Origin: Sulfurospirillum sp. 1612
Lineage (GTDB): Bacteria > Campylobacterota > Campylobacteria > Campylobacterales > Sulfurospirillaceae
Length of the DNA stretch: 64,000 nucleotides
Direction: 5' to 3'
Assembly (NCBI RefSeq): GCF_036556685.1
Contig: NZ_CP140614.1
Location: 124,001-188,000, forward strand
In this document: positions 1 to 64,000 of the stretch, piece by piece
How the letters are laid out: every line of letters begins with the position of its first letter
How positions within the stretch are numbered: the first letter of the stretch is position 1
Made by a program: the position numbers and the translations under genes
The notes under the pieces: generated by a model
What the model was told of the DNA's origin: nothing
The model's input: only the letters and a program-made list of their open reading frames with translations
Database searches by the model: none

Positions 1-21
1 ACGGCATTATGAAGCAAGAAG

Positions 22-61
22 CCCAATCGTCTAAACTTGTTTAGCGGTTGGGTAGTTCACT
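22..61 (+). repeat. 40-bp inverted repeat, left copy
   Basis: This 40-base block is the exact reverse complement of 1701-1740. Each copy is itself an imperfect palindrome. The arms CTAAAC and GTTTAG flank a central AA dinucleotide and are followed by outer arms CCCAA and TTGGG. That layout matches a serine-recombinase crossover site, with two half-sites about a 2-bp core. The recombinase stop codon (57-59) lies inside this copy. Confidence 0.9.
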
Positions 62-698
62 GGTTGACTGCCTTTTTTAGCACCGGATCATTCAAAATAA
101 AATATCTCAAACTTGTAATCGTTATTGGCTTTGGAAGCTGTGCATTAACAATCTTTAAGATACTTGCATATGAAAGATTAAGATTAAGATATTTTAAAAT
201 CTCATCTTTGAGTGGATCTAAAACTCTTTCCCGGTTGCGTGAACCTTTTGGTCGCCCAAGCATTTTGCCTTTTGCTTTGGCTGCAGCCAAACCTTGTTTT
301 GTACGTTCACTTATTATTTCTCGCTCTGTCTCTGCAAAATAACTATAGATAGAAAATAAAAGTTTTGAGAGAGAATTATTTTGATTTGTACTGAGTTCTG
401 GCTGATTCACAAAAATAAGATTCACTTTCTTCTGATTAAAAAATTCTATGAGATTTAAAATCTCTAGCATATTTCTACCAAGCCGGCTGAGCTCTGTAAC
501 AATGAGAGTATTACCTTCTTGCAGCTTGTTTTTCAAATCATCAATGAGTCGTTTTTTTTGATCTTTTTGTGATGATATTTCTATTTCGACAAATTCATCA
601 ACCAACATTTTATGAGATTGAGCATACTCTAATATTTTATGTTTTTGATTATTGAGGTTTTGGGTATCTGTTGATACCCTTATGTAACCGATTGTCAT
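57..698 (-). CDS. Serine recombinase (resolvase/invertase family)
   Basis: A 213-residue small serine recombinase. The N-terminal catalytic domain starts GYIRVSTDTQN, with the nucleophilic serine in RVST, and carries the conserved VTELSRLGRN helix and the YFAETEREIISERT region that leads to the long E helix. A GRPKGSRN linker follows, then a short helix-turn-helix-like tail to about residue 210. The length fits DNA invertases of the Mpi/Hin type and not large serine integrases. The start ATG overlaps the stop of the upstream gene (TAATG), so the two are translationally coupled. The stop codon lies in the left inverted repeat. Its likely substrates are the flanking 40-bp repeats; whether it inverts or excises is not determined. 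Confidence 0.9.
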   Translation of the reverse strand: MTIGYIRVSTDTQNLNNQKHKILEYAQSHKMLVDEFVEIEISSQKDQKKRLIDDLKNKLQEGNTLIVTELSRLGRNMLEILNLIEFFNQKKVNLIFVNQPELSTNQNNSLSKLLFSIYSYFAETEREIISERTKQGLAAAKAKGKMLGRPKGSRNRERVLDPLKDEILKYLNLNLSYASILKIVNAQLPKPITITSLRYFILNDPVLKKAVNQ

Positions 699-1330
699 TA
701 TTGTGAAATTCCAACAAAACCCAGAGGCCCTGGCACTAATATTGAATTTTTTGTTATAGAAACTGGTTTAGTGATATCGATTCGGTCTTCATCATAAAAA
801 ACGATTTTAATGTTATCTTTTTCTTTTGAGTATATTTCATTTTTCAATTCAATTTCCTTTTCCTTAACTATAGCCGTTTTGGTTAAGTTGCGCATATACT
901 TTGTTCCTTTTTGTTTGAACTTTCCAGTGATCATATAATAATCATCATTTTCCGAAAAATAACATTTTTCATTTTCAATAGGCTCATAATAAAATTCCCA
1001 AACAGTATTACGGGGCGCAGGCTTAATAATATTCATCGAGAAATTTCTTTCTTGTTGTAATTGAACAAGTTCCTCTAACAAAAAGGTTTTAAGAATATCT
1101 TGTTTTGTGCACTCTTTCCTTTGTAAAACGCCATTCTCATCTCTATAAATTTCAAAATACGCTCTTTTGTAAGCTTGTGAGATATAATATCCAGTCTCTT
1201 GAATATTAAATTCCAAGACTCCTCTTTCTTTTCCCCAGTGTCCATTCATAAAATTCAATTTTAATGATGGGTCCATAACCTTGCCAATCCATGTTTTTCT
1301 ACCTCTTTCGGCCATAAGATTAACTGTCAT
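698..1330 (-). CDS. Hypothetical protein of the recombinase cassette
   Basis: A 210-residue soluble protein that I do not recognise. It begins MTVNLMAERGRKTWIGKV and is rich in charged and aromatic residues, with no signal peptide, membrane segment or known motif visible. The start is supported by an AAGGAG sequence just upstream. It shares a TAATG overlap with the serine recombinase, so the two are coexpressed and travel together between the inverted repeats. It might be a recombination accessory factor or a cargo gene; nothing in the sequence decides this. Confidence 0.7.
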   Translation of the reverse strand: MTVNLMAERGRKTWIGKVMDPSLKLNFMNGHWGKERGVLEFNIQETGYYISQAYKRAYFEIYRDENGVLQRKECTKQDILKTFLLEELVQLQQERNFSMNIIKPAPRNTVWEFYYEPIENEKCYFSENDDYYMITGKFKQKGTKYMRNLTKTAIVKEKEIELKNEIYSKEKDNIKIVFYDEDRIDITKPVSITKNSILVPGPLGFVGISQ

Positions 1331-1700
1331 TTTCTTCTCCTTGAGTTTTTTTAGAGATTTTATACTCTTTATATATATTCAGAAAATTATTAATTTTTGC
1401 TAAAAAATATAAAAACCTTTTTTATCGAGTATATAAAATCAAAATAGAATATCAAAAGCTGGGGTTATTATATAATTTATAAAAATTGTTTAACGGCCGT
1501 TAATATATATTCTATGGAATCTATTATGAAAGATGATGATTAATTAATTAGCATTATTTAATGTGAGGGTAAAAATTCAAATTTGAGAAAATTAAATAGA
1601 ATGAGCATTTTTTGAAATTATCATAAACATCTAATATTTTATATTTCAATTTAGAGTTACTGTCCTATAATTTTAAGTAATTTATAATTACTACTGCGTA
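1331..1700. other. A+T-rich non-coding region with palindrome
   Basis: No convincing gene is seen. The left part must hold the minus-strand promoter for the recombinase pair: several TATAAA-like boxes lie at 1350-1440, framed by related inverted sequences GATTTTATACTC (about 1356-1367) and GAGTATATAAAATC (about 1427-1440). A perfect 14-bp palindrome, TTAACGGCCGTTAA, lies at 1490-1503 and could be an operator or recombination accessory site. The stretch 1741-1854 between the right repeat and the integrase stop holds nothing I can name. Confidence 0.4.
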
Positions 1701-1740
1701 AGTGAACTACCCAACCGCTAAACAAGTTTAGACGATTGGG
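1701..1740 (-). repeat. 40-bp inverted repeat, right copy
   Basis: Exact reverse complement of 22-61. It contains the same imperfect palindrome, with CTAAAC-AA-GTTTAG at its centre. The identity stops sharply at both ends, so the two copies are a recombined or functionally constrained pair and not part of a longer duplication. Confidence 0.9.
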
Positions 1741-1854
1741 ATTTCAGCTATCTAGTTATTAAATAGAATACAAAGTATTTTATTGAATAGTGTACGGATA
1801 TCCGGATAAGTTAGATAAGTCCTACTTTAGGAGTATTAAGGGAAGAGAGCTAAA

Positions 1855-3087
1855 CTACTTAAGAATATTTATAACCTCAAGTAGCGCATCTTCACTTTTA
1901 TCTGGGAAAAGAGTTTTTAGTTTTTCTAGCTTATCATTTTTCTTTATTTTATTTTCATCAAATACATCAAAAACCTTATCTAAAGTTTCTTTTACAGCTT
2001 GAATTTTAACATTGGAATATCTCTCTGTTATTTGCATATTTGAATGTCCTAATGTCTTGCTTATGGCTGCAAGAGAAACTCCCTCATTTACTGCGATAAA
2101 ACCAATAAGATGTCTTAAATCGTGTAGTCTGATTTTAACTTCCAATTCCTTTGTAATTTTATTCCAGTGGTGTCTTATGTCTTTGTATGGTTCTCCGTCC
2201 TCTTTTAAAAATATATATCCATTTTTTTGAATACCTATCTCCTCTAGCACTTGAATTTGTAATTCAGATAGCGGAAAAGCTTGCTTTTTTCTTGATTTGT
2301 TTTGCCAATCTTCTAAATAATAAAGCTTTTGAGATATGTTTATGTTTTCCCATTTTAGGTTTAAAACTTCACTTTTTCTACGCCCGTGTAGTAAAAATAT
2401 AAATATGCCTTTAATTGCTGGATTTTGATAATTTATAATAATATTATAAAGCTTTTGAGCATTTTCATCTTCAATGGTAAAGTATCTTTGGTTGTCAAAT
2501 TTTGGTATCTCTACATCTTTTGCAGGATTTATTTCACAATAGTCATTTTTTTTTGAATATTCAAATACTGGTGAGAGTATGTCTTTTACTGTTTTAACTG
2601 TTCTTGGAGCTTTACCTTTGTTCAAAAGAGTATTGACAATATTTTGAATTTTTTTCGTAGTAATATTATTGATTTTTAAATCACCTATTTCTTCTCTTAG
2701 GTGGGCATCATACGAATATTTAGTTCCAGTATAATGGTCCTGTGAAATAGAGTTTTTTTTATATTCAATATACTCATCAAAAATTTGATTTAGCGTTTTT
2801 GATGTGTCTTTGGCTTTAAAAGTTTTTTCAATTTGCTTTATTTTTCTTTGAGCAGATATTTCATCACATATTTTTTTAACAGTTTTTGTATTATTAGTAA
2901 TTGAGTATTGATCATATACAGATTTTTTACCCTCATAGAATCTTACGCAAATAGTGTAGGGTGGTTTAACTTTTTTTTGAATATCATTAACAGTAATTGC
3001 TTTTTGATTTGGAAATGCACAATTGCTATCTTGAAGATATAATCCAGTATAATTTGATATTTTAACGAGCTTCTCTAATAATGCCAT
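1855..3087 (-). CDS. Tyrosine recombinase / phage-type integrase
   Basis: A 410-residue site-specific tyrosine integrase. The first 90 residues form an arm-binding-like domain. A SAM-like core-binding domain follows at roughly 95-190 (LNQIFDEYIEYKK onward), then the catalytic domain to about 365. Catalytic signatures are visible: the first arginine in LLHGRRKSEVLNLKW, the HxxR box in RLHDLRHL, and the second histidine and tyrosine nucleophile in LGHSNMQITERYSN. A charged C-terminal tail of about 45 residues follows. The gene reads away from the tRNA-Leu fragment at 3232-3289, with repeated short motifs in between, as expected for an integrase beside its att site. It is likely functional, since all catalytic residues are present. 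Confidence 0.95.
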   Translation of the reverse strand: MALLEKLVKISNYTGLYLQDSNCAFPNQKAITVNDIQKKVKPPYTICVRFYEGKKSVYDQYSITNNTKTVKKICDEISAQRKIKQIEKTFKAKDTSKTLNQIFDEYIEYKKNSISQDHYTGTKYSYDAHLREEIGDLKINNITTKKIQNIVNTLLNKGKAPRTVKTVKDILSPVFEYSKKNDYCEINPAKDVEIPKFDNQRYFTIEDENAQKLYNIIINYQNPAIKGIFIFLLHGRRKSEVLNLKWENINISQKLYYLEDWQNKSRKKQAFPLSELQIQVLEEIGIQKNGYIFLKEDGEPYKDIRHHWNKITKELEVKIRLHDLRHLIGFIAVNEGVSLAAISKTLGHSNMQITERYSNVKIQAVKETLDKVFDVFDENKIKKNDKLEKLKTLFPDKSEDALLEVINILK

Positions 3088-3111
3088 TCATTCCCTTTCA
3101 AAAATGTGGTT

Positions 3112-3216
3112 GCGGTAATGGTAGCGGTAATTATAGATAAAACTTGATAAAAGAAAACTTGTAAGGTTTTATCAAAACCCCTAATAAAAGGGATTTGATA
3201 AGGTATGATAAGGTAT
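3112..3216. repeat. Short direct repeats between integrase and att site
   Basis: GCGGTAAT occurs twice in direct orientation (3112-3119, 3124-3131) and GATAAGGTAT twice in tandem (3197-3206, 3207-3216). TTGATAAAA and its inverse TTTTATCAA also occur around 3144-3175. Short repeats between a tyrosine integrase and its attachment core are typical arm-type binding sites for the integrase or an excisionase. The repeats are seen directly; the role is inferred. Confidence 0.4.
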
Positions 3217-3231
3217 GATTAATACTATGTT

Positions 3232-3289
3232 CTAGGCTTAGGATCTGGTGCTTCACGGCGTGGGAGTTCGAGTCTCTTCATCCGCACCA
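3232..3289 (+). other. Attachment site: 3' fragment of tRNA-Leu(UAG)
   Basis: The sequence folds as the 3' part of a class II tRNA. The anticodon arm is at 3232-3248, with loop CTTAGGA and anticodon TAG at 3239-3241. A variable arm follows, then the T arm GGGAG-TTCGAGT-CTCTT (3262-3278), the acceptor strand CATCCGC (3279-3285), discriminator A and encoded CCA (3287-3289). No D arm or 5' acceptor strand (expected GCGGATG) precedes it, so it is not a working gene. The match is cleanest from the anticodon loop to CCA, the usual crossover interval for tRNA-targeting integrases. Confidence 0.75.
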
Positions 3290-3549
3290 TCCCTTAAATA
3301 CGAACTTTCAATGACTTTAAACAAACTTTTAAAATTTTCCAAAAAATCTTTTTTACTACTTTTTTACTACAACTTTTTATTTATGTTTTTTTTCTTTGTC
3401 AATATCACACAAATCGAGAAGGTTTGATGGGAGCGAAAAAGCAGAGTTTGGCTGATGATAAAATCTAGTTTAACAACAACCAAACTCAAGTATCGATCAG
3501 GAATCGGGTCGCTTTATTTGGTAAATATTTTTATCCAATAATATTTAGA
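3290..3549. other. Non-coding region right of the att site
   Basis: About 260 bases between the tRNA fragment and the promoter of the repeat protein. There is no supported gene. It is A+T-rich up to about 3410, followed by a somewhat more G+C-rich stretch (3420-3520) that may be decayed coding sequence. I cannot assign it. Confidence 0.3.
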
Positions 3550-3555
3550 TATAAT
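3550..3555 (+). promoter_or_regulatory. -10 box for the MORN/Sel1 protein gene
   Basis: TATAAT at 3550-3555 lies 24 bases before the ATG at 3579, with a strong GGAGAGGA ribosome-binding site between (3565-3573). No good -35 hexamer is seen at the usual spacing, only a T-rich stretch, which is common for Campylobacterota housekeeping promoters. Confidence 0.4.
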
Positions 3556-3578
3556 TTAGAAAAGTGGAGAGGATTAAC

Positions 3579-5042
3579 ATGAAAAAAATAATTGTATTGT
3601 GTTTGGTTTTGGTTGCCTTTTTAAATGCTCAAGTTAAAAAAACTTATTATCCAACTGGTGAATTGAATACTGAAACCCCATTTAAAAATGGACAAAAAGA
3701 AGGTATTAAAAAAATATATTATGAAACGGGGGAGCTAAAAGCTGAAATTCCATTTAGAAATGGGAAAGAAGAAGGCATTCAAAAAGCCTATTATAAAAGT
3801 GGAAAATTGCTTCTTGAGGGAGCAAATTTAAAAGGAAAAGCTGAAGGTATCATTAGAATTTATTACGAAAATGGTAAATTACAAAGGGCACAATCATTTA
3901 AAAATGGGAAAGAAAATGGCGATTTGAAAGGCTATTACGAAACAGGAGAATTGCAATATATTACTCCATTTAAAAATGGGAAAAAAGAAGGTATTAAAAA
4001 ACAATATTATAAAACTGGTGTGTTAAAAGATGAAACCCCATATAAAAATGGAATAATAGAAGGTATAGAAAAGCAATATTTTCCAACTGGTAAAATAGAA
4101 TATCAAACCCTATATAAAAATGGAAAACCAGAAGGTGTTTCAAAAAAATACTATCCAACCGGTGAGGTAGAAATGGAAACTCCATATAAAAATGGAAAAC
4201 TAGAAGGTCTTGGGAGAATGTATTACCAAACCGGAGAATTAAAAGCGAAAGTTTCATTTAAAAATGGGCAAGAAGAAGGAATTGAAAGAATGTATTACCA
4301 AACCGGAGAATTACAATTGCTAATCCCATTTAAAAATGGAAAAGTGGAAGGTGTTGCAAAGGCATATTATCAAAACGGCAAATTGCGTGCGGAAACTCCA
4401 TATAAAAATGGAATAATAGAAGGTATTAAAAAAATATATTATGAAACGGGTGAGTTAGAGATGGAAGTTTGGTTGAAGCATGGGAAAGCTGTTAAAGGTT
4501 TTTTGTATTCGATACAAGGAAACAAAAGAGAAATGACTCCTGCTGATTTTGAGAATAGAAAAATACCATATGTTAATTTAATGAATGATGGTGTATCTGC
4601 ATATTCTAAAGGAAAGGTGAAAGAAGCTGCTGAACTTTTTAGCAAAGCATGCGATAATGGGAATATGCAAGGTTGTTTAGCTTTAGGGATTTTACTTGAT
4701 ACCGACAAAGGAATAAAACATAATAGGAAAAAAGCAGGCGAACTATATACTAAAGCATGCGATAGTGGAGTTTTGTATGCTTGTGGTTTATTGGGAACTC
4801 TATACGCCGCGGGCGATGGCGTAGAAAAAGATACAAACAAAGCAATAGAACTCTTTACTAAAGCATGTGATGGTGGAAATTCAGCTAGTTGTAATAATTT
4901 AGGAGTTTTATATGCTACCGGCGATGGTGTCAAAAAAGATATAAAAACTGCAATGGAACTTTTTACTAAAGCGTGTGATGATGGCGTGGACTTAGGATGT
5001 AAGAATTACCAGAGTATTAAATCAAAATCTATCACTCAATAA
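3579..5042 (+). CDS. Exported protein with YwqK/MORN-2 and HCP-type Sel1 repeats
   Basis: A 487-residue protein. The ATG at 3579 is preferred over an upstream GTG because it follows GGAGAGGA and starts the signal peptide MKKIIVLCLVLVAFLNA. Twelve tandem 24-residue repeats of the form YYxTGELxxETPFKNGxxEGI fill roughly residues 18-305 (MORN-2/YwqK type). After a linker, four Sel1-like repeats follow, each with a C-x7-C pair (ACDNGNMQGC, ACDSGVLYAC, ACDGGNSASC, ACDDGVDLGC), as in Helicobacter cysteine-rich proteins where the pair forms a disulfide. No catalytic domain is present. A periplasmic or secreted interaction scaffold is likely; the partner is unknown. Some DNA repeat units are nearly identical (around 3698-3730 and 4418-4450), so copy number may change by slippage or recombination. 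Confidence 0.88.
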   Translation: MKKIIVLCLVLVAFLNAQVKKTYYPTGELNTETPFKNGQKEGIKKIYYETGELKAEIPFRNGKEEGIQKAYYKSGKLLLEGANLKGKAEGIIRIYYENGKLQRAQSFKNGKENGDLKGYYETGELQYITPFKNGKKEGIKKQYYKTGVLKDETPYKNGIIEGIEKQYFPTGKIEYQTLYKNGKPEGVSKKYYPTGEVEMETPYKNGKLEGLGRMYYQTGELKAKVSFKNGQEEGIERMYYQTGELQLLIPFKNGKVEGVAKAYYQNGKLRAETPYKNGIIEGIKKIYYETGELEMEVWLKHGKAVKGFLYSIQGNKREMTPADFENRKIPYVNLMNDGVSAYSKGKVKEAAELFSKACDNGNMQGCLALGILLDTDKGIKHNRKKAGELYTKACDSGVLYACGLLGTLYAAGDGVEKDTNKAIELFTKACDGGNSASCNNLGVLYATGDGVKKDIKTAMELFTKACDDGVDLGCKNYQSIKSKSITQ

Positions 5043-5125
5043 CAAGTAGCTAGTGTAGCAAAAGAGGGTACCTAGAATATTTAGCAATTCTGAGTATGAA
5101 ATAGGGTTGACAGATCAGTGCATGA

Positions 5126-5498
5126 TATTGCCACCAATCATTTAGAAAGAGAGCTTGAGAAGTGATATTCCTGATATTTTAATACTGACTAAGGCAGCCA
5201 AAACTAGCCAATGCGGTTGCATAGCAACATTGCTGTGAATACACCAGCCTTTGAGCATACAAATATCCTCAAACAACACAGTTGATAATATTGCCATTGA
5301 GAGATTTTTTAGAACGCTAAAATGCGATGAGATCTATATCTACGAATACTCACCGATTCATGAACGATTTCATTCAGCACTTGGATATGAAAAATCAATG
5401 AATGTTTATCTTGGAGGAGTAGAGAAAAGTGCTTAGGCACTCAAATAGAGGTTAGAATATAATTTCTCAGAATATTGTCTTGACTTTTGGTGGCAGTA
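5126..5498 (+). mobile_element. Decayed insertion sequence
   Basis: TGCCACCAA at 5129-5137 is matched in inverse by TTGGTGGCA at 5487-5495, which may be the ends of an insertion sequence. Between them lies a broken transposase. Internal deletions have shortened the unit to under 0.4 kb. The ends are short, so the boundaries are tentative. Confidence 0.4.
5251..5436 (+). pseudogene. IS3-type transposase remnant
   Basis: The reading frame has DNIAIERFFRTLK followed by YEYSPIHERFHSALGYEK, which match the two conserved blocks at the C-terminal end of IS3-family OrfB transposases (the region of the catalytic glutamate and the HxxLGY box). The 25-30 residues that normally separate these blocks are mostly missing. 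No intact N-terminal part is found upstream, and the preceding 200 bases carry stops in all frames. The copy is inactive. Confidence 0.7.
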
Positions 5499-5503
5499 TA
5501 CGT

Positions 5504-5534
5504 ATATGTGGGAATATCCAAGATTCCCACATAT
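5504..5534 (-). terminator. Stem-loop after the CsgG-like gene
   Basis: ATATGTGGGAAT (5504-5515) pairs perfectly with ATTCCCACATAT (5523-5534) around a 7-base loop. It sits 4 bases past the stop of the minus-strand lipoprotein operon and probably ends that transcript. No long T-run follows, so efficiency is uncertain. Confidence 0.6.
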
Positions 5535-5538
5535 GGTG

Positions 5539-6792
5539 CTAGTCAAAGGGCAGAACCACACCACCGTTTGGTTTGATAGTGACATCTGTTTTTGCTTCGC
5601 CTTGATTTTCGATGATTTCTGATTTTTTTCTTCTTAAAATCATGCCTTTTGAGATATGACCATTTAAAGCTCTTGCATATGAAACTTTAGGATTAACCTT
5701 GGTAATTATAATTTCACCTGCCTTAATCTCTTCATATCCAAGGAATTCATGGGTATATGGATCTGTTAATCTTTTTCCTGTTTTGTATGCCTTAAAAACC
5801 TCTCCATTTTCCATATTGTCTCCACCTTCATTGACAATGATACTACTAGGCGTTACCATTATAACCTTTGGAGGATATATGTTGGCCAAAATATTATTGA
5901 GTATTGTTGAAGAAATATTTTGTGAAGCGTTTGCTACTATAGCCTCAGTCGTATTTTGAGCAATTGTAAAAGATTTAGATATGGTTTGACTCCATTTGAT
6001 TTGTTGAGTAGCCATCATGATAATACGATACGAGATAGTTGCATTACATGTAAGGTTTGGTGCCTGGGGCAAACCTATATTGTTGTGTTCTGCTATGTTT
6101 TCTATTGAAAAATTATTTATTTGTCCAATCAACAAATAATCAGCTCCTAATCTCTTACCAAGTTTCAACAATTCTTGCTTATTAGTATCACCTGAGAGGA
6201 TAAAGCTTTTTTCACTCTTATAATATTTACTATTTTCTCTATCTAAAACAGTAAATTTTCTAGCTTGAGTTATTTTTGTTATTAAAGCTTGTGTAAATCT
6301 TCTTGAAATCTCTTTTCCTGAAACATTGTTGCTTAGCACGACATAAGAATTTTTAAATTCAAACGGTATTATAGCAATTTTCCTTCGTTTGCTTGGATTT
6401 AATCCAGGTGCTTTATATTGTTTAAATTCTATTTTAAGCCCCACGTGCCATTCATTATCAATCTTTTCTGCGCTAGTGATACTATAATTTCTTATAAATC
6501 CACTCGTAGCTTCTCTTATAAGCTTTTGCGTATGTTCTGTAATTAATGCGCTATGCTTACTATCTCCATTAGTAGAAGAACCAGCCTCTTTTATGGCTTT
6601 AAGATACCCCTTCTTGGATTCAATTTTAACTCCGCTTGTCTGTTTTACTGCTTCGATGAGGCCATCTTTGATAGCATCTGCTCTACTACTTCCAACACCT
6701 TCTATACTTAGATATGTCACTTCTACTTTTCCAAATAAAGCTAAAGGGAGCAATGAAAATATAAAAATTATGAATAATTTTTGCATCCTCAT
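5539..6792 (-). CDS. CsgG/HfaB-family exported protein
   Basis: A 417-residue protein with an N-terminal signal peptide (KLFIIFIFSLLPLALFG). Residues about 25-125 include an LPP20/flagellar-assembly-like region (GVGSSRADAIKDGLIEAVKQ). From about 135, a CsgG-like domain begins RRKIAIIPFEF and continues through FTVLDRE and LGADYLLIGQI. CsgG relatives form or assist outer-membrane export pores, but this protein lacks a visible lipobox and no curli genes are nearby. It ends an operon with an LpoB-like lipoprotein, whose fold is related to this family. The role is probably in the envelope; curli export is not supported. An alternative ATG lies six bases downstream. Confidence 0.75.
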   Translation of the reverse strand: MRMQKLFIIFIFSLLPLALFGKVEVTYLSIEGVGSSRADAIKDGLIEAVKQTSGVKIESKKGYLKAIKEAGSSTNGDSKHSALITEHTQKLIREATSGFIRNYSITSAEKIDNEWHVGLKIEFKQYKAPGLNPSKRRKIAIIPFEFKNSYVVLSNNVSGKEISRRFTQALITKITQARKFTVLDRENSKYYKSEKSFILSGDTNKQELLKLGKRLGADYLLIGQINNFSIENIAEHNNIGLPQAPNLTCNATISYRIIMMATQQIKWSQTISKSFTIAQNTTEAIVANASQNISSTILNNILANIYPPKVIMVTPSSIIVNEGGDNMENGEVFKAYKTGKRLTDPYTHEFLGYEEIKAGEIIITKVNPKVSYARALNGHISKGMILRRKKSEIIENQGEAKTDVTIKPNGGVVLPFD

Positions 6793-6795
6793 TCC

Positions 6796-8166
6796 CTAAA
6801 AGTCGTTTACGTCGTTAACTGGTTTGCTAACACTTAGCGATTTTTTGTATGTTGGTTTTTTAGTTTTTGATTTGGCTGATTTGTATTTCTCATTATTAAA
6901 ATTATTGACAGCGCTAAGTGATTCATACTTCCAAACTCTAACTGCCCCAACAAATTTTACACCTTTATCTGTTGTATATCTCCAAGTTTTAACCGTACTG
7001 ATGCCTTTTAAGCTCATACTAGCATGGCTTTTTGCACGATTATTGGTGATTTTGACGATATTTTTTATGGTTTTTTCAATAGTATCAGAATTAGGTTTCA
7101 TTTTTCTTTGAACATATTTTTTGATTTCTTCACCGTTTTTTCTGCTCTCTTGAGCATTCATATAACCATTTACTATTTCTGCTATTTGTCCATCAGCATT
7201 GCTAATCGCATTATCTTTAGCCTCTGATTTTAGTTGGTCATTAATATAGCTATCTCCACTATTAGGAGTATATGAACCTACACCATAAGAGATAATCATT
7301 GGAGTTCCATCTAAATCATAAGATAATCTAACACCAAAAGTGCTTATGTAGTCCTTCGGTTCTGCGGGGAGGAGGTCTTCAACTTTTTTGCCTTTTCCTT
7401 TGATTAGTGTCGACCTTTGTAGGCTAATATCTTTAGCAATTTGTATCGTTTTCTGACTTGCTACAGCAATGATCCCAACAACATACTGTCCATTTGCATC
7501 TTTTGCAAGCGATGTTTGAATTGGAAATAAACCAGCAATTTGCTCTGATGCAGTGTGGATTATATTTTTTAAAAATTCATCTTTATATGTATTTTTTTTC
7601 ATACTTGGGGTCATTTGGGCAAGCTCTTGAGGACTGGTACCGAGCTTGATTAATTCTGAATCAAGTTTTTTATTTGTAACATCTAATGTTTTGTCAAAGA
7701 TTTTGAGTACTTTACCTAAAAAGCCTTTTGTCGAAGGAGCAGGCAGTTCTATATCATTTGCATTAGTAGAGTTGTCTTGGTGTAATTCTTTTATTTTGTG
7801 TATGATAACTTTTCCAGACCTCGCCATAATATATTCATTCTGAAGTTTCATCAGCGCTTTATCATAAGCATTTACAAGAGCATCTCCAAACTGTGGATCA
7901 CTAGGCATAAGAGAGACACTTTGACTTGCAAAAAAGAAAAACTTTCCATTATGCTCACCAAATTCGTTAATACCAAATTTCTTGATTGCACTATGTGCCC
8001 AATCATCAATAGTGTCAGATGCAGACTGAACACTTTTGGGATCAGATAATTTGTTTAATTCTTGCACATCTTGTTTAGTAACACTAGAAATATTTTTTGT
8101 GTTTGCCGCAAAAATACCAGTACTCAATAAAATAACGGACGATACGATTAGTATAATTTTTCTCAT
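6796..8166 (-). CDS. Exported protein of unknown function (LpoB operon)
   Basis: A 456-residue protein. The start at 8166 is chosen because it follows TAGGAGA and begins the signal peptide MRKIILIVSSVILLSTGIFA; a longer frame starts inside lpoB. The mature part is soluble, mostly alpha/beta, with no catalytic motif I can name. The C-terminal third has a repeated-looking segment around KTWRYTTDKGVKFVGAVRVW. It sits 10 bases after lpoB and 3 bases before the CsgG-like gene. Similar gene orders with a large unknown exported protein occur in gamma-proteobacteria (I recall this family as DUF6844, not verified). It is probably part of the same envelope system. Confidence 0.7.
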   Translation of the reverse strand: MRKIILIVSSVILLSTGIFAANTKNISSVTKQDVQELNKLSDPKSVQSASDTIDDWAHSAIKKFGINEFGEHNGKFFFFASQSVSLMPSDPQFGDALVNAYDKALMKLQNEYIMARSGKVIIHKIKELHQDNSTNANDIELPAPSTKGFLGKVLKIFDKTLDVTNKKLDSELIKLGTSPQELAQMTPSMKKNTYKDEFLKNIIHTASEQIAGLFPIQTSLAKDANGQYVVGIIAVASQKTIQIAKDISLQRSTLIKGKGKKVEDLLPAEPKDYISTFGVRLSYDLDGTPMIISYGVGSYTPNSGDSYINDQLKSEAKDNAISNADGQIAEIVNGYMNAQESRKNGEEIKKYVQRKMKPNSDTIEKTIKNIVKITNNRAKSHASMSLKGISTVKTWRYTTDKGVKFVGAVRVWKYESLSAVNNFNNEKYKSAKSKTKKPTYKKSLSVSKPVNDVNDF

Positions 8167-8176
8167 GCTTAGTCTC

Positions 8177-8806
8177 CTACCAATTGACAGTTTTGCCACT
8201 GCCGGCTTTTGTTATAACTGTTTCACCTTCCCAATATGCCAAACCTGTTTTGATATCTGTTAAGGTTAACTGAATGTAATAGTCTACTTTTGTCTCTCCT
8301 GTCGCAAGTGTAGCATCTCTTTGTATGATTTTTCCAGAAAGAGAGAAATCCGGTGCAATCATTTGACCTTTTTGGGCTACAGTTTTTTGATTGAATTCAT
8401 CAGAATTACGTAATTGTCTGGCCTCATAGCTCATGGTGTCTTCAGCGCCTCCAGCTCGAACGGCAGTGGTGACAATCACTTTGCCACTTTGCAAGAGTGA
8501 AATGCGGATACTTTTTACTAACTGATCCATATCGATTCTTTGGGTTGTATCGTTGATGATAGTAGAGATGGCTAATACATAGCGTCCACCGCCGGGTCGA
8601 TTTAAAGCGCCACTTTGCAGCATAGATTGAATGGCATCAGATGATGCTTTCCTAAAATCTTGATAATCCAAACCTAATGTTTGTGCCTTGTTTGATTCAG
8701 GATGGTTCGCATCTAAATATCGTGGCTGTTCATTACAACCGGTTAAAAATAGTGTTGTAGCTGCTACACTAAAGACTAGCTTAGTTGCTGTTTTTAATAG
8801 TCTCAT
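8177..8806 (-). CDS. lpoB: LpoB-like lipoprotein, PBP activator family
   Basis: A 209-residue lipoprotein. The start at 8806 is preferred because it follows AAAGGAG and begins a lipoprotein signal that ends in the lipobox LTGC. The mature domain has the LpoB/CsgG-like fold: GRYVLAISTIINDTTQRIDMDQLVKSIRISLLQSGKVIV, then DFSLSGKIIQRD and YYIQLTLTDIKTGLAYWEGE. In E. coli LpoB is an outer-membrane lipoprotein that activates the peptidoglycan synthase PBP1b, and ycfL lies just before it, as here. Whether the Campylobacterota protein activates a PBP is inference; the family call and gene context are good. Confidence 0.85.
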   Translation of the reverse strand: MRLLKTATKLVFSVAATTLFLTGCNEQPRYLDANHPESNKAQTLGLDYQDFRKASSDAIQSMLQSGALNRPGGGRYVLAISTIINDTTQRIDMDQLVKSIRISLLQSGKVIVTTAVRAGGAEDTMSYEARQLRNSDEFNQKTVAQKGQMIAPDFSLSGKIIQRDATLATGETKVDYYIQLTLTDIKTGLAYWEGETVITKAGSGKTVNW

Positions 8807-9215
8807 GTTGACTCCTTTGTTTGTTGTTATCATAATCTACAATTTTGATTTTATATCTTTTTGCTTTTGGTGAAGTGGAGATGATGCGAAAGGTCTTTTC
8901 TGCCTCGGCTCCTAAATGGATCTTCTTAAACGTATCGGTGATACTTTTAATCTTGAAACCATCTTGATTAAACCATTCGACATTAAAAAGCGCATCTACA
9001 TCATGATCAGATGCTCGGTTTTTGAGGGTAAATTGTACTTCAGGGAGATTGTCATCTCTTTTTCTACTGATACAACTTAAAACCTTAATGCTACTTTGTA
9101 GCGATGAGTCGATTGTAATTGGCCAATTTCCCCTCATCGGCTGAGGTTCTTTTTGGCATCCAAACAGTGTGAAGCCGACGATAAAAATGAGTACAATTTT
9201 AAAAAGATACTTCAT
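8781..9215 (-). CDS. ycfL: YcfL-family lipoprotein (DUF1425)
   Basis: A 144-residue lipoprotein with signal peptide and lipobox LFGC. The body (residues 40-135) is a beta-sandwich-like DUF1425 domain with the typical VEWFNQDGFKI and EKTFRIISTSPKAKRYKIKI strands. It overlaps the upstream COG3014 gene by 17 bases and lpoB by 26 bases, so the three are translationally coupled. The ycfL-lpoB order matches the enterobacterial locus. Its molecular role is not known. Confidence 0.8.
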   Translation of the reverse strand: MKYLFKIVLIFIVGFTLFGCQKEPQPMRGNWPITIDSSLQSSIKVLSCISRKRDDNLPEVQFTLKNRASDHDVDALFNVEWFNQDGFKIKSITDTFKKIHLGAEAEKTFRIISTSPKAKRYKIKIVDYDNNKQRSQHETIKNSN

Positions 9216-10614
9216 TTACAATCTCCTTTCCATCTTGATGTGGAATGCTGATATAAATAATATGATTTTTATTTTGATTGATATCAAGGTTTATACTCCA
9301 TTTGGCTTGCGGGCTTCTTATCATCACGTGAGGATTTGCAAGCTCAATTCTTGCAATCTGAAAATCTTTTGGCAATAGATTCCATTGTCTTGTGTCGGCA
9401 TGATTCATCAAGCCTTGATAAACCGCACCTAGGAGTCCACCAAAGACGCCCCCCTCTTTTTGCAATTGGTATTGGATGATACTTTGCGTGACAGCTCTTG
9501 TGATTGCACGTGTCATGATTGTTGGGAATCGTTTTTTAAATTCTGTTTTGATAATCTTGTCCATGCTTGCAATCTCTTTGGTTTTGACAAAGTGCTTACC
9601 ATTGTGGACTATTAAGTAAGGATATACGGCGGGATTTTCTTGTAGTGTTGGAAGTGCAATACCGGTATAATAGACTTTATTGGTGACTAAAAATAGTGGG
9701 ATATCAAAGCGCATCTCCTTTTTGCTGATGCTTTCGCCGTTTGCAAAGACAATCCAAGCATAATGCTTTTTCGAAACTCCGTTTAAAGAGGCACTAGCCT
9801 TCATGGCATATAGGAGATCCTCTTTGACATAAGAGGCTCCTGTGGCATTGGCTTGGATCATACCATAGGTCTCTTTGAAAAGATCGGTTGCCTTTGCATA
9901 GTCGTGAACACTTAAAAAGAAGAGTCCTGACATATAGGTCGTAAAGGGGTTGACAAAATCGGGATAGGGTTTAAAAGCAAAAAGATTGGAGTATCTTCTT
10001 TGTATGAAATCTTTTGTTCTTGCGTCATTTGAGGCTTTTTGGGTTTGTGCGAGGTTAATCTTTTTGTCTTTGGCTCTTGCTTTGGTATCCTCTTCTATTT
10101 TTTTCTGTTCTTGTTCAATCTCTTTTATAAAAAAATCTTTAGCCCTTCTTTGTCGCTCTAAGGCACGATTGAACTCAATGCGTGCATTTGTTAAATCTCC
10201 TTCGCTCATAAAGCCAATTCCCTTGTAGGTATTGACCATGATGCCCTCATAAATTTTTGGAGTGTAGTCCATAAAGGTATCGTTGGTTAAAATGGCACCT
10301 ACGTTTGAAAACAGCGTGCCGGCCCAGACTTTTTTATTGAAGGCTTTGATTTTCTTTTCGGCTTGATCAAAAAAATGGGTGCTGGTATTGTAATCTTGTG
10401 CATAATAGGCTACTAAGCCCGCATCCATATACCAAAGCAGATCATCTTTTTGGTTTTTTTTCATGTTCGCGTTTTGCATTTCATAACTTTTTGTTTTTTG
10501 ATTGCTCTCACAGTTATTTGATTTGCCAATTTTTCCTAGATTAGGCGTTGTCCCCGAACAACCTACGAGAAAAAGGGTACCAAAAACTATGCCCATTAAT
10601 GTTTTCTTTCGCAT
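9199..10614 (-). CDS. COG3014-family lipoprotein
   Basis: A 471-residue lipoprotein with signal MRKKTLMGIVFGTLFLVGC. The mature part is largely helical with TPR-like pairs (LLWYMDAGLVAYYAQDYNTSTHFFDQAEKKI; GDLTNARIEFNRALERQRRAKDF), a charged coiled coil near residues 160-190, and a C-terminal beta-rich part from about 290 that includes KRFPTIMTRAITRAVTQ. It is the first gene of the operon with ycfL, lpoB and the two exported proteins. The same grouping is known from Vibrio and Shewanella relatives. Function is unknown; an outer-membrane scaffold is plausible. Confidence 0.8.
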   Translation of the reverse strand: MRKKTLMGIVFGTLFLVGCSGTTPNLGKIGKSNNCESNQKTKSYEMQNANMKKNQKDDLLWYMDAGLVAYYAQDYNTSTHFFDQAEKKIKAFNKKVWAGTLFSNVGAILTNDTFMDYTPKIYEGIMVNTYKGIGFMSEGDLTNARIEFNRALERQRRAKDFFIKEIEQEQKKIEEDTKARAKDKKINLAQTQKASNDARTKDFIQRRYSNLFAFKPYPDFVNPFTTYMSGLFFLSVHDYAKATDLFKETYGMIQANATGASYVKEDLLYAMKASASLNGVSKKHYAWIVFANGESISKKEMRFDIPLFLVTNKVYYTGIALPTLQENPAVYPYLIVHNGKHFVKTKEIASMDKIIKTEFKKRFPTIMTRAITRAVTQSIIQYQLQKEGGVFGGLLGAVYQGLMNHADTRQWNLLPKDFQIARIELANPHVMIRSPQAKWSINLDINQNKNHIIYISIPHQDGKEIVNEVSF

Positions 10615-11014
10615 TTTTAGCCTTTGTAATATAGTGATTGATAGTTAAAATTTTTGTAGTGATTTACTGATTTGTTACGGAGAACGGAGATACTTACTTT
10701 TTGTATGCGTTGTATTTTTGAACAATAATTTTTTTGTGTAGCCCACAATTTGCTCCTTTTCAAATTGATTTCCAGTAATTTTTCGTCTTTTATACAATTA
10801 CCTTCATTTAAATATTAGGTGCATTAATGTTTAAAATTCTAACTATTGTTTGTTTAACTATCGATTAAAAATAATTTTTTTGTGATAATTTATAAATACG
10901 CAATTGTATGATGTCAAATTACTGCAAGATATTGATTTGTTTTGTTCTCGTATTTATTTCATGATAAAAGTTTGCCACAAGCGTGTCATAAATTGTGCCG
11001 GAGCGTTTATTTTT
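10615..11014. other. Non-coding region between lipoprotein operon and pstB
   Basis: About 400 A+T-rich bases. The left part should contain the minus-strand promoter of the COG3014 operon and the right part the end of the pst transcript. No strong terminator stem is seen. I find no small gene with a credible ribosome-binding site. Confidence 0.3.
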
Positions 11015-11713
11015 TTAATCTTGTGTCACAAATTGCTCAAAATCGATATTTTGGTCGGATATTCTTTTGATTTGGTCTTGAAAATGTGAAATAGTGATGA
11101 TGGTCATATGACTTTTGAGGGAGATGAGAAATGCTTCTATCTTGAGTGCAAGGGTTTCGTTGAGCGAGGCGGTTGGCTCATCTAAGAGCAAGATTTTAGG
11201 TTTGATTGCCAGTGCTCGCGCGAGGATTAGTCTTTGTTGTTGGCCTCCTGAGAGCATGGTGGCTTGAGCGTTTAATCTCTCTTTGACTTCATCCCAAAGC
11301 AAGACATCTTTGAGTGCTTGTTCGACCCGTATTTTCGTCTTGGATTGACTCACATTTTGTAGATGCAAGCCAAACGCGACATTTTCATAAATTGAAAAAG
11401 GCAAAAGGTCGGGGTTTTGATTGACATAGACGATTTTTTTCCGTAATTCTGGCAATGATTTCTTGGGCAGTGTGTTGAGATCCATCACCGAATCTTCATC
11501 TTGAAATAAAATCTCGCCGGTGATTTTAGTATGTTCTTCTTCTCGAATCATTTGATTAAACATCAATAAAAGCGACGTCTTCCCGATACCACTTGGCCCC
11601 GATATTGATGTGATGGTATGCTCGGGCACCCGCATAGAAAGATCCCGAAATATCAATTTCTCACCATAGTGCAAACTCAGATTTTTGATTGTTATGAGAT
11701 CGTTGGTCTTCAT
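11015..11713 (-). CDS. pstB: Phosphate ABC transporter ATP-binding protein PstB
   Basis: A 232-residue ABC ATPase that powers phosphate import. It has Walker A GPSGIGKTSLL, the Q-loop VYVNQNPDLLPFSIYENV, signature LSGGQQQR, Walker B ILLLDEPTA and the switch histidine in ITISHF. It is slightly shorter than typical PstB (about 250 residues). It overlaps pstA by four bases, closing the pstSCAB operon. No phoU follows. The call as PstB and not another ABC subunit rests on the neighbouring PstS, PstC and PstA. Confidence 0.92.
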   Translation of the reverse strand: MKTNDLITIKNLSLHYGEKLIFRDLSMRVPEHTITSISGPSGIGKTSLLLMFNQMIREEEHTKITGEILFQDEDSVMDLNTLPKKSLPELRKKIVYVNQNPDLLPFSIYENVAFGLHLQNVSQSKTKIRVEQALKDVLLWDEVKERLNAQATMLSGGQQQRLILARALAIKPKILLLDEPTASLNETLALKIEAFLISLKSHMTIITISHFQDQIKRISDQNIDFEQFVTQD

Positions 11714-12576
11714 CGTATGATTCCTTTTTTGTTGATAAGCTTTCGAAAAATCGAAGCGAGTACAAAGAGTGCGAGGGAGGTGAACAAGAGAATCAATGCC
11801 GCACCAAAGCCTTGGTTGAGTTCGCTTTTGTCCGTGTATTCAGAAGAAATATGATAGATAAAAAAGGGCAATGCTTCATATTTTTGAAGTACAGAAGTCG
11901 GGATACCTGCCATCGCCACCGCACCGGTCATCATGATCACAGCAGTATCTTCGATAGCCCGCCCCATCGCTAAGATGATGGCCCCAAAAATCTCTTTGGT
12001 AGCATAAGGGAGCTCAATCAAAAAGAGATTTTGCATGGGTGTCGCCCCTAGGGAGCGTCCGATATTTTTAATCTTTTTGGGAATCGAATCGAGTGATACT
12101 TCCGTCATCTTTACCAGATAAGGCATCACCAAGATGGACAAAGAAAGGGCAGAGATGATGAGTGATGGCAAGAGATGGTGAAAGTAATATTTGTGCAAGA
12201 ATATCGTCACGCTGAGCCCAAACAATCCGATGACAATCGAGGGAGTTGAGGCCAAGATTTCATATAAAAATCCCAGCGCTGATTTGACCTTCTTTGAGGC
12301 AAAACTTGAAAGATAGATACCGCTTAATAAACCAAAAGGCAACGCAATCATGATAGACAAACAGACGACAAAAAGAGAACCCACAATAGCATTGTAAATT
12401 CCATCAAAAACTCTCGCTTGACCCAATAGTGCTTTGATTGGGTCGGCACTACCAAAGATTAAATTCAAAGAGAGCGCTTGAAAGCCACGATACAGCACGA
12501 AAGAAAACAGCGCGACAAGGGCGAACAATGTCAAGATGGTGATGAGGTAAAAGAGTTTGACGAGAAGCTTTTGCAT
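11710..12576 (-). CDS. pstA: Phosphate ABC transporter permease PstA
   Basis: A 288-residue inner-membrane permease with about six transmembrane helices. The EAA-type coupling segment GRSLGATPMQNLFLIELPYA contacts PstB. The N-terminal helix and the GLLSGIYLSSFASKK loop are typical of PstA. It directly abuts pstC (12577) and overlaps pstB by four bases. Confidence 0.92.
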   Translation of the reverse strand: MQKLLVKLFYLITILTLFALVALFSFVLYRGFQALSLNLIFGSADPIKALLGQARVFDGIYNAIVGSLFVVCLSIMIALPFGLLSGIYLSSFASKKVKSALGFLYEILASTPSIVIGLFGLSVTIFLHKYYFHHLLPSLIISALSLSILVMPYLVKMTEVSLDSIPKKIKNIGRSLGATPMQNLFLIELPYATKEIFGAIILAMGRAIEDTAVIMMTGAVAMAGIPTSVLQKYEALPFFIYHISSEYTDKSELNQGFGAALILLFTSLALFVLASIFRKLINKKGIIR

Positions 12577-13413
12577 CTACTTTTTCCTCACATTAATCAA
12601 TTTTAAAACCATCATGATACAAGCGGTGAACAAAAACAGAAGCAATCCGCATAAAAAGATAGCTTTAAATGCGATAGACTCATAATCACTTGCATTGATG
12701 AGGGCGATATGCGCGGTCAATGTCCTCGCAGAATCGAGCAGATGATGGGGAATTTGTAGCGTATTTCCTGCTAGCATGAGTGAGATGAGCGTATCTCCGA
12801 CGGCTCGTGAAAATCCGAAAATCAAAGCGCTGATGATTCCTTTTTTAATTTGGGGCATGACCAATTTAAAAAAAACATCGTCTGTACTCGCTCCGATAAA
12901 ATATAAGGCTCTGATTTGACTTTTTGGGATGGTGCGCATCGCATTGAGCAGTATCATCGCCATCGTCGGCATGACCACAAAACTGAGCACAAAAGAGGCC
13001 GTAGCCAGACTCAATCCTCTCCCACTGAGATAATCATTCATCAAAGGTACCAGCAAAAAAAGCGCGGCAAAAGCATACAATACTGTCGGTACCCCAAACA
13101 AAGAGGTCAGGATTCGCTCCAATTTGTGCGCGTATTTTCGTGGTAAAAAGTAGGCAATCAAAGCGGCCATCGAGAAGCTACTCAAAGCGGCTAACACCGT
13201 TGCCAACAAACTAATATAAATCGTACCCACGATCATCGGAAGCAATCCATAGAGTCCCCGTGTCGCATCCCATGATAGGGTGAAAAATTGCAGAAAATTA
13301 CCCGAATCGAGCAAGGGCAGTGAAAAATAAATCAAAAACCCAAGAATCGCAAAGATAAACGAACTTGTCGTGATAATCGATACGACAAGTCCGAGATAAA
13401 ATAATAAAGACAT
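12577..13413 (-). CDS. pstC: Phosphate ABC transporter permease PstC
   Basis: A 278-residue permease with six predicted membrane helices. The PstC-type segments LFTLSWDATRGLYGLLPMIV-like opening, GVPTVLYAF and the coupling loop YFIGASTDDVFFKLVMPQIK are present. The start ATG overlaps the pstS stop (TAATG). It pairs with PstA to form the phosphate channel. Confidence 0.92.
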   Translation of the reverse strand: MSLLFYLGLVVSIITTSSFIFAILGFLIYFSLPLLDSGNFLQFFTLSWDATRGLYGLLPMIVGTIYISLLATVLAALSSFSMAALIAYFLPRKYAHKLERILTSLFGVPTVLYAFAALFLLVPLMNDYLSGRGLSLATASFVLSFVVMPTMAMILLNAMRTIPKSQIRALYFIGASTDDVFFKLVMPQIKKGIISALIFGFSRAVGDTLISLMLAGNTLQIPHHLLDSARTLTAHIALINASDYESIAFKAIFLCGLLLFLFTACIMMVLKLINVRKK

Positions 13414-14231
13414 TATTTTTGGTAAGGTATAAATCCGTGTTTTTTAGAGATTGCTGCTCCAGAATCGCTTTTCATATAGCTGATAAACGCTTGTGCCAAT
13501 GGTGTTGGCTTGCCGCTTGTTAACATATACAATCCTCTAGATACAGGATAAGTTCCATCGATAACACTGGTGACGCTAGGACATTTTTGATCCAAACAAA
13601 CAAGTTTGACAGAATCATCAGCCACACCCAAAGAGATAAAACCGATACCGTTTCTGTCGCTGCCTACTGCTGTTTTCATCGCAGCATTTGAGGCGACGAC
13701 TTTGGCACTTGAAGTGTACTTGATTTTGCCTAATGCTTTTTTGGTAAATACCGATCGAGTACCGCTTGAGGCATCTCGGGTATAGATGTTGATTTTGCCC
13801 TCTTCAAAGCCGAGTTGTTTGAAATCAGTCACTTCCCCACTGAAAATCGCTCTGAGTTGTTTTTTGGTTAGATTTTTGATTTTTGAATTCGGATTGACAA
13901 CGATAGCAATACCATCAATCGCAAATACGAATTGTTGGAGATTGCCTCTTTTGACTTCATCAGGTTTTGGCGCTCTACCTGCATTGGCAAGATCGATTAA
14001 GCCTTCACTGACTTGTTTGATATCCACACCGCTACCGCCACCGGCTATGGTGATATTAATCGATGGATAGGCCATCATGATATCTTTGATTGCTTCTTTT
14101 TCCGCACCGATATGTGCGGTTCCCCCTGCGATATTTAAGGTACCGCTTAGACCTTTAAATAATGATAAGTCTGAAGCATTTAGAACTAAACTTCCCAATA
14201 CCAGACAACATACTAACGCGATTTTTTTCAT
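13413..14231 (-). CDS. pstS: Phosphate-binding protein PstS
   Basis: A 272-residue periplasmic binding protein. The start at 14231 follows GAGGGGA and begins signal peptide MKKIALVCCLVLGSLVLNA. Phosphate-contact motifs are visible: AGGTAHIG near residue 35, IAGGGSGVDI and the TRDASSGTRSVF loop, in which Ser/Thr/Arg side chains bind phosphate in the family. It is the first gene of pstSCAB and so likely the most highly expressed. Confidence 0.93.
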   Translation of the reverse strand: MKKIALVCCLVLGSLVLNASDLSLFKGLSGTLNIAGGTAHIGAEKEAIKDIMMAYPSINITIAGGGSGVDIKQVSEGLIDLANAGRAPKPDEVKRGNLQQFVFAIDGIAIVVNPNSKIKNLTKKQLRAIFSGEVTDFKQLGFEEGKINIYTRDASSGTRSVFTKKALGKIKYTSSAKVVASNAAMKTAVGSDRNGIGFISLGVADDSVKLVCLDQKCPSVTSVIDGTYPVSRGLYMLTSGKPTPLAQAFISYMKSDSGAAISKKHGFIPYQK

Positions 14232-14335
14232 AGTGTTCCCCTCGTGTGGCACCGCTGCATCAGTAAGTAAGCTAGAAAACATACGTCTTTATGTCATGCT
14301 TAGAACCTAAGCAGTATGCCGATTTTGATGCCCGC

Positions 14336-14341
14336 AGTATA
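14336..14341 (-). promoter_or_regulatory. Possible -10 box of the pst operon
   Basis: Reading on the minus strand, TATACT at 14341-14336 lies about 105 bases before pstS. No convincing -35 or canonical Pho box is visible; a TGTCACA sequence at about 14386-14392 resembles half of one. Regulation by phosphate starvation is expected from the family but not shown. Confidence 0.3.
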
Positions 14342-14430
14342 GTTGAAATCCTCTAACAAGTTTCTTAAAATGATGCCGTGTGACATTTTTCTTTTTAGGT
14401 ATGTAGGGGTTGTGTATGAAATCGGTGTTT

Positions 14431-15645
14431 TTAGAGCTTTTTCAGCTGAAAACTTAACAATAATCCAAGACACAGTAACACAATACTGATACTATATATG
14501 AGTTGATAACTTCCCAAATACTTCAAAAGGATACCTCCTAAAATAGGGAAAAATAGTCCAATGGAAGTGATATTGGTTTGAAGTGCCGTATAGATGGGTC
14601 TTTTATCCTCAGGCGCAATCTCGATGACTAAGTTCATCCCGCTGATACTCAAACCATCAAAACCGATACCAAAAAGTAAAAAAATCGCACCATAGGTATA
14701 AACATTATCGGCAAATAGTGCGATGACAAAAGCTAAAATCATAAAAATAAAACTCAACGAGAGCATCTTCTCATAATCGCTAATACGCCTCCAAATCAGA
14801 CTACTACCGATAATACTCCCAATCATCTGCAAGGTGATAAATCCACCTAGCATCCATCCGGTGAGGTGAAAGGAGTGGTTGGCATTTAAAATCACAAAAG
14901 GCATGGATAAAAAGTAACTAAAACTTAAAAAGATGGTAATAATTTGCTTTTGTAAGCGTTTATCTTGTTTGAGAATTTTGGTGGCATTTTGAAGAAAAAG
15001 TGTAAAGTTTTGTTCTTTGATGGAGACATTATTTTTAGCCGGTTCTTCTATCGTGACAAATGCCAAAAACCCGATGGCCATGATGGCGCTACTCACAAGA
15101 AAAAGATACGCAAAACTCAGGGGCGCTTCAAAATTTGCCAAGACATATCCTGCGACACCACCACTAATGATAGAGGCGATACTGCCAGCTACTTGGCGAT
15201 TGGCCATGGTGGTACCACGGTATTTTTTAGAAAAGAGTTTGGCTTGTAATTCTTTAAAATAGATGGCTCCAAAACCCGCACTAAAAGAGAAGAAAAAGAG
15301 TCCTAGTCCGATAAAAAACAGAGTCAAAGGTTTATTGGAGTCCCCGATAAAATAGATACTCAAACCAATCGACAACCACGCAAGCCATCGTGCAAAAAAT
15401 ACTTTTCCAAGATAGGGTAAGACTTTTTTATAAGCTTGTGCATAAAACGCTGCATAGAGTTGAATCACAATGGCCCCACCGCGAAGCAGGGATACAAAAA
15501 TACCGACCATGATAACGTTATTGCTGAAATGATGCACAATAAGCGGCAAGATTGTGGAGGGCTCGGCTATGGTGATGGCCAAGGCGAGGAAAAATGCGTG
15601 GGCGACGTTTTTATAATTATTTTTTGGATTGTCTATTTTATACAT
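14431..15645 (-). CDS. MFS transporter
   Basis: A 404-residue integral membrane protein with about 12 helices and the two-halves pattern of the major facilitator superfamily. KYRGTTMANRQVAGSIAS in the first half and the APEDKRPIYTALQTNI loop in the second half are typical of predicted MFS permeases. The substrate cannot be read from sequence. It stands alone on the minus strand, about 200 bases from pstS, and is divergent from the dba-dsbI operon. Confidence 0.8.
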   Translation of the reverse strand: MYKIDNPKNNYKNVAHAFFLALAITIAEPSTILPLIVHHFSNNVIMVGIFVSLLRGGAIVIQLYAAFYAQAYKKVLPYLGKVFFARWLAWLSIGLSIYFIGDSNKPLTLFFIGLGLFFFSFSAGFGAIYFKELQAKLFSKKYRGTTMANRQVAGSIASIISGGVAGYVLANFEAPLSFAYLFLVSSAIMAIGFLAFVTIEEPAKNNVSIKEQNFTLFLQNATKILKQDKRLQKQIITIFLSFSYFLSMPFVILNANHSFHLTGWMLGGFITLQMIGSIIGSSLIWRRISDYEKMLSLSFIFMILAFVIALFADNVYTYGAIFLLFGIGFDGLSISGMNLVIEIAPEDKRPIYTALQTNITSIGLFFPILGGILLKYLGSYQLIYSISIVLLCLGLLLSFQLKKL

Positions 15646-15986
15646 ATACTTTCTCTAAACCTATTTTTGATGTGTCACATAGAGGCTTTCTTAAAATGCA
15701 TAGAGTCTCGAGAGGTGTCTTTTATATCGCATCTAAAAGTTTTTCACGAATGTGTTTTCATATTATAGCAAACTTATCATGATAATCACAAATAATCGAT
15801 ACGCGGCTTCCTTGCTGCGCTTGTTTTGTTGTTACGTAAATTTTACTTTTGCTTGTTACCATCCTGCCATTGAAAATTTGGGTTTAGATAATAAACACGG
15901 TTTTGAATGAGGTTAGAACGATTCGTTCTTCATTTTATTTGGATGCTTACTGTTGTGTAATCATCCATTTTAGGGAAAGGGAATTC
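15646..15986. promoter_or_regulatory. Divergent control region with operator-like palindrome
   Basis: A 341-base gap between the divergent MFS gene and the dba operon. It contains the 15-bp palindrome AGAACGATTCGTTCT at 15915-15929, about 60 bases before the Dba start, and TTATCATGATAA at 15774-15785. The first is a good operator candidate for the respiratory operon. The second is a motif common throughout this window, including inside genes, so it is probably not regulatory. No firm -35/-10 pair is recognised. Confidence 0.4.
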
Positions 15987-16157
15987 ATGGAATTTTTAGA
16001 GTTGTCAATGATGATTCTAATCGCTTATTGGATCTGGAAGAAACCAGAGAAAGAGGGATTAGCGTTTAAATTGTTCGTCGGGGTCTTTTTGGTGATTGTT
16101 GTTGTGTTTTACGGCATCGACATCCAATATTTTGTGCTTCCACCAATGAATTTATAA
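15987..16157 (+). CDS. dba: Dba-like small membrane protein
   Basis: A 56-residue protein starting MEFLELSMMILIAYWIWKKP, after an AGGGAA ribosome-binding site. Two hydrophobic segments (residues about 5-17 and 28-46) are separated by a short charged loop. In Campylobacter jejuni a small protein of this size, Dba, is encoded directly before dsbI and is needed for DsbI function. The same size, topology and position, seven to ten bases before DsbI, support the call. Sequence similarity cannot be checked here. Confidence 0.65.
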   Translation: MEFLELSMMILIAYWIWKKPEKEGLAFKLFVGVFLVIVVVFYGIDIQYFVLPPMNL

Positions 16158-16166
16158 GGAGATATG

Positions 16167-17675
16167 ATGGAAAAAACTTCAAGATTTTATACATTGATAT
16201 CTCTCGCCGTCATTGGTATCATAGCACTTCCTGTTGGAATTGCCAATATTGTTTTTGGTTATATGTTGGGAGATTCTCCCTGTACCAGTTGCTGGTCACT
16301 AAGAATCACGATGATCGTGATTGCGACATCAGCACTATTTATCATTCGCTATGGTCTTCGTCTCAAATATGTCGGGATGATGCTCATCGCTGCGGCTTAT
16401 GGACTTTGGAATGCGTTTTGGCATCTTGGGATTTATGCGCAGTTAGATATGGGACAAGGTCAAGCGCTGATGGTTTTTAACTTGCACACACAATTGTGGG
16501 CAGGCGTCGTTATGTGGGCTGTGATTTTATTGTTTGCATTGATTTTGCTTTTTACGGGTCCTTCTTTGCAAGAGTTAGCAGCGGAGTTTAAAGGGCAAAA
16601 GTATCGAAAACTCTCCAAACTCGATGGTATTGCTTTTATTGTTTTTATTGTCATTGTTACGTCCAATGCGTTTCAAGCATTTGTTGCGGTGGGACCTCCT
16701 CCTTTTACCGGTCCGGATTCTCCAGCAAGATTTACTTTAAATCCAAAATATATTTCATGGCAAACAGGGTTGACAAACCTCTTCTCTGATCCATCATGGC
16801 GTGGCCCTATGGGTGTGAGTGATCCTGATCTTGCTAGTAGTCAGGCTCCTGGATTTGAATTCAATAATAACCCAGCAGATGCTCCTTTAGTGGTTAATGA
16901 AGCTCTTAATATTGAATCTAAAAAAGTCTTGGATTTACCTTTAAATAGTCCTATCAATGGCTTACGATTTAATCCAAAAAATAATAAATTTGCTTTAGTA
17001 ACAGAGGATTGGGGTCTGTATTTGAGCGGGATTACTTTGGATTCTGTTGAGAAACATTTTGTCCTTGATCATCTCTATTTTCCTGTTGTATTAAATTTCG
17101 TCGGAGTAGATTTTATGGGAGATAATATCAAAGTCATGGGCTATAACAAAGCTTATATCACCGTGAAAGTAGATGATAATGCCGATGAAGTTGCGGGATT
17201 TGCTAATTTTTATGAAGGTGCTGATCAATTTACACCCGTTGAGCGCTCCATGTTTCAAACCGTTAGAGCAAAGACGAGTTATGTGGGTAGCTTTGTGGCA
17301 GATGAAAAATATAGTTATGCCATCTCGGTACCAAATAACCTAAATCCTAGCTTTATTTTAATCAAACAATCCAATGCAGATGGCATGCTATCAGCTGAAT
17401 TAACACCGGAAATTGGCAGTGGTGTCACACTCAAAGAGAAACGAACCTTGGGTGAATTATATACAACCGCCCTAGCGTATAAAGATGGAAAGCTTTATGC
17501 CGCGAGCAAAAACTTTAACATTATCGTCGTAATCGATACGGCGACAGATTCAATCGTAGACACCTACTCTTTCCCTAGTGAAATAAAAAATATACGAGGT
17601 ATGGATTTTGTTGATGACGCACTGTATGTCGTGAGTTATCAAGATAACAAAAACATGCTTTATATTTTGAAATAA
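16167..17675 (+). CDS. dsbI: DsbI-type DsbB-like protein with C-terminal beta-propeller
   Basis: About 502 residues. The ATG at 16167 is better spaced from AAGGAG than the one at 16164. The N-terminal 185 residues form a DsbB-like membrane domain with about five helices. The active-site pair CTSC (counting from 16164, C40 and C43) lies in the first periplasmic loop. The second cysteine pair of E. coli DsbB is absent; I see no other cysteines. Residues about 240-503 are a periplasmic beta-propeller-like region with repeated blade strands (LYAASKNFNIIVVIDTATDS, LYVVSYQDN). This is the layout of Campylobacter/Helicobacter DsbI, which feeds electrons from periplasmic thiols to quinone. Its place ahead of the molybdoenzyme suggests it serves that complex. 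Confidence 0.85.
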   Translation: MEKTSRFYTLISLAVIGIIALPVGIANIVFGYMLGDSPCTSCWSLRITMIVIATSALFIIRYGLRLKYVGMMLIAAAYGLWNAFWHLGIYAQLDMGQGQALMVFNLHTQLWAGVVMWAVILLFALILLFTGPSLQELAAEFKGQKYRKLSKLDGIAFIVFIVIVTSNAFQAFVAVGPPPFTGPDSPARFTLNPKYISWQTGLTNLFSDPSWRGPMGVSDPDLASSQAPGFEFNNNPADAPLVVNEALNIESKKVLDLPLNSPINGLRFNPKNNKFALVTEDWGLYLSGITLDSVEKHFVLDHLYFPVVLNFVGVDFMGDNIKVMGYNKAYITVKVDDNADEVAGFANFYEGADQFTPVERSMFQTVRAKTSYVGSFVADEKYSYAISVPNNLNPSFILIKQSNADGMLSAELTPEIGSGVTLKEKRTLGELYTTALAYKDGKLYAASKNFNIIVVIDTATDSIVDTYSFPSEIKNIRGMDFVDDALYVVSYQDNKNMLYILK

Positions 17676-17687
17676 CATCAAGGTTTT

Positions 17688-17716
17688 TTGCCCCAGGAGT
17701 CATCTCTATGGGGCAA
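17688..17716 (+). terminator. Stem-loop between dsbI and the molybdoenzyme gene
   Basis: TTGCCCCA (17688-17695) pairs with TGGGGCAA (17709-17716) around a 13-base loop. No T-run follows on the plus strand, so it may be a weak attenuator or an RNA-stability element that sets dsbI against downstream expression. Confidence 0.45.
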
Positions 17717-17749
17717 TCTCAATCAACATAATTTCGCAAGGAGGATTTT

Positions 17750-20071
17750 TTGCAAGTTTTAAAAGAAGAGACTAAAGTAAGTCGTAGAAGCTTTCTTAAA
17801 GGCGCAAGCTTAGGTTTGATGAGTGTTCCACTTTTTGGTATGAAACGTACCATCGCCGGAGAAACACCACTTTTTAGCCCAACGCAACCCAAAGGCAATA
17901 CCCAGCTACATCATGTAACCTGTCCAAGGAACTGCCGTGATGCGTGTGCGCTTATCGCTGAAGTACAAGATGGTGTCATGATTGATATCAAAGGAGACCC
18001 AGCCCATCCTGTGACACGAGGAACCGCTTGTGTTAAAGGTCAAGCTTATCGAGAGTATTTATATGCAACCGATAGAATCATGTATCCGATGAAAAGAGCC
18101 GGAAAAAAAGGCGAAGGAAAATGGGAGCGCATCAGTTGGGATGAGGCATTCAAATATACCGCAAAAAGATTAAAAAGTATTAAGAAAAGATACGGTGGAG
18201 AGGCGATTGCTGAGTTTGTATATTCAGGAAACGAAGGTTTCATCAGTAAATCAATCGCTCCGGGAAACTTTTTTGAAAAAATCGGTGCCACAAGGCTGGT
18301 GAGAAACCCTTGTGACTGGCCACGATATGTGGGTGAACCAAGTACAATTGGAACACCATTTTCCAAAGATGCTCTAGAGGCGCAATACTCTGATATGTAC
18401 ATCACATGGGGTTCAAATGAAGCGTATACTGCGGTACACTGGGCAAAATTTGGTCAAGATGTGAGAAAAAGAGGCGGTAAATTAATCACGATTAATACCG
18501 TGAGAACGCCTATGGCAAATCAATCTGATATGTTTATCCAACTCAAACCTTGTAGTGACGCTGCTTTTAGCTTAGGTGTATGTAAAGTTCTGATTGAAGA
18601 AAATTTATATGACAAAAAGTTTGTAGAAAACTATACGATGGGTTTTGGTGAGTTAGTCAAAGAGACCAAAGAATACACCCTCATACAATTGGCTGATATG
18701 TGTGGGATTACCGTGAAAGAAATCGAAGTGTTTGCGCGAGAATATGCAAAAGCAAAAGCACCGTTCATTTGTAGTGGTGATGGCGGACAACGACACTTCT
18801 GTGGTGCGAGGATGATTCGTGCTGCGACTTTCTTGCCAGTACTTGTGGGTGCTGTAACAAAACTCGGTGGCGGTATCTTCTGGGCGTATACCAATCTAAA
18901 ACCATGTTATACGTTTGATAAAGTATCTCCAGATCTCTCACCAAAAGACAAACATGGTAAAAAAATCAAAAGACAAACTGCCAATTATGTCCAATTTGGT
19001 CGTGCCTTGAGATTAGATAATCCAACCAGTTTGGATACTGAGTCTGATTCTTACAAAGAGGTCAAACTCAAAACTCCAATTCGCGCGGTTATTAATTATA
19101 ACACCAACTTGATGGTGACCGCACCAAATACACAACTCATCAAAGATCGTTTGGTAAAAGATGATTTGTTCTTGATTGTTATGGATCCATTTAATACCGA
19201 CACGGTCGATTATGCAGATATCGTTTTACCAGCGGGTACCTTTTTGGAATCAGAAGATATTCAAAATGACCAAGTTTCTGGTTATGTACACTATAACGCC
19301 GCCGCCGCCAAACTGGTTGGTGAGAGTAAAACAAACCTAGAGATTTTCAACGGTCTTGCAAAAGCCATGGGTTATAATGATGAGTGTTTTAATTGGAATG
19401 CCGAACAAATTTTACGAATGATGCTCGATACGGATTTCAATAAATCTCAAAATATTACGTATGAAAAATTAAAAACCATCGGTTGGGTTAAACCAATCAG
19501 AAATGCCAAAACTATGAAAGATCATTTTCCTTATTATCCTTATCATGAAGAAAATAATCTTGTGTTTAAAACCAAATCAGGTAAATGTGAACTCTATTCT
19601 CAACATTTTAAAGATGAAGGTTTTCATCCGGTCATCGACATCGGAACCGATGAAGATTATTACCGATCACAAAAAAGATACGGTGCTGCGTATTTGAAAA
19701 AACATCCACTCTGTTTTATGACTCCAGGAACACAACTCCAAAACAACTCAAACTGGGGTAGCACCAAATATATTGCCAGTCGTGTGGATTATGATGGTTA
19801 TCCTGAACTTTTCATGACCAAAGAAGATGCCGCACCTCGAGGAATCAAAGAGGGCAGTGTGGTGAGTGCTAAAAACGAACTGGGCGAAGCCTTCTTTAGG
19901 GTACGAATTACCACACAAATCAAACCAGGGATTACGTATGCTTGGAACAACATTTGGCATAAAACCACAAAAACAAAAACGGGTGCGAACTATTTGTGCT
20001 GTGATGGGATTGGTGATTTAGGTCAAGGTGCTGTATTTACAGCCACATTTATTGAAGTAAAAAAAGTATAG
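17750..20071 (+). CDS. Tat-exported molybdopterin oxidoreductase (DMSO reductase family)
   Basis: A 773-residue catalytic subunit. A TTG start follows AAGGAGG with 5-base spacing; no ATG fits. The Tat signal is SRRSFLKG (residues 11-18). A [4Fe-4S] site has C58, C62, C66 (CPRNCRDAC) and C94 (GTACVKG). The molybdenum-ligand region reads RNPCDWPRYVG, where C188 aligns with the ligand position and suggests Cys ligation as in many polysulfide/thiosulfate-type and related enzymes. Three Mo-bisMGD domains follow, and a C-terminal barrel from about residue 640. The substrate is unknown. It is followed by its presumed electron-transfer subunit, chaperone and a hydrogenase, so H2-driven reduction in the periplasm is the likely role. 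Confidence 0.88.
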   Translation: MQVLKEETKVSRRSFLKGASLGLMSVPLFGMKRTIAGETPLFSPTQPKGNTQLHHVTCPRNCRDACALIAEVQDGVMIDIKGDPAHPVTRGTACVKGQAYREYLYATDRIMYPMKRAGKKGEGKWERISWDEAFKYTAKRLKSIKKRYGGEAIAEFVYSGNEGFISKSIAPGNFFEKIGATRLVRNPCDWPRYVGEPSTIGTPFSKDALEAQYSDMYITWGSNEAYTAVHWAKFGQDVRKRGGKLITINTVRTPMANQSDMFIQLKPCSDAAFSLGVCKVLIEENLYDKKFVENYTMGFGELVKETKEYTLIQLADMCGITVKEIEVFAREYAKAKAPFICSGDGGQRHFCGARMIRAATFLPVLVGAVTKLGGGIFWAYTNLKPCYTFDKVSPDLSPKDKHGKKIKRQTANYVQFGRALRLDNPTSLDTESDSYKEVKLKTPIRAVINYNTNLMVTAPNTQLIKDRLVKDDLFLIVMDPFNTDTVDYADIVLPAGTFLESEDIQNDQVSGYVHYNAAAAKLVGESKTNLEIFNGLAKAMGYNDECFNWNAEQILRMMLDTDFNKSQNITYEKLKTIGWVKPIRNAKTMKDHFPYYPYHEENNLVFKTKSGKCELYSQHFKDEGFHPVIDIGTDEDYYRSQKRYGAAYLKKHPLCFMTPGTQLQNNSNWGSTKYIASRVDYDGYPELFMTKEDAAPRGIKEGSVVSAKNELGEAFFRVRITTQIKPGITYAWNNIWHKTTKTKTGANYLCCDGIGDLGQGAVFTATFIEVKKV

Positions 20072-20084
20072 AAAGGAGTGGATG

Positions 20085-20648
20085 ATGTCAAAAAGTCAAA
20101 AAGGATTTCTATTTGATCAGAATTTTTGTATCGGTTGTAAAGCCTGTGAAATTGCTTGTCAAGTATATCATAGACAAGAAGAACTTATCAATTGGAGACA
20201 TGTTGATACTTTCTTCTATAACGATGGAAATATGGAAAAAGAAGTATATATCTCCAATGCGTGCCATCACTGTGAAGAGCCCGCTTGTGTAGAGGTTTGT
20301 CCTACTTCTGCTTATACGAAAAGAGATGATGGAATTGTCGTGCTTGATCGTGATAAGTGTATTAGCTGTGGTTATTGTGAAGAGGCCTGTTCTTATGGTG
20401 CCATCACACTAAAAGGCCAAGATCACAAAGCACAAAAATGTAATATGTGTGCAGAAAAACAAGATGTTGGCGAGCTTCCTGCTTGTGTTGCAGCGTGTCC
20501 TGTTGATTGTTTAAAATTGGTAGATACGAGAGTTTCAGATGCGGCGGGAATGTCAAAAACAGCCGTAGGATTTGTTCCATCTAAGATGAAACCATCTATC
20601 AGATTTTATCCAAAATTTAGAAGTGGCGATTACATAAAAATTAATTAG
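20085..20648 (+). CDS. Four-cluster ferredoxin-type electron transfer subunit
   Basis: A 187-residue DmsB/PhsB-like protein. The ATG at 20085 has better spacing from AAAGGAG than that at 20082. Four cysteine sets are visible: CIGCKACEIAC, CHHCEEPACVEVC, CISCGYCEEAC and CNMC...CVAAC, enough for four [4Fe-4S] clusters. It has no own signal, so it is presumably exported with the Tat-bearing molybdoenzyme. It likely carries electrons between the molybdoenzyme and the hydrogenase small subunit. No NrfD/DmsC-type membrane partner is encoded nearby. Confidence 0.9.
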   Translation: MSKSQKGFLFDQNFCIGCKACEIACQVYHRQEELINWRHVDTFFYNDGNMEKEVYISNACHHCEEPACVEVCPTSAYTKRDDGIVVLDRDKCISCGYCEEACSYGAITLKGQDHKAQKCNMCAEKQDVGELPACVAACPVDCLKLVDTRVSDAAGMSKTAVGFVPSKMKPSIRFYPKFRSGDYIKIN

Positions 20649-20670
20649 CATAGAGAAATAGGGAATCAAA

Positions 20671-21318
20671 ATGGAAAATTTAGAATTAGAATATCATCAA
20701 AATATAGCAAATGCATATGATTTGTTGCGCGTTGTATTTTTCAATCAGTGGAGAGAAGAGACCGTACTTGATCTTAAACAAAAAGCAGATGCATTGAAGG
20801 ATGAATCTAAAAAATTAGCATTTGTCCAAGATATTGAACTTATAAAAGGCGATGCTCTTGATACGGCAAGGTGGGAATATAATCGATTATTCATAGGCCC
20901 TCAAAAACCATTGGCGACTCCTTTTGAATCGGTTTATAGATCAAAGAAGAAACTCATGATGCGAGAGAGTACCTTTGAGGTAAGAGAATTTTATGCCAAT
21001 GTGGGATTGGAAGTCGAGAGAAAAGACCATTTTCCTGATGATTTCATCGGCTTTGAATTTCAGTATCTTTTTTATGTATCCCAATTAACCGTCGCGTTGA
21101 TTGAGCACAAAAAAGAAGACGAAGCCATCGCACTCATACATGAGCGAAAAGATTTTTTAGCGCAACATCCAAATCAGTGGTTTCCTGCATTTTGCGATGA
21201 TATTTCAAACCACAGCAAAGAAAAAATATGGAAAGATCTTGCTGAATTTATTCTAAATATTTCGAAACAAGAGGAAACGTTTTTTGAACTTTTCTCAATA
21301 AAAAATAAGGAAAAATGA
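20671..21318 (+). CDS. TorD/DmsD-like molybdoenzyme chaperone
   Basis: A 215-residue all-helical cytoplasmic protein. The family hallmarks are a WEYNRLFIGP segment, the TPFESVYRS motif and the later FPDDFIGFEFQYL helix, matching the TorD pattern. Such proteins bind the Tat signal of the molybdoenzyme and hold it until the cofactor is inserted. It lies between the two oxidoreductase modules and overlaps the hydrogenase large-subunit gene by four bases. It might also proofread the hydrogenase Tat signal, but that is speculation. Confidence 0.85.
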   Translation: MENLELEYHQNIANAYDLLRVVFFNQWREETVLDLKQKADALKDESKKLAFVQDIELIKGDALDTARWEYNRLFIGPQKPLATPFESVYRSKKKLMMRESTFEVREFYANVGLEVERKDHFPDDFIGFEFQYLFYVSQLTVALIEHKKEDEAIALIHERKDFLAQHPNQWFPAFCDDISNHSKEKIWKDLAEFILNISKQEETFFELFSIKNKEK

Positions 21319-22868
21319 TGTCAAAAAAAGTGACAATTGACCCATTAACAAGGATAGAAGGGCATTTAAAGTTTGAAACAACTCTGAATAACAGCGGAGT
21401 GGTTACGGATGCAAAATGTACTGCAGATATGTACAGAGGTATTGAAAAAGCACTGATTGGCTATGATGCAAAAGTAGCACAACAAGTGACACAAAGAGTA
21501 TGTGGTGTTTGTCCTTATGCTCATGCGGAAGCTTCTGCATTGGCTTTAGAAAATGCCATGGGATTGAAGTTAAATAAAAACGGCTATCTATTGAGAAATT
21601 TGATTGTCGGTGCGTATCGTTTACAAGATTATTTGTTGCACTTTTATACCTTAAGTGCGTTGGATTTTATCGACATTACCGCAATCACAAAATATCAAGG
21701 CAAGGATAGTGGATTGTTGGCGTTGAAAGATTGGGTAAACAAAGAGCTCAAAAGTGGAAAGATTTTCCCAGCAGCACCTTTTTTACCACGATATGAAGCT
21801 GCATATACCACCAACCAAAATCTAAATATCTCAGCGGTAAAACACTATTTAGAATCGATTCAAGCGATGGCTGAGATTCATAAAATGGTAGCAATTTTTG
21901 GTGGCAAATCTCCCCATCCTGTTGCGATTGAAGCAGGGGGTGTGACGACACGACCAACTGTCGATGCCTTGATGAAATATGAAACACTCTTGAAGCGTAC
22001 GAAAGCATTCATCAAAGATGCTTATGTCCCCGATGTCAAAGCGGTAGCCAAAGCGTATAAAGAGTACTTTAAGATAGGAAAAGGAACGGGGGATTTGTTG
22101 AACTTCGACTTTATGCCAGATGAAAATGGAGAAAATTTCCTCTTCATCGGGGGGTCTACTATCAATGGTAAGTTTGAAGCATTAAAAGATACAAAAATTT
22201 TAGAATCTCAAAAATATTCTTATTATAAAGATGGCAAAAAAGATTATGCTCCAATGGAACAAGACTCAGAACACCCTCTTAGCTGGTATGAATATGAGCG
22301 AGAACAAAAGAAATCAAATGGTAAATACAGCTGGAGTAAAGCACCAAGATATCGTGATAAAGTAGTCGAAGTTGGGGCTGTCGCTCAGGTAGTAAATACC
22401 TACAAGAGTGGCCATAATCCAGAGCTTAATCGATTGGTCGATAGTATCAATACCGAACTTGGAATCAAACTAAGCGATTATAACTCTGTGATGGGTCGCC
22501 ATCTTTGCCGTGCTATTGTTTCCTTGATTGTGGTGGATAGATTGGAAAAAGATTTGAACAAAGTAGTCCCAGGAGAGCTTGGATTTATCGAAAAAGAAGT
22601 GCCTAAAAATGCTTCAGGATTTGGTTTTACAGAAGCCAGTCGTGGTGCTTTGGCGCATTGGATTGAGACAGACGACGAGGGACTTATTAAAAATTATGAA
22701 ATGATAGTACCAACGACTTGGAATATCTCTCCTAAAGACAGTAAGGACAGAGCCGGTGCAGTAGAGCAAATGCTAATTGGAACAAAAGTAGCAGATGCCA
22801 ACAACCCAATTGAGCTAGCAAGAATCGTCAGATCTGCTGATCCTTGTATAGCTTGTTCAGTACATTAA
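21315..22868 (+). CDS. [NiFe] hydrogenase large subunit, no C-terminal extension
   Basis: A 517-residue catalytic subunit for H2 activation. The N-terminal DPLTRIEGHLKFE signature is followed by the L1 metal motif RVCGVCPYAH (C63 and C66 from the first ATG). The C-terminal metal motif is DPCIACSVH (C511, C514), and the stop codon follows the histidine directly. Most [NiFe] large subunits carry a short extra tail cleaved by an endopeptidase after metal insertion; here no tail exists. Tail-less forms are known for sensory and CO-linked hydrogenases. All four metal cysteines are present, so catalysis is plausible. The gene overlaps the chaperone gene by ATGA. A second ATG lies three bases in. 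Confidence 0.92.
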   Translation: MMSKKVTIDPLTRIEGHLKFETTLNNSGVVTDAKCTADMYRGIEKALIGYDAKVAQQVTQRVCGVCPYAHAEASALALENAMGLKLNKNGYLLRNLIVGAYRLQDYLLHFYTLSALDFIDITAITKYQGKDSGLLALKDWVNKELKSGKIFPAAPFLPRYEAAYTTNQNLNISAVKHYLESIQAMAEIHKMVAIFGGKSPHPVAIEAGGVTTRPTVDALMKYETLLKRTKAFIKDAYVPDVKAVAKAYKEYFKIGKGTGDLLNFDFMPDENGENFLFIGGSTINGKFEALKDTKILESQKYSYYKDGKKDYAPMEQDSEHPLSWYEYEREQKKSNGKYSWSKAPRYRDKVVEVGAVAQVVNTYKSGHNPELNRLVDSINTELGIKLSDYNSVMGRHLCRAIVSLIVVDRLEKDLNKVVPGELGFIEKEVPKNASGFGFTEASRGALAHWIETDDEGLIKNYEMIVPTTWNISPKDSKDRAGAVEQMLIGTKVADANNPIELARIVRSADPCIACSVH

Positions 22869-22875
22869 GGATAAA

Positions 22876-23802
22876 ATGATGACAAGAAGAGAAGTACTCA
22901 AACAAATGTATGCAGTCGTAGTTGCTGTCGGAGCATCAAGTTTTCTAAGCTTTGACGATCTACTTGCAATGGATAAAGGTGAGATAGCTAAACCCAACCT
23001 CGTATGGTTGCATGGTACCTCCTGTTCTGGATGTTCTACATCCTTTCTCAATGTCGAGGGCGTGCCACTTGTCGATATTCTAACAGAATACACTAATGTC
23101 GTTTTTCATCCAGATATCTCATTGGCCACAGGACATCAAGTGACTGATATGTTGGAACGTGCGGATGAATACAAAGATTTTATTTTTGTATTTGAAGGTT
23201 CCATCCCGATGGCGATGCCCCATGCTTGTATGCTAGGTGACAAACCGATGACCTATTGGGTGGATAAATTGGTTCGCAAATCAAGTGTTTGTATTGCGGC
23301 TGGTACGTGTGCGAGTTTTGGTGGTATCACCAATATGGAAGGCATGGTAACCGGTCCAAAACCATTGGCAGATTTTATCAGTTATCAAGGGATTAAAAAA
23401 CCGGTTGTGAACCTACCAAACTGTCCTATGAAACCAGAGCAATTATTGTATGTGTTGTTCTATTATCTTAAGACTCACAATACACCAGAACTTGATGATG
23501 AGAAACGTCCGCTTAGATTTTTCGGCAATACCGTGCATGAGAGATGTACGCGTCATGATGATTTCACCAGAAAGAAATTTGCTAAGAAAATCGGTGATGA
23601 GGGCTGTCTATTTTATCTTGGCTGCCAAGGAATTGTCACCAAAAATGATTGTCCGATCAATGGACACAATGGCAACACCAATATTTGTATCAAAGCAGGG
23701 CATCCGTGTATCGGTTGTGCTGGCAAATATTTCCCTCGAAAGATTATGTTGCACACTTATGATGATAAGCGCCCTAATGAGAGATTTAAAGTTATCTCCT
23801 AA
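22876..23802 (+). CDS. [NiFe] hydrogenase small subunit, Tat-type
   Basis: A 308-residue Fe-S subunit. The N-terminal TRREVLKQM is a twin-arginine-like motif followed by a hydrophobic stretch, so the folded dimer is probably exported. The proximal cluster ligands include CSGC in HGTSCSGCSTSFLN, with further cysteines in AGTCASFGG and LPNCPMKPEQ. The distal part has histidine and cysteine ligands in VHERCTRH, FYLGCQG and HPCIGCAG. There is no C-terminal membrane anchor, unlike uptake hydrogenases that reduce quinone through a cytochrome b. Cofactor maturation genes (hyp) are not in the window. The likely electron acceptor is the ferredoxin-like subunit encoded upstream. Confidence 0.92.
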   Translation: MMTRREVLKQMYAVVVAVGASSFLSFDDLLAMDKGEIAKPNLVWLHGTSCSGCSTSFLNVEGVPLVDILTEYTNVVFHPDISLATGHQVTDMLERADEYKDFIFVFEGSIPMAMPHACMLGDKPMTYWVDKLVRKSSVCIAAGTCASFGGITNMEGMVTGPKPLADFISYQGIKKPVVNLPNCPMKPEQLLYVLFYYLKTHNTPELDDEKRPLRFFGNTVHERCTRHDDFTRKKFAKKIGDEGCLFYLGCQGIVTKNDCPINGHNGNTNICIKAGHPCIGCAGKYFPRKIMLHTYDDKRPNERFKVIS

Positions 23803-23815
23803 TAATTTATAACTG

Positions 23816-23863
23816 ACATAGCGGTGTGAATCTTGATATATTCAAGGTTGGCACCGACTATGT
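23816..23863. terminator. Bidirectional stem-loop between hydrogenase and tetR
   Basis: ACATAGCGGTG (23816-23826) pairs with CACCGACTATGT (23852-23863) with one bulged base, and the inner bases CTTGA and TCAAG extend the stem. It lies between the convergent ends of the hydrogenase operon and the tetR gene and overlaps the tetR stop codon. Confidence 0.55.
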
Positions 23864-24418
23864 TATCATTGCCGCGATATTTTTTATGATACTATCGCCA
23901 TCTTCTTTAGAGTGGTTGTATTTGCCGTGAATATTTAATCCGTGCACGAGCGTGATAATGGTGAGTGCCATTGATTTAGGATCGCCACTGAACTCTTTAT
24001 GTGCCTTCGCCTCTTTTAGATTTTCCTCGATTTGTTGTTGTAGCTTTGTAAAAAAATCTTTTGGGATATGAAAAGCTTCCGCTCTCATAAAGTCACCTTT
24101 GTTCATACAATTGGTAAATAGACATCCTTTAAATCCTCTATCAAAAGCAAATTTTTCCAGAAATTTAACGATTCCCTTTTTGCCCGGATGACTCTGGAGT
24201 AGTTGGATATTACAGAGGGCTCTTTTTGCATAATAGTGCTCAAGGGCTTCTTTAAAAAGACCTTCTTTATCGCCAAATAGCGCATACATCGTACGACGGT
24301 TTAATCCTGTAAAAGAAACCAAATCGGCCATCGATACTTTATCGTATCCTTTTTGCCAAAAGAGTTCCATGGCGTTCTCTAATACTGTGTTTAAATCATA
24401 TTCTGCTGGTCTTGCCAT
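23858..24418 (-). CDS. TetR-family transcriptional regulator
   Basis: A 186-residue repressor. The start at 24418 follows GGGAGAT and gives MARPAEYD; an upstream ATG would add six residues. The N-terminal helix-turn-helix spans about 10-55 (MADLVSFTGLNRRTMYALFGDKEGLFKEALEHY). The ligand domain has a cysteine pair in GCLFTNCMN. The upstream promoter contains a palindrome, so the protein probably represses itself. The target besides itself is unclear; the convergent hydrogenase operon and divergent genes are candidates only by position. Confidence 0.9.
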   Translation of the reverse strand: MARPAEYDLNTVLENAMELFWQKGYDKVSMADLVSFTGLNRRTMYALFGDKEGLFKEALEHYYAKRALCNIQLLQSHPGKKGIVKFLEKFAFDRGFKGCLFTNCMNKGDFMRAEAFHIPKDFFTKLQQQIEENLKEAKAHKEFSGDPKSMALTIITLVHGLNIHGKYNHSKEDGDSIIKNIAAMIT

Positions 24419-24435
24419 ACCTATCTCCCTTGCCA

Positions 24436-24465
24436 CATTATAGAATTATAGTTCTACAATGTCAA
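24436..24465 (-). promoter_or_regulatory. tetR promoter with overlapping operator
   Basis: On the minus strand, TTGACA (24465-24460) and TATAAT (24442-24437) are separated by exactly 17 bases, a perfect housekeeping promoter. A 26-bp near-palindrome, CATTRTAGAAYTATARTTCTAYAATG (24436-24461), covers the spacer and touches both boxes. Binding by TetR there would block RNA polymerase. The site is seen directly; autorepression is inferred. Confidence 0.75.
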
Positions 24466-24468
24466 GGA

Positions 24469-25752
24469 TTATGATAAGGGCGGTGTCAACTCTTTGATGA
24501 AGCCAATCATCCTGATGGGGTTGTTGTATCTGTCATATTTGAAGATTCTACTACGCGATTCGACATATTTTAATGCCCCTGATTGTGAGATGATTCGAAA
24601 TTGGATACGACAAAATTCATCGGTACTGTTAAAACACTCTTCAATATGCTGAATCACAGCGGGCAAATCTTTTTGATGGATAAATTCCTTTTGAAATTGA
24701 TCTATGGGCATTGAGATTTCATTGTTTGAGCACTCAATCAATGCGGCAAATACTGAATTTCCCGTGATTGTTTTTTGCGGAATATCCCAATCCCAAGCGC
24801 CTATTTTTGCAGATTGCAAACTACAATTGAGCCACTCTCGGTTGCGTTTGAGAGAATTTTCTGTCGCTTTTCTTTTTTTTATTTCTTTTTTTAAACGATA
24901 CGTCCAATAGAGAAAAATCCCAATCAAAATAGCACCAAAGGCCGATATTTGCCAGACGAGAGTATAATCAACCGCTTTTTGAAACAATGGTGGGAACCAC
25001 TGACAATAGATATTGTCTTTGACTTCTTGGGGGATTGCATGAATACATTTTTGCAATATATCCCTCAAAATAGGCGCATCATCTCGCACTCCCATAGCAT
25101 AATCAAATCGATACTTGGCGATGCCCGATATCGCCAGATTTTGAAAACCATCATTTTGGATAGAGTAGGCGATTTGAGATAAATTTCCAACATAAGCATA
25201 CGTCTTGCCCGCAAGCACTAAATTAAGCCCCTGCGTCAAATTTTCGGTTTTGACTAAAAAGATATCTTTATGAAACTCTTCTAGGATGTGATGGCTCATA
25301 TAATCATCAATAACTGCTACGGTTTTGCCGTTTAACTCTCTTAATCCATCAACATACCCCACAATCTTATTGGTCACAATAGCCATAGGAAAAGAGAGGT
25401 AGGAATGTGTAAAGAGGAGGTATTCTCCCCTTTTATGAGTGGGTGCGATACAAGAGAGTACATCAACCGATTTATCTCTTGCTAATTCTGTGACTTCCTT
25501 CCATGTTTTGGCGGTGACAATGTTGATTTTGATGTTGAGCATCTTTTTGATTTCAGCGAGATAATCAATGGCAATACCTTTAAATTCCCCATGACTATCT
25601 TGAAATTCAAATGGCGCATAATTTCTATCGATGCCTACGGTGATGCTAGGGTGCTGTGCTAGCCAATCTTTCTCTTTTTGCGTTAATCCAATATCGACTG
25701 CAGCCCATACGTTTATTTGTAGAAACAGACCGATACAGAGTAATTTAATCAC
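24469..25752 (-). CDS. Membrane sensor: solute-binding domain plus PAS, no output domain
   Basis: About 427 residues. The preferred start is the GTG at 25752, which overlaps the kinase stop as GTGA and follows AAGGAA; a longer ATG start lies inside the kinase gene. After a signal segment (LLCIGLFLQINVWA), a family-3 solute-binding domain spans roughly 30-265 (ITVGIDRNYAPFEF). A single membrane helix near 270-290 follows, then a PAS domain (WDWDIPQKTITGNS to IRMIGFIKEL). The protein stops there: no kinase, GGDEF, EAL or methyl-accepting region. BvgS-like sensors normally continue into a kinase. It probably acts by pairing with the kinase encoded directly upstream in the operon. Confidence 0.8.
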   Translation of the reverse strand: MIKLLCIGLFLQINVWAAVDIGLTQKEKDWLAQHPSITVGIDRNYAPFEFQDSHGEFKGIAIDYLAEIKKMLNIKINIVTAKTWKEVTELARDKSVDVLSCIAPTHKRGEYLLFTHSYLSFPMAIVTNKIVGYVDGLRELNGKTVAVIDDYMSHHILEEFHKDIFLVKTENLTQGLNLVLAGKTYAYVGNLSQIAYSIQNDGFQNLAISGIAKYRFDYAMGVRDDAPILRDILQKCIHAIPQEVKDNIYCQWFPPLFQKAVDYTLVWQISAFGAILIGIFLYWTYRLKKEIKKRKATENSLKRNREWLNCSLQSAKIGAWDWDIPQKTITGNSVFAALIECSNNEISMPIDQFQKEFIHQKDLPAVIQHIEECFNSTDEFCRIQFRIISQSGALKYVESRSRIFKYDRYNNPIRMIGFIKELTPPLS

Positions 25753-26939
25753 TGTGAATTTCCTTCTTTTAATATTTTTGATGGGAGGTAATAGCAAAAG
25801 CGCGTATGCCCCTCTTGTGTTGATGTAACCTCAATGTTAATTTTATAGATATGACAGATATGCTCCACCATACTCAACCCTAAGCCAAACCCGCCTAAAA
25901 TATTATCCCCTCGATAATACCTTCGAAAAATCTTTTTGGTGTCTTGAATCTGTTCTCCCCAATTACTAAAACACAACCTACCCATCGATGCGTCTTTAAA
26001 GAGTGTGATTTTAATTGTCGTTCCTTTGTTGGAATATTTGATAGCGTTGGAGAGATTGTTATCAATTAACCGTTGCAACTCGACCACATTGATGTGTAAA
26101 AACAGATTGTCTGTGATGTCACTCATGATTTTTAGATCTTTAATCTCTGCCAAAATACGAAAAAATTCTATTCTGTTTTTTAGCAAAGGAGCGACATGAA
26201 CCCAATCTTTTGGATACGAGGTTTTTGAATTTTTTATGAAGTATTCGATACTTTCATAAACAGACGTGAGATTACGCAATCCTCCCTGTGCTCTTTTTAG
26301 TGCCATAGAGGATTTAATTGTATTTTCTAAAAACTCCAAATTGATTTGAATCACTCCCAAAGGGGTACGTATCTCATGCATGGCATCTTTGAGGAAAAGG
26401 TCTAGATTTTGATTGATGATATTGTGTACTTTAGTGGTGTGTAAATACAAAAAGATACTGCACAAAATCAAAAATGTGATAATACTAATGACTAAAATAA
26501 AAATCCTATTATTGATATCTGAATAATTCAAATCTTTTTCCAAGATAATGCGTACCGGCCCTGAGGGAAGAAATGTTTTGGTATGGTTATAAAAAAGATG
26601 ATTGCCCCGCATATAAATCAGCTTATGGGGATTATATGTGGGAGTGTTGGTAAAGGTTGTATAGAGTATGGAGCCATTGGTATCGATGAGGGCAACGCGA
26701 TATAAGAAGGATTCTAATGTCCCAAAGATAGACTCTTTGAACTCTTTTAGTGTGCGATTATATTTGGTGATTTTATTGGCATAATGCTCGATTTTGTACT
26801 GCTCTTGTATTTTGAGCATGGCTGTGGATTCTTGGATATAAAAATATGAAATGAGAGCAAATGCTGAGGTAATGATGATGGCAGAAGCAAATGAGTAAAG
26901 GGCTATAGAGATGTTAAGTTTTTTCAATTTGGTATCCAA
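25749..26939 (-). CDS. Sensor histidine kinase
   Basis: A 396-residue membrane kinase. Two membrane helices (about 10-32 and 145-165) frame a periplasmic domain of about 110 residues. The dimerisation box has the phosphorylated histidine in DAMHEIRTPLGVIQ. The ATP-binding domain shows the N box NNLSNAIKYS and G box GGFGLGLSMVEHI. It overlaps the response regulator by 26 bases and the sensor protein by four, so all three are one operon. The signal is unknown; the adjacent solute-binding-PAS protein may be the ligand sensor. Confidence 0.92.
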   Translation of the reverse strand: MDTKLKKLNISIALYSFASAIIITSAFALISYFYIQESTAMLKIQEQYKIEHYANKITKYNRTLKEFKESIFGTLESFLYRVALIDTNGSILYTTFTNTPTYNPHKLIYMRGNHLFYNHTKTFLPSGPVRIILEKDLNYSDINNRIFILVISIITFLILCSIFLYLHTTKVHNIINQNLDLFLKDAMHEIRTPLGVIQINLEFLENTIKSSMALKRAQGGLRNLTSVYESIEYFIKNSKTSYPKDWVHVAPLLKNRIEFFRILAEIKDLKIMSDITDNLFLHINVVELQRLIDNNLSNAIKYSNKGTTIKITLFKDASMGRLCFSNWGEQIQDTKKIFRRYYRGDNILGGFGLGLSMVEHICHIYKINIEVTSTQEGHTRFCYYLPSKILKEGNSQ

Positions 26940-27576
26940 GCCCTCGGGAATTGATGATGAGATTTTTGTCTGTTTTGTCGCGAATGCGTTTGATGTGCAT
27001 TCTCAAATCCGCTTCAGTGATAAATTCATCATCCCAAAGGGTGCTAATGATATCATTGGTGGTGAAAAAAGAGCCTTGTCTCATGATGAGATAATTGAGG
27101 ATTTTTTGCTCAATTGGTGTCAGTTTAATCATCTCCCCATCTCGGGAAAGTTCGTGTTTGAGTAGATCAAATATAAAGTTATATTTTAGTTTTATGATAC
27201 TTTTACTGGTTTTGTATTGAAAATTATTGACCGTTTGTGTGATGCGGTATTTGAGCTCTTTTAAGGCAAAAGGTTTCCGGATATAATCATTGCAACCGAC
27301 TTCATAACCGGTGCTTAAATCATCAATATCGGTGAGCGAGGTCACGAGGATGATAGGCACTTCTATGTCATTTTCTCGCACAGCCTTCACCACTTCATAA
27401 CCTGAAATCGTCGGGACTCTCACATCCATCAATAACAAATCATAATCAGTTTCAAATACTGCATCTAGCGCGTCTTGACCCCTCTCAAAATCATCCACGT
27501 CATAATCTAAAGATTCAAGATACTCTTTAATGCTCACTCGGTAACTAAAATCATCCTCTAACAGTAAAATTTTCAT
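26914..27576 (-). CDS. OmpR-family response regulator
   Basis: A 220-residue two-component regulator. The receiver domain (1-120) has the acidic pocket LLLEDD, the phospho-acceptor aspartate in LLLMDVRVP and the lysine in YIRKPF. The winged-helix DNA-binding domain (about 130-218) has the LTPIEQKILNYL and DLRMHIKRIRDK helices. It is the first gene of the three-gene sensory operon. Targets are unknown. Confidence 0.92.
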   Translation of the reverse strand: MKILLLEDDFSYRVSIKEYLESLDYDVDDFERGQDALDAVFETDYDLLLMDVRVPTISGYEVVKAVRENDIEVPIILVTSLTDIDDLSTGYEVGCNDYIRKPFALKELKYRITQTVNNFQYKTSKSIIKLKYNFIFDLLKHELSRDGEMIKLTPIEQKILNYLIMRQGSFFTTNDIISTLWDDEFITEADLRMHIKRIRDKTDKNLIINSRGLGYQIEKT

Positions 27577-27943
27577 ATCAACCTTCCTATTGGCGCCATC
27601 TTAGCGAATTTTTGTTGAAAAAGATATAGTTTTTTCTAATAAAAATGGCATCAAAAAAATGAGAAATTTTGACGAAAAAATTTTAAAAAATTTGCAAAAA
27701 AGCCTAGAAGCCCAAGATTAGGGAACAAGATAGGGGAAATGTCCCTTCTATCATGATAAAAAATAACAATTTTTATCCTGTTTGTTACGTTAATTTTACA
27801 TTGACATGATAAGGCAGATATAAGGGCTAAGATATGTCAATAAGATACATTTTTCTAATACTTCTACCCGCGTCAATTTGCGGTGATAGGGGAAATTAAT
27901 TTTATATGATATAAAATGATAAGAGAAAAGAAAAAGGAGCCCT
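27577..27943. other. Divergent intergenic region
   Basis: About 367 bases between the minus-strand response regulator and plus-strand ycjX. Both promoters must lie here. A TTGACA at about 27800 lacks a good partner, and ATATAAAAT at 27908-27916 is a possible -10 for ycjX. The stretch at about 27640-27705 is extremely A+T-rich. No RNA gene or small protein gene is supported. Confidence 0.3.
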
Positions 27944-29296
27944 GTGGTGCGGATGAAAAAAACACTTGCAGACCTAGCAAAAACGGCGCAAAATGCGATA
28001 CCAGAATTGCCCTCTTTGGAGGCGACGACAAAAATCGCCATTACTGGCTTGAGTCATTCGGGAAAGACGGTTTTTATCACCTCTTTGATTGATCAATTAT
28101 TGAATCAAAAAAAAGTCTCATGGCTGACTTCAAAACACCGTCCATTCAAAGTGAGACTTGCGCCTCCAAAAGCCACTATGAAGCGTTTTGATTACTATAC
28201 TTTTGCCCGAGAGATTAAGCAAAAATCAGCATGGCCCAACGGTACTGATACCATCACGTCGACGGTGTTAGAATTTGAAAAAAAGAGCAAGTTCTCATTT
28301 TTGAAAAATTCAAGATTTAAATTGGAGATTATCGATTATCCAGGGGAGTGGATTTTAGATATTGGCCTCTTAAATCTCAGTTATGAAGCGTGGTCTACTC
28401 GAGTACTAACATGGCTTCAAGAGAGCGAAGAACCCGAGGCATTGCGTTATTTGGATGAGCTTAAAACACTCTGCGACCAAAGTGGTGGTCCTGTACTTGA
28501 GCACAAGCTTCATGATAGTTACTGCACACTGTTGCATCATCTCAAAGAGCGTCACTACTCGCTTCTCACACCGGGACGCTTCTTGATGCCCGCTGATCTT
28601 GCGGGAGATCCATTGTTGGTTTTTGCACCGATTGCCAATACAAAGTGTGCCTTGCATGCGGTCTATAAAAAACGCTATGATGCTTATTTGCACGATATTG
28701 TTCGAGATATTCAATTGAAACACTTCCATGGATTTGATCGACAAATTGTCCTGGTTGATATGGTAGAGGCCTTGCAACATGGTCCCAAATGTTATCATGA
28801 TATGAAAACAGGACTCGACCGAATGCTGTCGCTTTATAGCTATAAAAATAGAAAATTCTTTTTCAAATTTTTTCCCTCCATTCGTAATGTCACTTTTGTC
28901 GCAACCAAGGCAGATCTGGTGGCCGCCTCACAAAGTAATAATTATCTCGCACTACTTGATGAAATGACAGAGAATATTCGAGCAGAACTTGATATTAGCC
29001 ACATCAAGACCAACACTCAAGTGATAGCTTCGGTGAAATGTACACAAAGCATCACCCAGCAATATCAAGGCAAAACACTCTCATTTGTGCGAGGTGTGAG
29101 TGCCAAAGATAAAAAACTGGTCGAAATCTATCCCGGAGAAATGCCATCTTCTTATCCTCCCCCAACACAATGGCGTGCGGACCATTATGCGTATGAAGCA
29201 TTTTTGCCACCACAAAAATCGTACAAAGAGAACGAACCCTTTGATCACATCCATATGGATCGCGTGATTGAATCCCTTATTGGAGATTTGTTATGA
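27944..29296 (+). CDS. ycjX: YcjX-family GTPase-like protein
   Basis: A 450-residue P-loop protein. Walker A is GLSHSGKTVF near residue 36, and the DYPGEWILD segment is the Walker B/switch-like region typical of the family (DUF463). GGAG at 27936-27939 allows GTG starts at 27944 or 27947, or a more distant ATG at 27953. It overlaps ycjF by ATGA. In E. coli ycjX and ycjF accompany the phage-shock genes, but none of those is present here. Role unknown; probably membrane stress or envelope maintenance. Confidence 0.88.
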   Translation: MVRMKKTLADLAKTAQNAIPELPSLEATTKIAITGLSHSGKTVFITSLIDQLLNQKKVSWLTSKHRPFKVRLAPPKATMKRFDYYTFAREIKQKSAWPNGTDTITSTVLEFEKKSKFSFLKNSRFKLEIIDYPGEWILDIGLLNLSYEAWSTRVLTWLQESEEPEALRYLDELKTLCDQSGGPVLEHKLHDSYCTLLHHLKERHYSLLTPGRFLMPADLAGDPLLVFAPIANTKCALHAVYKKRYDAYLHDIVRDIQLKHFHGFDRQIVLVDMVEALQHGPKCYHDMKTGLDRMLSLYSYKNRKFFFKFFPSIRNVTFVATKADLVAASQSNNYLALLDEMTENIRAELDISHIKTNTQVIASVKCTQSITQQYQGKTLSFVRGVSAKDKKLVEIYPGEMPSSYPPPTQWRADHYAYEAFLPPQKSYKENEPFDHIHMDRVIESLIGDLL

Positions 29297-30345
29297 GTAT
29301 TAAACCGTTTAAAAAAATCATACAACCCCAACAACCCGATGATTTTAAAGAACCACCCATCAAGCCATTTAAGATGGAACCAACCGGAGCGCTAGATACA
29401 CATATGGAGAATGTAGAAGATGCAACGGGTGCATATGATGCTAAAAATCGCTCCTCTTTTGAGAAGTTTTTTGCTTCTTTTCGTACTATTTGGGGAATTG
29501 GCATAGCACTTTTGTTTTTTATTGTTGTGATGATTGTTTCAGATACAATCCAAAGCATTCAGGACATCATGATAGAAGGAAGTGTTGCACAATATCTCTA
29601 CCTTGTGGGGTTGTTGGTGTTGTTACTAGCCTTAATCTTGAATCTTTTTAGCACGGTCAAACAGTTAAAAACATTGCAGCGTGTCACCGATATCCAAGCT
29701 CAATTTGAGCGTCAAAAAAAGCAACCAACACAAGAGATTGTCGGTTTGGTACACCATCTTTTGAGGCGATATGAACACAACCCTGACCCCAAATTGCAAC
29801 AGCACATTACCCAAATACGGACCGCACTCGATTCGGCTGTTGTGTATCATGAACTCTATCATGATATCGATGGCGGGTTGCTTTCAATATTAGATGAACA
29901 TGCCAAAAAAAGAATCCACAAAGCTTCCTTGCAAGCGGCACTCTCCACGGCGATTTCTCCGATACCCCTTTTTGATATGCTGTTGATTTTTTGGCGGAGT
30001 TTGTTGCTGACCAAAGAGATTGCCTTAGTTTATGGGTTTTGCCCAGGAGGGCTCACGCGTCTTATCTTGCTCAAAAAAGCAGTCGTTCATATTGCTTTTG
30101 CCGGTGTTGCAGAATTGGCCGCAGACCTTGCCAATCAAGTAACAGGAGCATCCATGCTCACAAAATTTTCAGAATCTATAGGGCAGGGTATTGCCAATGG
30201 CGTGCTGCTCTCACGTTTGGGTTATGGTATCATGGACGCGTGTCGTCCCATCGCACTTGGAGAGAAAAAGAGCAGCTTTGCAAGAGAACTTCTCAAAGAT
30301 ATTGCGCAATATTTCAAAATTTATACCCCACATGAACCCATATAA
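29293..30345 (+). CDS. ycjF: YcjF-family membrane protein (DUF697)
   Basis: A 350-residue inner-membrane protein. Two hydrophobic helices sit at about 60-85 and 95-120, followed by a soluble DUF697 domain that ends near the C-terminus (AALSTAISPIPLFDMLLIFWRSLLLTKEIA and ELAADLANQVTG). The pairing and overlap with ycjX match the conserved gene pair. Function unknown. Confidence 0.85.
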   Translation: MSIKPFKKIIQPQQPDDFKEPPIKPFKMEPTGALDTHMENVEDATGAYDAKNRSSFEKFFASFRTIWGIGIALLFFIVVMIVSDTIQSIQDIMIEGSVAQYLYLVGLLVLLLALILNLFSTVKQLKTLQRVTDIQAQFERQKKQPTQEIVGLVHHLLRRYEHNPDPKLQQHITQIRTALDSAVVYHELYHDIDGGLLSILDEHAKKRIHKASLQAALSTAISPIPLFDMLLIFWRSLLLTKEIALVYGFCPGGLTRLILLKKAVVHIAFAGVAELAADLANQVTGASMLTKFSESIGQGIANGVLLSRLGYGIMDACRPIALGEKKSSFARELLKDIAQYFKIYTPHEPI

Positions 30346-30464
30346 CCTGAAATCTCTTATTTTGCGAAGCATAAGTCTTATGTATCATAATTAAGGCAGT
30401 ATCTCACAAGTAAAAAAGAAAAATTTTGTTAAAATACTGCCATTCTTTTAAGGGGCAGGTTGTC

Positions 30465-33425
30465 ATGGAGAAAAAATTTAGTTTATTTAATTACTTTCAT
30501 ATTGCTTCGTATATGGTACTTCTTGCCCTGGTTACGGTTTTGATTACATTTGTTTTTTATGATGCCAATACCAAATTCAAACAAGAATCTATCAAGATAG
30601 AACAAGAGCAACTCAAGAGTAAAAAAAAGAAACTAAAAGAATCCGTACAAAATTTTGTCAATTATATTTATCTACGGCAAAAAGAAGTCTATGCACAGAC
30701 TAAAGAGAGTGCAAAAGCACGTACTCTCAGAGCCTATGACATCGCGATGAATCTGTATCAAACTTATAAAAATCAACGCAGTGATGCTGAAATTCAAGAG
30801 ATGATTATTGCGGTTTTGCAATCTTTTAAATACAAAAATAAACAAGAATATTATTTTATTGTACAACGTAATGGCACGGGGTTATTGTTCCCTATAGAGC
30901 CTAGTTTGAAGGGTAAAAATGTGCTAGAGACTACCAATCAGCATGCCAAAGAAGTATCCCAAAAGATTTTGAATACGATGCGCAATAAAAAAGAGGGGTT
31001 TTTAGAATACAAGTGGAAGCAATCCTATCATGATAAGCACCAATATGACAAAATCTCTTATATGAAAGTGTTTGAGCCTTATGATTGGATTATCGGTACG
31101 GGCGTTTATGTCAAAGACATTGAAGCAAAAATCAAAGATGAGATTGTTAATGATGACAATAGACTCAGATATAGTAAAAATTATATTTTTATAGGCAAAT
31201 GGGATGGGACGTCATTGACCTATCCGACAAAAAACAAAAATATGTATGATGTTGTTGACAAATCTGGTTATTATGTTGTGCGAGAATTAATCAAAAAGGC
31301 AAAAGAAGGCGGGGGCTTTATCAGCTACACCATGCCTAAATTGCAACACGAACGCAGTATCAAAAAACTCAGTTATGTCCAAGGAATCCCACAGTGGCAC
31401 TGGTATGTCGGCTCGGGTGTTTATTTGGATGATATGAATCATGAAATTGAAGTCTTGCGTAAGGCGATAGTACAACGTTCAAATGAACAATTGGTCTATA
31501 TGTTGGTTTTTGTTTTGGGCGTGGCCGGTATCTTTGCGTGGTTTTACACTTTTATTACAAAAAAGATAAAAAAAGATTTTTTAGTCTTTTCTGATTTCTT
31601 TGATACCCTCTCTCACCGGAATTTTTTTATTAATACGCATGCTCTTAAATTTAGTGAATTTAGAGAACTGGCACATCATGCCAATAAAATGCTCGAGTCA
31701 AAATTAAAAGTTATGGAAGATTTAGAAGCGTATAAGAAGATTGTCTCAAATTCCGATGATTTTCTTGCTTTGATTGACCAAAATTATATTTATCGCGCGA
31801 TTAGCGGAGGATATGAGACACTGTTTCAAAAAAGTAAAGAAGAGATTTTAGGCAAGAGTATTGCCTCGTTGTTGGGAGAAGAATTTTTCTATAAAAATAT
31901 CAAAAAATATAGTGATCGTGCACTCTCTGGGGTATCGTTTGAGCGAGAGTATTGGTATGTCACAAATGAACAACGATACTATTTTCATGCCAAGTATTTT
32001 CCTTATTTTAATCATCCCGATGATACATTACCAGCAGCATATGTCGTCTCTGCACGCGATATTACAGAAAAGAAAAAATACCACGACCAATTGATTGCTT
32101 CAGAAAAAGAATTGGTATTTTTGGCACACAATGATGCTTTGACATCACTACCAAATCGTCTCTTATTGCTTGATCGCATTCAACAAGCTGTTGCGCATCA
32201 TCATCGTTATGGTAACAAGTTTGCCGTGTGTTATATTGATTTGGATAATTTTAAAAAAATCAATGACAGTTATGGACACTCTTATGGCGATGAAGTGTTA
32301 AAACAATTCTCTCAAAAGGTTTTAAAAATCATACGAGAATCTGACACATTATCACGTATTGGTGGAGATGAATTTATTTTGTTATTAGAGACCATCAAAG
32401 ACCCTGTTGAAGTGTTGTCGGTTATGTTAAAAATACAAAATATTTTTTTAGAGCCTTTTATCATCAAAGATTTTACATTTTTTCTCAGTTGTAGTATCGG
32501 AATTAGCGTCTATCCCGATCATGGCAGCAACAGTGAAACCCTCATAAAAAATGCGGATATTGCCATGTATAAAGCAAAAAATTCAGGGAAGAATACGCAT
32601 GCCTTTTTTAAAGATGAGATGTCCATAGCCACCGTTGCAAAAGTCAATATAGAAAATGATTTGCGCGAGGCAATCAACAAGCAACAATTTCAAGTCTATT
32701 ATCACCCTCAAGTCGATTTAAAAACTCAAAAACTCGTCGGATTGGAAGCTTTATTACGATGGAATCATCCTGAAAAAGGCTTGCTATTGCCGCGACATTT
32801 TATCGATATTTGTGAAGAAACACGTTTGATTATTTCGATTGGTGAATGGGTGATGCGACAAAGTTGTGAGGATTTATTGTCTTTGCAACACGAGGGATTA
32901 CTCTCAAAAGATGTGCGAATTTCTATCAATGTTTCTGGCGTGCAGATTGAATACAGTGATTTTTTACCGGTAGTTCAAGATGTGATTGAAACAACGGCCA
33001 TTGATCCGCAAATATTAGAGATTGAAATCACAGAATCGTTCATCATGCAGGATCCAAAGCGTTGGATTAACCTTTTGGAAGTATTACGCGAGATGCATGT
33101 CAAAATTGTGATTGATGACTTTGGTACGGGATACTCTTCGCTGAGCTATTTACTACGATTGCCGATTGATAAATTGAAAGTGGATATGTCGTTTGTGAGT
33201 AATATTCCAGAAGATGAAGATGCCTGTGCCATTGTCCGTACGATTCTTGATTTGGCATCGAATATGAAAATCTCCTCTTTGGCTGAGGGGATTGAAACAA
33301 AAGAACAAGAGCAATATCTCGCAAAACACGGATGCGAACAAGGTCAAGGATACCTGTATGCCAAACCAATGAGTTTGGAAATGTTGAAAACCTGGATAAA
33401 AAATAGAAATACGACACACCACTGA
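30465..33425 (+). CDS. Cache-PAS-GGDEF-EAL c-di-GMP signalling protein
   Basis: About 986 residues. The ATG at 30465 follows AAGGGGCAGG; an in-frame TTG upstream is less likely. One membrane helix (about 15-37) is followed by a tandem Cache sensor region in the periplasm with two similar modules (YDWIIGTGVYVKDIEAKI and WHWYVGSGVYLDDMNHEI). A second helix lies near 345-365, then a PAS domain, a diguanylate cyclase domain with intact RIGGDEF, and a phosphodiesterase domain with intact GLEALLRW and DDFGTGYSSL. Both catalytic motifs are canonical, so it could make or degrade c-di-GMP depending on ligand. It is monocistronic. Confidence 0.93.
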   Translation: MEKKFSLFNYFHIASYMVLLALVTVLITFVFYDANTKFKQESIKIEQEQLKSKKKKLKESVQNFVNYIYLRQKEVYAQTKESAKARTLRAYDIAMNLYQTYKNQRSDAEIQEMIIAVLQSFKYKNKQEYYFIVQRNGTGLLFPIEPSLKGKNVLETTNQHAKEVSQKILNTMRNKKEGFLEYKWKQSYHDKHQYDKISYMKVFEPYDWIIGTGVYVKDIEAKIKDEIVNDDNRLRYSKNYIFIGKWDGTSLTYPTKNKNMYDVVDKSGYYVVRELIKKAKEGGGFISYTMPKLQHERSIKKLSYVQGIPQWHWYVGSGVYLDDMNHEIEVLRKAIVQRSNEQLVYMLVFVLGVAGIFAWFYTFITKKIKKDFLVFSDFFDTLSHRNFFINTHALKFSEFRELAHHANKMLESKLKVMEDLEAYKKIVSNSDDFLALIDQNYIYRAISGGYETLFQKSKEEILGKSIASLLGEEFFYKNIKKYSDRALSGVSFEREYWYVTNEQRYYFHAKYFPYFNHPDDTLPAAYVVSARDITEKKKYHDQLIASEKELVFLAHNDALTSLPNRLLLLDRIQQAVAHHHRYGNKFAVCYIDLDNFKKINDSYGHSYGDEVLKQFSQKVLKIIRESDTLSRIGGDEFILLLETIKDPVEVLSVMLKIQNIFLEPFIIKDFTFFLSCSIGISVYPDHGSNSETLIKNADIAMYKAKNSGKNTHAFFKDEMSIATVAKVNIENDLREAINKQQFQVYYHPQVDLKTQKLVGLEALLRWNHPEKGLLLPRHFIDICEETRLIISIGEWVMRQSCEDLLSLQHEGLLSKDVRISINVSGVQIEYSDFLPVVQDVIETTAIDPQILEIEITESFIMQDPKRWINLLEVLREMHVKIVIDDFGTGYSSLSYLLRLPIDKLKVDMSFVSNIPEDEDACAIVRTILDLASNMKISSLAEGIETKEQEQYLAKHGCEQGQGYLYAKPMSLEMLKTWIKNRNTTHH

Positions 33426-33446
33426 TCTGATGGCATCTCAGATCAG
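33422..33446. terminator. Stem-loop between EAL gene and hsp20
   Basis: CTGATCTGA (33422-33430) pairs perfectly with TCAGATCAG (33438-33446) around a 7-base loop, directly at the stop of the GGDEF-EAL gene and 12 bases before the convergent Hsp20 stop. No T-run is present, so its terminator strength is uncertain. Confidence 0.5.
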
Positions 33447-33457
33447 CGTATGAGGGG

Positions 33458-33937
33458 TTATGCTTTTGGGATTTTAATAACCAAAACCCCCTGTTTATAT
33501 TGAGTCTTCATCTCTTTCATCTTGGCGTTATTGGGAAGTAAAAAGCTCCTAAAATATGAATTTGTATAAGAGGAACTTTGATAGTTCTGTTGATTTTTCG
33601 TCACATTTTTTTGATAACTTCTTGCATTGATGTAGAGCATATTTTTATTGGTTTTGATATCAATATTACTCTGTTCAAATCCAGGTAAGTTTACCGTGAT
33701 GACATAAGCATCTCGGGTGTTTTTAAAGCTGCTTTTTGCTGCTGTTACGGGATTTGTTATCGCGTGACTTCCAAAATATTTCTGATGCAAATCTCTAAAC
33801 AGCTTTCCCATCGTTTGTTCCATATGCTCAAAATCACTAGAAATTGAAGATGGATTGGATGGATTCGTTTGCGCGTTGGCAGATATTAAAAATCCACTTA
33901 GAAGTGCTATTGTCAATGCTGTATTTACAGTTTTCAT
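33458..33937 (-). CDS. Exported Hsp20/alpha-crystallin protein
   Basis: A 159-residue small heat-shock protein with an N-terminal signal peptide (MKTVNTALTIALLSGFLISANA), which would place it in the periplasm. The alpha-crystallin domain covers about 70-159 (RDAYVITVNLPGFEQSNIDIKTN and YFRSFLLPNNAK). The chain ends VLVIKIPKA, so the usual C-terminal extension after the last strand is very short. Most Hsp20 proteins are cytoplasmic, so an exported one may protect envelope proteins. It is a single gene, convergent with the GGDEF-EAL gene. Confidence 0.85.
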   Translation of the reverse strand: MKTVNTALTIALLSGFLISANAQTNPSNPSSISSDFEHMEQTMGKLFRDLHQKYFGSHAITNPVTAAKSSFKNTRDAYVITVNLPGFEQSNIDIKTNKNMLYINARSYQKNVTKNQQNYQSSSYTNSYFRSFLLPNNAKMKEMKTQYKQGVLVIKIPKA

Positions 33938-34164
33938 GCGTCTCTCCTATCTGTTTTTTAATATTTTCATTGATAATTTTAATACCCTTTTTTAAAGATT
34001 TAGTAAATAAAAAAACAACAAACTTATAAAAATTATTTTATAACTTAATTTTACATTTAAAAATAAAGTTAACTTTTATTCTGTCTTAGAGCTTAAAACA
34101 ATCTGCAATAGAATCCATAAAAAGGTCATTTTAATCTTTTTAATTCAATATAAAGGTAGAAACA

Positions 34165-35661
34165 ATGGTATATTCTAAACCGACATATAAACCTCGTTAT
34201 GAGAATTTTATCGGAGGTGAGTGGGTCGCGCCCGTAAATGGTGTATATTTTGATAATCTTTCCCCTGTTGATGGTGAAGTTTTAACTCAAATTCCTCGTT
34301 CGAGTACGGCCGATGTTGATGCTGCAGTTGCTGCTGGTGTCAAGGCTTTTGAATCCTATAAGCACACTTCTGTGATTGAACGCAGTACGTTACTCAATAA
34401 AATGGCAGATGCTATCGAAGCAAATCTAGAATCCATCGCAATCGCTGAGACTTTAGATAACGGAAAAGCCATACGTGAAACACTGAATGCCGATATTCCT
34501 TTGGTGGTAGATCATTTTAGATATTTTGCTTCTGTGATTCGAGGAGAAGCAGGAAGTGTGGCTGACCTTGATGAAAATACTACTTCACAAGAAATCTATG
34601 AGCCCCTTGGTGTGGTCGCACAGATTATTCCATGGAATTTCCCTCTTTTGATGGCCGCATGGAAAATCGCTCCAGCTATCGCTGCTGGTAATTGTGTGGT
34701 TTTAAAACCAGCCAGTGCGACTCCGATGTCAATCTTACTCATGATGGAAGCCGTTCAGGATATTGTGCCAAAAGGGGTGATTAATATTATCAACGGAGCC
34801 GGTGGCAAAATCGGAAAACACCTCTCCACCCATCCAGATATCAAAAAAGTTGGCTTTACCGGTGAGACGACAACGGGTCAGTTGATTATGCAATATGCTA
34901 CTGAAAATATTATCCCTTCCACGCTAGAATTAGGTGGCAAATCTCCTAATATCTTTTTTGAATCCATTATGGATAAAGATGATGAATTTTTTGATAAAGC
35001 CATCGAAGGATTGGTATTATTTGCCTTTAATAGTGGTGAAGTATGTACCTGCCCATCTCGAGCATTGATTCAAGAGTCTATTTATGAACCTTTTATGAAA
35101 AGAGTTTTAGAGCGAGTCAAAGCCATTACGCAAGAAAATCCGTTAGATACCGAGACGAAAATGGGAGCACAAGCCTCAGTCAATCAAAAAGAAAAAATCC
35201 TCGACTATCTTCGTATCGGTAAAGAAGAAGGAGCAGAATGCCTCATTGGGGGTGAAGAATACGTCAATAAAACATTTCCAAACGGCAACTATATCCAACC
35301 GACCATCTTCAAAGGTCACAATAAAATGAGAATCTTCCAAGAAGAGATTTTTGGCCCAGTGCTTTGTGTCACGACGTTTAAAGATGAAGCCGAAGCGCTT
35401 GAAATTGCTAATGATACAATCTATGGTCTTGGCTCTGGTCTTTGGTCACGAGATGTCCATCAGGTGCATAATGTATCACGGGGTATTGAAGCCGGTCGTG
35501 TTTGGGTGAATTGTTATCACCTCTATCCATCCCATGCTTCATTTGGGGGATACAAAAAATCAGGTATTGGACGTGAAACACACATGATGATGTTGAATGC
35601 TTACCGACATACTAAAAATATCTTGACATCATTTGACAAAAATAAATTAGGATTTTTTTAA
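34165..35661 (+). CDS. NAD(P)-dependent aldehyde dehydrogenase
   Basis: A 498-residue class 3-type aldehyde dehydrogenase. The NAD site has the PWNFPLLMAAWKIAPAIAAG segment and GFTGETTTGQ. The general base lies in LELGGKSPN and the catalytic cysteine in FNSGEVCTCPSR. Its closest recognisable type is the ExaC/AldB group that oxidises acetaldehyde and similar short aldehydes. The next gene is DUF779, a frequent partner of such dehydrogenases. Substrate not determined. Confidence 0.92.
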   Translation: MVYSKPTYKPRYENFIGGEWVAPVNGVYFDNLSPVDGEVLTQIPRSSTADVDAAVAAGVKAFESYKHTSVIERSTLLNKMADAIEANLESIAIAETLDNGKAIRETLNADIPLVVDHFRYFASVIRGEAGSVADLDENTTSQEIYEPLGVVAQIIPWNFPLLMAAWKIAPAIAAGNCVVLKPASATPMSILLMMEAVQDIVPKGVINIINGAGGKIGKHLSTHPDIKKVGFTGETTTGQLIMQYATENIIPSTLELGGKSPNIFFESIMDKDDEFFDKAIEGLVLFAFNSGEVCTCPSRALIQESIYEPFMKRVLERVKAITQENPLDTETKMGAQASVNQKEKILDYLRIGKEEGAECLIGGEEYVNKTFPNGNYIQPTIFKGHNKMRIFQEEIFGPVLCVTTFKDEAEALEIANDTIYGLGSGLWSRDVHQVHNVSRGIEAGRVWVNCYHLYPSHASFGGYKKSGIGRETHMMMLNAYRHTKNILTSFDKNKLGFF

Positions 35662-35668
35662 TCATGAT

Positions 35669-35695
35669 GAGCGTATGGCATCGTGCTATACGCTC
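35669..35695 (+). terminator. Stem-loop between aldehyde dehydrogenase and DUF779
   Basis: GAGCGTAT (35669-35676) pairs with ATACGCTC (35688-35695) with an 11-base loop and is followed by CTTTT. It may partially terminate transcription and lower DUF779 expression. Confidence 0.45.
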
Positions 35696-35713
35696 CTTTT
35701 AAGGAGATAAAAG

Positions 35714-36103
35714 ATGGAAAAAGTGAAACGACTCGTCGCGACTCCCGAAGCACTGGAAGTCATTGAAATGCTCAAAAAAGAAAATGGTGAATTGGTTTTT
35801 AATCAAAGTGGCGGTTGCTGTGATGGTACCGCGCCTATGTGCTATGAAAAAGGTGATTTCCACATTCCTTCAAGAAATGTCAAACTTGGTGAAATCGGGG
35901 GATGTGAGTTTTTTATTGATAAAGACCAATTTGAATATTTTCGCTACTCCCAAGTTATCGTTGATGTTAAAAAAGAAAACGGCGCCTTTGGCAATTCCTT
36001 TTCTCTTGAAATTGATTTGGGGTATCAGTTTATCACCCGCTCGCGCATTTTTACTGATGAGGAGAATAAGGCCTTACAAGATAGTAATCTTACCTCCTCT
36101 TAA
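35714..36103 (+). CDS. DUF779 protein
   Basis: A 129-residue protein with the conserved FNQSGGCCDGTAPMCY motif near residues 29-44, the hallmark of DUF779. It has several cysteines that could bind metal. Genes of this family are repeatedly found after aldehyde dehydrogenases, as here, but their role is not known. AAGGAG precedes the ATG. Confidence 0.88.
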   Translation: MEKVKRLVATPEALEVIEMLKKENGELVFNQSGGCCDGTAPMCYEKGDFHIPSRNVKLGEIGGCEFFIDKDQFEYFRYSQVIVDVKKENGAFGNSFSLEIDLGYQFITRSRIFTDEENKALQDSNLTSS

Positions 36104-36106
36104 AGC

Positions 36107-36541
36107 CTACATCAATTTACTATAGACAATGTAGGTAATTATAAATCCAAACGCAGATGATGCGATTAAAGGGGCACCGTATAAGAAAGCGGCAAATACT
36201 TTAATCAAAATACTTTTTTTGATTTTGAGTAAAAATATAATAAGAGAACCGATAAATGTCGTCAGAAAGATGTATAAGAATACTTCTACCAACGAATGCC
36301 CCGCTTTAAAAAAGCCAAAATAACTCATGAAAATAGTAAAGACAAACATCACAGAAAAATAAAAAGTCACATTGCTTTGTGTGTTGTAACGTTCAAAGTT
36401 TTCATTGATGGTCATCTCACTCGCTTTGAAGCCATTTTTTTCATGCCTTCTTTTTGCTTCGATGGCCTTTTTTTCGAAGTATAAAAAGACAATGACGCTG
36501 ATGATGACGCCGATAAATACCAGTGGAAATAATTGTGCCAT
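36107..36541 (-). CDS. Small membrane protein of unknown function
   Basis: A 144-residue protein with four predicted membrane helices (about 5-22, 58-78, 84-104 and 113-140) and a charged cytoplasmic loop, EKKAIEAKRRHEKN, after the first helix. I do not recognise the family. It is convergent with the DUF779 gene and monocistronic. Confidence 0.65.
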   Translation of the reverse strand: MAQLFPLVFIGVIISVIVFLYFEKKAIEAKRRHEKNGFKASEMTINENFERYNTQSNVTFYFSVMFVFTIFMSYFGFFKAGHSLVEVFLYIFLTTFIGSLIIFLLKIKKSILIKVFAAFLYGAPLIASSAFGFIITYIVYSKLM

Positions 36542-36664
36542 GAAAACTCCTCTTTTAAAATAGATGTAACTTAGCTTTATTATAATATAAAAAACTATAA
36601 TATTTATTAAAAATAAAATTAAGAATGAAAAAAGTGTGCGTCGTGATACTATCGGTGCAATAAG

Positions 36665-36688
36665 ACCAAAATATGATGATATTTTGGT
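36665..36688. promoter_or_regulatory. Palindrome upstream of aspA
   Basis: ACCAAAATAT and ATATTTTGGT form a perfect 10-bp stem around GATG, about 105 bases before the aspA start and upstream of a TATAAT box at 36759-36764. It could be an operator for a repressor or activator of aspA, or a terminator-like hairpin. Confidence 0.4.
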
Positions 36689-36791
36689 GATAGTTTAAAT
36701 TCTGATAAAGTGATGTTATTATGTACAAAATTATAGTAAGAATCGCATCAAAAAGTTTTATAATTCCAAGGATAAAATATTAGGAGACACA

Positions 36792-38201
36792 GTGAGAACA
36801 AGAATCGAACATGATTTAATCGGTGAAAAAGAGATACCCAATGACGTATATTATGGTGTACAAACAGCCAGAGCGATGGAAAACTTTCATATTACAGGGG
36901 TGCGGTTGTCGCGTTTCCCTACTTTCATTGTTTCGTTAGCGAAAGTTAAAAAGGCCGTGGCTTTGGCAAACTTTGAATTACAGCTTTTGAGCGAAGAAAA
37001 AGCCGAGGCAATTTGCAAAGCTTGTGATGCTATTATCGAAGGAAAATATCATGATCAATTTGTCGTTGATATGATTCAAGGGGGTGCAGGAACTTCTACC
37101 AACATGAATGCCAATGAAGTGATTGCGAACATTGGATTAGAATTTATGGGACACAAAAAGGGTGAATATCAATACCTCCATCCTAATAATGATGTCAATC
37201 TCTCACAATCTACCAATGATGCTTATCCTACTGCTATCAATGTCAATCTCTATGAAAAATTGATAGAGTTTACCGAATCCTTAGCCGTAATTCGTGATGC
37301 ATTTTTTAATAAAGCCTCAGAATTTAAAGATGTGATTAAGATGGGACGAACCCAACTCCAAGATGCTGTGCCGATGACATTAGAGCAAGAATTTCGAGCT
37401 TATGGTATTATGATTCATGAAGATATTTATCGTGTGAGTGAAACATTGCGCTTGGTCAAAGAGATTAATTTAGGCGCTACAGCGATTGGTACAGGGATTA
37501 ACACCCACCCTGATTATGCCAAGACGGTAGAGGCGAAATTGCAAGAAGTGACCCATCGTCCTTTTGTGACAGCAGAAGATTTGGTAGAAGCCACACAAGG
37601 TACGGGAGCTTATATTCAAATATCAGGCGTACTCAAACGTGTCGCAACAAAAATGTCCAAAATTTGCAATGACTTGCGTCTTTTAAGTTCGGGTCCTAGA
37701 ACCGGATTTGGAGAGATTAATCTCCCCGCAATGCAACCGGGTAGTTCTATTATGCCAGGCAAAGTCAATCCCGTGATTCCAGAAGTCGTCAATCAAGTAT
37801 GTTTTCAAGTAATCGGAAGCGATGTAGCCGTGACCATGGCAGCAGAAGCGGGACAGTTACAACTCAATGTTTTTGAACCGTTGATTATCTACAATCTGAG
37901 CAACTCAATCAATATGATGAAAAATGCCTTTGAAACCTTAGCGTATAAATGTGTTGATGGGATTACCGCCAATAAAGAGCATTGCTTGGATTTGGTGCTC
38001 AATAGTATCGGATTGGTGACAGCGCTCAATCCGTATTTAGGATATGAAAATTCGACTCTTGTGGCCAAAGAAGCGCTCAAAACAGGAGGTTCTGTTTATA
38101 ATATTGTTTTAGAAAAAGGTTTGCTCTCCAAAGAAGAGTTGGATGAGATTATCAAACCTGAAAATATGATTAGTCCTAAAAATATTACAACAAAACATTA
38201 A
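36792..38201 (+). CDS. aspA: Aspartate ammonia-lyase
   Basis: A 469-residue fumarase/aspartase-superfamily enzyme that converts aspartate to fumarate and ammonia. A GTG start follows TAGGAGA. The family signature GSSIMPGKVNPVIPE holds the active-site loop serine. The substrate region QSTNDAYPTAINV and the opening RIEHDLIGEKEIPNDVYYGVQT are typical of AspA and not class II fumarase. It supplies fumarate for anaerobic respiration in related organisms. It overlaps the convergent next gene by four bases. Confidence 0.94.
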   Translation: MRTRIEHDLIGEKEIPNDVYYGVQTARAMENFHITGVRLSRFPTFIVSLAKVKKAVALANFELQLLSEEKAEAICKACDAIIEGKYHDQFVVDMIQGGAGTSTNMNANEVIANIGLEFMGHKKGEYQYLHPNNDVNLSQSTNDAYPTAINVNLYEKLIEFTESLAVIRDAFFNKASEFKDVIKMGRTQLQDAVPMTLEQEFRAYGIMIHEDIYRVSETLRLVKEINLGATAIGTGINTHPDYAKTVEAKLQEVTHRPFVTAEDLVEATQGTGAYIQISGVLKRVATKMSKICNDLRLLSSGPRTGFGEINLPAMQPGSSIMPGKVNPVIPEVVNQVCFQVIGSDVAVTMAAEAGQLQLNVFEPLIIYNLSNSINMMKNAFETLAYKCVDGITANKEHCLDLVLNSIGLVTALNPYLGYENSTLVAKEALKTGGSVYNIVLEKGLLSKEELDEIIKPENMISPKNITTKH

Positions 38202-38830
38202 GGCAAGGCTTCCTCTTCCATCGCCATCATCAAAAATCCGGTAAAGGCGGCATTTTCAAAGCTGAGTGATTTATGAACCAGCGCTTGCATCTTTTTTAGT
38301 GTTTTAGTGTAGGCTACATAAAAGTCATACGAAGGTCTTGGTTTGTACACAAGCCCTTCGAGTTCGAAAAATTTGATGATATTTTTAGTCGTTGTCGGTT
38401 TGATAAAAAAATTTTTGTTTCGTGCATAGTAGTAGGGAATCAGCGTGATGATAGACCATTTGGCCAGTCGGTGAATCAAGAGGACATCTACCATACTCTC
38501 AAAACCGGCTCTTTTATCACCGTGTATGAGTTCATATAACCCGATGGAGAGCATATCTTTTTGCTCGTGCCCCATGCCTTTGATCATATCGCGTACTTTG
38601 GGTTTTTCAAACAGCGAAACAAGTGAGGAGCGAGAGACGATTTTCGTAAAATTTTCGCAAATGAGTTCGGGATTGGCAAATTGATCGGGGGCAAACAACG
38701 TACGCACATGCGCTTCTACTTTTGCGGTATTATGTCGTTTCATGACAGGTTGTAGACCAATATCTTCAAACCCTTTGGGATAGAGCTCGAAAAAGTATGC
38801 CTGGGTATTTTTGAGTTTTTCTATATTCAT
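38198..38830 (-). CDS. Conserved hypothetical protein
   Basis: A 210-residue soluble, mostly helical protein. The start at 38830 follows AAAGGTAAT and gives MNIEKLKNTQAYFFELYP; a longer frame adds 20 residues that look non-coding. No motif is recognised. Segments such as KNTQAYFFELYPKGF and ESMVDVLLIHRLAKWSIITLIPYYY suggest a compact helical fold. Only its position, convergent with aspA, is informative. Confidence 0.65.
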   Translation of the reverse strand: MNIEKLKNTQAYFFELYPKGFEDIGLQPVMKRHNTAKVEAHVRTLFAPDQFANPELICENFTKIVSRSSLVSLFEKPKVRDMIKGMGHEQKDMLSIGLYELIHGDKRAGFESMVDVLLIHRLAKWSIITLIPYYYARNKNFFIKPTTTKNIIKFFELEGLVYKPRPSYDFYVAYTKTLKKMQALVHKSLSFENAAFTGFLMMAMEEEALP

Positions 38831-39023
38831 GAGATTACCTTTATAAAAAGGGTATTTTATCATTTTCTTATCAATAAGTTTGATTTTCAAAAAGTTAAGA
38901 GATATTTGAGCGCGAGATTTTGGATTTCTAGGCGTTATTTCTCTTCTTCTATATCAGCACTTTTTTATATGGGCTATTGTAAACTCTTTAGTATTATTAA
39001 CAAAGATTATAGAGGAGTACCTT

Positions 39024-39755
39024 ATGAGATTACTATTGATGATGGCGGTGATAATCGGGTCACTTTGGGCACAAACAGATGAGAATCCGAGTATGATGAT
39101 TACAAAAACGCAAACATTTACCGCAACGGTTGCGCCTGATAAACTCTCTACAAAACTTGTCTTTAATATCATAGAAAAGGATTATACCAAAACATCCCAG
39201 ACGCTCACATCGCTTTCTCATATACTAAAAAAGCATGAAAAGATTTGTAAAAATAGTGGTTACATGATCAACAAAGCTATGGAGTGGGACAGTAAAGCGC
39301 GCAAAAATGTCTTTATAGGATATCGTGGTGTGCTCACTCTTGAGTGTACCTATGACCAAGCCAGTCAGATTGAAACAGTCTATAACGAACCGGCAATCAA
39401 AAGTATGATTGCGCGAAACAAAAACGTGAGTGTCTCCAATTTTGGAACGCAGTGGATTGTCTCACAAGAGACGCTCAAAAAGCAACAAGATGCATTGCAA
39501 GAGCAGGCTATTATCTTTAGCAGTGATTTTGAAACGCGCCTTTCGAAACTTTTGAAACGCACTTGTATGACTAAAAATATCAGCCTTATAGGGGTACAAA
39601 ATCAGCCAATGCCGATGATGAAACACGCCGTGATGCTCTCTCGCAGCGCGGCATCAGACCGCATTGAAGCTGCCCAACCTTCAAAACAAGATTTGACGCT
39701 ACGTTATCGCGCCCGTTATGTGTTTACTTGTGTGCCAAAAAGCGTGCTTAAATAA
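39024..39755 (+). CDS. Exported SIMPL-like protein
   Basis: A 243-residue protein with a short signal peptide (MRLLLMMAVIIGSLWA). The mature part begins with TATVAPDKLSTKLVFNIIEKD and alternates strands and helices in the way of SIMPL (DUF541) domains, whose usual opening is a VAPD-type beta strand. Four cysteines may form disulfides. The periplasmic function is unknown. Its 3' end overlaps the convergent TauE gene by eight bases. Confidence 0.65.
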   Translation: MRLLLMMAVIIGSLWAQTDENPSMMITKTQTFTATVAPDKLSTKLVFNIIEKDYTKTSQTLTSLSHILKKHEKICKNSGYMINKAMEWDSKARKNVFIGYRGVLTLECTYDQASQIETVYNEPAIKSMIARNKNVSVSNFGTQWIVSQETLKKQQDALQEQAIIFSSDFETRLSKLLKRTCMTKNISLIGVQNQPMPMMKHAVMLSRSAASDRIEAAQPSKQDLTLRYRARYVFTCVPKSVLK

Positions 39756-40551
39756 AAGAGCTGAGCATCTTAATACTGAGTGTGATGAGTAAGAGTGCAA
39801 AGATTCTCTTCGTGATTTGTACCGGTAAAATATGTGTTAATTTGACGCCGATGGGTGCGGTAAAATAACTACAAAAAGCGATGATAAAAAAGGCAGGAAG
39901 TGAGACATAACCAAAGACAAGATGACTCATATTGGTGTGATCCCAACCGTTGATGATATAACCTAGTGTCCCACTAACGGCAATAGGAAATCCAATCGCC
40001 GCACTGGTACCGATTGCTTTTTTTATATCCACATTTTGCCAGATGAGATAAGGCACACTCAAAGACCCTCCTCCGATGGAAACTAACGCAGAGATAGCCC
40101 CGATGATGGACCCTGAGAAAAATTGTCCAGGGGCATTCAAGAGTTTTCGACTTGGTTTTGGTTTTTTGTTCAAAAACATTTGTATGGAAACATAGGCCAT
40201 AAAGATAGAGAAAAATATTGCCAGATAAAAAGAGCTTAAAACCGAGGCTAAAAAAGTCGCCAAAAACGTACCGATTAAAATCCCTGGCGTCATCATTTTG
40301 ACGACATCCCAAATCACGCCCCCACGTTTATGGTGGGCTCTCAAACTCGCAAATGACGTGATGACGATGGTCGCCATCGAAGTTCCAAGTGCCATATGGA
40401 CGACCTCAGCGGGTGCCATACCTTGCATCAAAAAAAGCGTGGTGAGTGTGGGCACGATGATACCACCACCCCCAATACCCATAAGCCCCGCGGCCACGCC
40501 GACAAATGAGCCTAGGATAATATAATAAATGATAAATTCAAAACCGGGCAT
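39748..40551 (-). CDS. TauE/SafE-family sulfite exporter-like permease
   Basis: A 267-residue membrane protein with about eight helices. The start at 40551 follows AAAGGAAT. The two characteristic glycine-rich half-motifs, VAAGLMGIGGGGIIVPTL and SALVSIGGGSLSVPYLI, are present. Members move sulfite, sulfoacetate or other organosulfur anions, but the substrate cannot be named here. Confidence 0.85.
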   Translation of the reverse strand: MPGFEFIIYYIILGSFVGVAAGLMGIGGGGIIVPTLTTLFLMQGMAPAEVVHMALGTSMATIVITSFASLRAHHKRGGVIWDVVKMMTPGILIGTFLATFLASVLSSFYLAIFFSIFMAYVSIQMFLNKKPKPSRKLLNAPGQFFSGSIIGAISALVSIGGGSLSVPYLIWQNVDIKKAIGTSAAIGFPIAVSGTLGYIINGWDHTNMSHLVFGYVSLPAFFIIAFCSYFTAPIGVKLTHILPVQITKRIFALLLITLSIKMLSSFI

Positions 40552-40665
40552 GTAGATTCCTTTGAGCGATGTTACATTATTTTGAAGTATCATATCGTTT
40601 GTATTTAAATATAATCTTAAATTGGGTATGATGTATTAAAGAAAATTTTCGATAAAAGTGAAGCC

Positions 40666-43600
40666 ATGAAAACAATTGATATTTTTCCTTGGGATGATCA
40701 TTTTGATACGGGCATTGATGTAATTGACCAACAACACCGAAAATTGGTCGCGATTATCAATGAGTTGGCGACGCAAGTAGCCTATAGCACAAAGATAGAA
40801 GACCTCAGTAAAATTTTTGATGAATTGGTTGCTTATACTTTATATCACTTTGCAACAGAAGAAGAAATCTGGAATACTTATATTCCCAATGATCTCTTAA
40901 AGCAACAACATCACGCCGGACATGCTGATTTTGTTGAAAAAGTAAAATCCTTTCAGATAGAACAACAGGACAAATCACTCGACCTCTTAGCAGATGAAGC
41001 ACTGAGCTTTTTGACCAATTGGTTGGCGGTACACATTTTGGATGTGGACCGATATATGGCTCATGTGGTTTCGGGTATCATGAAGGGATTAAATCTCACC
41101 GAAGCCAAACATTATGCCAAAGAGCAGATGAGCGGTTCGAGCCGCGTTTTAATCAACATTATTTTATCGATTTACAGTACGCTATCGACCAATACGATTC
41201 ATCTGTTGCATGAGTTGAAAATTCACAAATCGTATGAAGAAAAAGTCGCCTATCAAGATAAATATCGCAAACTTCTTTTAGAACTTTCCGCATCATTTAT
41301 CAATATTCCCTTAGAAAAATTAGAGGTTACGATTCAAGATGCCCTTGAAAAGATGGCCGCATTTGTGGGTGTCAATCGCGCTTATATTTATGATTATGAC
41401 CCTAAAACCGATCTGTTTTCAAATACGTACCGTTGGCATGTGGATGACAAAGCGATGGATACGCTCAATCCTGTTTTAGAGGATATCCTCCTTAGGTTCA
41501 AAACATCACATCACTGTGGCGATTATCTCTGTTTGGACAATCTCTCCTCTATTGGTATCAATCGTTTGATTGCGATTCCTTTGTTGCAAGGAGGGGTGTG
41601 CAAGGGTTTTATCGGATTTGATTCCTCAAAAAAAGAGTATAAACTCAAACAAGATGATATTGAGTTATTGACGCTTTTTGGCCGACTTTTGAGCAATGTG
41701 CATGAACGACGTGATATTGAGATGAAACTCTCTCATGAGCGCATCATGTTAGAAGCGATTTTGGACAATGCTCCTTTGGGTATTTGGATGACAGATATAG
41801 ATGGTAAGGTCAAATTTGTTAACAAGACCTATTGTGATATCACCGGGATTTCAGAAGAAGAATTTCTAAATGCAGAGCACTATACTTCATTGTTCCCAAA
41901 AGAGGTAAGCTCAGGTTGTCTAAATTCCGATAAAGAGGTTCTTTTATGTGATAAAAAAGCGCACAGTTCTATTGAAACGCTTCCCATGAAAGATGGTAAA
42001 AAACGACTGCTTGAAATCACAAAAGTCAAAGTCTTGGATGAAAATGGACACATTGGAATTATCGGTTTGAGTACTGATATCACAGAGCGTCATGCCCAGC
42101 AGCAGCATTTGGAATATATCGCGCATTATGATACGCTGACAAAGCTCCCCAATCGTGTATTGTTATCTGATCGTTTGAATCACGCCTTAGCGCAAGCGGA
42201 CCGACACCAAAATTCACTCGCTGTGGTCTATTTGGATTTGGACGGATTTAAATATATCAACGACCAATACGGTCATGAAAGTGGGGATTTGTTTTTGAGT
42301 GCCATGGCACAACGGTTGCAAAAAACGCTTCGCAAGATGGATACGATTGCACGATTGGGCGGCGATGAGTTTGTCGTCATTTTGCCTGATCTTAAAAATC
42401 ATAGCGATAGCATTCCTCTTTTGGAGCGATTATTACAAGCAAGTTCAAAAAAAATTATTATTAAAAATACAGAACTCAATGTTTCGGCGAGTTTGGGGGT
42501 GACTTTTTTTGATGCGGGTGATAAGATAGATGCTGATCAACTGTTGCGACAAGCCGATCATGCAATGTATCAAGCTAAAATTTCCGGAAAAAACCGCTAC
42601 CATATTTTTGATTTAATCAAAGATGAAAAAATACGTACGAACAACGAACAGATAGAAGAGATCAAAACAGCTTTATCTCAAGGGGAGTTTGTGTTGTATT
42701 ATCAACCTAAAGTCAATATGCGAAGTGGTGAGGTTTTGGGTGTTGAGGCATTGATTCGGTGGAACCATCCTCAAAGAGGGCTCTTGGCTCCTTGTCACTT
42801 TTTGCCGGTCATGGAAGGACATCCTCTATCCATAACTCTTGGGTCATGGGTATTAGAAACGGCCATGCAACAGATTGAAATATGGAAAAAACAGGGAATA
42901 TTTATGAATGTGAGCGTCAATATCGATGCCTTGCAATTTCAAAATCATGATATTGTAAAAGAGCTAGAGATGCTCCTCTCTTCTCATCCTCTTGCTCATA
43001 ATGCTATCTCTTTAGAAATTCGAGAAACCAATGCACTTGAAGATATTATTCATGTCATTGAGGTGATGCAAGCGTGTCAAAAACTTGGTATTTCATTTTC
43101 TTTAGATGACTTTGGGACGGGATATTCCTCTTTGACCTATCTCAAAAGATTGCCGGTCAAAGAGCTCAAAATCGATCAAACTTTTGTTTGTGATATGCTA
43201 GAAGATACCGATAATTTTGTGATTTTAAATGGTATCTTGGGACTTGCTAAAGCGTTTCACAAGGAGATTATTGCTGAGGGCGTTGAGAGTATTGAGCATG
43301 GTGTCATGCTGTTGCGTATGGGATGTGACAGAGCACAAGGCTATATCATTGCCCATCCGATGCCTGCAGATGAAATCGCTCAATGGAGGGAGACATGGAA
43401 ACCTGATATTCGGTGGGAAAAGAGCCATGCATTGTCTCCTGAACATATTCCCTTGATACAAGCGGCGATGGAACATCGATCTTGGATTTCAAGTATCAAA
43501 AATTATTTGAGTGTGCCACATCAACAGATGCCGGTTTTAAATCATGCTGAATGTGATTTTGGTACCTGGCTTTATAATCAAGGCATCGCACAATATCATG

Positions 43601-43782
43601 ATAATCCACACGTGCAAAAAATCCAAGAGATTCACAATCGTATTCATGATGAGGTGCATGATATCATTCACAAATTTCACTCTCACACTTTAAAAAATAT
43701 TCCAAAGAAGCTTGAGTACATTGATCAATGCAGTCGTGAATTGGATGATGCGTTAGAAGAGTTTATTGAGAGTTTGGTTTGA
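40666..43782 (+). CDS. Hemerythrin-GAF-PAS-GGDEF-EAL-CZB signalling protein
   Basis: A 1038-residue cytoplasmic protein with no membrane helix. Domains in order: bacteriohemerythrin (1-130; ligands H24 in IDQQH, H61 and E65 in YHFATEEE, HHAGH, and H/D in VHILDVD), GAF (about 200-345), PAS (about 355-465), diguanylate cyclase with intact RLGGDEF, phosphodiesterase with intact GVEALIRW and DDFGTGYSSL, and a C-terminal CZB zinc-binding domain (EHRSW, HAECDFGTWLY, and HNRIHDEVHDIIHKFHSH). Hemerythrin suggests oxygen or NO sensing, and CZB suggests zinc or hypochlorite response. It therefore could couple redox cues to c-di-GMP. Single gene. Confidence 0.93.
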   Translation: MKTIDIFPWDDHFDTGIDVIDQQHRKLVAIINELATQVAYSTKIEDLSKIFDELVAYTLYHFATEEEIWNTYIPNDLLKQQHHAGHADFVEKVKSFQIEQQDKSLDLLADEALSFLTNWLAVHILDVDRYMAHVVSGIMKGLNLTEAKHYAKEQMSGSSRVLINIILSIYSTLSTNTIHLLHELKIHKSYEEKVAYQDKYRKLLLELSASFINIPLEKLEVTIQDALEKMAAFVGVNRAYIYDYDPKTDLFSNTYRWHVDDKAMDTLNPVLEDILLRFKTSHHCGDYLCLDNLSSIGINRLIAIPLLQGGVCKGFIGFDSSKKEYKLKQDDIELLTLFGRLLSNVHERRDIEMKLSHERIMLEAILDNAPLGIWMTDIDGKVKFVNKTYCDITGISEEEFLNAEHYTSLFPKEVSSGCLNSDKEVLLCDKKAHSSIETLPMKDGKKRLLEITKVKVLDENGHIGIIGLSTDITERHAQQQHLEYIAHYDTLTKLPNRVLLSDRLNHALAQADRHQNSLAVVYLDLDGFKYINDQYGHESGDLFLSAMAQRLQKTLRKMDTIARLGGDEFVVILPDLKNHSDSIPLLERLLQASSKKIIIKNTELNVSASLGVTFFDAGDKIDADQLLRQADHAMYQAKISGKNRYHIFDLIKDEKIRTNNEQIEEIKTALSQGEFVLYYQPKVNMRSGEVLGVEALIRWNHPQRGLLAPCHFLPVMEGHPLSITLGSWVLETAMQQIEIWKKQGIFMNVSVNIDALQFQNHDIVKELEMLLSSHPLAHNAISLEIRETNALEDIIHVIEVMQACQKLGISFSLDDFGTGYSSLTYLKRLPVKELKIDQTFVCDMLEDTDNFVILNGILGLAKAFHKEIIAEGVESIEHGVMLLRMGCDRAQGYIIAHPMPADEIAQWRETWKPDIRWEKSHALSPEHIPLIQAAMEHRSWISSIKNYLSVPHQQMPVLNHAECDFGTWLYNQGIAQYHDNPHVQKIQEIHNRIHDEVHDIIHKFHSHTLKNIPKKLEYIDQCSRELDDALEEFIESLV

Positions 43783-43786
43783 AAAT

Positions 43787-44350
43787 TTATGCCAAGTGGC
43801 ACCAGCATCCTATCTCATGATCATTCACCATGCCACATGCTTGCATAAAGGCATAAAGGGTCACCGAGCCGACAAATTTAAAACCGCGTTTTTTGAGATC
43901 TTTGGTCATAGCATCTGAAATTTTGGATTGGGTTAAGGCCTCTTTGGCATCATGATGATGATTGATGATGGCGCGACCTCCTACATAATTCCAAAAATAA
44001 CGATCCAGTGAGCCGTATTCCTTTTTGATTTTCAAAAAACCTTTGGCATTGTCAATGATGGATTCAATCTTCGCTCTGTGTTTGATAACCTGACCGCTCT
44101 CAAGAATCCGAACGACATCTTTTTCTCCATATTGTGCTACGTTTTCCAATTCAAACCCTTCAAATGCCTCACGGTATCCTTCGCGTCGTTTGAGTATCAT
44201 GAGCCAGCTAAGACCCGCACTTTGGGTTTCCAGACAAAAGAGTTCAAAAAGCGCACGATCATCATGAAGCGGTTTGCCCCACTCTTTATCATGATACTCC
44301 ACATAAAGAGGCTCATTAAGCTTGACCCAGCTACAGCGTTGTTGGTGCAT
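43787..44350 (-). CDS. tag: DNA-3-methyladenine glycosylase I
   Basis: A 187-residue base-excision repair enzyme that removes 3-methyladenine. The conserved opening RCSWVKLNEPLYVEYHDKEWG and the zinc-binding C-terminal NDHEIGCWCH match the Tag family, as does QSAGLSWLMILKRREGYREAF. It is divergent from the thiamine operon and monocistronic. Confidence 0.93.
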   Translation of the reverse strand: MHQQRCSWVKLNEPLYVEYHDKEWGKPLHDDRALFELFCLETQSAGLSWLMILKRREGYREAFEGFELENVAQYGEKDVVRILESGQVIKHRAKIESIIDNAKGFLKIKKEYGSLDRYFWNYVGGRAIINHHHDAKEALTQSKISDAMTKDLKKRGFKFVGSVTLYAFMQACGMVNDHEIGCWCHLA

Positions 44351-44420
44351 CAGATTCCTTTCTTTTGGAAAAATATAAATAATCTATCATGATAACATAA
44401 GAGCGTTGAGAATGATAGGC

Positions 44421-44449
44421 TTGAAAATAAGTAGAAATCATTGTATAAT
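44421..44449 (+). promoter_or_regulatory. Promoter of the thiamine salvage operon
   Basis: TTGAAA (44421-44426) and TATAAT (44444-44449) are separated by 17 bases, just upstream of the riboswitch. This would start the RNA within a few bases of the aptamer. Confidence 0.65.
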
Positions 44450-44469
44450 CGGACACTATAAAATTAGTG

Positions 44470-44556
44470 CTAGGAGTGCCGGGAAAACCGGCTGAGATAA
44501 AGAATAGTGATTCTTTGACCCTTTCACCTGATCTGGGTAATGCCAGCGTAGGAAAG
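44470..44556 (+). ncRNA. TPP riboswitch (THI element)
   Basis: The aptamer has the conserved TPP blocks in order: GGAGTGCC, an internal short stem, GGCTGAGATAAAG, GACCCTTTCACCTGATCTGG, GTAATGCCAGCGTAGGAAA. The GCTGAGA and CCTGATCTGG...GCCAGCGTAGGAA segments are diagnostic. It precedes thiD by about 70 bases, so thiamine pyrophosphate would shut off thiD-cytX-thiM. The expression platform is not obvious: no clear intrinsic terminator is seen, so translational control is possible. Confidence 0.93.
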
Positions 44557-44627
44557 CCAAATTGACACACCATACTTTCACCATCTCTTTTCTCTCTTTT
44601 CACTAATCTTTTACTATAAGGAAGATT

Positions 44628-45422
44628 ATGAAACATTGTCTAACCATCGCAGGTTCCGATAGTAGCGGAGGCGCGGGAATTCAAGCGGATTTAAAAACAT
44701 TTAGTGCGCACGGTACCTTTGGGATGAGTGTGATTACTGCGGTGACCGCTCAAAATACCCAAGGGGTCTTTGATGTGCAAGATATCTCCCCCTCTACTAT
44801 TGCCAAACAGATTGAAGCCATTTTTGATGATATTCGCGTCGATGGTCTCAAAATCGGTATGGTCTCCCGTCCCGAGACGATTGAGGTAATCGCCACAACA
44901 CTTCAAAAATACTCCCTTCCGCCACTTGTTGTGGATCCGGTCATGATTTCAAAAAGCGGATTTGACCTGCTTCAAAGTGATGCCAAAAAAGCATTGATTG
45001 AGCTGTTGGTTCCCATGGCAACCATCATCACGCCCAATATCCTCGAAGCTGAAGTGATGCTCAATCATAAAATAAAAACATTAGAAGATATGATGGATGC
45101 GGCCAAAGAGCTCCATGCTTTTGGCTCTTCTTATGTACTGATCAAAGGAGGGCATCACATCGAAGATGCTACCGATGTGTTGTTTGATGGCTCCCACGTG
45201 TTTTGTTTAACAAAAGAGCGCATTGATACGATCAATACCCATGGTACCGGATGCACGCTCTCATCTGCCATTGCAGCCAATTTGGCACAAGGGATGAATG
45301 TGCGTGATGCGGTGGATGCCGCCAAAAAATACATCACAGAAGCGATTAAACAAGGCTTTGCGATTGGTCAGGGTGTGGGACCGGTGCATCATTTTTATAA
45401 TTTTTATCACAATCAGGAGTAG
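44628..45422 (+). CDS. thiD: Hydroxymethylpyrimidine kinase/phosphate kinase
   Basis: A 264-residue ribokinase-fold enzyme. It phosphorylates hydroxymethylpyrimidine twice to give HMP pyrophosphate for thiamine synthesis. The N-terminal IAGSDSSGGAGIQADLKTF is the ThiD signature; the C-terminal NTHGTGCTLSSAIAANLA holds the catalytic anion hole. First gene of the TPP-controlled operon. Confidence 0.95.
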   Translation: MKHCLTIAGSDSSGGAGIQADLKTFSAHGTFGMSVITAVTAQNTQGVFDVQDISPSTIAKQIEAIFDDIRVDGLKIGMVSRPETIEVIATTLQKYSLPPLVVDPVMISKSGFDLLQSDAKKALIELLVPMATIITPNILEAEVMLNHKIKTLEDMMDAAKELHAFGSSYVLIKGGHHIEDATDVLFDGSHVFCLTKERIDTINTHGTGCTLSSAIAANLAQGMNVRDAVDAAKKYITEAIKQGFAIGQGVGPVHHFYNFYHNQE

Positions 45423-45427
45423 AATAT

Positions 45428-46639
45428 ATGAATCAAGATACGATGAGGCTAAGTGGCTTCCAACTTTTTGCGCTATGGTTTGGCGCAGCGATTTCATTGG
45501 CAGAGATATTTACCGGTGGATTTTTGGCGCCTTTGGGCTTTATCGATGGATTAAAAGCGATTTTATTGGGACATCTCATCGGTGGGATTGTGCTGATTTT
45601 AGGAGGGGTGATTGGGGCTAACAGTAAGTTGCCTGCGATGATGAGTACGCGTATTTCATTTGGAAAATATGGCTCATATCTTTTTTCACTTTTTAATGTT
45701 TTGCAACTCATCGGCTGGACGGCGGTGATGATTATCTCAGGAGGACGCGCGGCCAATGAGCTAGGAAAAAGCCTTTTTGGCTTTGATAATATCCTAAGCT
45801 GGTCTTTATTGATTGGCATTTTGATTCTTTTATGGATTCTGTTAGGGAAAGAGGGCTTTAAAAAACTCAACGTCATTGCTGTTGTGTTACTTTTTGCTTT
45901 GACCTTGCTACTTTGTTTTGTTGTTTTTAGAGAAAGTAGCGTCTTTCAAAGTGCTAATAGTGGCAAGATGAGTTTTGGCTCAGCGTTAGAACTCAGTGTC
46001 ATCATGCCGCTCTCTTGGCTCCCGTTAATCGCCGATTACACCCGATTTTCACAGAAAAAAAGCACGGGACTTTTGGGGAGTTTCTTTGGGTATTTTCTGG
46101 GCAGTTCTTTGATGTATACCATCGGTTTAGCCGTGGCGATTTACTCCAAAGATGGTGATGTGACGGTGATGATGAGTGCGATGCATCTGGGATTTTTTGC
46201 CTTGTGTATTGTCCTCTTATCGACGGTCACGACCACATTTTTGGATGCCTATTCTGCGGGGGTAACCTTTTTAAATGTGTTTCCAAAGTTCAGTGAGCGA
46301 ACCGTTGCTTTTGTGATGGGGTTGATTGGTTTGGTGATTGCCATCGTCGCACCGATTGAAGAGTATGAAAACTTTCTTTATGCGATTGGTTCAGTGTTTG
46401 CGCCACTTTTTGCAATCTTATTGAGCGATTATTTCTTTTTCAAAAAAGAGCGTATTGACGAAAACCTTAACCTACATATTGGGGCATTGATAATTTGGGC
46501 TATTGGGGTTTATTTATATTATCAGTTTATAACATTAGACCTCTTAATTGGAGCGACATTACCGACGATGTTAGCCACGGCGTTATTGTTTGTGATAACT
46601 AAAAAAGGAATAAAAACATGGATATTAGAACAGAAATAA
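45428..46639 (+). CDS. cytX: CytX-like hydroxymethylpyrimidine transporter
   Basis: A 403-residue membrane protein with about 12 helices of the NCS1/cytosine permease type (LFALWFGAAISLAEIFTGGFLAPLGF near the start; PLSWLPLIADYTRFS midway). Members linked to THI elements import hydroxymethylpyrimidine. It starts six bases after thiD and overlaps thiM by 22 bases. Confidence 0.85.
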   Translation: MNQDTMRLSGFQLFALWFGAAISLAEIFTGGFLAPLGFIDGLKAILLGHLIGGIVLILGGVIGANSKLPAMMSTRISFGKYGSYLFSLFNVLQLIGWTAVMIISGGRAANELGKSLFGFDNILSWSLLIGILILLWILLGKEGFKKLNVIAVVLLFALTLLLCFVVFRESSVFQSANSGKMSFGSALELSVIMPLSWLPLIADYTRFSQKKSTGLLGSFFGYFLGSSLMYTIGLAVAIYSKDGDVTVMMSAMHLGFFALCIVLLSTVTTTFLDAYSAGVTFLNVFPKFSERTVAFVMGLIGLVIAIVAPIEEYENFLYAIGSVFAPLFAILLSDYFFFKKERIDENLNLHIGALIIWAIGVYLYYQFITLDLLIGATLPTMLATALLFVITKKGIKTWILEQK

Positions 46640-47433
46640 ATCAAGCATTAGAGAAAATCAAAAGAGAAAAACCGCTCATCTATCATATCACCAATTATGT
46701 GACGGTGAATGATTGTGCTAATGTCGTTTTGGCTATTGGTGCGAGTCCCGTGATGGCCGATGAGGTGCAAGAAGTGGCCGAGATGGTGAGCTTTTGTGGG
46801 GCATTAGTGTTAAATATCGGTACTAGCAATACCCGTGTATTGGAGTCTATGATTGTAGCCGGACGGGCTGCTAATGCCAAAAATATCCCCGTGATCTTAG
46901 ACCCGGTGGGTATTGGTGCTACTGCGTTTCGGTTTAAATCCGTAGAAAAATTGATGCAAAATGTCAAATTTAGTGTGATTCGAGGCAATATGGCTGAGAT
47001 CAAAACCATCGCAGGGCTAGAAGCCAAAAGCGCAGGGGTGGACTCTTTGGAAGATGAGAAAGAGAGCCCTAAGATTGCGCAAGCCTTGGCGAAGCATCTT
47101 GGCTGTGTGGTTGCCATCACGGGTCAAATAGATAGTATTTCAGATGGAGAGCGTACCTATCTTTTGAGTAATGGACATAGTAATCTTTCCAAAGTCACGG
47201 GGACGGGGTGTATGAGTAGCTCTTTGATAGGAAGCTTTTTAGGTGCAAAAAACACTCCTTTAATCAGTGCCATCGGGGGTATTTGGAGTATGAGTATGGC
47301 GGGAGAGATGGCAGTAACACAGTTAGATGATATTCATAAAATGGGAAGTTTTCGAATCCTTTTGATGGATGAAATCGGTCAGTTAAGGGGGGAAACTTTT
47401 GATAAAAGAGGTAAAATAGAACAATATAAGTAA
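46618..47433 (+). CDS. thiM: Hydroxyethylthiazole kinase
   Basis: A 271-residue thiazole salvage kinase. Family motifs are HITNYVTVNDCANVVLAIGASPVMADE at the N-terminus, the ILDPVGIGATAFR substrate loop and the VTGTGCMSSSLIG anion hole. With thiD and cytX it makes an operon that salvages both thiamine halves. thiE is not seen in the window. Confidence 0.94.
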   Translation: MDIRTEINQALEKIKREKPLIYHITNYVTVNDCANVVLAIGASPVMADEVQEVAEMVSFCGALVLNIGTSNTRVLESMIVAGRAANAKNIPVILDPVGIGATAFRFKSVEKLMQNVKFSVIRGNMAEIKTIAGLEAKSAGVDSLEDEKESPKIAQALAKHLGCVVAITGQIDSISDGERTYLLSNGHSNLSKVTGTGCMSSSLIGSFLGAKNTPLISAIGGIWSMSMAGEMAVTQLDDIHKMGSFRILLMDEIGQLRGETFDKRGKIEQYK

Positions 47434-47506
47434 ATTATTTTATACTTAATATGCTTTTTATCTTTAAAAATGTACAATGGCGAAACATTAAACTTCGTGA
47501 AGGACT

Positions 47507-48706
47507 ATGATGAACAAATACGCAATAAAGTTAGCCCAAACGTGTTTGGGATGTAAAAAGCCATCGTGTCAAACCGGTTGTCCTGTCAATACTCCTATTG
47601 CGGAGATGATTCGACTTTTCTTAGCAGGCGATATCAAAAAAGCAGGACAAATGCTGTTTGATAACAATCCTCTTTCTGTTATTTGTTCGTTAGTTTGTCC
47701 TCATGAAAAACACTGTGAAGGGCATTGTGTGCTCAACAAAAAGCAAACAGCGGTGAGCGTGGGAAGTATTGAAAACTATATTTCTGATTTGTATATTAAT
47801 GATGTGCAAAATACCAAACCTCAGACTAACGGGCACAAAATCGCCATCATCGGGAGCGGACCGGCTGGGATTGCATTGGCTTTTATTATGGCGACCAAAG
47901 GGTATGAGATCACGATGTATGATTCTAATGATAAAATTGGAGGCGTATTGCGCTATGGTATTCCAGATTTTAGACTCAACAAAGAGACGCTTGATATTTT
48001 AATTACCAAACTACAGCAACTCGGTGTCATCATCCGCCCAAATATCACCATCGGGAAAAATATCACGGTGAGTGACTTTTTTAGAGATGGCTTCAAAGCC
48101 GTGTTTATCGGCACAGGGGTTTGGTCTCCTAAGAAGCTTGATATCAAAGGCGAGAGTTTGGGGCATGTGCACTTTGCAATCGATTATTTGAAAAGTCCAA
48201 GTGTCTATCGTCTTGGGAAAAAAGTTGTCGTTTTGGGTGCGGGTAATGTCGCCATGGACGTAGCAAGAACGGCGGTGAGAAATGGGGCACGAGAAGTTTA
48301 TATTATGTATCGTAAGGGTATGGATGATATCCCTGCCTCCAATCATGAAGTCGAATGTGCAAAGATTGATGGGGTAAAATTTGAACTTTATAAAGAGCCT
48401 AAAGAGATTAATGAAGAGGGCGTGATTTACGCAAGTACCAATAACGAAGAGTCAGGAATGTTAGAAGCCGATTCTGTTTTGGTGGCTATCAGTCAAAATC
48501 CAAAAGATAATATTAGTAAAAGTACCAAAGAAATTGAAGTTGATGGTAGGGGCTTAGTTATTGCCGATGAGAATGGCAATACAACCATGAAGGGGGTCTT
48601 TGCCTCTGGAGATGTTGTGACGGGCGCCCGTACCGTTGTCGAGGCTGTGGCCTTTTCCAAGCGCGTAGCCGGTGCGATTGAAGCGTATATCGACGCACAA
48701 GAGTAA
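47507..48706 (+). CDS. GltD-like NAD(P)H-dependent flavoprotein
   Basis: A 399-residue oxidoreductase. The N-terminal cysteines (CLGCKKPSCQTGC and CSLVCPHEKHCEGHC) are arranged as in glutamate synthase small subunits and bind two [4Fe-4S] clusters. The FAD-binding segment IAIIGSGPAGIALAFIMATKGY and NAD(P)-binding segment VVVLGAGNVAMDVARTA follow. It stands alone, without a glutamate synthase large subunit next to it, so it could be GltD, an NfnB/SudA-type ferredoxin:NADP oxidoreductase, or a related enzyme. Confidence 0.8.
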   Translation: MMNKYAIKLAQTCLGCKKPSCQTGCPVNTPIAEMIRLFLAGDIKKAGQMLFDNNPLSVICSLVCPHEKHCEGHCVLNKKQTAVSVGSIENYISDLYINDVQNTKPQTNGHKIAIIGSGPAGIALAFIMATKGYEITMYDSNDKIGGVLRYGIPDFRLNKETLDILITKLQQLGVIIRPNITIGKNITVSDFFRDGFKAVFIGTGVWSPKKLDIKGESLGHVHFAIDYLKSPSVYRLGKKVVVLGAGNVAMDVARTAVRNGAREVYIMYRKGMDDIPASNHEVECAKIDGVKFELYKEPKEINEEGVIYASTNNEESGMLEADSVLVAISQNPKDNISKSTKEIEVDGRGLVIADENGNTTMKGVFASGDVVTGARTVVEAVAFSKRVAGAIEAYIDAQE

Positions 48707-48846
48707 TATCATAGAATAAAATCGTACAAGAGTATCAAATGGTTATTTTTTGATGCATGATTTACTATCTTCATCTATCATATAAGATAGAATATCATTC
48801 TAGCCCTATTGATTCATAATAACGTGTAAAATTCAGTCTTTAATGT

Positions 48847-48852
48847 TATAAT
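48847..48852 (+). promoter_or_regulatory. -10 box of the transglutaminase/amidoligase operon
   Basis: TATAAT at 48847-48852 lies 42 bases before the ATG at 48894 in the only gap ahead of this operon. The -35 region is poor. Confidence 0.4.
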
Positions 48853-48893
48853 GAATCATAAATAAGCTAATCACTTGATACTTGGAGGATACT

Positions 48894-51800
48894 ATGGCAT
48901 TAAAAGTTGTTATTTCACATAAGACACATTACAAATATGACCGATACATTTCACTCTCCCCTCATGTCATCAGGCTTCGCCCTGCTCCTCATAGCCGAAC
49001 TCCGATAGAGAGTTATTCGCTAAAAATCACGCCAAAAGAGCATTTTATCAATTGGCAACAAGACCCTTTTGGCAATTATCTTGCCCGCATTGTATTTCCT
49101 GAAAAAGTCAAAGAATTTGGGATTGATGTTGAGATTATTGCCGACCTTATTACGATTAACCCTTTTGACTTTTTTGTGGATAAGAGTGCCGAAGCGTATC
49201 CTTTTAAATACTCAAAAGAGCTCAAAAAAGAGTTGATTCCCTATCTTGAGATTACTGAAAATGGAAAATTATTAACCAAGTTTCTAAAATCTTTGGATCT
49301 CAAAAAACAACCCATCAATGATTTTTTGGTCTATCTAAACACTGAAATCAATAAATATTTGAATTATACAATTCGACTTGAAACCGGTGTGCAGACATGT
49401 GAAGTCACACTGGATAAGAAGCTAGGTAGCTGTCGCGATTATGCGTGGCTGTTTGTTCAAGTGCTGCGCCATCTTGGACTTGCGGCACGATTTGTTTCGG
49501 GTTATTTAGTACAATTAAAAGCTGATGTGAAATCTCTAGACGGTCCGAGTGGGCCGGAAGAGGATTTTACCGATCTTCATGCCTGGACTGAAGTTTATAT
49601 CCCCGGAGCGGGGTGGATTGGTCTTGATTCTACCAGTGGTTTGTTTGCTGGCGAAGGACATATTCCACTGGCGTGTACGCCATCATTTGAGAGCGCGCAT
49701 GCGATTGAGGGATTGAGCGATAAATGTGAAACAGAATTTGAATATTCCAATACCGTGACACGTATTTTTGAATCTCCGCGGGTGACAAAACCGTATCGAG
49801 AAGACCAATGGAAGGCGATCTATAATCTTGGATTTACGGTTGATGAAGAGCTTGAAGCAAACGATGTGAGACTCTCCATGGGAGGGGAGCCGACTTTTGT
49901 GTCGATTGATGATATGGAAGCGGATGAGTGGAACACCAAAGCCGATGGCCCTCATAAAAGAGAGTTGGCAGATACGTTGGCTCGCAAGCTTTTGGGCTCC
50001 TTCACAAGAGGGGGATTGCTACATTATGCACAAGGCAAATGGTATCCAGGAGAAGCATTGCCACGGTGGCAAACTTCGATTATTTGGCGTAAAGATGGTA
50101 AGAAAATTTGGAAAAACCCTGAACTTTTTGCCGATATGAATAAAACCTACTCTTATACAAACAAAGATGCTTCAAAATTTATGGATATGCTGGCATTGAG
50201 TTTAGGCATTAGCCCTAAAAATGTACTGAAAGCTTATGAGGACCCTTATCATTATATTATAAAAGAAGCAGAACTTCCCCTTGATGTGGATCCCTTAAAA
50301 GTAAATCTTAAAGATTCTCTAGAGCGACAAAATATCGCTAAAGTGCTCTCACGTGGGCTCAATGAAGAAGTCGGCTATGTGTTGCCTTTGAACTTTGGTG
50401 AGACAAAATGGCTGAGTTCGGGTTGGTCTTTTAGAAGAGGGGCGCTGTTTTTGATTCCGGGTGATTCTCCGATTGGATTGCGACTTCCTATGGATTCTTT
50501 GGTTGAAAAACCCAAGGCGGAACTCCCGCTTCATTTTGAGCCTGATCTTTTTGCAGACGTTCCAGGTTTTGACAATGTGCGACACAATGTGCGTGAACGT
50601 TATGAGCAGATGATTCACACAAAAGACCCAAAAGATGATATGTTTGTCCGAACGGCCATTAATATTGAAGTGCGTGAGGGGAAATTGTTTATTTTCTTGC
50701 CCCCTTTAAATCATACGCAAGCCTTTTTGGATTTGATGGCGAGTATCGAAAGTGTCGCTAAGAAGCTTGATATCAAAGTCGTTTTAGAAGGGTATGAACC
50801 CGCGCATGATCTCAGAATTGACCGCATCAAAGTGACACCAGACCCGGGTGTGATTGAAGTCAATATTCAGCCGGCGACATCTTGGAAAGATTTAAGTGAT
50901 AATTTACTCACCCTCTATGAAGATGCCAGACAATCACGACTCGGAACAGAAAAATTTATGTTAGATGGCAAGCATACCGGAACGGGTGGGGGAAATCATG
51001 TCACCATTGGGGCGCTGAGACCCGAAGATAGTCCCCTTCTTAGACGTCCGGATTTGTTGCGCTCATTGATTACCTTTTGGCAACACCATCCAGGGCTTTC
51101 TTATCTCTTTTCGGGAACCTTTATCGGGCCTACTTCTCAAGCACCGCGAGTGGATGAGGGGCGGTTGGAAAATCTTTATGAACTCGAGATTGCCTTTTCA
51201 CAAATTCCTGAAGATGGTGAGGTGCCGTTTTGGTTGACAGATCGATTATTCCGTCATATGCTCACAGACATCACCGGTAATACCCATAGAAGTGAATTTT
51301 GTATCGATAAACTCTACTCTCCTGATTCTTCGAGTGGACGTCTGGGGATTTTAGAGCTTCGGGCATTTGATATGCCACCACACCAACAAATGGCACTATT
51401 ACAAATGCTACTCGTGCGCACCCTTGTTTCCCTATTTTGGCGCAAACCTTACAAACACAAATTGGTGCGTTGGGGAACACAGCTTCATGATAAATTTTTG
51501 TTGAAGCATTATGTCCAAGAAGATATCAGAGATATTGTTGAATTTTTAAATAATGAGGGTTATCCTTTTAGGTTGGATTGGTTTGATCCATTTTTTGAAT
51601 TTCGCTTTCCGCTTTATGGTATGGCAACGGTTGAGAATTTTCATCTTGAACTTTGCGCTGCTATTGAGCCGTGGCATGTTTTAGGCGAGGAGAGCTCCTC
51701 ACAGGGGACTTCACGATATGTGGATTCCTCTTTAGAGCGGGTTCAGGTCAAAGTGAATCATTTTATACCTGAGCGTTATGTTCTGACGTGTAATTCTATC

Positions 51801-52265
51801 GTTGTACCGCTGAGTCCGACGGGAGTTGAGGGGGAATATGTCGCCGGTGTGAAATACAAAGCATGGCAGCCATGGTCCGCCTTGCATCCGACTATTGGTG
51901 TAGATACCCCATTGGTTTTTGATGTGGTGGATAAATGGAATCAACGATCAATTGGTGGGATGAGTTACCATGTTGCCCACCCCGGTGGACGTACGTATGA
52001 GACTTTTCCTGTGAATTCGTATGAAGCAGAATCAAGAAGAATCAATCGTTTTTGGGATTTTAATCATACTCAAGGTGAGGTAGAATATGTCTCTTCTGCT
52101 GTGGTACAACAAAGTCTTGTGGATGTCAATGGCGCCAAAAGAGCGGTGGTGACAACAGAAACACCTCACAATCAAGAGAAAAAACGTTTCTATTTTCAAG
52201 AAGTCGCACAAAGTTTGGAATATCCCAATACATTAGATTTAAGAAGAAAGTGGGCCAAACAGTAG
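48894..52265 (+). CDS. Transglutaminase-DUF2126 putative amidoligase fusion
   Basis: A 1123-residue protein. The ATG at 48894 follows GGAGG; an in-frame TTG twelve bases earlier lies inside the ribosome-binding site. Residues 1-85 match the bacterial transglutaminase N-terminal domain. Residues about 150-260 are a transglutaminase-like cysteine protease core with triad C180 (GSCRDYAW), H229 (DLHAWTEV) and D245 (GLDST). From about 300 to the end is a DUF2126 region, a putative COOH-NH2 amidoligase (RLSMGGEPTFVSIDD, GKHTGTGGGNHVTIG). The same domains occur in peptide-tagging systems predicted by comparative genomics. It directly abuts the next ATP-grasp gene. Substrate and product unknown. Confidence 0.88.
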   Translation: MALKVVISHKTHYKYDRYISLSPHVIRLRPAPHSRTPIESYSLKITPKEHFINWQQDPFGNYLARIVFPEKVKEFGIDVEIIADLITINPFDFFVDKSAEAYPFKYSKELKKELIPYLEITENGKLLTKFLKSLDLKKQPINDFLVYLNTEINKYLNYTIRLETGVQTCEVTLDKKLGSCRDYAWLFVQVLRHLGLAARFVSGYLVQLKADVKSLDGPSGPEEDFTDLHAWTEVYIPGAGWIGLDSTSGLFAGEGHIPLACTPSFESAHAIEGLSDKCETEFEYSNTVTRIFESPRVTKPYREDQWKAIYNLGFTVDEELEANDVRLSMGGEPTFVSIDDMEADEWNTKADGPHKRELADTLARKLLGSFTRGGLLHYAQGKWYPGEALPRWQTSIIWRKDGKKIWKNPELFADMNKTYSYTNKDASKFMDMLALSLGISPKNVLKAYEDPYHYIIKEAELPLDVDPLKVNLKDSLERQNIAKVLSRGLNEEVGYVLPLNFGETKWLSSGWSFRRGALFLIPGDSPIGLRLPMDSLVEKPKAELPLHFEPDLFADVPGFDNVRHNVRERYEQMIHTKDPKDDMFVRTAINIEVREGKLFIFLPPLNHTQAFLDLMASIESVAKKLDIKVVLEGYEPAHDLRIDRIKVTPDPGVIEVNIQPATSWKDLSDNLLTLYEDARQSRLGTEKFMLDGKHTGTGGGNHVTIGALRPEDSPLLRRPDLLRSLITFWQHHPGLSYLFSGTFIGPTSQAPRVDEGRLENLYELEIAFSQIPEDGEVPFWLTDRLFRHMLTDITGNTHRSEFCIDKLYSPDSSSGRLGILELRAFDMPPHQQMALLQMLLVRTLVSLFWRKPYKHKLVRWGTQLHDKFLLKHYVQEDIRDIVEFLNNEGYPFRLDWFDPFFEFRFPLYGMATVENFHLELCAAIEPWHVLGEESSSQGTSRYVDSSLERVQVKVNHFIPERYVLTCNSIVVPLSPTGVEGEYVAGVKYKAWQPWSALHPTIGVDTPLVFDVVDKWNQRSIGGMSYHVAHPGGRTYETFPVNSYEAESRRINRFWDFNHTQGEVEYVSSAVVQQSLVDVNGAKRAVVTTETPHNQEKKRFYFQEVAQSLEYPNTLDLRRKWAKQ

Positions 52266-54764
52266 ATGTCGATTTTTAAGGAGTACCATCAAACATCATC
52301 GATGAATGAGATGTATGATCACGAACATAATATCAATGAACATTGGCGCGCCATATCTGAAGATATTGAGCGTGCCGGTATGGATGTGTTAAAAGAGAAA
52401 CAAAATGATATTAATTGGTACCTTGAAGACAACGGCGTGACCTTTAATATTCACAATAGCACAGATATTGCCAATAAACGCACTTGGAATATGGATCCGA
52501 TTCCTTTTGTGATAGCAAATCAGGAGTGGGAAGAGATTAAAATAGGGCTCAAGCAAAGAGCGAAACTTTTCAATCTTATCTTTAAAGATTTGTATGCCCA
52601 ACAGCGATTGATTAAAGAAAATATCATTCCTGCTGAGGTGATTTTCACGCATCAAGGCTATGCTAGTGAAGTTTTTGATTTTGGGTTTAAAGAGGACTTT
52701 CTTCTCTATTTTTATGCTGTCGATATGGCGCGAGGACCGGATGGGAAAATGTGGGTTATAAGTGATAAAACCCAAGCACCATCGGGTCTGGGATATGCGA
52801 TTGAGAACCGATCCACGATGAATACGATTAGTAAAGATCTCTATCCTGATATTTTTACTAAAAAGCTCTATCCTTTTATTGAATCATATAAAAATTTACT
52901 GCATCAATTGAGTGGTGGTGATATCTCAACCGCAGCGCTTTTGACTTCAGGTCCTCATAATGAAACCTATTTTGAACACTCCTATCTAAGCTCAGTTTTG
53001 GAGATTAATCTAGTACAAGGCAATGATTTATTATGTAAAAATGGTTCAGTTTGGCTGAAGAGTCTAAGTGGACTTAAGAAGATTAATACCATTTTGCGAC
53101 GGATGGATGATCGCTATTGTGATCCTTTAGAATTGAAAAATGATTCTAAACTCGGCGTGGCGGGTTTAACTGAAGCCATGCGTCAAAATAGTGTGAATAT
53201 GATTAATCCTATCGGTAGTGCCATTTTGGAAAATGTGGGACTCAACCCCTTTATGGAAAAAATTTGTGAATATTTCTTGGGGGAAAAGCTTATCTTGCCT
53301 CAGATTGCTACTTGGTGGTGTGGTCAGAAAAAAGAGCTGGATTTTGTTCTGAAAAATTTGGATCATTTGATAATCAAAAAGATTGATAAAACCGATGCAA
53401 TAAAGATCTATTTTGGAAGAAAACTCTCATCTGAAGAACGCGCGCATTTGTCTGATTTATTGATAGAAAATCCACATAAATATGTCGCACAAGAGGAGAT
53501 TAGTTTCTCTTGTGTGCCTTATCTCACTCCCGAAAAGATTGAATCTAGAAAAGCAGTCGTGCGGGCATTTTGCCTCAAAGAAGAGGAAGATTACAGCGTT
53601 ATGGATGGGGGATTGGTTCGAGTTTCTGCCAGTCAAGATCCTCTGATGGTCTCCTCTCAACAAGGAGGAACGAGTAAAGATTTGTGGATTTTAGGCGATG
53701 CGAGTGATGACATCAAAATTCCCAATCTTTTACCGTATTCTCGCTATGTGGAAACTTCGATTGATAATATTTCAACCCCTAAGGCAGAAAATTTATTTTG
53801 GTTGGGGCGCTATCTCTCCCGTTCTATCGCCACGACACGATTGATTAATCATCTTATTAAAAAAATTATCAATTTTTACCGGGATGAAGTGAGCACGCCA
53901 AAAGAGTCTCAATGGGTTTTACAAAATGCACTGACGCATATGACGATGACCTATCCTGGGTTTTTGGATGAACAAAATAAATACAATTTACAGCGTTTTC
54001 CTATGGGGGAAATCGTCTCGGTAATCAAAGAGGCAACCCGTACTGGGTCTTTGGCCTTTACCTTTTCGATGCTTGCTAATACCAATTTGAATTTAAAAGA
54101 TTTATTGGCGTTTGAGTCGTCTAAATTGTTTGATAAGATGGCAAAAGAGTGGTATGAATTTATCAATAGAAAAGGGGATTCTACCTTGATTATTGCGCAT
54201 GAGTTGGATAAATTTTTTATCTACTTAGTCGCGTACAAAGAGTTTGTGAGAGAGAGTATTTTTAAAGAACAAGGGTTGATTCTCTATGATATTGGCTACA
54301 AGATTGAAGCGGCCATGCTACTGATCTCCAAGGCTCGCTCTTTGTTGTGTCAGAAATTTGATCGGATTGTCTCTCATGATGTTTTGGAAGGCATGTTGCA
54401 TTCGGTGGAGAGTTTTAATGCTTATCGTGCGATTTATCGCAGTTCATTGACACTCGAACATGTGGTTGATTTTCTGATTTTAAGCCCGCAATTTCCAAAA
54501 TCTTTGACGTTTATCACTACAGATTTGTTGCAAGATTTTACCCTCTTGCCCAAGGCAAAAACTGCGACGATGGAATATGAAAAATCCATGCTCCAAGCAC
54601 AAGAATTGCTTCAAAATCTCGATGTGCAAACTTTGATAGCACTCCATGGCAATGATGGTATTTATACCCATCTAGATCACGCATTGCATCAACTCTCAGA
54701 ATTTTATATACAGTGTTCAGATGCCTTTTCAAATACCTATTTTTCACATTATGATGAGCAATAA
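52266..54764 (+). CDS. Circularly permuted ATP-grasp with fused alpha-E domain
   Basis: An 832-residue protein. Residues 1 to about 480 are a circularly permuted ATP-grasp ligase (DFGFKEDFLLYFYAVDMARGPDGKMWVISDKTQAPSGLGYAIENR region, YFEHSYL, and SSQQGGTSKDLWIL near the end). From about 495 the alpha-E helical domain starts NLFWLGRYLSRSIATTRLI. In many genomes the two domains are separate genes, as they are at 58840-60877 here. The gene starts one base after the DUF2126 gene and overlaps the following transglutaminase gene by one base, so the three proteins are coexpressed. It likely forms a peptide-like bond with ATP; the substrate is not known. Confidence 0.88.
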   Translation: MSIFKEYHQTSSMNEMYDHEHNINEHWRAISEDIERAGMDVLKEKQNDINWYLEDNGVTFNIHNSTDIANKRTWNMDPIPFVIANQEWEEIKIGLKQRAKLFNLIFKDLYAQQRLIKENIIPAEVIFTHQGYASEVFDFGFKEDFLLYFYAVDMARGPDGKMWVISDKTQAPSGLGYAIENRSTMNTISKDLYPDIFTKKLYPFIESYKNLLHQLSGGDISTAALLTSGPHNETYFEHSYLSSVLEINLVQGNDLLCKNGSVWLKSLSGLKKINTILRRMDDRYCDPLELKNDSKLGVAGLTEAMRQNSVNMINPIGSAILENVGLNPFMEKICEYFLGEKLILPQIATWWCGQKKELDFVLKNLDHLIIKKIDKTDAIKIYFGRKLSSEERAHLSDLLIENPHKYVAQEEISFSCVPYLTPEKIESRKAVVRAFCLKEEEDYSVMDGGLVRVSASQDPLMVSSQQGGTSKDLWILGDASDDIKIPNLLPYSRYVETSIDNISTPKAENLFWLGRYLSRSIATTRLINHLIKKIINFYRDEVSTPKESQWVLQNALTHMTMTYPGFLDEQNKYNLQRFPMGEIVSVIKEATRTGSLAFTFSMLANTNLNLKDLLAFESSKLFDKMAKEWYEFINRKGDSTLIIAHELDKFFIYLVAYKEFVRESIFKEQGLILYDIGYKIEAAMLLISKARSLLCQKFDRIVSHDVLEGMLHSVESFNAYRAIYRSSLTLEHVVDFLILSPQFPKSLTFITTDLLQDFTLLPKAKTATMEYEKSMLQAQELLQNLDVQTLIALHGNDGIYTHLDHALHQLSEFYIQCSDAFSNTYFSHYDEQ

Positions 54765-55714
54765 TGATTTATAACATTTATCACAAAACAACTTTTGATT
54801 ACCAAGGGATGGTGAGTTTTAGCCACAATATTGCACGATTAAAACCCAAAGATACGCCATTTCAAAAACGCCATTCTTATGCTTTTGAAGTCAATCCTGC
54901 GGTTTATGAATCTAGAGAATTTATCGATATTTTTGGCAATACCAATACCCATATTTTGGTACGAGAACCACACCATTCTTTGAGTGTGACGGGGATTTCG
55001 ACGGTTGAGGTTTTTGAGAAACAAATTGAAGACAATATCGCTCATTTGAGAGAGAATAGTATCACCTATGATGCGGCTATCAAGAGACTTTCTGCCTTTC
55101 ATCATGAAGATATCGATGCGAAAAGATTCCTTTTTGAATCCGCATTGATTTCAAATAGTGCTAAAGATATCAAAAATTATGCCCGAGAATCTTTTCAGAA
55201 CAGAAAAGACCTCTTTGAAGCCACCGAAGCGTTTATGGGACGTATTTTCAATGACTTTGAATTTGTTTCGGGTTTTAGTGATGTGATGACTCCGGTGGAG
55301 AAGATTTTTAAAGCCAAAAAAGGGGTCTGTCAGGATTTTGCACAACTTGCAATCGCCGCACTACGCTCTATTGGGTTGCCGGCAAAATATATCAGCGGCT
55401 ATATCGAAACCATACCACCGGAGGGACAAACAAAACTCTTTGGAGTAGATGCCTCTCATGCTTGGTTTAGCGTCTACATCCCCGGTGCCGGTTGGGCAGA
55501 TTTTGACCCGACTAACAATTGCATTCCTAAAGATCAACATATCATTTTAGGGGAAGGACGAGATTATCATGATATAGCTCCTTTGAAAGGCATCGTCTTT
55601 AGTAGTGGGAGCAGTAGATTGTCGGTGGTCGTAGATGTACGCCAAAAAGCGCATCATGATGACCCCGGTGAAGAGCCTCATATCGTGATGAGTCAGCACC
55701 AATCTCAATCATGA
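54764..55714 (+). CDS. Transglutaminase-like cysteine protease
   Basis: A 316-residue protein with an N-terminal transglutaminase N domain (MIYNIYHKTTFDYQGMVSFSHNIARL) and a catalytic core with triad C189 (GVCQDFAQ), H232 (DASHAWFS) and D248 (ADFDPTN). It has no signal peptide, so it is cytoplasmic. In such clusters this protease is proposed to process or cleave the peptide made by the ATP-grasp enzyme. It ends in a six-base convergent overlap with the MFS gene. Confidence 0.87.
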   Translation: MIYNIYHKTTFDYQGMVSFSHNIARLKPKDTPFQKRHSYAFEVNPAVYESREFIDIFGNTNTHILVREPHHSLSVTGISTVEVFEKQIEDNIAHLRENSITYDAAIKRLSAFHHEDIDAKRFLFESALISNSAKDIKNYARESFQNRKDLFEATEAFMGRIFNDFEFVSGFSDVMTPVEKIFKAKKGVCQDFAQLAIAALRSIGLPAKYISGYIETIPPEGQTKLFGVDASHAWFSVYIPGAGWADFDPTNNCIPKDQHIILGEGRDYHDIAPLKGIVFSSGSSRLSVVVDVRQKAHHDDPGEEPHIVMSQHQSQS

Positions 55715-56917
55715 TGTTTGGGTATTATCTATTGTGATTTTTTGTAAAACGGTTTCAAACCCTTTAGTTGGATTTTCAGGAATAAAAAATGACAAAAGCA
55801 AAGAGAGTACCCCAATACCCGCGCCAATCAAGAATACCAATGAATAAGAGTGTAACCACAAAAGTCCTAAAAGTGCCGGTAGAAAAACGGCCGCGATGTG
55901 ATTGATGGTAAAACTAACAGCTGATGCTGTGGCAATATCTTTGGGATCTGCGATTTTTTGAAAATAAGTCTTCAAAGCGATGGCCATCGAGAAGAGCAAA
56001 TTGTCAAAGATATACAATCCATAGGCGATATGCAGGTCATGAACCCAAGCATAAGAGACAAAAATCACAATCAAGCCAATGTATTCCAATCTCAGTGCTA
56101 AGCGTTCACCAAAATGTGCGATTAACTTGCCAATTTTTGGGGCGAGATATATGGTGAGCGCGGAATTTACAAAGAGCATCATGACCATATTATCGATATC
56201 AACGCCGAATTTTTGCACGAGTAAAAATCCTGCAAAAACCACGAAAATTTGTCTTCTCGCTCCCGCTAAAAAGGTCAATACATAAAAAAGCCAATACTCT
56301 TTTTTTAGTTTGAGCTTTTTCTCTTGAATGACGGTCTCTTTGAAATGCGCAAAAAATACCCAAGAGAGCAGACCAATGAGCATCGTCGTGGACCCAAAAA
56401 TCAAATACACTTGCGAATAATCCAAATGGAGATATTTCATCAAAGTATAGATTGCAACAAAGACAAAAAGCCCGACAAAAGATCTAACGGCATTAATCTT
56501 CCCTAAGATAATCGGTGCGGTTTTTTTCTCTAGCCATTGCAGGCTCAAAGATTGATTTAGCGTCTCTAAATAGTGAAACCCTAAAGACATCACAACCGTT
56601 GTCGTATATAATCCTATGGGCTTTGGAAAATATCCGGTCAATGCTGTGCCAGCACCGAGTAATATCATAGAGAGATAAACGAGCTTTTGTTGGTGAATAA
56701 AAAGAAGCACCAAGACAACACTAAAAGCTAAAAGTCCGGGAATCTCACGCAAACTTTGCAGGATTCCTATCTGTTTTCCATTGAAAGAGGCCACTTCGAT
56801 GACGAAGTTGTTCAAAAGAGAGGTCCACGCAGAAAATGAGATAATCGAAGCGATAGATATGGTGTATAGCAGTGCTTCTTTTGAGGTACAAAACCGAATC
56901 CATGTTGTTTTTTTCAA
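55709..56917 (-). CDS. MFS transporter of the amidoligase locus
   Basis: A 402-residue membrane protein with about 12 helices and the MFS layout (YLETLNQSLSLQWLEKKTAPIILGKINAVRS loop; AIALKTYFQKIADPKDIATASAVSFTIN). It lies 48 bases downstream of the second aspartoacylase-like gene on the same strand and is likely in that operon. It could export or import the pathway product. Substrate unknown. Confidence 0.75.
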   Translation of the reverse strand: MKKTTWIRFCTSKEALLYTISIASIISFSAWTSLLNNFVIEVASFNGKQIGILQSLREIPGLLAFSVVLVLLFIHQQKLVYLSMILLGAGTALTGYFPKPIGLYTTTVVMSLGFHYLETLNQSLSLQWLEKKTAPIILGKINAVRSFVGLFVFVAIYTLMKYLHLDYSQVYLIFGSTTMLIGLLSWVFFAHFKETVIQEKKLKLKKEYWLFYVLTFLAGARRQIFVVFAGFLLVQKFGVDIDNMVMMLFVNSALTIYLAPKIGKLIAHFGERLALRLEYIGLIVIFVSYAWVHDLHIAYGLYIFDNLLFSMAIALKTYFQKIADPKDIATASAVSFTINHIAAVFLPALLGLLWLHSYSLVFLIGAGIGVLSLLLSFFIPENPTKGFETVLQKITIDNTQTS

Positions 56918-56965
56918 GATAACTCCGAGAATAAATATATTTTACAAAAAGAAGGCATCAATCAA

Positions 56966-57901
56966 TTATCCACTCTTTACAATGCGATACGCTACGGCAT
57001 TTTCAAAGATGAGAGCATTTTTGTATTGACAGGCGATGAGTCCATCGGTAGGAGAGACAATGTGATGGATGATATTGCCTTCTAGTGCATCGATCACGGT
57101 TCCAATCATCTCATCTTTAGAGGCAAAAGAGCCAACGTTTTTGATGGGTACAAAGATACCACTTTTGGGTGTTTTAATGACTTCAATATCAGATTTTTTG
57201 GCAACAGTTGATTGATAGCCTGATAAAATTTTGTAATCAATAATTTTATTTTTGCTCAGAAAACTGATAATGCCCTCAAAGACACTATCGGCTTTGAGAC
57301 AGTCGATTTTAGTTTCATTAGGGCAGACAATAGAATAGGCTTTGGTTCCCCAAAGCTGCCAATTGTACTGCAACGAGACGATGTCGGTAGGCTCTAATTC
57401 TTTGTGATAAATCAATCGAAACCCAAATTTCTTAGAGGCCCCTCTATCTTCATAACCGGATTTAAAAAGTTTGACATAAGGAATACAAGTCGCGAGATCT
57501 TTACGTGTTTCAAGAATAATGCCATGGGTATAATCTTGTAAAACATCAAAGACTTTTTTGGCGATGCGTTGTGTAGTCTCCCCCTGTTCGTATCCGGGAA
57601 ACATCATGTTAATGTCTGTGTGATCAAGAGGCCAATAGCGCTCATTGAGATTGAGGGCATAATGGTTGAGTGATGGGATGATGAGGATATCACCTAAAAT
57701 CTTCTGTGAATGGGCCATATGATTTTTCATAAAATCAACAAGTTTGGATGCAGTATAAAGGGGGATAATGGTATTGCCCTCCATGGCTCCGATGATGGCA
57801 ACACTAGGAGCAGAGGGTTGGGAACCTTTAAATAAATACCCCTCAATATGCAAGGGCGCACGACTGAGTGAGTCGATGTGAACGATTTCAATCTTTTTCA
57901 T
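56966..57901 (-). CDS. Aspartoacylase/desuccinylase-like protein lacking zinc ligands
   Basis: A 311-residue protein. The start at 57901 follows GGGGGT; the 5' end overlaps the preceding gene by 14 bases. It has the M14-like fold pattern of its neighbour, but where the family has HxxE it reads GAMEGNT, and where the third zinc ligand lies (DIH in the neighbour) it reads LETRKDL. The active-site glutamate motif EMGVG is also missing. It is therefore likely a catalytically dead paralogue, perhaps a regulatory or structural partner of the intact enzyme. The C-terminal beta domain is retained (YQSTVAKKSDIEVIKTPKSG). Confidence 0.7.
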   Translation of the reverse strand: MKKIEIVHIDSLSRAPLHIEGYLFKGSQPSAPSVAIIGAMEGNTIIPLYTASKLVDFMKNHMAHSQKILGDILIIPSLNHYALNLNERYWPLDHTDINMMFPGYEQGETTQRIAKKVFDVLQDYTHGIILETRKDLATCIPYVKLFKSGYEDRGASKKFGFRLIYHKELEPTDIVSLQYNWQLWGTKAYSIVCPNETKIDCLKADSVFEGIISFLSKNKIIDYKILSGYQSTVAKKSDIEVIKTPKSGIFVPIKNVGSFASKDEMIGTVIDALEGNIIHHIVSPTDGLIACQYKNALIFENAVAYRIVKSG

Positions 57902-58838
57902 GATAACCCCCAAAAATCCTTGCCAACAAAGAGCCCTCATACACGACGGGGTATTCTCTTAGCGTAAACAAAATACCATCACTTGGTGCATAAATACTCT
58001 CAAGTGTATGCCCATCAATCGGATTCACGATTGCGCCGATTTTGTCATCTTTTTTGATAATATCACAGTGGTCGAGTTCGGGGACAAAAAGACCACTTTT
58101 AGGAGAATTGATATAAAATACTTCTCCTACCTCAGAGGAGAAAGCCTCACGAATATCAAAGACTTCTTCTGTGTCTATGATGCCTTCTGATTTCATAAGA
58201 TTTAAAATTCCCTGCAAGAGTTGGTGACCGTAATTTTTAGTGAGTCGCATTCCTACGCCCATTTCAACAACCAGTGTCTTGGTGCCAAGCGCATTCATCG
58301 TGTGCGCCAATGTTGTCTCCAAGACGGTGATAGCATCACTGATCCATATAAAATCACAGTTGAGTTTTTTTGCAAGGGGAAGGGTTGGTTTTGAGAACTC
58401 TTTGCTGATTCTAATTTGTGGTATTTCTCTTAGAAAAATATTAGAAGAGTGAATATCAACAGCAATATCGCTGCCTTGGATATCTTCGCTTAAGGCATGG
58501 ACCAATTGTCCGGGTAAAAACTCTTGACTGCCACCGGGAAATGTTCGATTCAAATCGACTTCATAGATAGGAAATCCTCTGGTAATCGAATCAATTCCTA
58601 GCGCATTGATGGCGGGGTATAAGTCAATGATTCCATGAATCGCGTCTTGATGTTGACGTAGCCATTGGGCTAAGAGAAAAATGACATATTGTCCTTCTAA
58701 TTCATCACCGTGAATACCACTAACGATACTAATACGCTTGGGATTGGTTACTGTTTTAGAGGGACTAAAGCGCCCCTTTTTGATACTGAGCATCTCCCCG
58801 ACTGGTAGTCTGGAAGAAAAAATTTCTTTTATTTGCAT
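57888..58838 (-). CDS. Succinylglutamate desuccinylase/aspartoacylase-family enzyme
   Basis: A 316-residue zinc amidohydrolase of the M14-like group. Zinc ligands H43 and E46 lie in SGIHGDELEG and H130 in VDIHSS; catalytic E192 is in VVEMGVG. A C-terminal beta domain starts near 240. The gene starts one base after the alpha-E gene and overlaps its degenerate paralogue. Such hydrolases occur with ATP-grasp/alpha-E genes and may cleave the amide product or activate its substrate. Confidence 0.85.
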   Translation of the reverse strand: MQIKEIFSSRLPVGEMLSIKKGRFSPSKTVTNPKRISIVSGIHGDELEGQYVIFLLAQWLRQHQDAIHGIIDLYPAINALGIDSITRGFPIYEVDLNRTFPGGSQEFLPGQLVHALSEDIQGSDIAVDIHSSNIFLREIPQIRISKEFSKPTLPLAKKLNCDFIWISDAITVLETTLAHTMNALGTKTLVVEMGVGMRLTKNYGHQLLQGILNLMKSEGIIDTEEVFDIREAFSSEVGEVFYINSPKSGLFVPELDHCDIIKKDDKIGAIVNPIDGHTLESIYAPSDGILFTLREYPVVYEGSLLARIFGGYHEKD

Positions 58839-58839
58839 A

Positions 58840-59511
58840 CTACTCCACTATGATGGTTGCAATTTTTTTGTAAATATCATCAAAGATTTCTTGTTGATTT
58901 TTGCGTTTTTTTTGGAATAATATCATGTTTTGAGGCAAATCAGGTGCAAGGGTATGCATCACCATATAGGCTTCATTGATGATGTTGTTGGTCAGAGCTT
59001 CATCTTTGTCTAAACGAAAGCAAAAATCGATTTCTTCGACTAATTTTCCCAACCGTATAAAAAAGTCGCTCCCTTGTTTGGCCTTTCTTTTGGAGAGCTC
59101 ACCCAATATTTCATTGATGAGGGATTGTGCATGGTCAATAAACTGATAATCAATGGTGAGGGCATTGGTGGTGGCATCTCGAAAGAGTGCATTGAGGGCA
59201 ATCACTTCTCCAAACATTTCAGTATTAATATAATTTCTCGCAATGATGGCATTTTCTCTGGCATTGGCCGTAATGGTTCTTAGGTTGTTATTGTGATTTC
59301 CCAAAATGGCGTTATGCAAAAATCCCATCGCATTTTTATATTTTAAATTGATTCCAAATTTTTCATACAATTTGGCACCGGCATCTTTGTCCACATCAAT
59401 AATCAAATCATACGTTTTAATAACATTATAAAGCGTGGCTTCGGTGCGGTCTAAATGTCTTCCGAGCCAATAAAGATTTGAGGCTACATTTGCTGTTAGT
59501 AATTGATCCAT
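58840..59511 (-). CDS. Alpha-E domain protein
   Basis: A 223-residue all-helical protein that begins NVASNLYWLGRHLDRTEATLYNVIKTYD, the alpha-E signature. It is the free-standing counterpart of the C-terminal half of the protein at 52266-54764. It sits one base after the ATP-grasp stop and one base before the aspartoacylase-like gene. Proposed in the literature as an accessory to the ATP-grasp ligase; its biochemical role is not established. Confidence 0.85.
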   Translation of the reverse strand: MDQLLTANVASNLYWLGRHLDRTEATLYNVIKTYDLIIDVDKDAGAKLYEKFGINLKYKNAMGFLHNAILGNHNNNLRTITANARENAIIARNYINTEMFGEVIALNALFRDATTNALTIDYQFIDHAQSLINEILGELSKRKAKQGSDFFIRLGKLVEEIDFCFRLDKDEALTNNIINEAYMVMHTLAPDLPQNMILFQKKRKNQQEIFDDIYKKIATIIVE

Positions 59512-59512
59512 A

Positions 59513-60877
59513 TTATAACTCCATTACCCAAGTATCTTTAAAGCCGCCACCTTGTGATGAATTGACAAGGTAATTGCCTTCTTCTAGTGCATATCGCGTG
59601 AGTCCGCATTGCCAAACTTTGATATCTTCGCCCATGACAACATAAGCCCTAAAATCTGCTTTTCTCGCACTGAGTTTTTGATCAAGATAGCATTGTTCAT
59701 CATAGAATTCTATTAATTCTTGGGCGATGAATCTCCTCGGATGCAATTCGATAATCTTCTTGAGATCGTCCAATTGCACTTGGGTCATGTTGTGTCCAAA
59801 TAAGACACCATATCCTCCCGCCTCAGCAACATCTTTGATAACCAATTTGGCAATATTGTCAAAAATATATTGGCAATCTTTTTCAAAATAAGGCAAATAT
59901 GTCGGCGCATTTTTCAAAATGGGGGTTTCTCCCAAATAGTACTCAATCATCTTAGGGACAAAATAATAGATTCCTTTGTCATCAGCCACGCCATTTCCTA
60001 TGGCATTTAAAATCGCCACATTACCGGCTAAATAGACATCGATAATCCCCGGCACACCAATCAAGCTCTCAGGATTAAAGCATAAAGGGTCGAGAAAATC
60101 ATCATCTAGCCTACGATAGACCGATCCGACGCGAATCAGTTTGCCATTGTAATTTTTAAAATAGAGTTTTTTGTTTTTGACAACAAGCTCATGTGATCTT
60201 GCTAGTTGAGCATTCATCTTTTTGGCCAAATAACTGTGCTCATAATAGGCTGAATTATATCTTCCTGGCGTTAAGACGACATTGATGCCTCCGCAATTTA
60301 CATAATCCATCGATTCTGTGATGTAGCTTGGGTATTGTTTAATCGGTTCGATTTTTAATTGTTCAAAGAAATCGGGATAAATTTTTCTGTAAGTATTGCG
60401 AATTGAGAGTGGATAGCTTGAACCGCTTGGGACTCTTAGGTTATCCTCAAGAATAACCCATGCATCATTTTTTGTATCTTTGACTAAATCAATACCGTTG
60501 ATATGGGTGCGAATCTTTTTGGAGGGGGAAAAGCCGCGAAAGTCTTTGAGATATCCTTTGGCTTGGTGCACAAATGCCTCAGGAATCACCCCTTCTTTGA
60601 CAATTTTTGCCTCTTGGTATAAATCTTCCAAAAAAAGATTAAGTGCCATAACACGCTGTTGCAAGCCTTTTTCTATGGTTGCAAACTCACTTTTTGAAAT
60701 AATACGAGGGACGACATCAAAAGGGAGGGAGCGTTCTATAAAATTTCCATCTTTGTAGAGGTTGAAGTTGATGGCAAATTTATCCATGTATTGTTGGAAC
60801 TGTTCGATTTTGTTTCTATCTTGCTTTGCAAAAATATTCCAAAATTTTTTATGAAGCTTGGTTTCTTTTTCTAACAA
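59513..60877 (-). CDS. Circularly permuted ATP-grasp ligase
   Basis: A 454-residue protein. The TTG start at 60877 follows AGGGGG; no upstream ATG fits. It has the ligase region of the family (DNLRVPSGSSYPLSIRNTYRKIYPDFF, YYEHSYLAKKM, AILNAIGNGVADDK, GSVYRRLDDDFLDPLCFNPES) and ends SSQGGGFKDTWVMEL. It shares the domain of the fused enzyme at 52266-54764, so the locus has two ATP-grasp enzymes of one family. It is the first gene of operon B. Confidence 0.88.
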   Translation of the reverse strand: MLEKETKLHKKFWNIFAKQDRNKIEQFQQYMDKFAINFNLYKDGNFIERSLPFDVVPRIISKSEFATIEKGLQQRVMALNLFLEDLYQEAKIVKEGVIPEAFVHQAKGYLKDFRGFSPSKKIRTHINGIDLVKDTKNDAWVILEDNLRVPSGSSYPLSIRNTYRKIYPDFFEQLKIEPIKQYPSYITESMDYVNCGGINVVLTPGRYNSAYYEHSYLAKKMNAQLARSHELVVKNKKLYFKNYNGKLIRVGSVYRRLDDDFLDPLCFNPESLIGVPGIIDVYLAGNVAILNAIGNGVADDKGIYYFVPKMIEYYLGETPILKNAPTYLPYFEKDCQYIFDNIAKLVIKDVAEAGGYGVLFGHNMTQVQLDDLKKIIELHPRRFIAQELIEFYDEQCYLDQKLSARKADFRAYVVMGEDIKVWQCGLTRYALEEGNYLVNSSQGGGFKDTWVMEL

Positions 60878-60910
60878 ATGACACCCCCTAAGATTTTATC
60901 TTTGTTATTG

Positions 60911-60941
60911 ATTATACCGCTTGTTGATATTGTATATCAAC
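60911..60941 (-). promoter_or_regulatory. Promoter/operator of the ATP-grasp operon
   Basis: On the minus strand TATAAT (60916-60911) lies 18 bases after TTGATA (60940-60935). The -35 is embedded in a perfect inverted repeat, GTTGATAT-TGT-ATATCAAC (60923-60941). This is a good operator candidate for an unidentified regulator. Confidence 0.55.
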
Positions 60942-61019
60942 TAATCTTGTTTAAATATTAATCACAAAGAAATAGACCCCTTCTTTTATGAAATATCAGT
61001 ATCTTAGAGGATTTTGCGA

Positions 61020-62921
61020 TTAGGTTTTGTACTTTGTGAGTTCATTATTTAATTTTTTTGTGAGTGTGTTGAGATGTTCACTTGCCTTGGCTAACTCTTC
61101 AACACTCTTAGAGTTAGTGTTTGAGAGGTTGTTGATGTAAGCTAAATCTTTGACAATTTCTTCTATTTTACTCGCGGTATTGATATATTCATTGATGGTA
61201 TTTTGGGTGATTTTTGTAGTTTTGTGCATACTGGTCACGGTCGTTTCGACATTTTTATTCAAATCTTCACCACTTTTAGAGATTTTTAAAATCTCCTCAG
61301 AGGAGCGGTTCATCTCTTCACTGGCTTCTTGAACAGATTGTACTACGACATTAATCGTTGAATTGATTTCAACCAAGGATCTTTGCGTTTTTTCGGCAAG
61401 CTTGCGTACTTCATCGGCAACGACTGCAAATCCTCTTCCGTGTTCGCCTGCGCGTGCGGCTTCTATGGCGGCATTTAATGCAAGTAGGTTGGTTTGGTCT
61501 GCGATATCATTAATCACATTGAGCACGGCTTTGATCTCTTGAGTGTTTTGACTTGTTTGCTGAAGTTTCTGTGCTAATTCTACATCTTTGATAGAGGTGG
61601 TATTGAGTTTTTCGTATAAATCTTGTATTCCCCCTTTAATCTCTAAGAGTACTTTGTTGGAGGTCTCTAAATATTCGCTTGCTTTTTTAGCATCATCGAG
61701 TGAATTGGTGAGGTTTGTATGGATTGTATTGCCATTTTCACTGATATGTCCGATGGAGATACTCTCCTCTTTCACGCGTTTTCCTACATCCAAAGAGGTA
61801 GTGCTTAGTTTTTCTGCAATGATGAGATTTTCTTGACTGCTTTTTTTGCTCTCTTGTAGCAAGTGTTGCATTTTTTCTACAAAGAGATTGATGCCTGTTC
61901 CGGTCTCGGAGATGACATCTTCTCCTGTTGTGACAATGCGCGATGTCAAATCAGCATCTTTAGTGGCAAGCTCCATCACCATATCTTTTAATTTTGTGAT
62001 AGGAACAAAAAGTTTTTTGAGGATTAAGAGCATCAAAATCAAGCCGATGAGGGTAAAACATAGTGTCATGATAATATTTTTGATGAATTGATTGCCGATT
62101 TCTTGATACGCTTCTTTTGTTGTTGTTGAGATGACGAGTTTCCAGCCGGTTCCCTTGATGGTATCAAAGGCGATGATTTTACTGCTATCATGATCGTGAT
62201 ATTCTAATAAGCCCTGTTTAGATTTCAAGATGTTTTGTTTGATTTGGGATAGAGATTTTTTAAGCATAGCGTGTTGTTGGGGTGAATGAAATTGTTTTGG
62301 ATACGCTAAAAGGGTGCCGTGATTGTTGAGCATAAAAGCGTATCCGCCTTTGACTTTGATATTTTTTACGATATTTTCTATGTCTGAAAAATTATTGACA
62401 GCAGCCAATACTCCGACAAATTTTGAACTATCACTTCCCATTTTTACTAAAAAAGCATAAGATTTTTTACCCGTTGTGTCGTTGATATAGACATCAGATA
62501 TTTCATCATGATGTGATGTTGTTGCTTTTTGATACCACGCTTGTTTTCTTGGGTCCTCATTATTTTTGAGTGGATTTAAAGAAGAGCTGACAAATCTTCC
62601 ATCTTCTTGGAATCCCATATAAACATCGCTAGCTTGCATCACCTTTTGAAAACTTCTAAATCTTTTTAATAGATAACTGTCTGAGCGATTTTCTGGATTG
62701 GTTAAACTTTTGGATATATTAAGAAGTACCTGATGCTTGAATGAAATCGCATCACCGATTGCTGAGGCATTTGAGGTGGCGAGGTCCTTTAAAATGGTGC
62801 CGACCTTTTGTTCCATTAAACTCTTTGATGCTTGATAACTTAAGATATTGCTTGAGAGTAAACTCAAGACCAATATCACACCGACTGATACATAAATTTT
62901 GTTTTTAAATCCTAATTTCAT
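61020..62921 (-). CDS. Methyl-accepting chemotaxis protein
   Basis: A 633-residue receptor. The first membrane helix (about 9-30) is followed by a dCache-type periplasmic domain ([25 protein letters not shown] to [15 protein letters not shown]). A second helix lies near 285-305, then a HAMP-like linker, and the signalling domain has the conserved tip [37 protein letters not shown]. It has no C-terminal CheR pentapeptide. GGTGG precedes the ATG. The ligand is not determined. Single gene. Confidence 0.94.
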
Positions 62922-63052
62922 TGTAAAACCACCTTTTGGAACTGTAATTTTACCCTAAAAAAATAAAGATATTAAAAATTTAATGATTTATTTTATGGTT
63001 TAAGATTGATAAAAAGTGCAGAAGTTGAAATTTCTACACTTTTCTTTGAGTA

Positions 63053-63268
63053 TTACACCGATGCGTGAGTTCCATCACAAAAGGGTAGATTGTTGCTTTT
63101 TTTACACGTACAAAGATGATAATTTTTGCTCTCTTTGACACTAAAATGTAGTGGCTTAAAACGTGTATCTCGGTGCGCACCATCGCATAATACGGTGTCT
63201 TTACTTTTACCACAGGTGCAAAATAGATATTTTTTTTCTGCTTCTAACTTCATGCTAATAGGTCCCAT
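63053..63268 (-). CDS. Double-CDGSH iron-sulfur protein
   Basis: A 71-residue protein with two CDGSH-type [2Fe-2S] motifs: CTCGKSKDTVLCDGAH and CTCKKSNNLPFCDGTH. Each has the three cysteines and one histidine that bind the cluster. Small bacterial proteins with this tandem layout are electron-transfer or cluster-carrier proteins. AAAGGA precedes the ATG. Single gene between the chemoreceptor and marR. Confidence 0.92.
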   Translation of the reverse strand: MGPISMKLEAEKKYLFCTCGKSKDTVLCDGAHRDTRFKPLHFSVKESKNYHLCTCKKSNNLPFCDGTHASV

Positions 63269-63314
63269 AAATCAATCCTTTATTAAAGTATTTAGTGTGT
63301 AGTGCTACTGAAAA

Positions 63315-63767
63315 TTACTGTGCTTTTTGTAGTTTTCTCAGTAGGGTAAACAAAGTCTCCACATCATCATCATCAAACGCTTCAAAATAAGATTCAAAAT
63401 TTTTGACATGCTGGGGAAACAACCGCTCGATAACATCTTTTCCTTTAGGGGCGATAGAGAGTATTGAAGCGCGTTGATCTTTTTCATTGGTATGTGTTGT
63501 GATGTATCCATCTCGTTTGAGATTTCGTACCACAACAGTAGTATTCCCAGGGGTGCTCATCGTGAGTTTTGTAATAGAACCGATGGTGAGATCACCACGG
63601 TGATAGAGAACTTCTAAGACTTGAAATTGATTCATGGTTAAGTCAAAAGTGTGAATATAGCCGGTCTCTTTTGCTCTAATCTTATGGTATGACCTGAAAA
63701 GCTGTATCCACGTTTTCATCAATTTGTCTGCTCGTGTACCGTAGCTTTTTGTGCTTTTTATCTTCAT
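63315..63767 (-). CDS. MarR-family transcriptional regulator
   Basis: A 150-residue winged-helix regulator. Helix-turn-helix segment LTIGSITKLTMSTPGNTTVVVRNLKRDGYI is followed by the wing THTNEKDQRASILSIAPKG. The upstream promoter has a perfect palindrome between its -35 and -10, so autoregulation is likely. The ligand is unknown. Confidence 0.92.
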   Translation of the reverse strand: MKIKSTKSYGTRADKLMKTWIQLFRSYHKIRAKETGYIHTFDLTMNQFQVLEVLYHRGDLTIGSITKLTMSTPGNTTVVVRNLKRDGYITTHTNEKDQRASILSIAPKGKDVIERLFPQHVKNFESYFEAFDDDDVETLFTLLRKLQKAQ

Positions 63768-63786
63768 CTACCAACTCCTGAAAATC

Positions 63787-63815
63787 ATTATATTACTAAT
63801 TAGTAATAATGTCAA
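63787..63815 (-). promoter_or_regulatory. marR promoter with MarR-type operator
   Basis: TTGACA (63815-63810) and TATAAT (63792-63787), read on the minus strand, are 17 bases apart, a perfect consensus. The spacer contains the perfect palindrome ATTACTAATTAGTAAT (63792-63807). A dimeric MarR protein would block the promoter when bound. Confidence 0.8.
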
Positions 63816-63832
63816 GCATCATCATGATAATT

Positions 63833-64000
63833 TTATTTTTTGAAATTTTGCACAAGTCCGACTACTTTTCCAATAATCCTCACCGCTTCAAAATCAATCA
63901 TTTCTGCCTCATAAGCAGGATTTTCAGAAATGAGTTTGAGTTTGCCAGATACGGTGATATCCAGACGTTTGACTAAAAGACCTCCGGGTGTGTGAAGGAC
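63833..64000 (-). CDS. S24-peptidase-type repressor, C-terminal end
   Basis: The last 55 codons of a gene that continues past the window edge. It contains GGLLVKRLDITVSGKLKLIS followed by ENPAYEAEMI and IIGKVVGLVQNF, the LexA/CI-like S24 peptidase C-terminus with catalytic lysine in VKRL. The N-terminal DNA-binding domain, if any, is outside the window, so it could be a phage-type repressor or a free S24 peptidase. Confidence 0.8.
   Translation of the reverse strand, partial: VLHTPGGLLVKRLDITVSGKLKLISENPAYEAEMIDFEAVRIIGKVVGLVQNFKK

Follow-up and report, generated by a model that had tools for sequence, protein, structure and literature searches.

Gene content and conservation of the locus

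The stretch of Sulfurospirillum sp. 1612 DNA analyzed here (64,000 nucleotides, referred to as the window) contains an operon of six genes on the plus strand. Five of these, at positions 17750 to 23802, were noted in a preliminary description of the locus, and their open reading frames and protein families were corroborated by ORF and domain/profile checks. They encode the catalytic subunit of a molybdoenzyme (moA, 17750 to 20071), an iron-sulfur subunit (fdB, 20082 to 20648), a chaperone (torD, 20671 to 21318), and the large (hydL, 21315 to 22868) and small (hydS, 22876 to 23802) subunits of a [NiFe] hydrogenase. The first gene of the operon (16164 to 17675), located 74 nucleotides upstream of moA on the same strand, encodes a DsbI-like membrane protein that was overlooked earlier, and the operon thus does include a membrane protein. 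The reported overlap of torD and hydL does comprise 4 bases (21315 to 21318) but is not conserved, since a 28-nucleotide gap separates both genes at the sister locus L037. The six-gene order was found again in a second genus, and the comparison of the window with the sister genome resulted in dN/dS values of 0.037 to 0.083 at a dS of 1 to 3 for all six genes. The arrangement is thus not due to chance, and the combination is held under purifying selection in both genomes.

The operon is adjoined on the minus strand by genes for a membrane sensor with SBP_bac_3 and PAS domains (24469 to 25797), a histidine kinase (25749 to 26939), and an OmpR-type response regulator (26914 to 27576). The sensor and the kinase are conserved as neighbors at the loci L037, L062, and L063, and the regulator shares 66 to 78% identity across four loci. 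As genomes without hydLS possess this two-component system just as well, it does not qualify as a partner dedicated to H2 sensing, and H2 sensing through it was rejected.

The DsbI-like protein consists of a four-helix DsbB-type domain (PF02600 and NF050065, the latter match being below its cut-off) and a C-terminal propeller-like domain, with a single CxxC motif (C40/C43). Its gene precedes moA in 20 of the 21 moA-bearing genomes. As a membrane-bound product of the first operon gene, with a CxxC motif and a following Arg that we take to be the quinone site of DsbB, it might link MoA-FdB to the quinone pool in place of NrfD or cytochrome b, leaving HydLS as a second input. We consider this very improbable. 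Nearly all relatives that possess NrfD or cytochrome b have kept the gene, and DsbI proteins with the identical CxxC also stand alone, away from moA. The protein is no stand-in for NrfD or cytochrome b, because it co-occurs with either one in relatives, and this possibility was dropped as the main interpretation.

Properties of the molybdoenzyme and the hydrogenase

MoA (773 amino acids, TTG start) contains the Tat motif SRRSFLK and the Pfam Molybdopterin, Fe4S4, and dinucleotide-binding domains, as is characteristic of a Tat-exported Mo/W-bisPGD subunit with an N-terminal [4Fe-4S] cluster. FdB (188 amino acids) is of the DmsB/PsrB/ArrB type, has 16 Cys residues in four [4Fe-4S] motifs and lacks a signal peptide; its best solved matches are PsrB (2vpw_B) and ArrB (6cz7_B). 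TorD belongs to the TorD/DmsD/NarJ family of molybdoenzyme chaperones (PF02613; E value of 2e-28). These three proteins correspond to components of complex iron-sulfur molybdoenzyme (CISM) reductases, which are quinol-driven respiratory enzymes. The quinol subunit of the latter, which may be NrfD, DmsC, or a cytochrome b, is present in relatives but missing here.

Residue Cys188 of MoA, invariant in 14 orthologues, is the predicted Mo ligand; it aligns with the Mo ligands of FdhF, PsrA, and the FdhF of HDCR and was also set beside E. coli DmsA (EcDmsA). Assignment as a DMSO reductase was rejected because of this Cys in place of the Ser ligand of DmsA and a score of 288 bits for the DmsA family TIGR02166, below its cut-off of 777.7. 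The closest solved relatives of MoA include FdhF, also that of HDCR; assignment as a formate dehydrogenase was nevertheless discarded, as Cys188-Asp189 replaces the Sec/Cys-His pair, with Asp189 at the position of FdhF His141, and the alignment has a gap opposite FdhF Arg333. The match to the ArrA profile was weak (47 bits, cut-off 1600), and an AlphaFold model built from 14 sequences was discarded (pLDDT of 44.6). With Cys as the predicted Mo ligand, the N- and S-oxides proposed earlier are less likely acceptors; an oxyanion of S, As, or Se or polysulfide fits a Cys ligand better. The acceptor is of wider interest, given the likeness of MoA to the Campylobacter "dmsABC" system, the role of which is given as undetermined in PMC10653797.

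HydL (PF00374; E value of 9e-141) has all four Cys ligands of the Ni-Fe site, and an alignment of 8 orthologues showed that it terminates with DPCIACSVH. All 10 members of its clade end at ...CxxCxxH, without the C-terminal extension that is cleaved on maturation. HydS (PF01058 and PF14720) contains the Tat motif TRREVLK and the ligands for three [4Fe-4S] clusters, and no C-terminal membrane helix or anchor was seen in its sequence. Together with the L1 and L2 Cys motifs, these features place HydLS among the soluble periplasmic group 1 [NiFe] hydrogenases. The main hydrogenase of the same genome, in contrast, has the large-subunit extension, an anchored small subunit, its own cytochrome b, and its own protease. 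As Tat-exported pairs without an anchor, the soluble periplasmic group 1a [NiFe] and [NiFeSe] hydrogenases of Desulfovibrio resemble HydLS, but HydL has neither Sec nor the extension, and the Desulfovibrio enzymes reduce cytochrome c3. C271 of HydS aligns with the Pro beside the medial cluster of the Desulfovibrio vulgaris Miyazaki [NiFe] hydrogenase; a medial cluster with four Cys, which HydS matches, is typical of NiFeSe enzymes. A further Tat-exported pair without an anchor, GAmH_0978/0979 of N. profundicola (PMC2628731), probably belongs to the same clade as locus L092.

Distribution of quinol subunits and hydrogenase among relatives

The orthologous operon carries NrfD after torD at 11 Campylobacteraceae loci (three were checked, all PF03916), and a b-type cytochrome (PF01292) between fdB and torD in the genomes G011 and G338. 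The operon lacks both kinds of subunit in two genomes only, the one analyzed here (G000) and that of Sulfurospirillum sp. BB15 (G038), and the same two are the only ones with hydLS in it. The preliminary description was thus accurate in that no NrfD, DmsC, or cytochrome b gene is found in the operon within the window, and its proposed search for the gene set in other genomes retrieved the full set in BB15. Whole-genome searches found no orthologue of the cytochrome b (best match with an E value of 2e-4) or of NrfD (best match a 49-residue fragment, E value of 3.7e-4). The cytochrome b paralogue of BB15 is located in a different Mo operon.

The hydrogenase differs from its clade in a similar manner. 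In all 8 other Campylobacterota genomes in which this clade was detected, the gene after hydLS encodes a diheme MCP, a chemotaxis receptor that carries two heme motifs, and searches of these 8 genomes gave no moA orthologue. The diheme MCP is absent beside hydLS of the window, and no match in G000 and G038 covers its heme-bearing sensor region, as matches begin at residue 190 or later. The two genomes in which the quinol subunit is gone are thus also those in which the hydLS clade has lost its partner, and each module has swapped the membrane partner that it has elsewhere for the other module. Independent occurrence of the orthologues, initially named as evidence against a joint function, was indeed observed, with moA lacking hydLS in 19 genomes and hydLS lacking moA in 8; the pattern nonetheless supports an exchange of partners. 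As only two genomes carry the combination, its co-occurrence counts as one evolutionary event. Cytochrome b may have been the immediate predecessor of the hydrogenase, with values of 86/84 in the moA tree but no resolution in the concatenated tree (52/48). The alignment-based comparison across genomes covered Campylobacterota. A scan of genome contigs with HydL, a single-protein approach that reaches close relatives only, found BB15 alone, and the plasmid collection searched with MoA and HydL contained distant paralogues only (at best 31.6% for MoA, all below 60% for HydL).

Candidate route of electrons from H2

Considering that the operons of relatives contain either the quinol subunit or the hydrogenase but not both, the hydrogenase is the candidate electron input. 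We consider it probable that the operon codes for an H2:acceptor oxidoreductase that is soluble and periplasmic. HydL would oxidize H2, the electrons would cross the three [4Fe-4S] clusters of HydS into the four-cluster FdB, and FdB would hand them to the Mo site of MoA, which would reduce a periplasmic acceptor. HydLS would thereby replace NrfD or cytochrome b, the subunits through which menaquinol supplies the orthologous enzyme of relatives. The cluster motifs of HydS, FdB, and MoA form a continuous chain, and this interpretation is favored by the lack of a C-terminal anchor in HydS, unlike the small subunit of the main hydrogenase with its own cytochrome b and protease. The direct transfer through FdB suggested earlier agrees with the missing quinol subunit and with the mutual exclusion in relatives, whereas the direct coupling is an inference only. 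Since H2 oxidation and acceptor reduction would both be periplasmic, no proton-motive force is expected, and the step may serve to dispose of electrons, to detoxify or scavenge a compound, or to activate an acceptor. The physical complex, the electron direction, and the lack of energy conservation are all deduced. Several points caution against this interpretation: soluble cytochromes or ferredoxins are conceivable partners of MoA-FdB as well as of HydLS, the sequence does not fix the electron direction, and a DsbI-like membrane protein is part of the operon. More tentatively, with a probability that we place slightly below even, the enzyme would have arisen by loss of the quinol subunit from a CISM operon and acquisition of a soluble [NiFe] hydrogenase, the clade of which apparently feeds the diheme chemoreceptor elsewhere, so that the quinone pool would be bypassed without direct energy conservation.

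Alternatively, both enzymes could be co-regulated but separate, with MoA-FdB fed by a soluble carrier, as is ArrAB, and HydLS donating to a periplasmic cytochrome or acting as an H2 sensor. ArrAB-type enzymes need no membrane subunit of their own, each half has orthologues that occur without the other, and the relatives of hydLS adjoin the chemoreceptor and lack the C-terminal extension. We regard this as unlikely, given that the two genomes that lost the membrane subunit are the very ones that gained the hydrogenase and that neither the diheme MCP nor the two-component system provides a dedicated H2-sensing partner here. Less likely still is the reverse direction, in which MoA would oxidize a periplasmic substrate and HydLS would vent the electrons as H2, like formate hydrogenlyase or HDCR. 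The FdhF relationship and the all-[4Fe-4S] clusters of HydS, as in the reversible NiFeSe hydrogenases, are in its favor, but the formate dehydrogenase residues are gone, and the NrfD-bearing relatives look like quinol-dependent reductases, although NrfD also serves dehydrogenases.

Known systems resemble an H2-driven molybdoenzyme only in part. PsrABC, PhsABC, and DmsABC share the catalytic subunit, the four-cluster subunit, and the TorD-family chaperone, and the orthologues also NrfD, whereas hydLS takes the place of the membrane subunit here. ArrAB, in which the Mo is Cys-ligated, is likewise periplasmic, consists of two subunits, neither of them a membrane protein, and has a similar Fe-S subunit, but lacks hydrogenase subunits. 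HDCR (7qv7) unites a molybdoenzyme with a soluble hydrogenase and ferredoxin-like subunits in one complex, also without a membrane subunit; it is, however, a cytoplasmic assembly of an [FeFe] hydrogenase and a formate dehydrogenase, whereas HydLS is a [NiFe] enzyme and Tat exported. The hydrogenase-sulfur reductase systems of Aquifex and Acidianus are membrane bound and quinone linked, whereas both partners are predicted to be soluble here and lie within one operon. These systems, cited in PMC10100899, resemble the proposed enzyme in that a [NiFe] hydrogenase and a Mo sulfur reductase act as one H2:S system.

The association of a soluble hydrogenase with a periplasmic molybdoenzyme devoid of its quinol subunit thus suggests an enzyme that may be driven directly by H2 instead of the respiratory chain. 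One conserved molybdoenzyme with its electron-input subunit in three states, NrfD, cytochrome b, and hydrogenase, represents a natural experiment on modular redox enzymes. Apart from the operon itself, the diheme MCP encoded beside related hydrogenases is a candidate H2-taxis receptor.

Proposed electron-input states of the moA operon

Among 397 Campylobacterota genomes searched, 21 contain moA, the gene of the molybdoenzyme catalytic subunit, and the operon occurs with three different putative electron inputs. In the 11 Campylobacteraceae loci with enough flank, the chaperone gene torD is directly followed by an NrfD-like protein of 273-297 amino acids (PF03916 was confirmed for the 3 tested). 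G011 and G338, with moA 76-77% identical, encode a PF01292 cytochrome b between torD and fdB, the gene of the four-cluster Fe-S subunit. In the window and its sister locus from Sulfurospirillum sp. BB15, torD is followed by the [NiFe] hydrogenase genes hydL and hydS (large and small subunit), and neither operon contains an NrfD-like protein or cytochrome b. Orthologues of these two subunits are not encoded elsewhere in the window genome (complete, 2.38 Mb, Sulfurospirillum family), and the BB15 cytochrome b paralogue belongs to another molybdoenzyme operon (L112). The proteins MoA, FdB, HydL and HydS are 85-87% identical between both genomes. Since the hydLS-moA combination is known from only these two genomes of the Campylobacterota sample, it is taken as a single event. 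The hydrogenase-bearing pair grouped with G338 in the moA tree (support 86/84); the corresponding support in the concatenated tree was 52/48, which does not settle the order of the input states. Side observations were a moA in two pieces in the Campylobacteraceae genome G275 (L074) and an in-frame TAA in the matched moA stretch of G247 and G139 (L042 and L046 listed), which may only be start-region artefacts.

The window operon has six same-direction genes: a DsbI-like gene (16164-17675), moA (17750-20071), fdB (20082-20648), torD (20671-21318), hydL (21315-22868) and hydS (22876-23802). The preliminary description located the last five correctly. Pfam and NCBIfam give clear family assignments for the genes. 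The four-base torD/hydL overlap that it reported exists in the window but is not conserved, being replaced by a 28-nt gap in BB15. Its proposal of a complex without a membrane subunit holds for NrfD and cytochrome b, both absent from the operon, but misses the DsbI-like protein, a membrane protein encoded 74 nt before moA. This gene precedes moA in 20 of the 21 genomes (not seen in G229) and is a near-constant partner of the molybdoenzyme; as an alternative, it might provide the membrane link. It combines a DsbB domain and a propeller, and the window copy contains a single CxxC. The Campylobacteraceae versions are mostly divided into a DsbB part of ~230-260 amino acids and a propeller gene of ~297 amino acids.

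All six genes showed dN/dS values of 0.037-0.083 between the window genome and BB15 (dS ~1 to 3), and the arrangement is old and maintained. Their identity (68-87%) is about equal to or somewhat above that of other orthologues (main hydrogenase, 75%; its neighbours, 42-80%), a level compatible with either vertical inheritance or an old transfer.

Cofactors and predicted electron path

Tat motifs are present in moA (SRRSFLK) and hydS (TRREVLK) and absent from fdB and hydL, as is normal for subunits exported together with a signal-bearing partner. Cys188 of MoA, invariant in 14 orthologues, falls in the alignment at the position of the Mo ligand in FdhF and PsrA. The formate dehydrogenase residues His141 and Arg333 have no counterpart there, and the DmsA model matches at 288 bits, short of its cut-off of 777.7. 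FdB has four cluster motifs (16 Cys), its nearest solved structures being PsrB and ArrB. HydS is expected to carry three [4Fe-4S] clusters: the ligands of the proximal and distal clusters are present, and the Pro found beside the [3Fe-4S] cluster in the D. vulgaris Miyazaki enzyme is matched in the alignment by a Cys, C271. In HydL, the four Cys residues that coordinate Ni-Fe are all in place.

The simplest reading of this anatomy and of the partner exchange is that HydLS would serve as the electron input of MoA-FdB. Electrons from H2 would pass through the Ni-Fe site, the three [4Fe-4S] clusters of HydS, the four FdB clusters, and the [4Fe-4S] cluster and Mo of MoA to the acceptor; alternatively, the flow might be reversed, towards H2 production. 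Since both half-reactions would be periplasmic, the H2:acceptor step would yield no proton-motive force.

A two-component system whose membrane sensor (SBP_bac_3/PAS) is a separate protein is encoded at 24469-27576 (minus strand). It conservedly adjoins the moA operon with or without the hydrogenase, including in G011 and G338, and may detect the molybdoenzyme substrate. The dms operon of Campylobacter concisus (dmsAB-torC-dmsC; PMC10653797) resembles the moA operon in gene order, and its dmsA is likely a moA orthologue; a dmsA mutant had no growth phenotype on N-/S-oxides (PMC10653797).

The hydrogenase clade and its candidate chemoreceptor partner

The hydL clade, set apart from other group 1 enzymes in the tree (support 100/100), was present in ten genomes in samples of 397 and 399 Campylobacterota genomes. 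The co-occurrence search suggested in the preliminary description found the five genes together in the window genome and BB15, but the other eight genomes have the hydL clade without moA. There, the gene directly after hydLS encodes a methyl-accepting chemotaxis protein (MCP) whose periplasmic part has two CxxCH motifs (L088:5921-10234, L089:443-4754, L090:9481-13724, L091:2419-6682, L092:9494-13719, L093:8688-12908, L118:1501-5805 and L119:3282-7522). The hydrogenase, too, has changed partner: the diheme MCP elsewhere, the moA operon in the window and BB15. An alternative to HydLS as the input of MoA-FdB is that the two halves function separately. The diheme MCP is a candidate H2-taxis receptor, whose hemes would be reduced by H2 oxidation; no published report of a hydLS-MCP link was found in the literature searched. 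Going by family content, L092 is probably the N. profundicola pair GAmH_0978/0979. That pair has been described as soluble, periplasmic and anchor-less (PMC2628731).

HydL ends at a DPCxxCxxH motif in all ten clade members (window, BB15 and the eight MCP-linked loci), and therefore no C-terminal extension needs cleavage. Such an extension is normally cleaved from the large subunit after nickel insertion, and its absence is a trait otherwise known from regulatory hydrogenases. The main membrane hydrogenase of the window genome has the extension, along with a cytochrome b and a protease.

Two repeat regions were also observed. At 3564-5042, the window encodes a MORN_2 and Sel1 repeat protein, in whose gene a 72-base unit forms an array of ~11 copies. 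The BB15 operon is preceded by a regular repeat array of CRISPR-like appearance (L037:101-4313), adjoined by a cas1-like gene (L037:101-1081).
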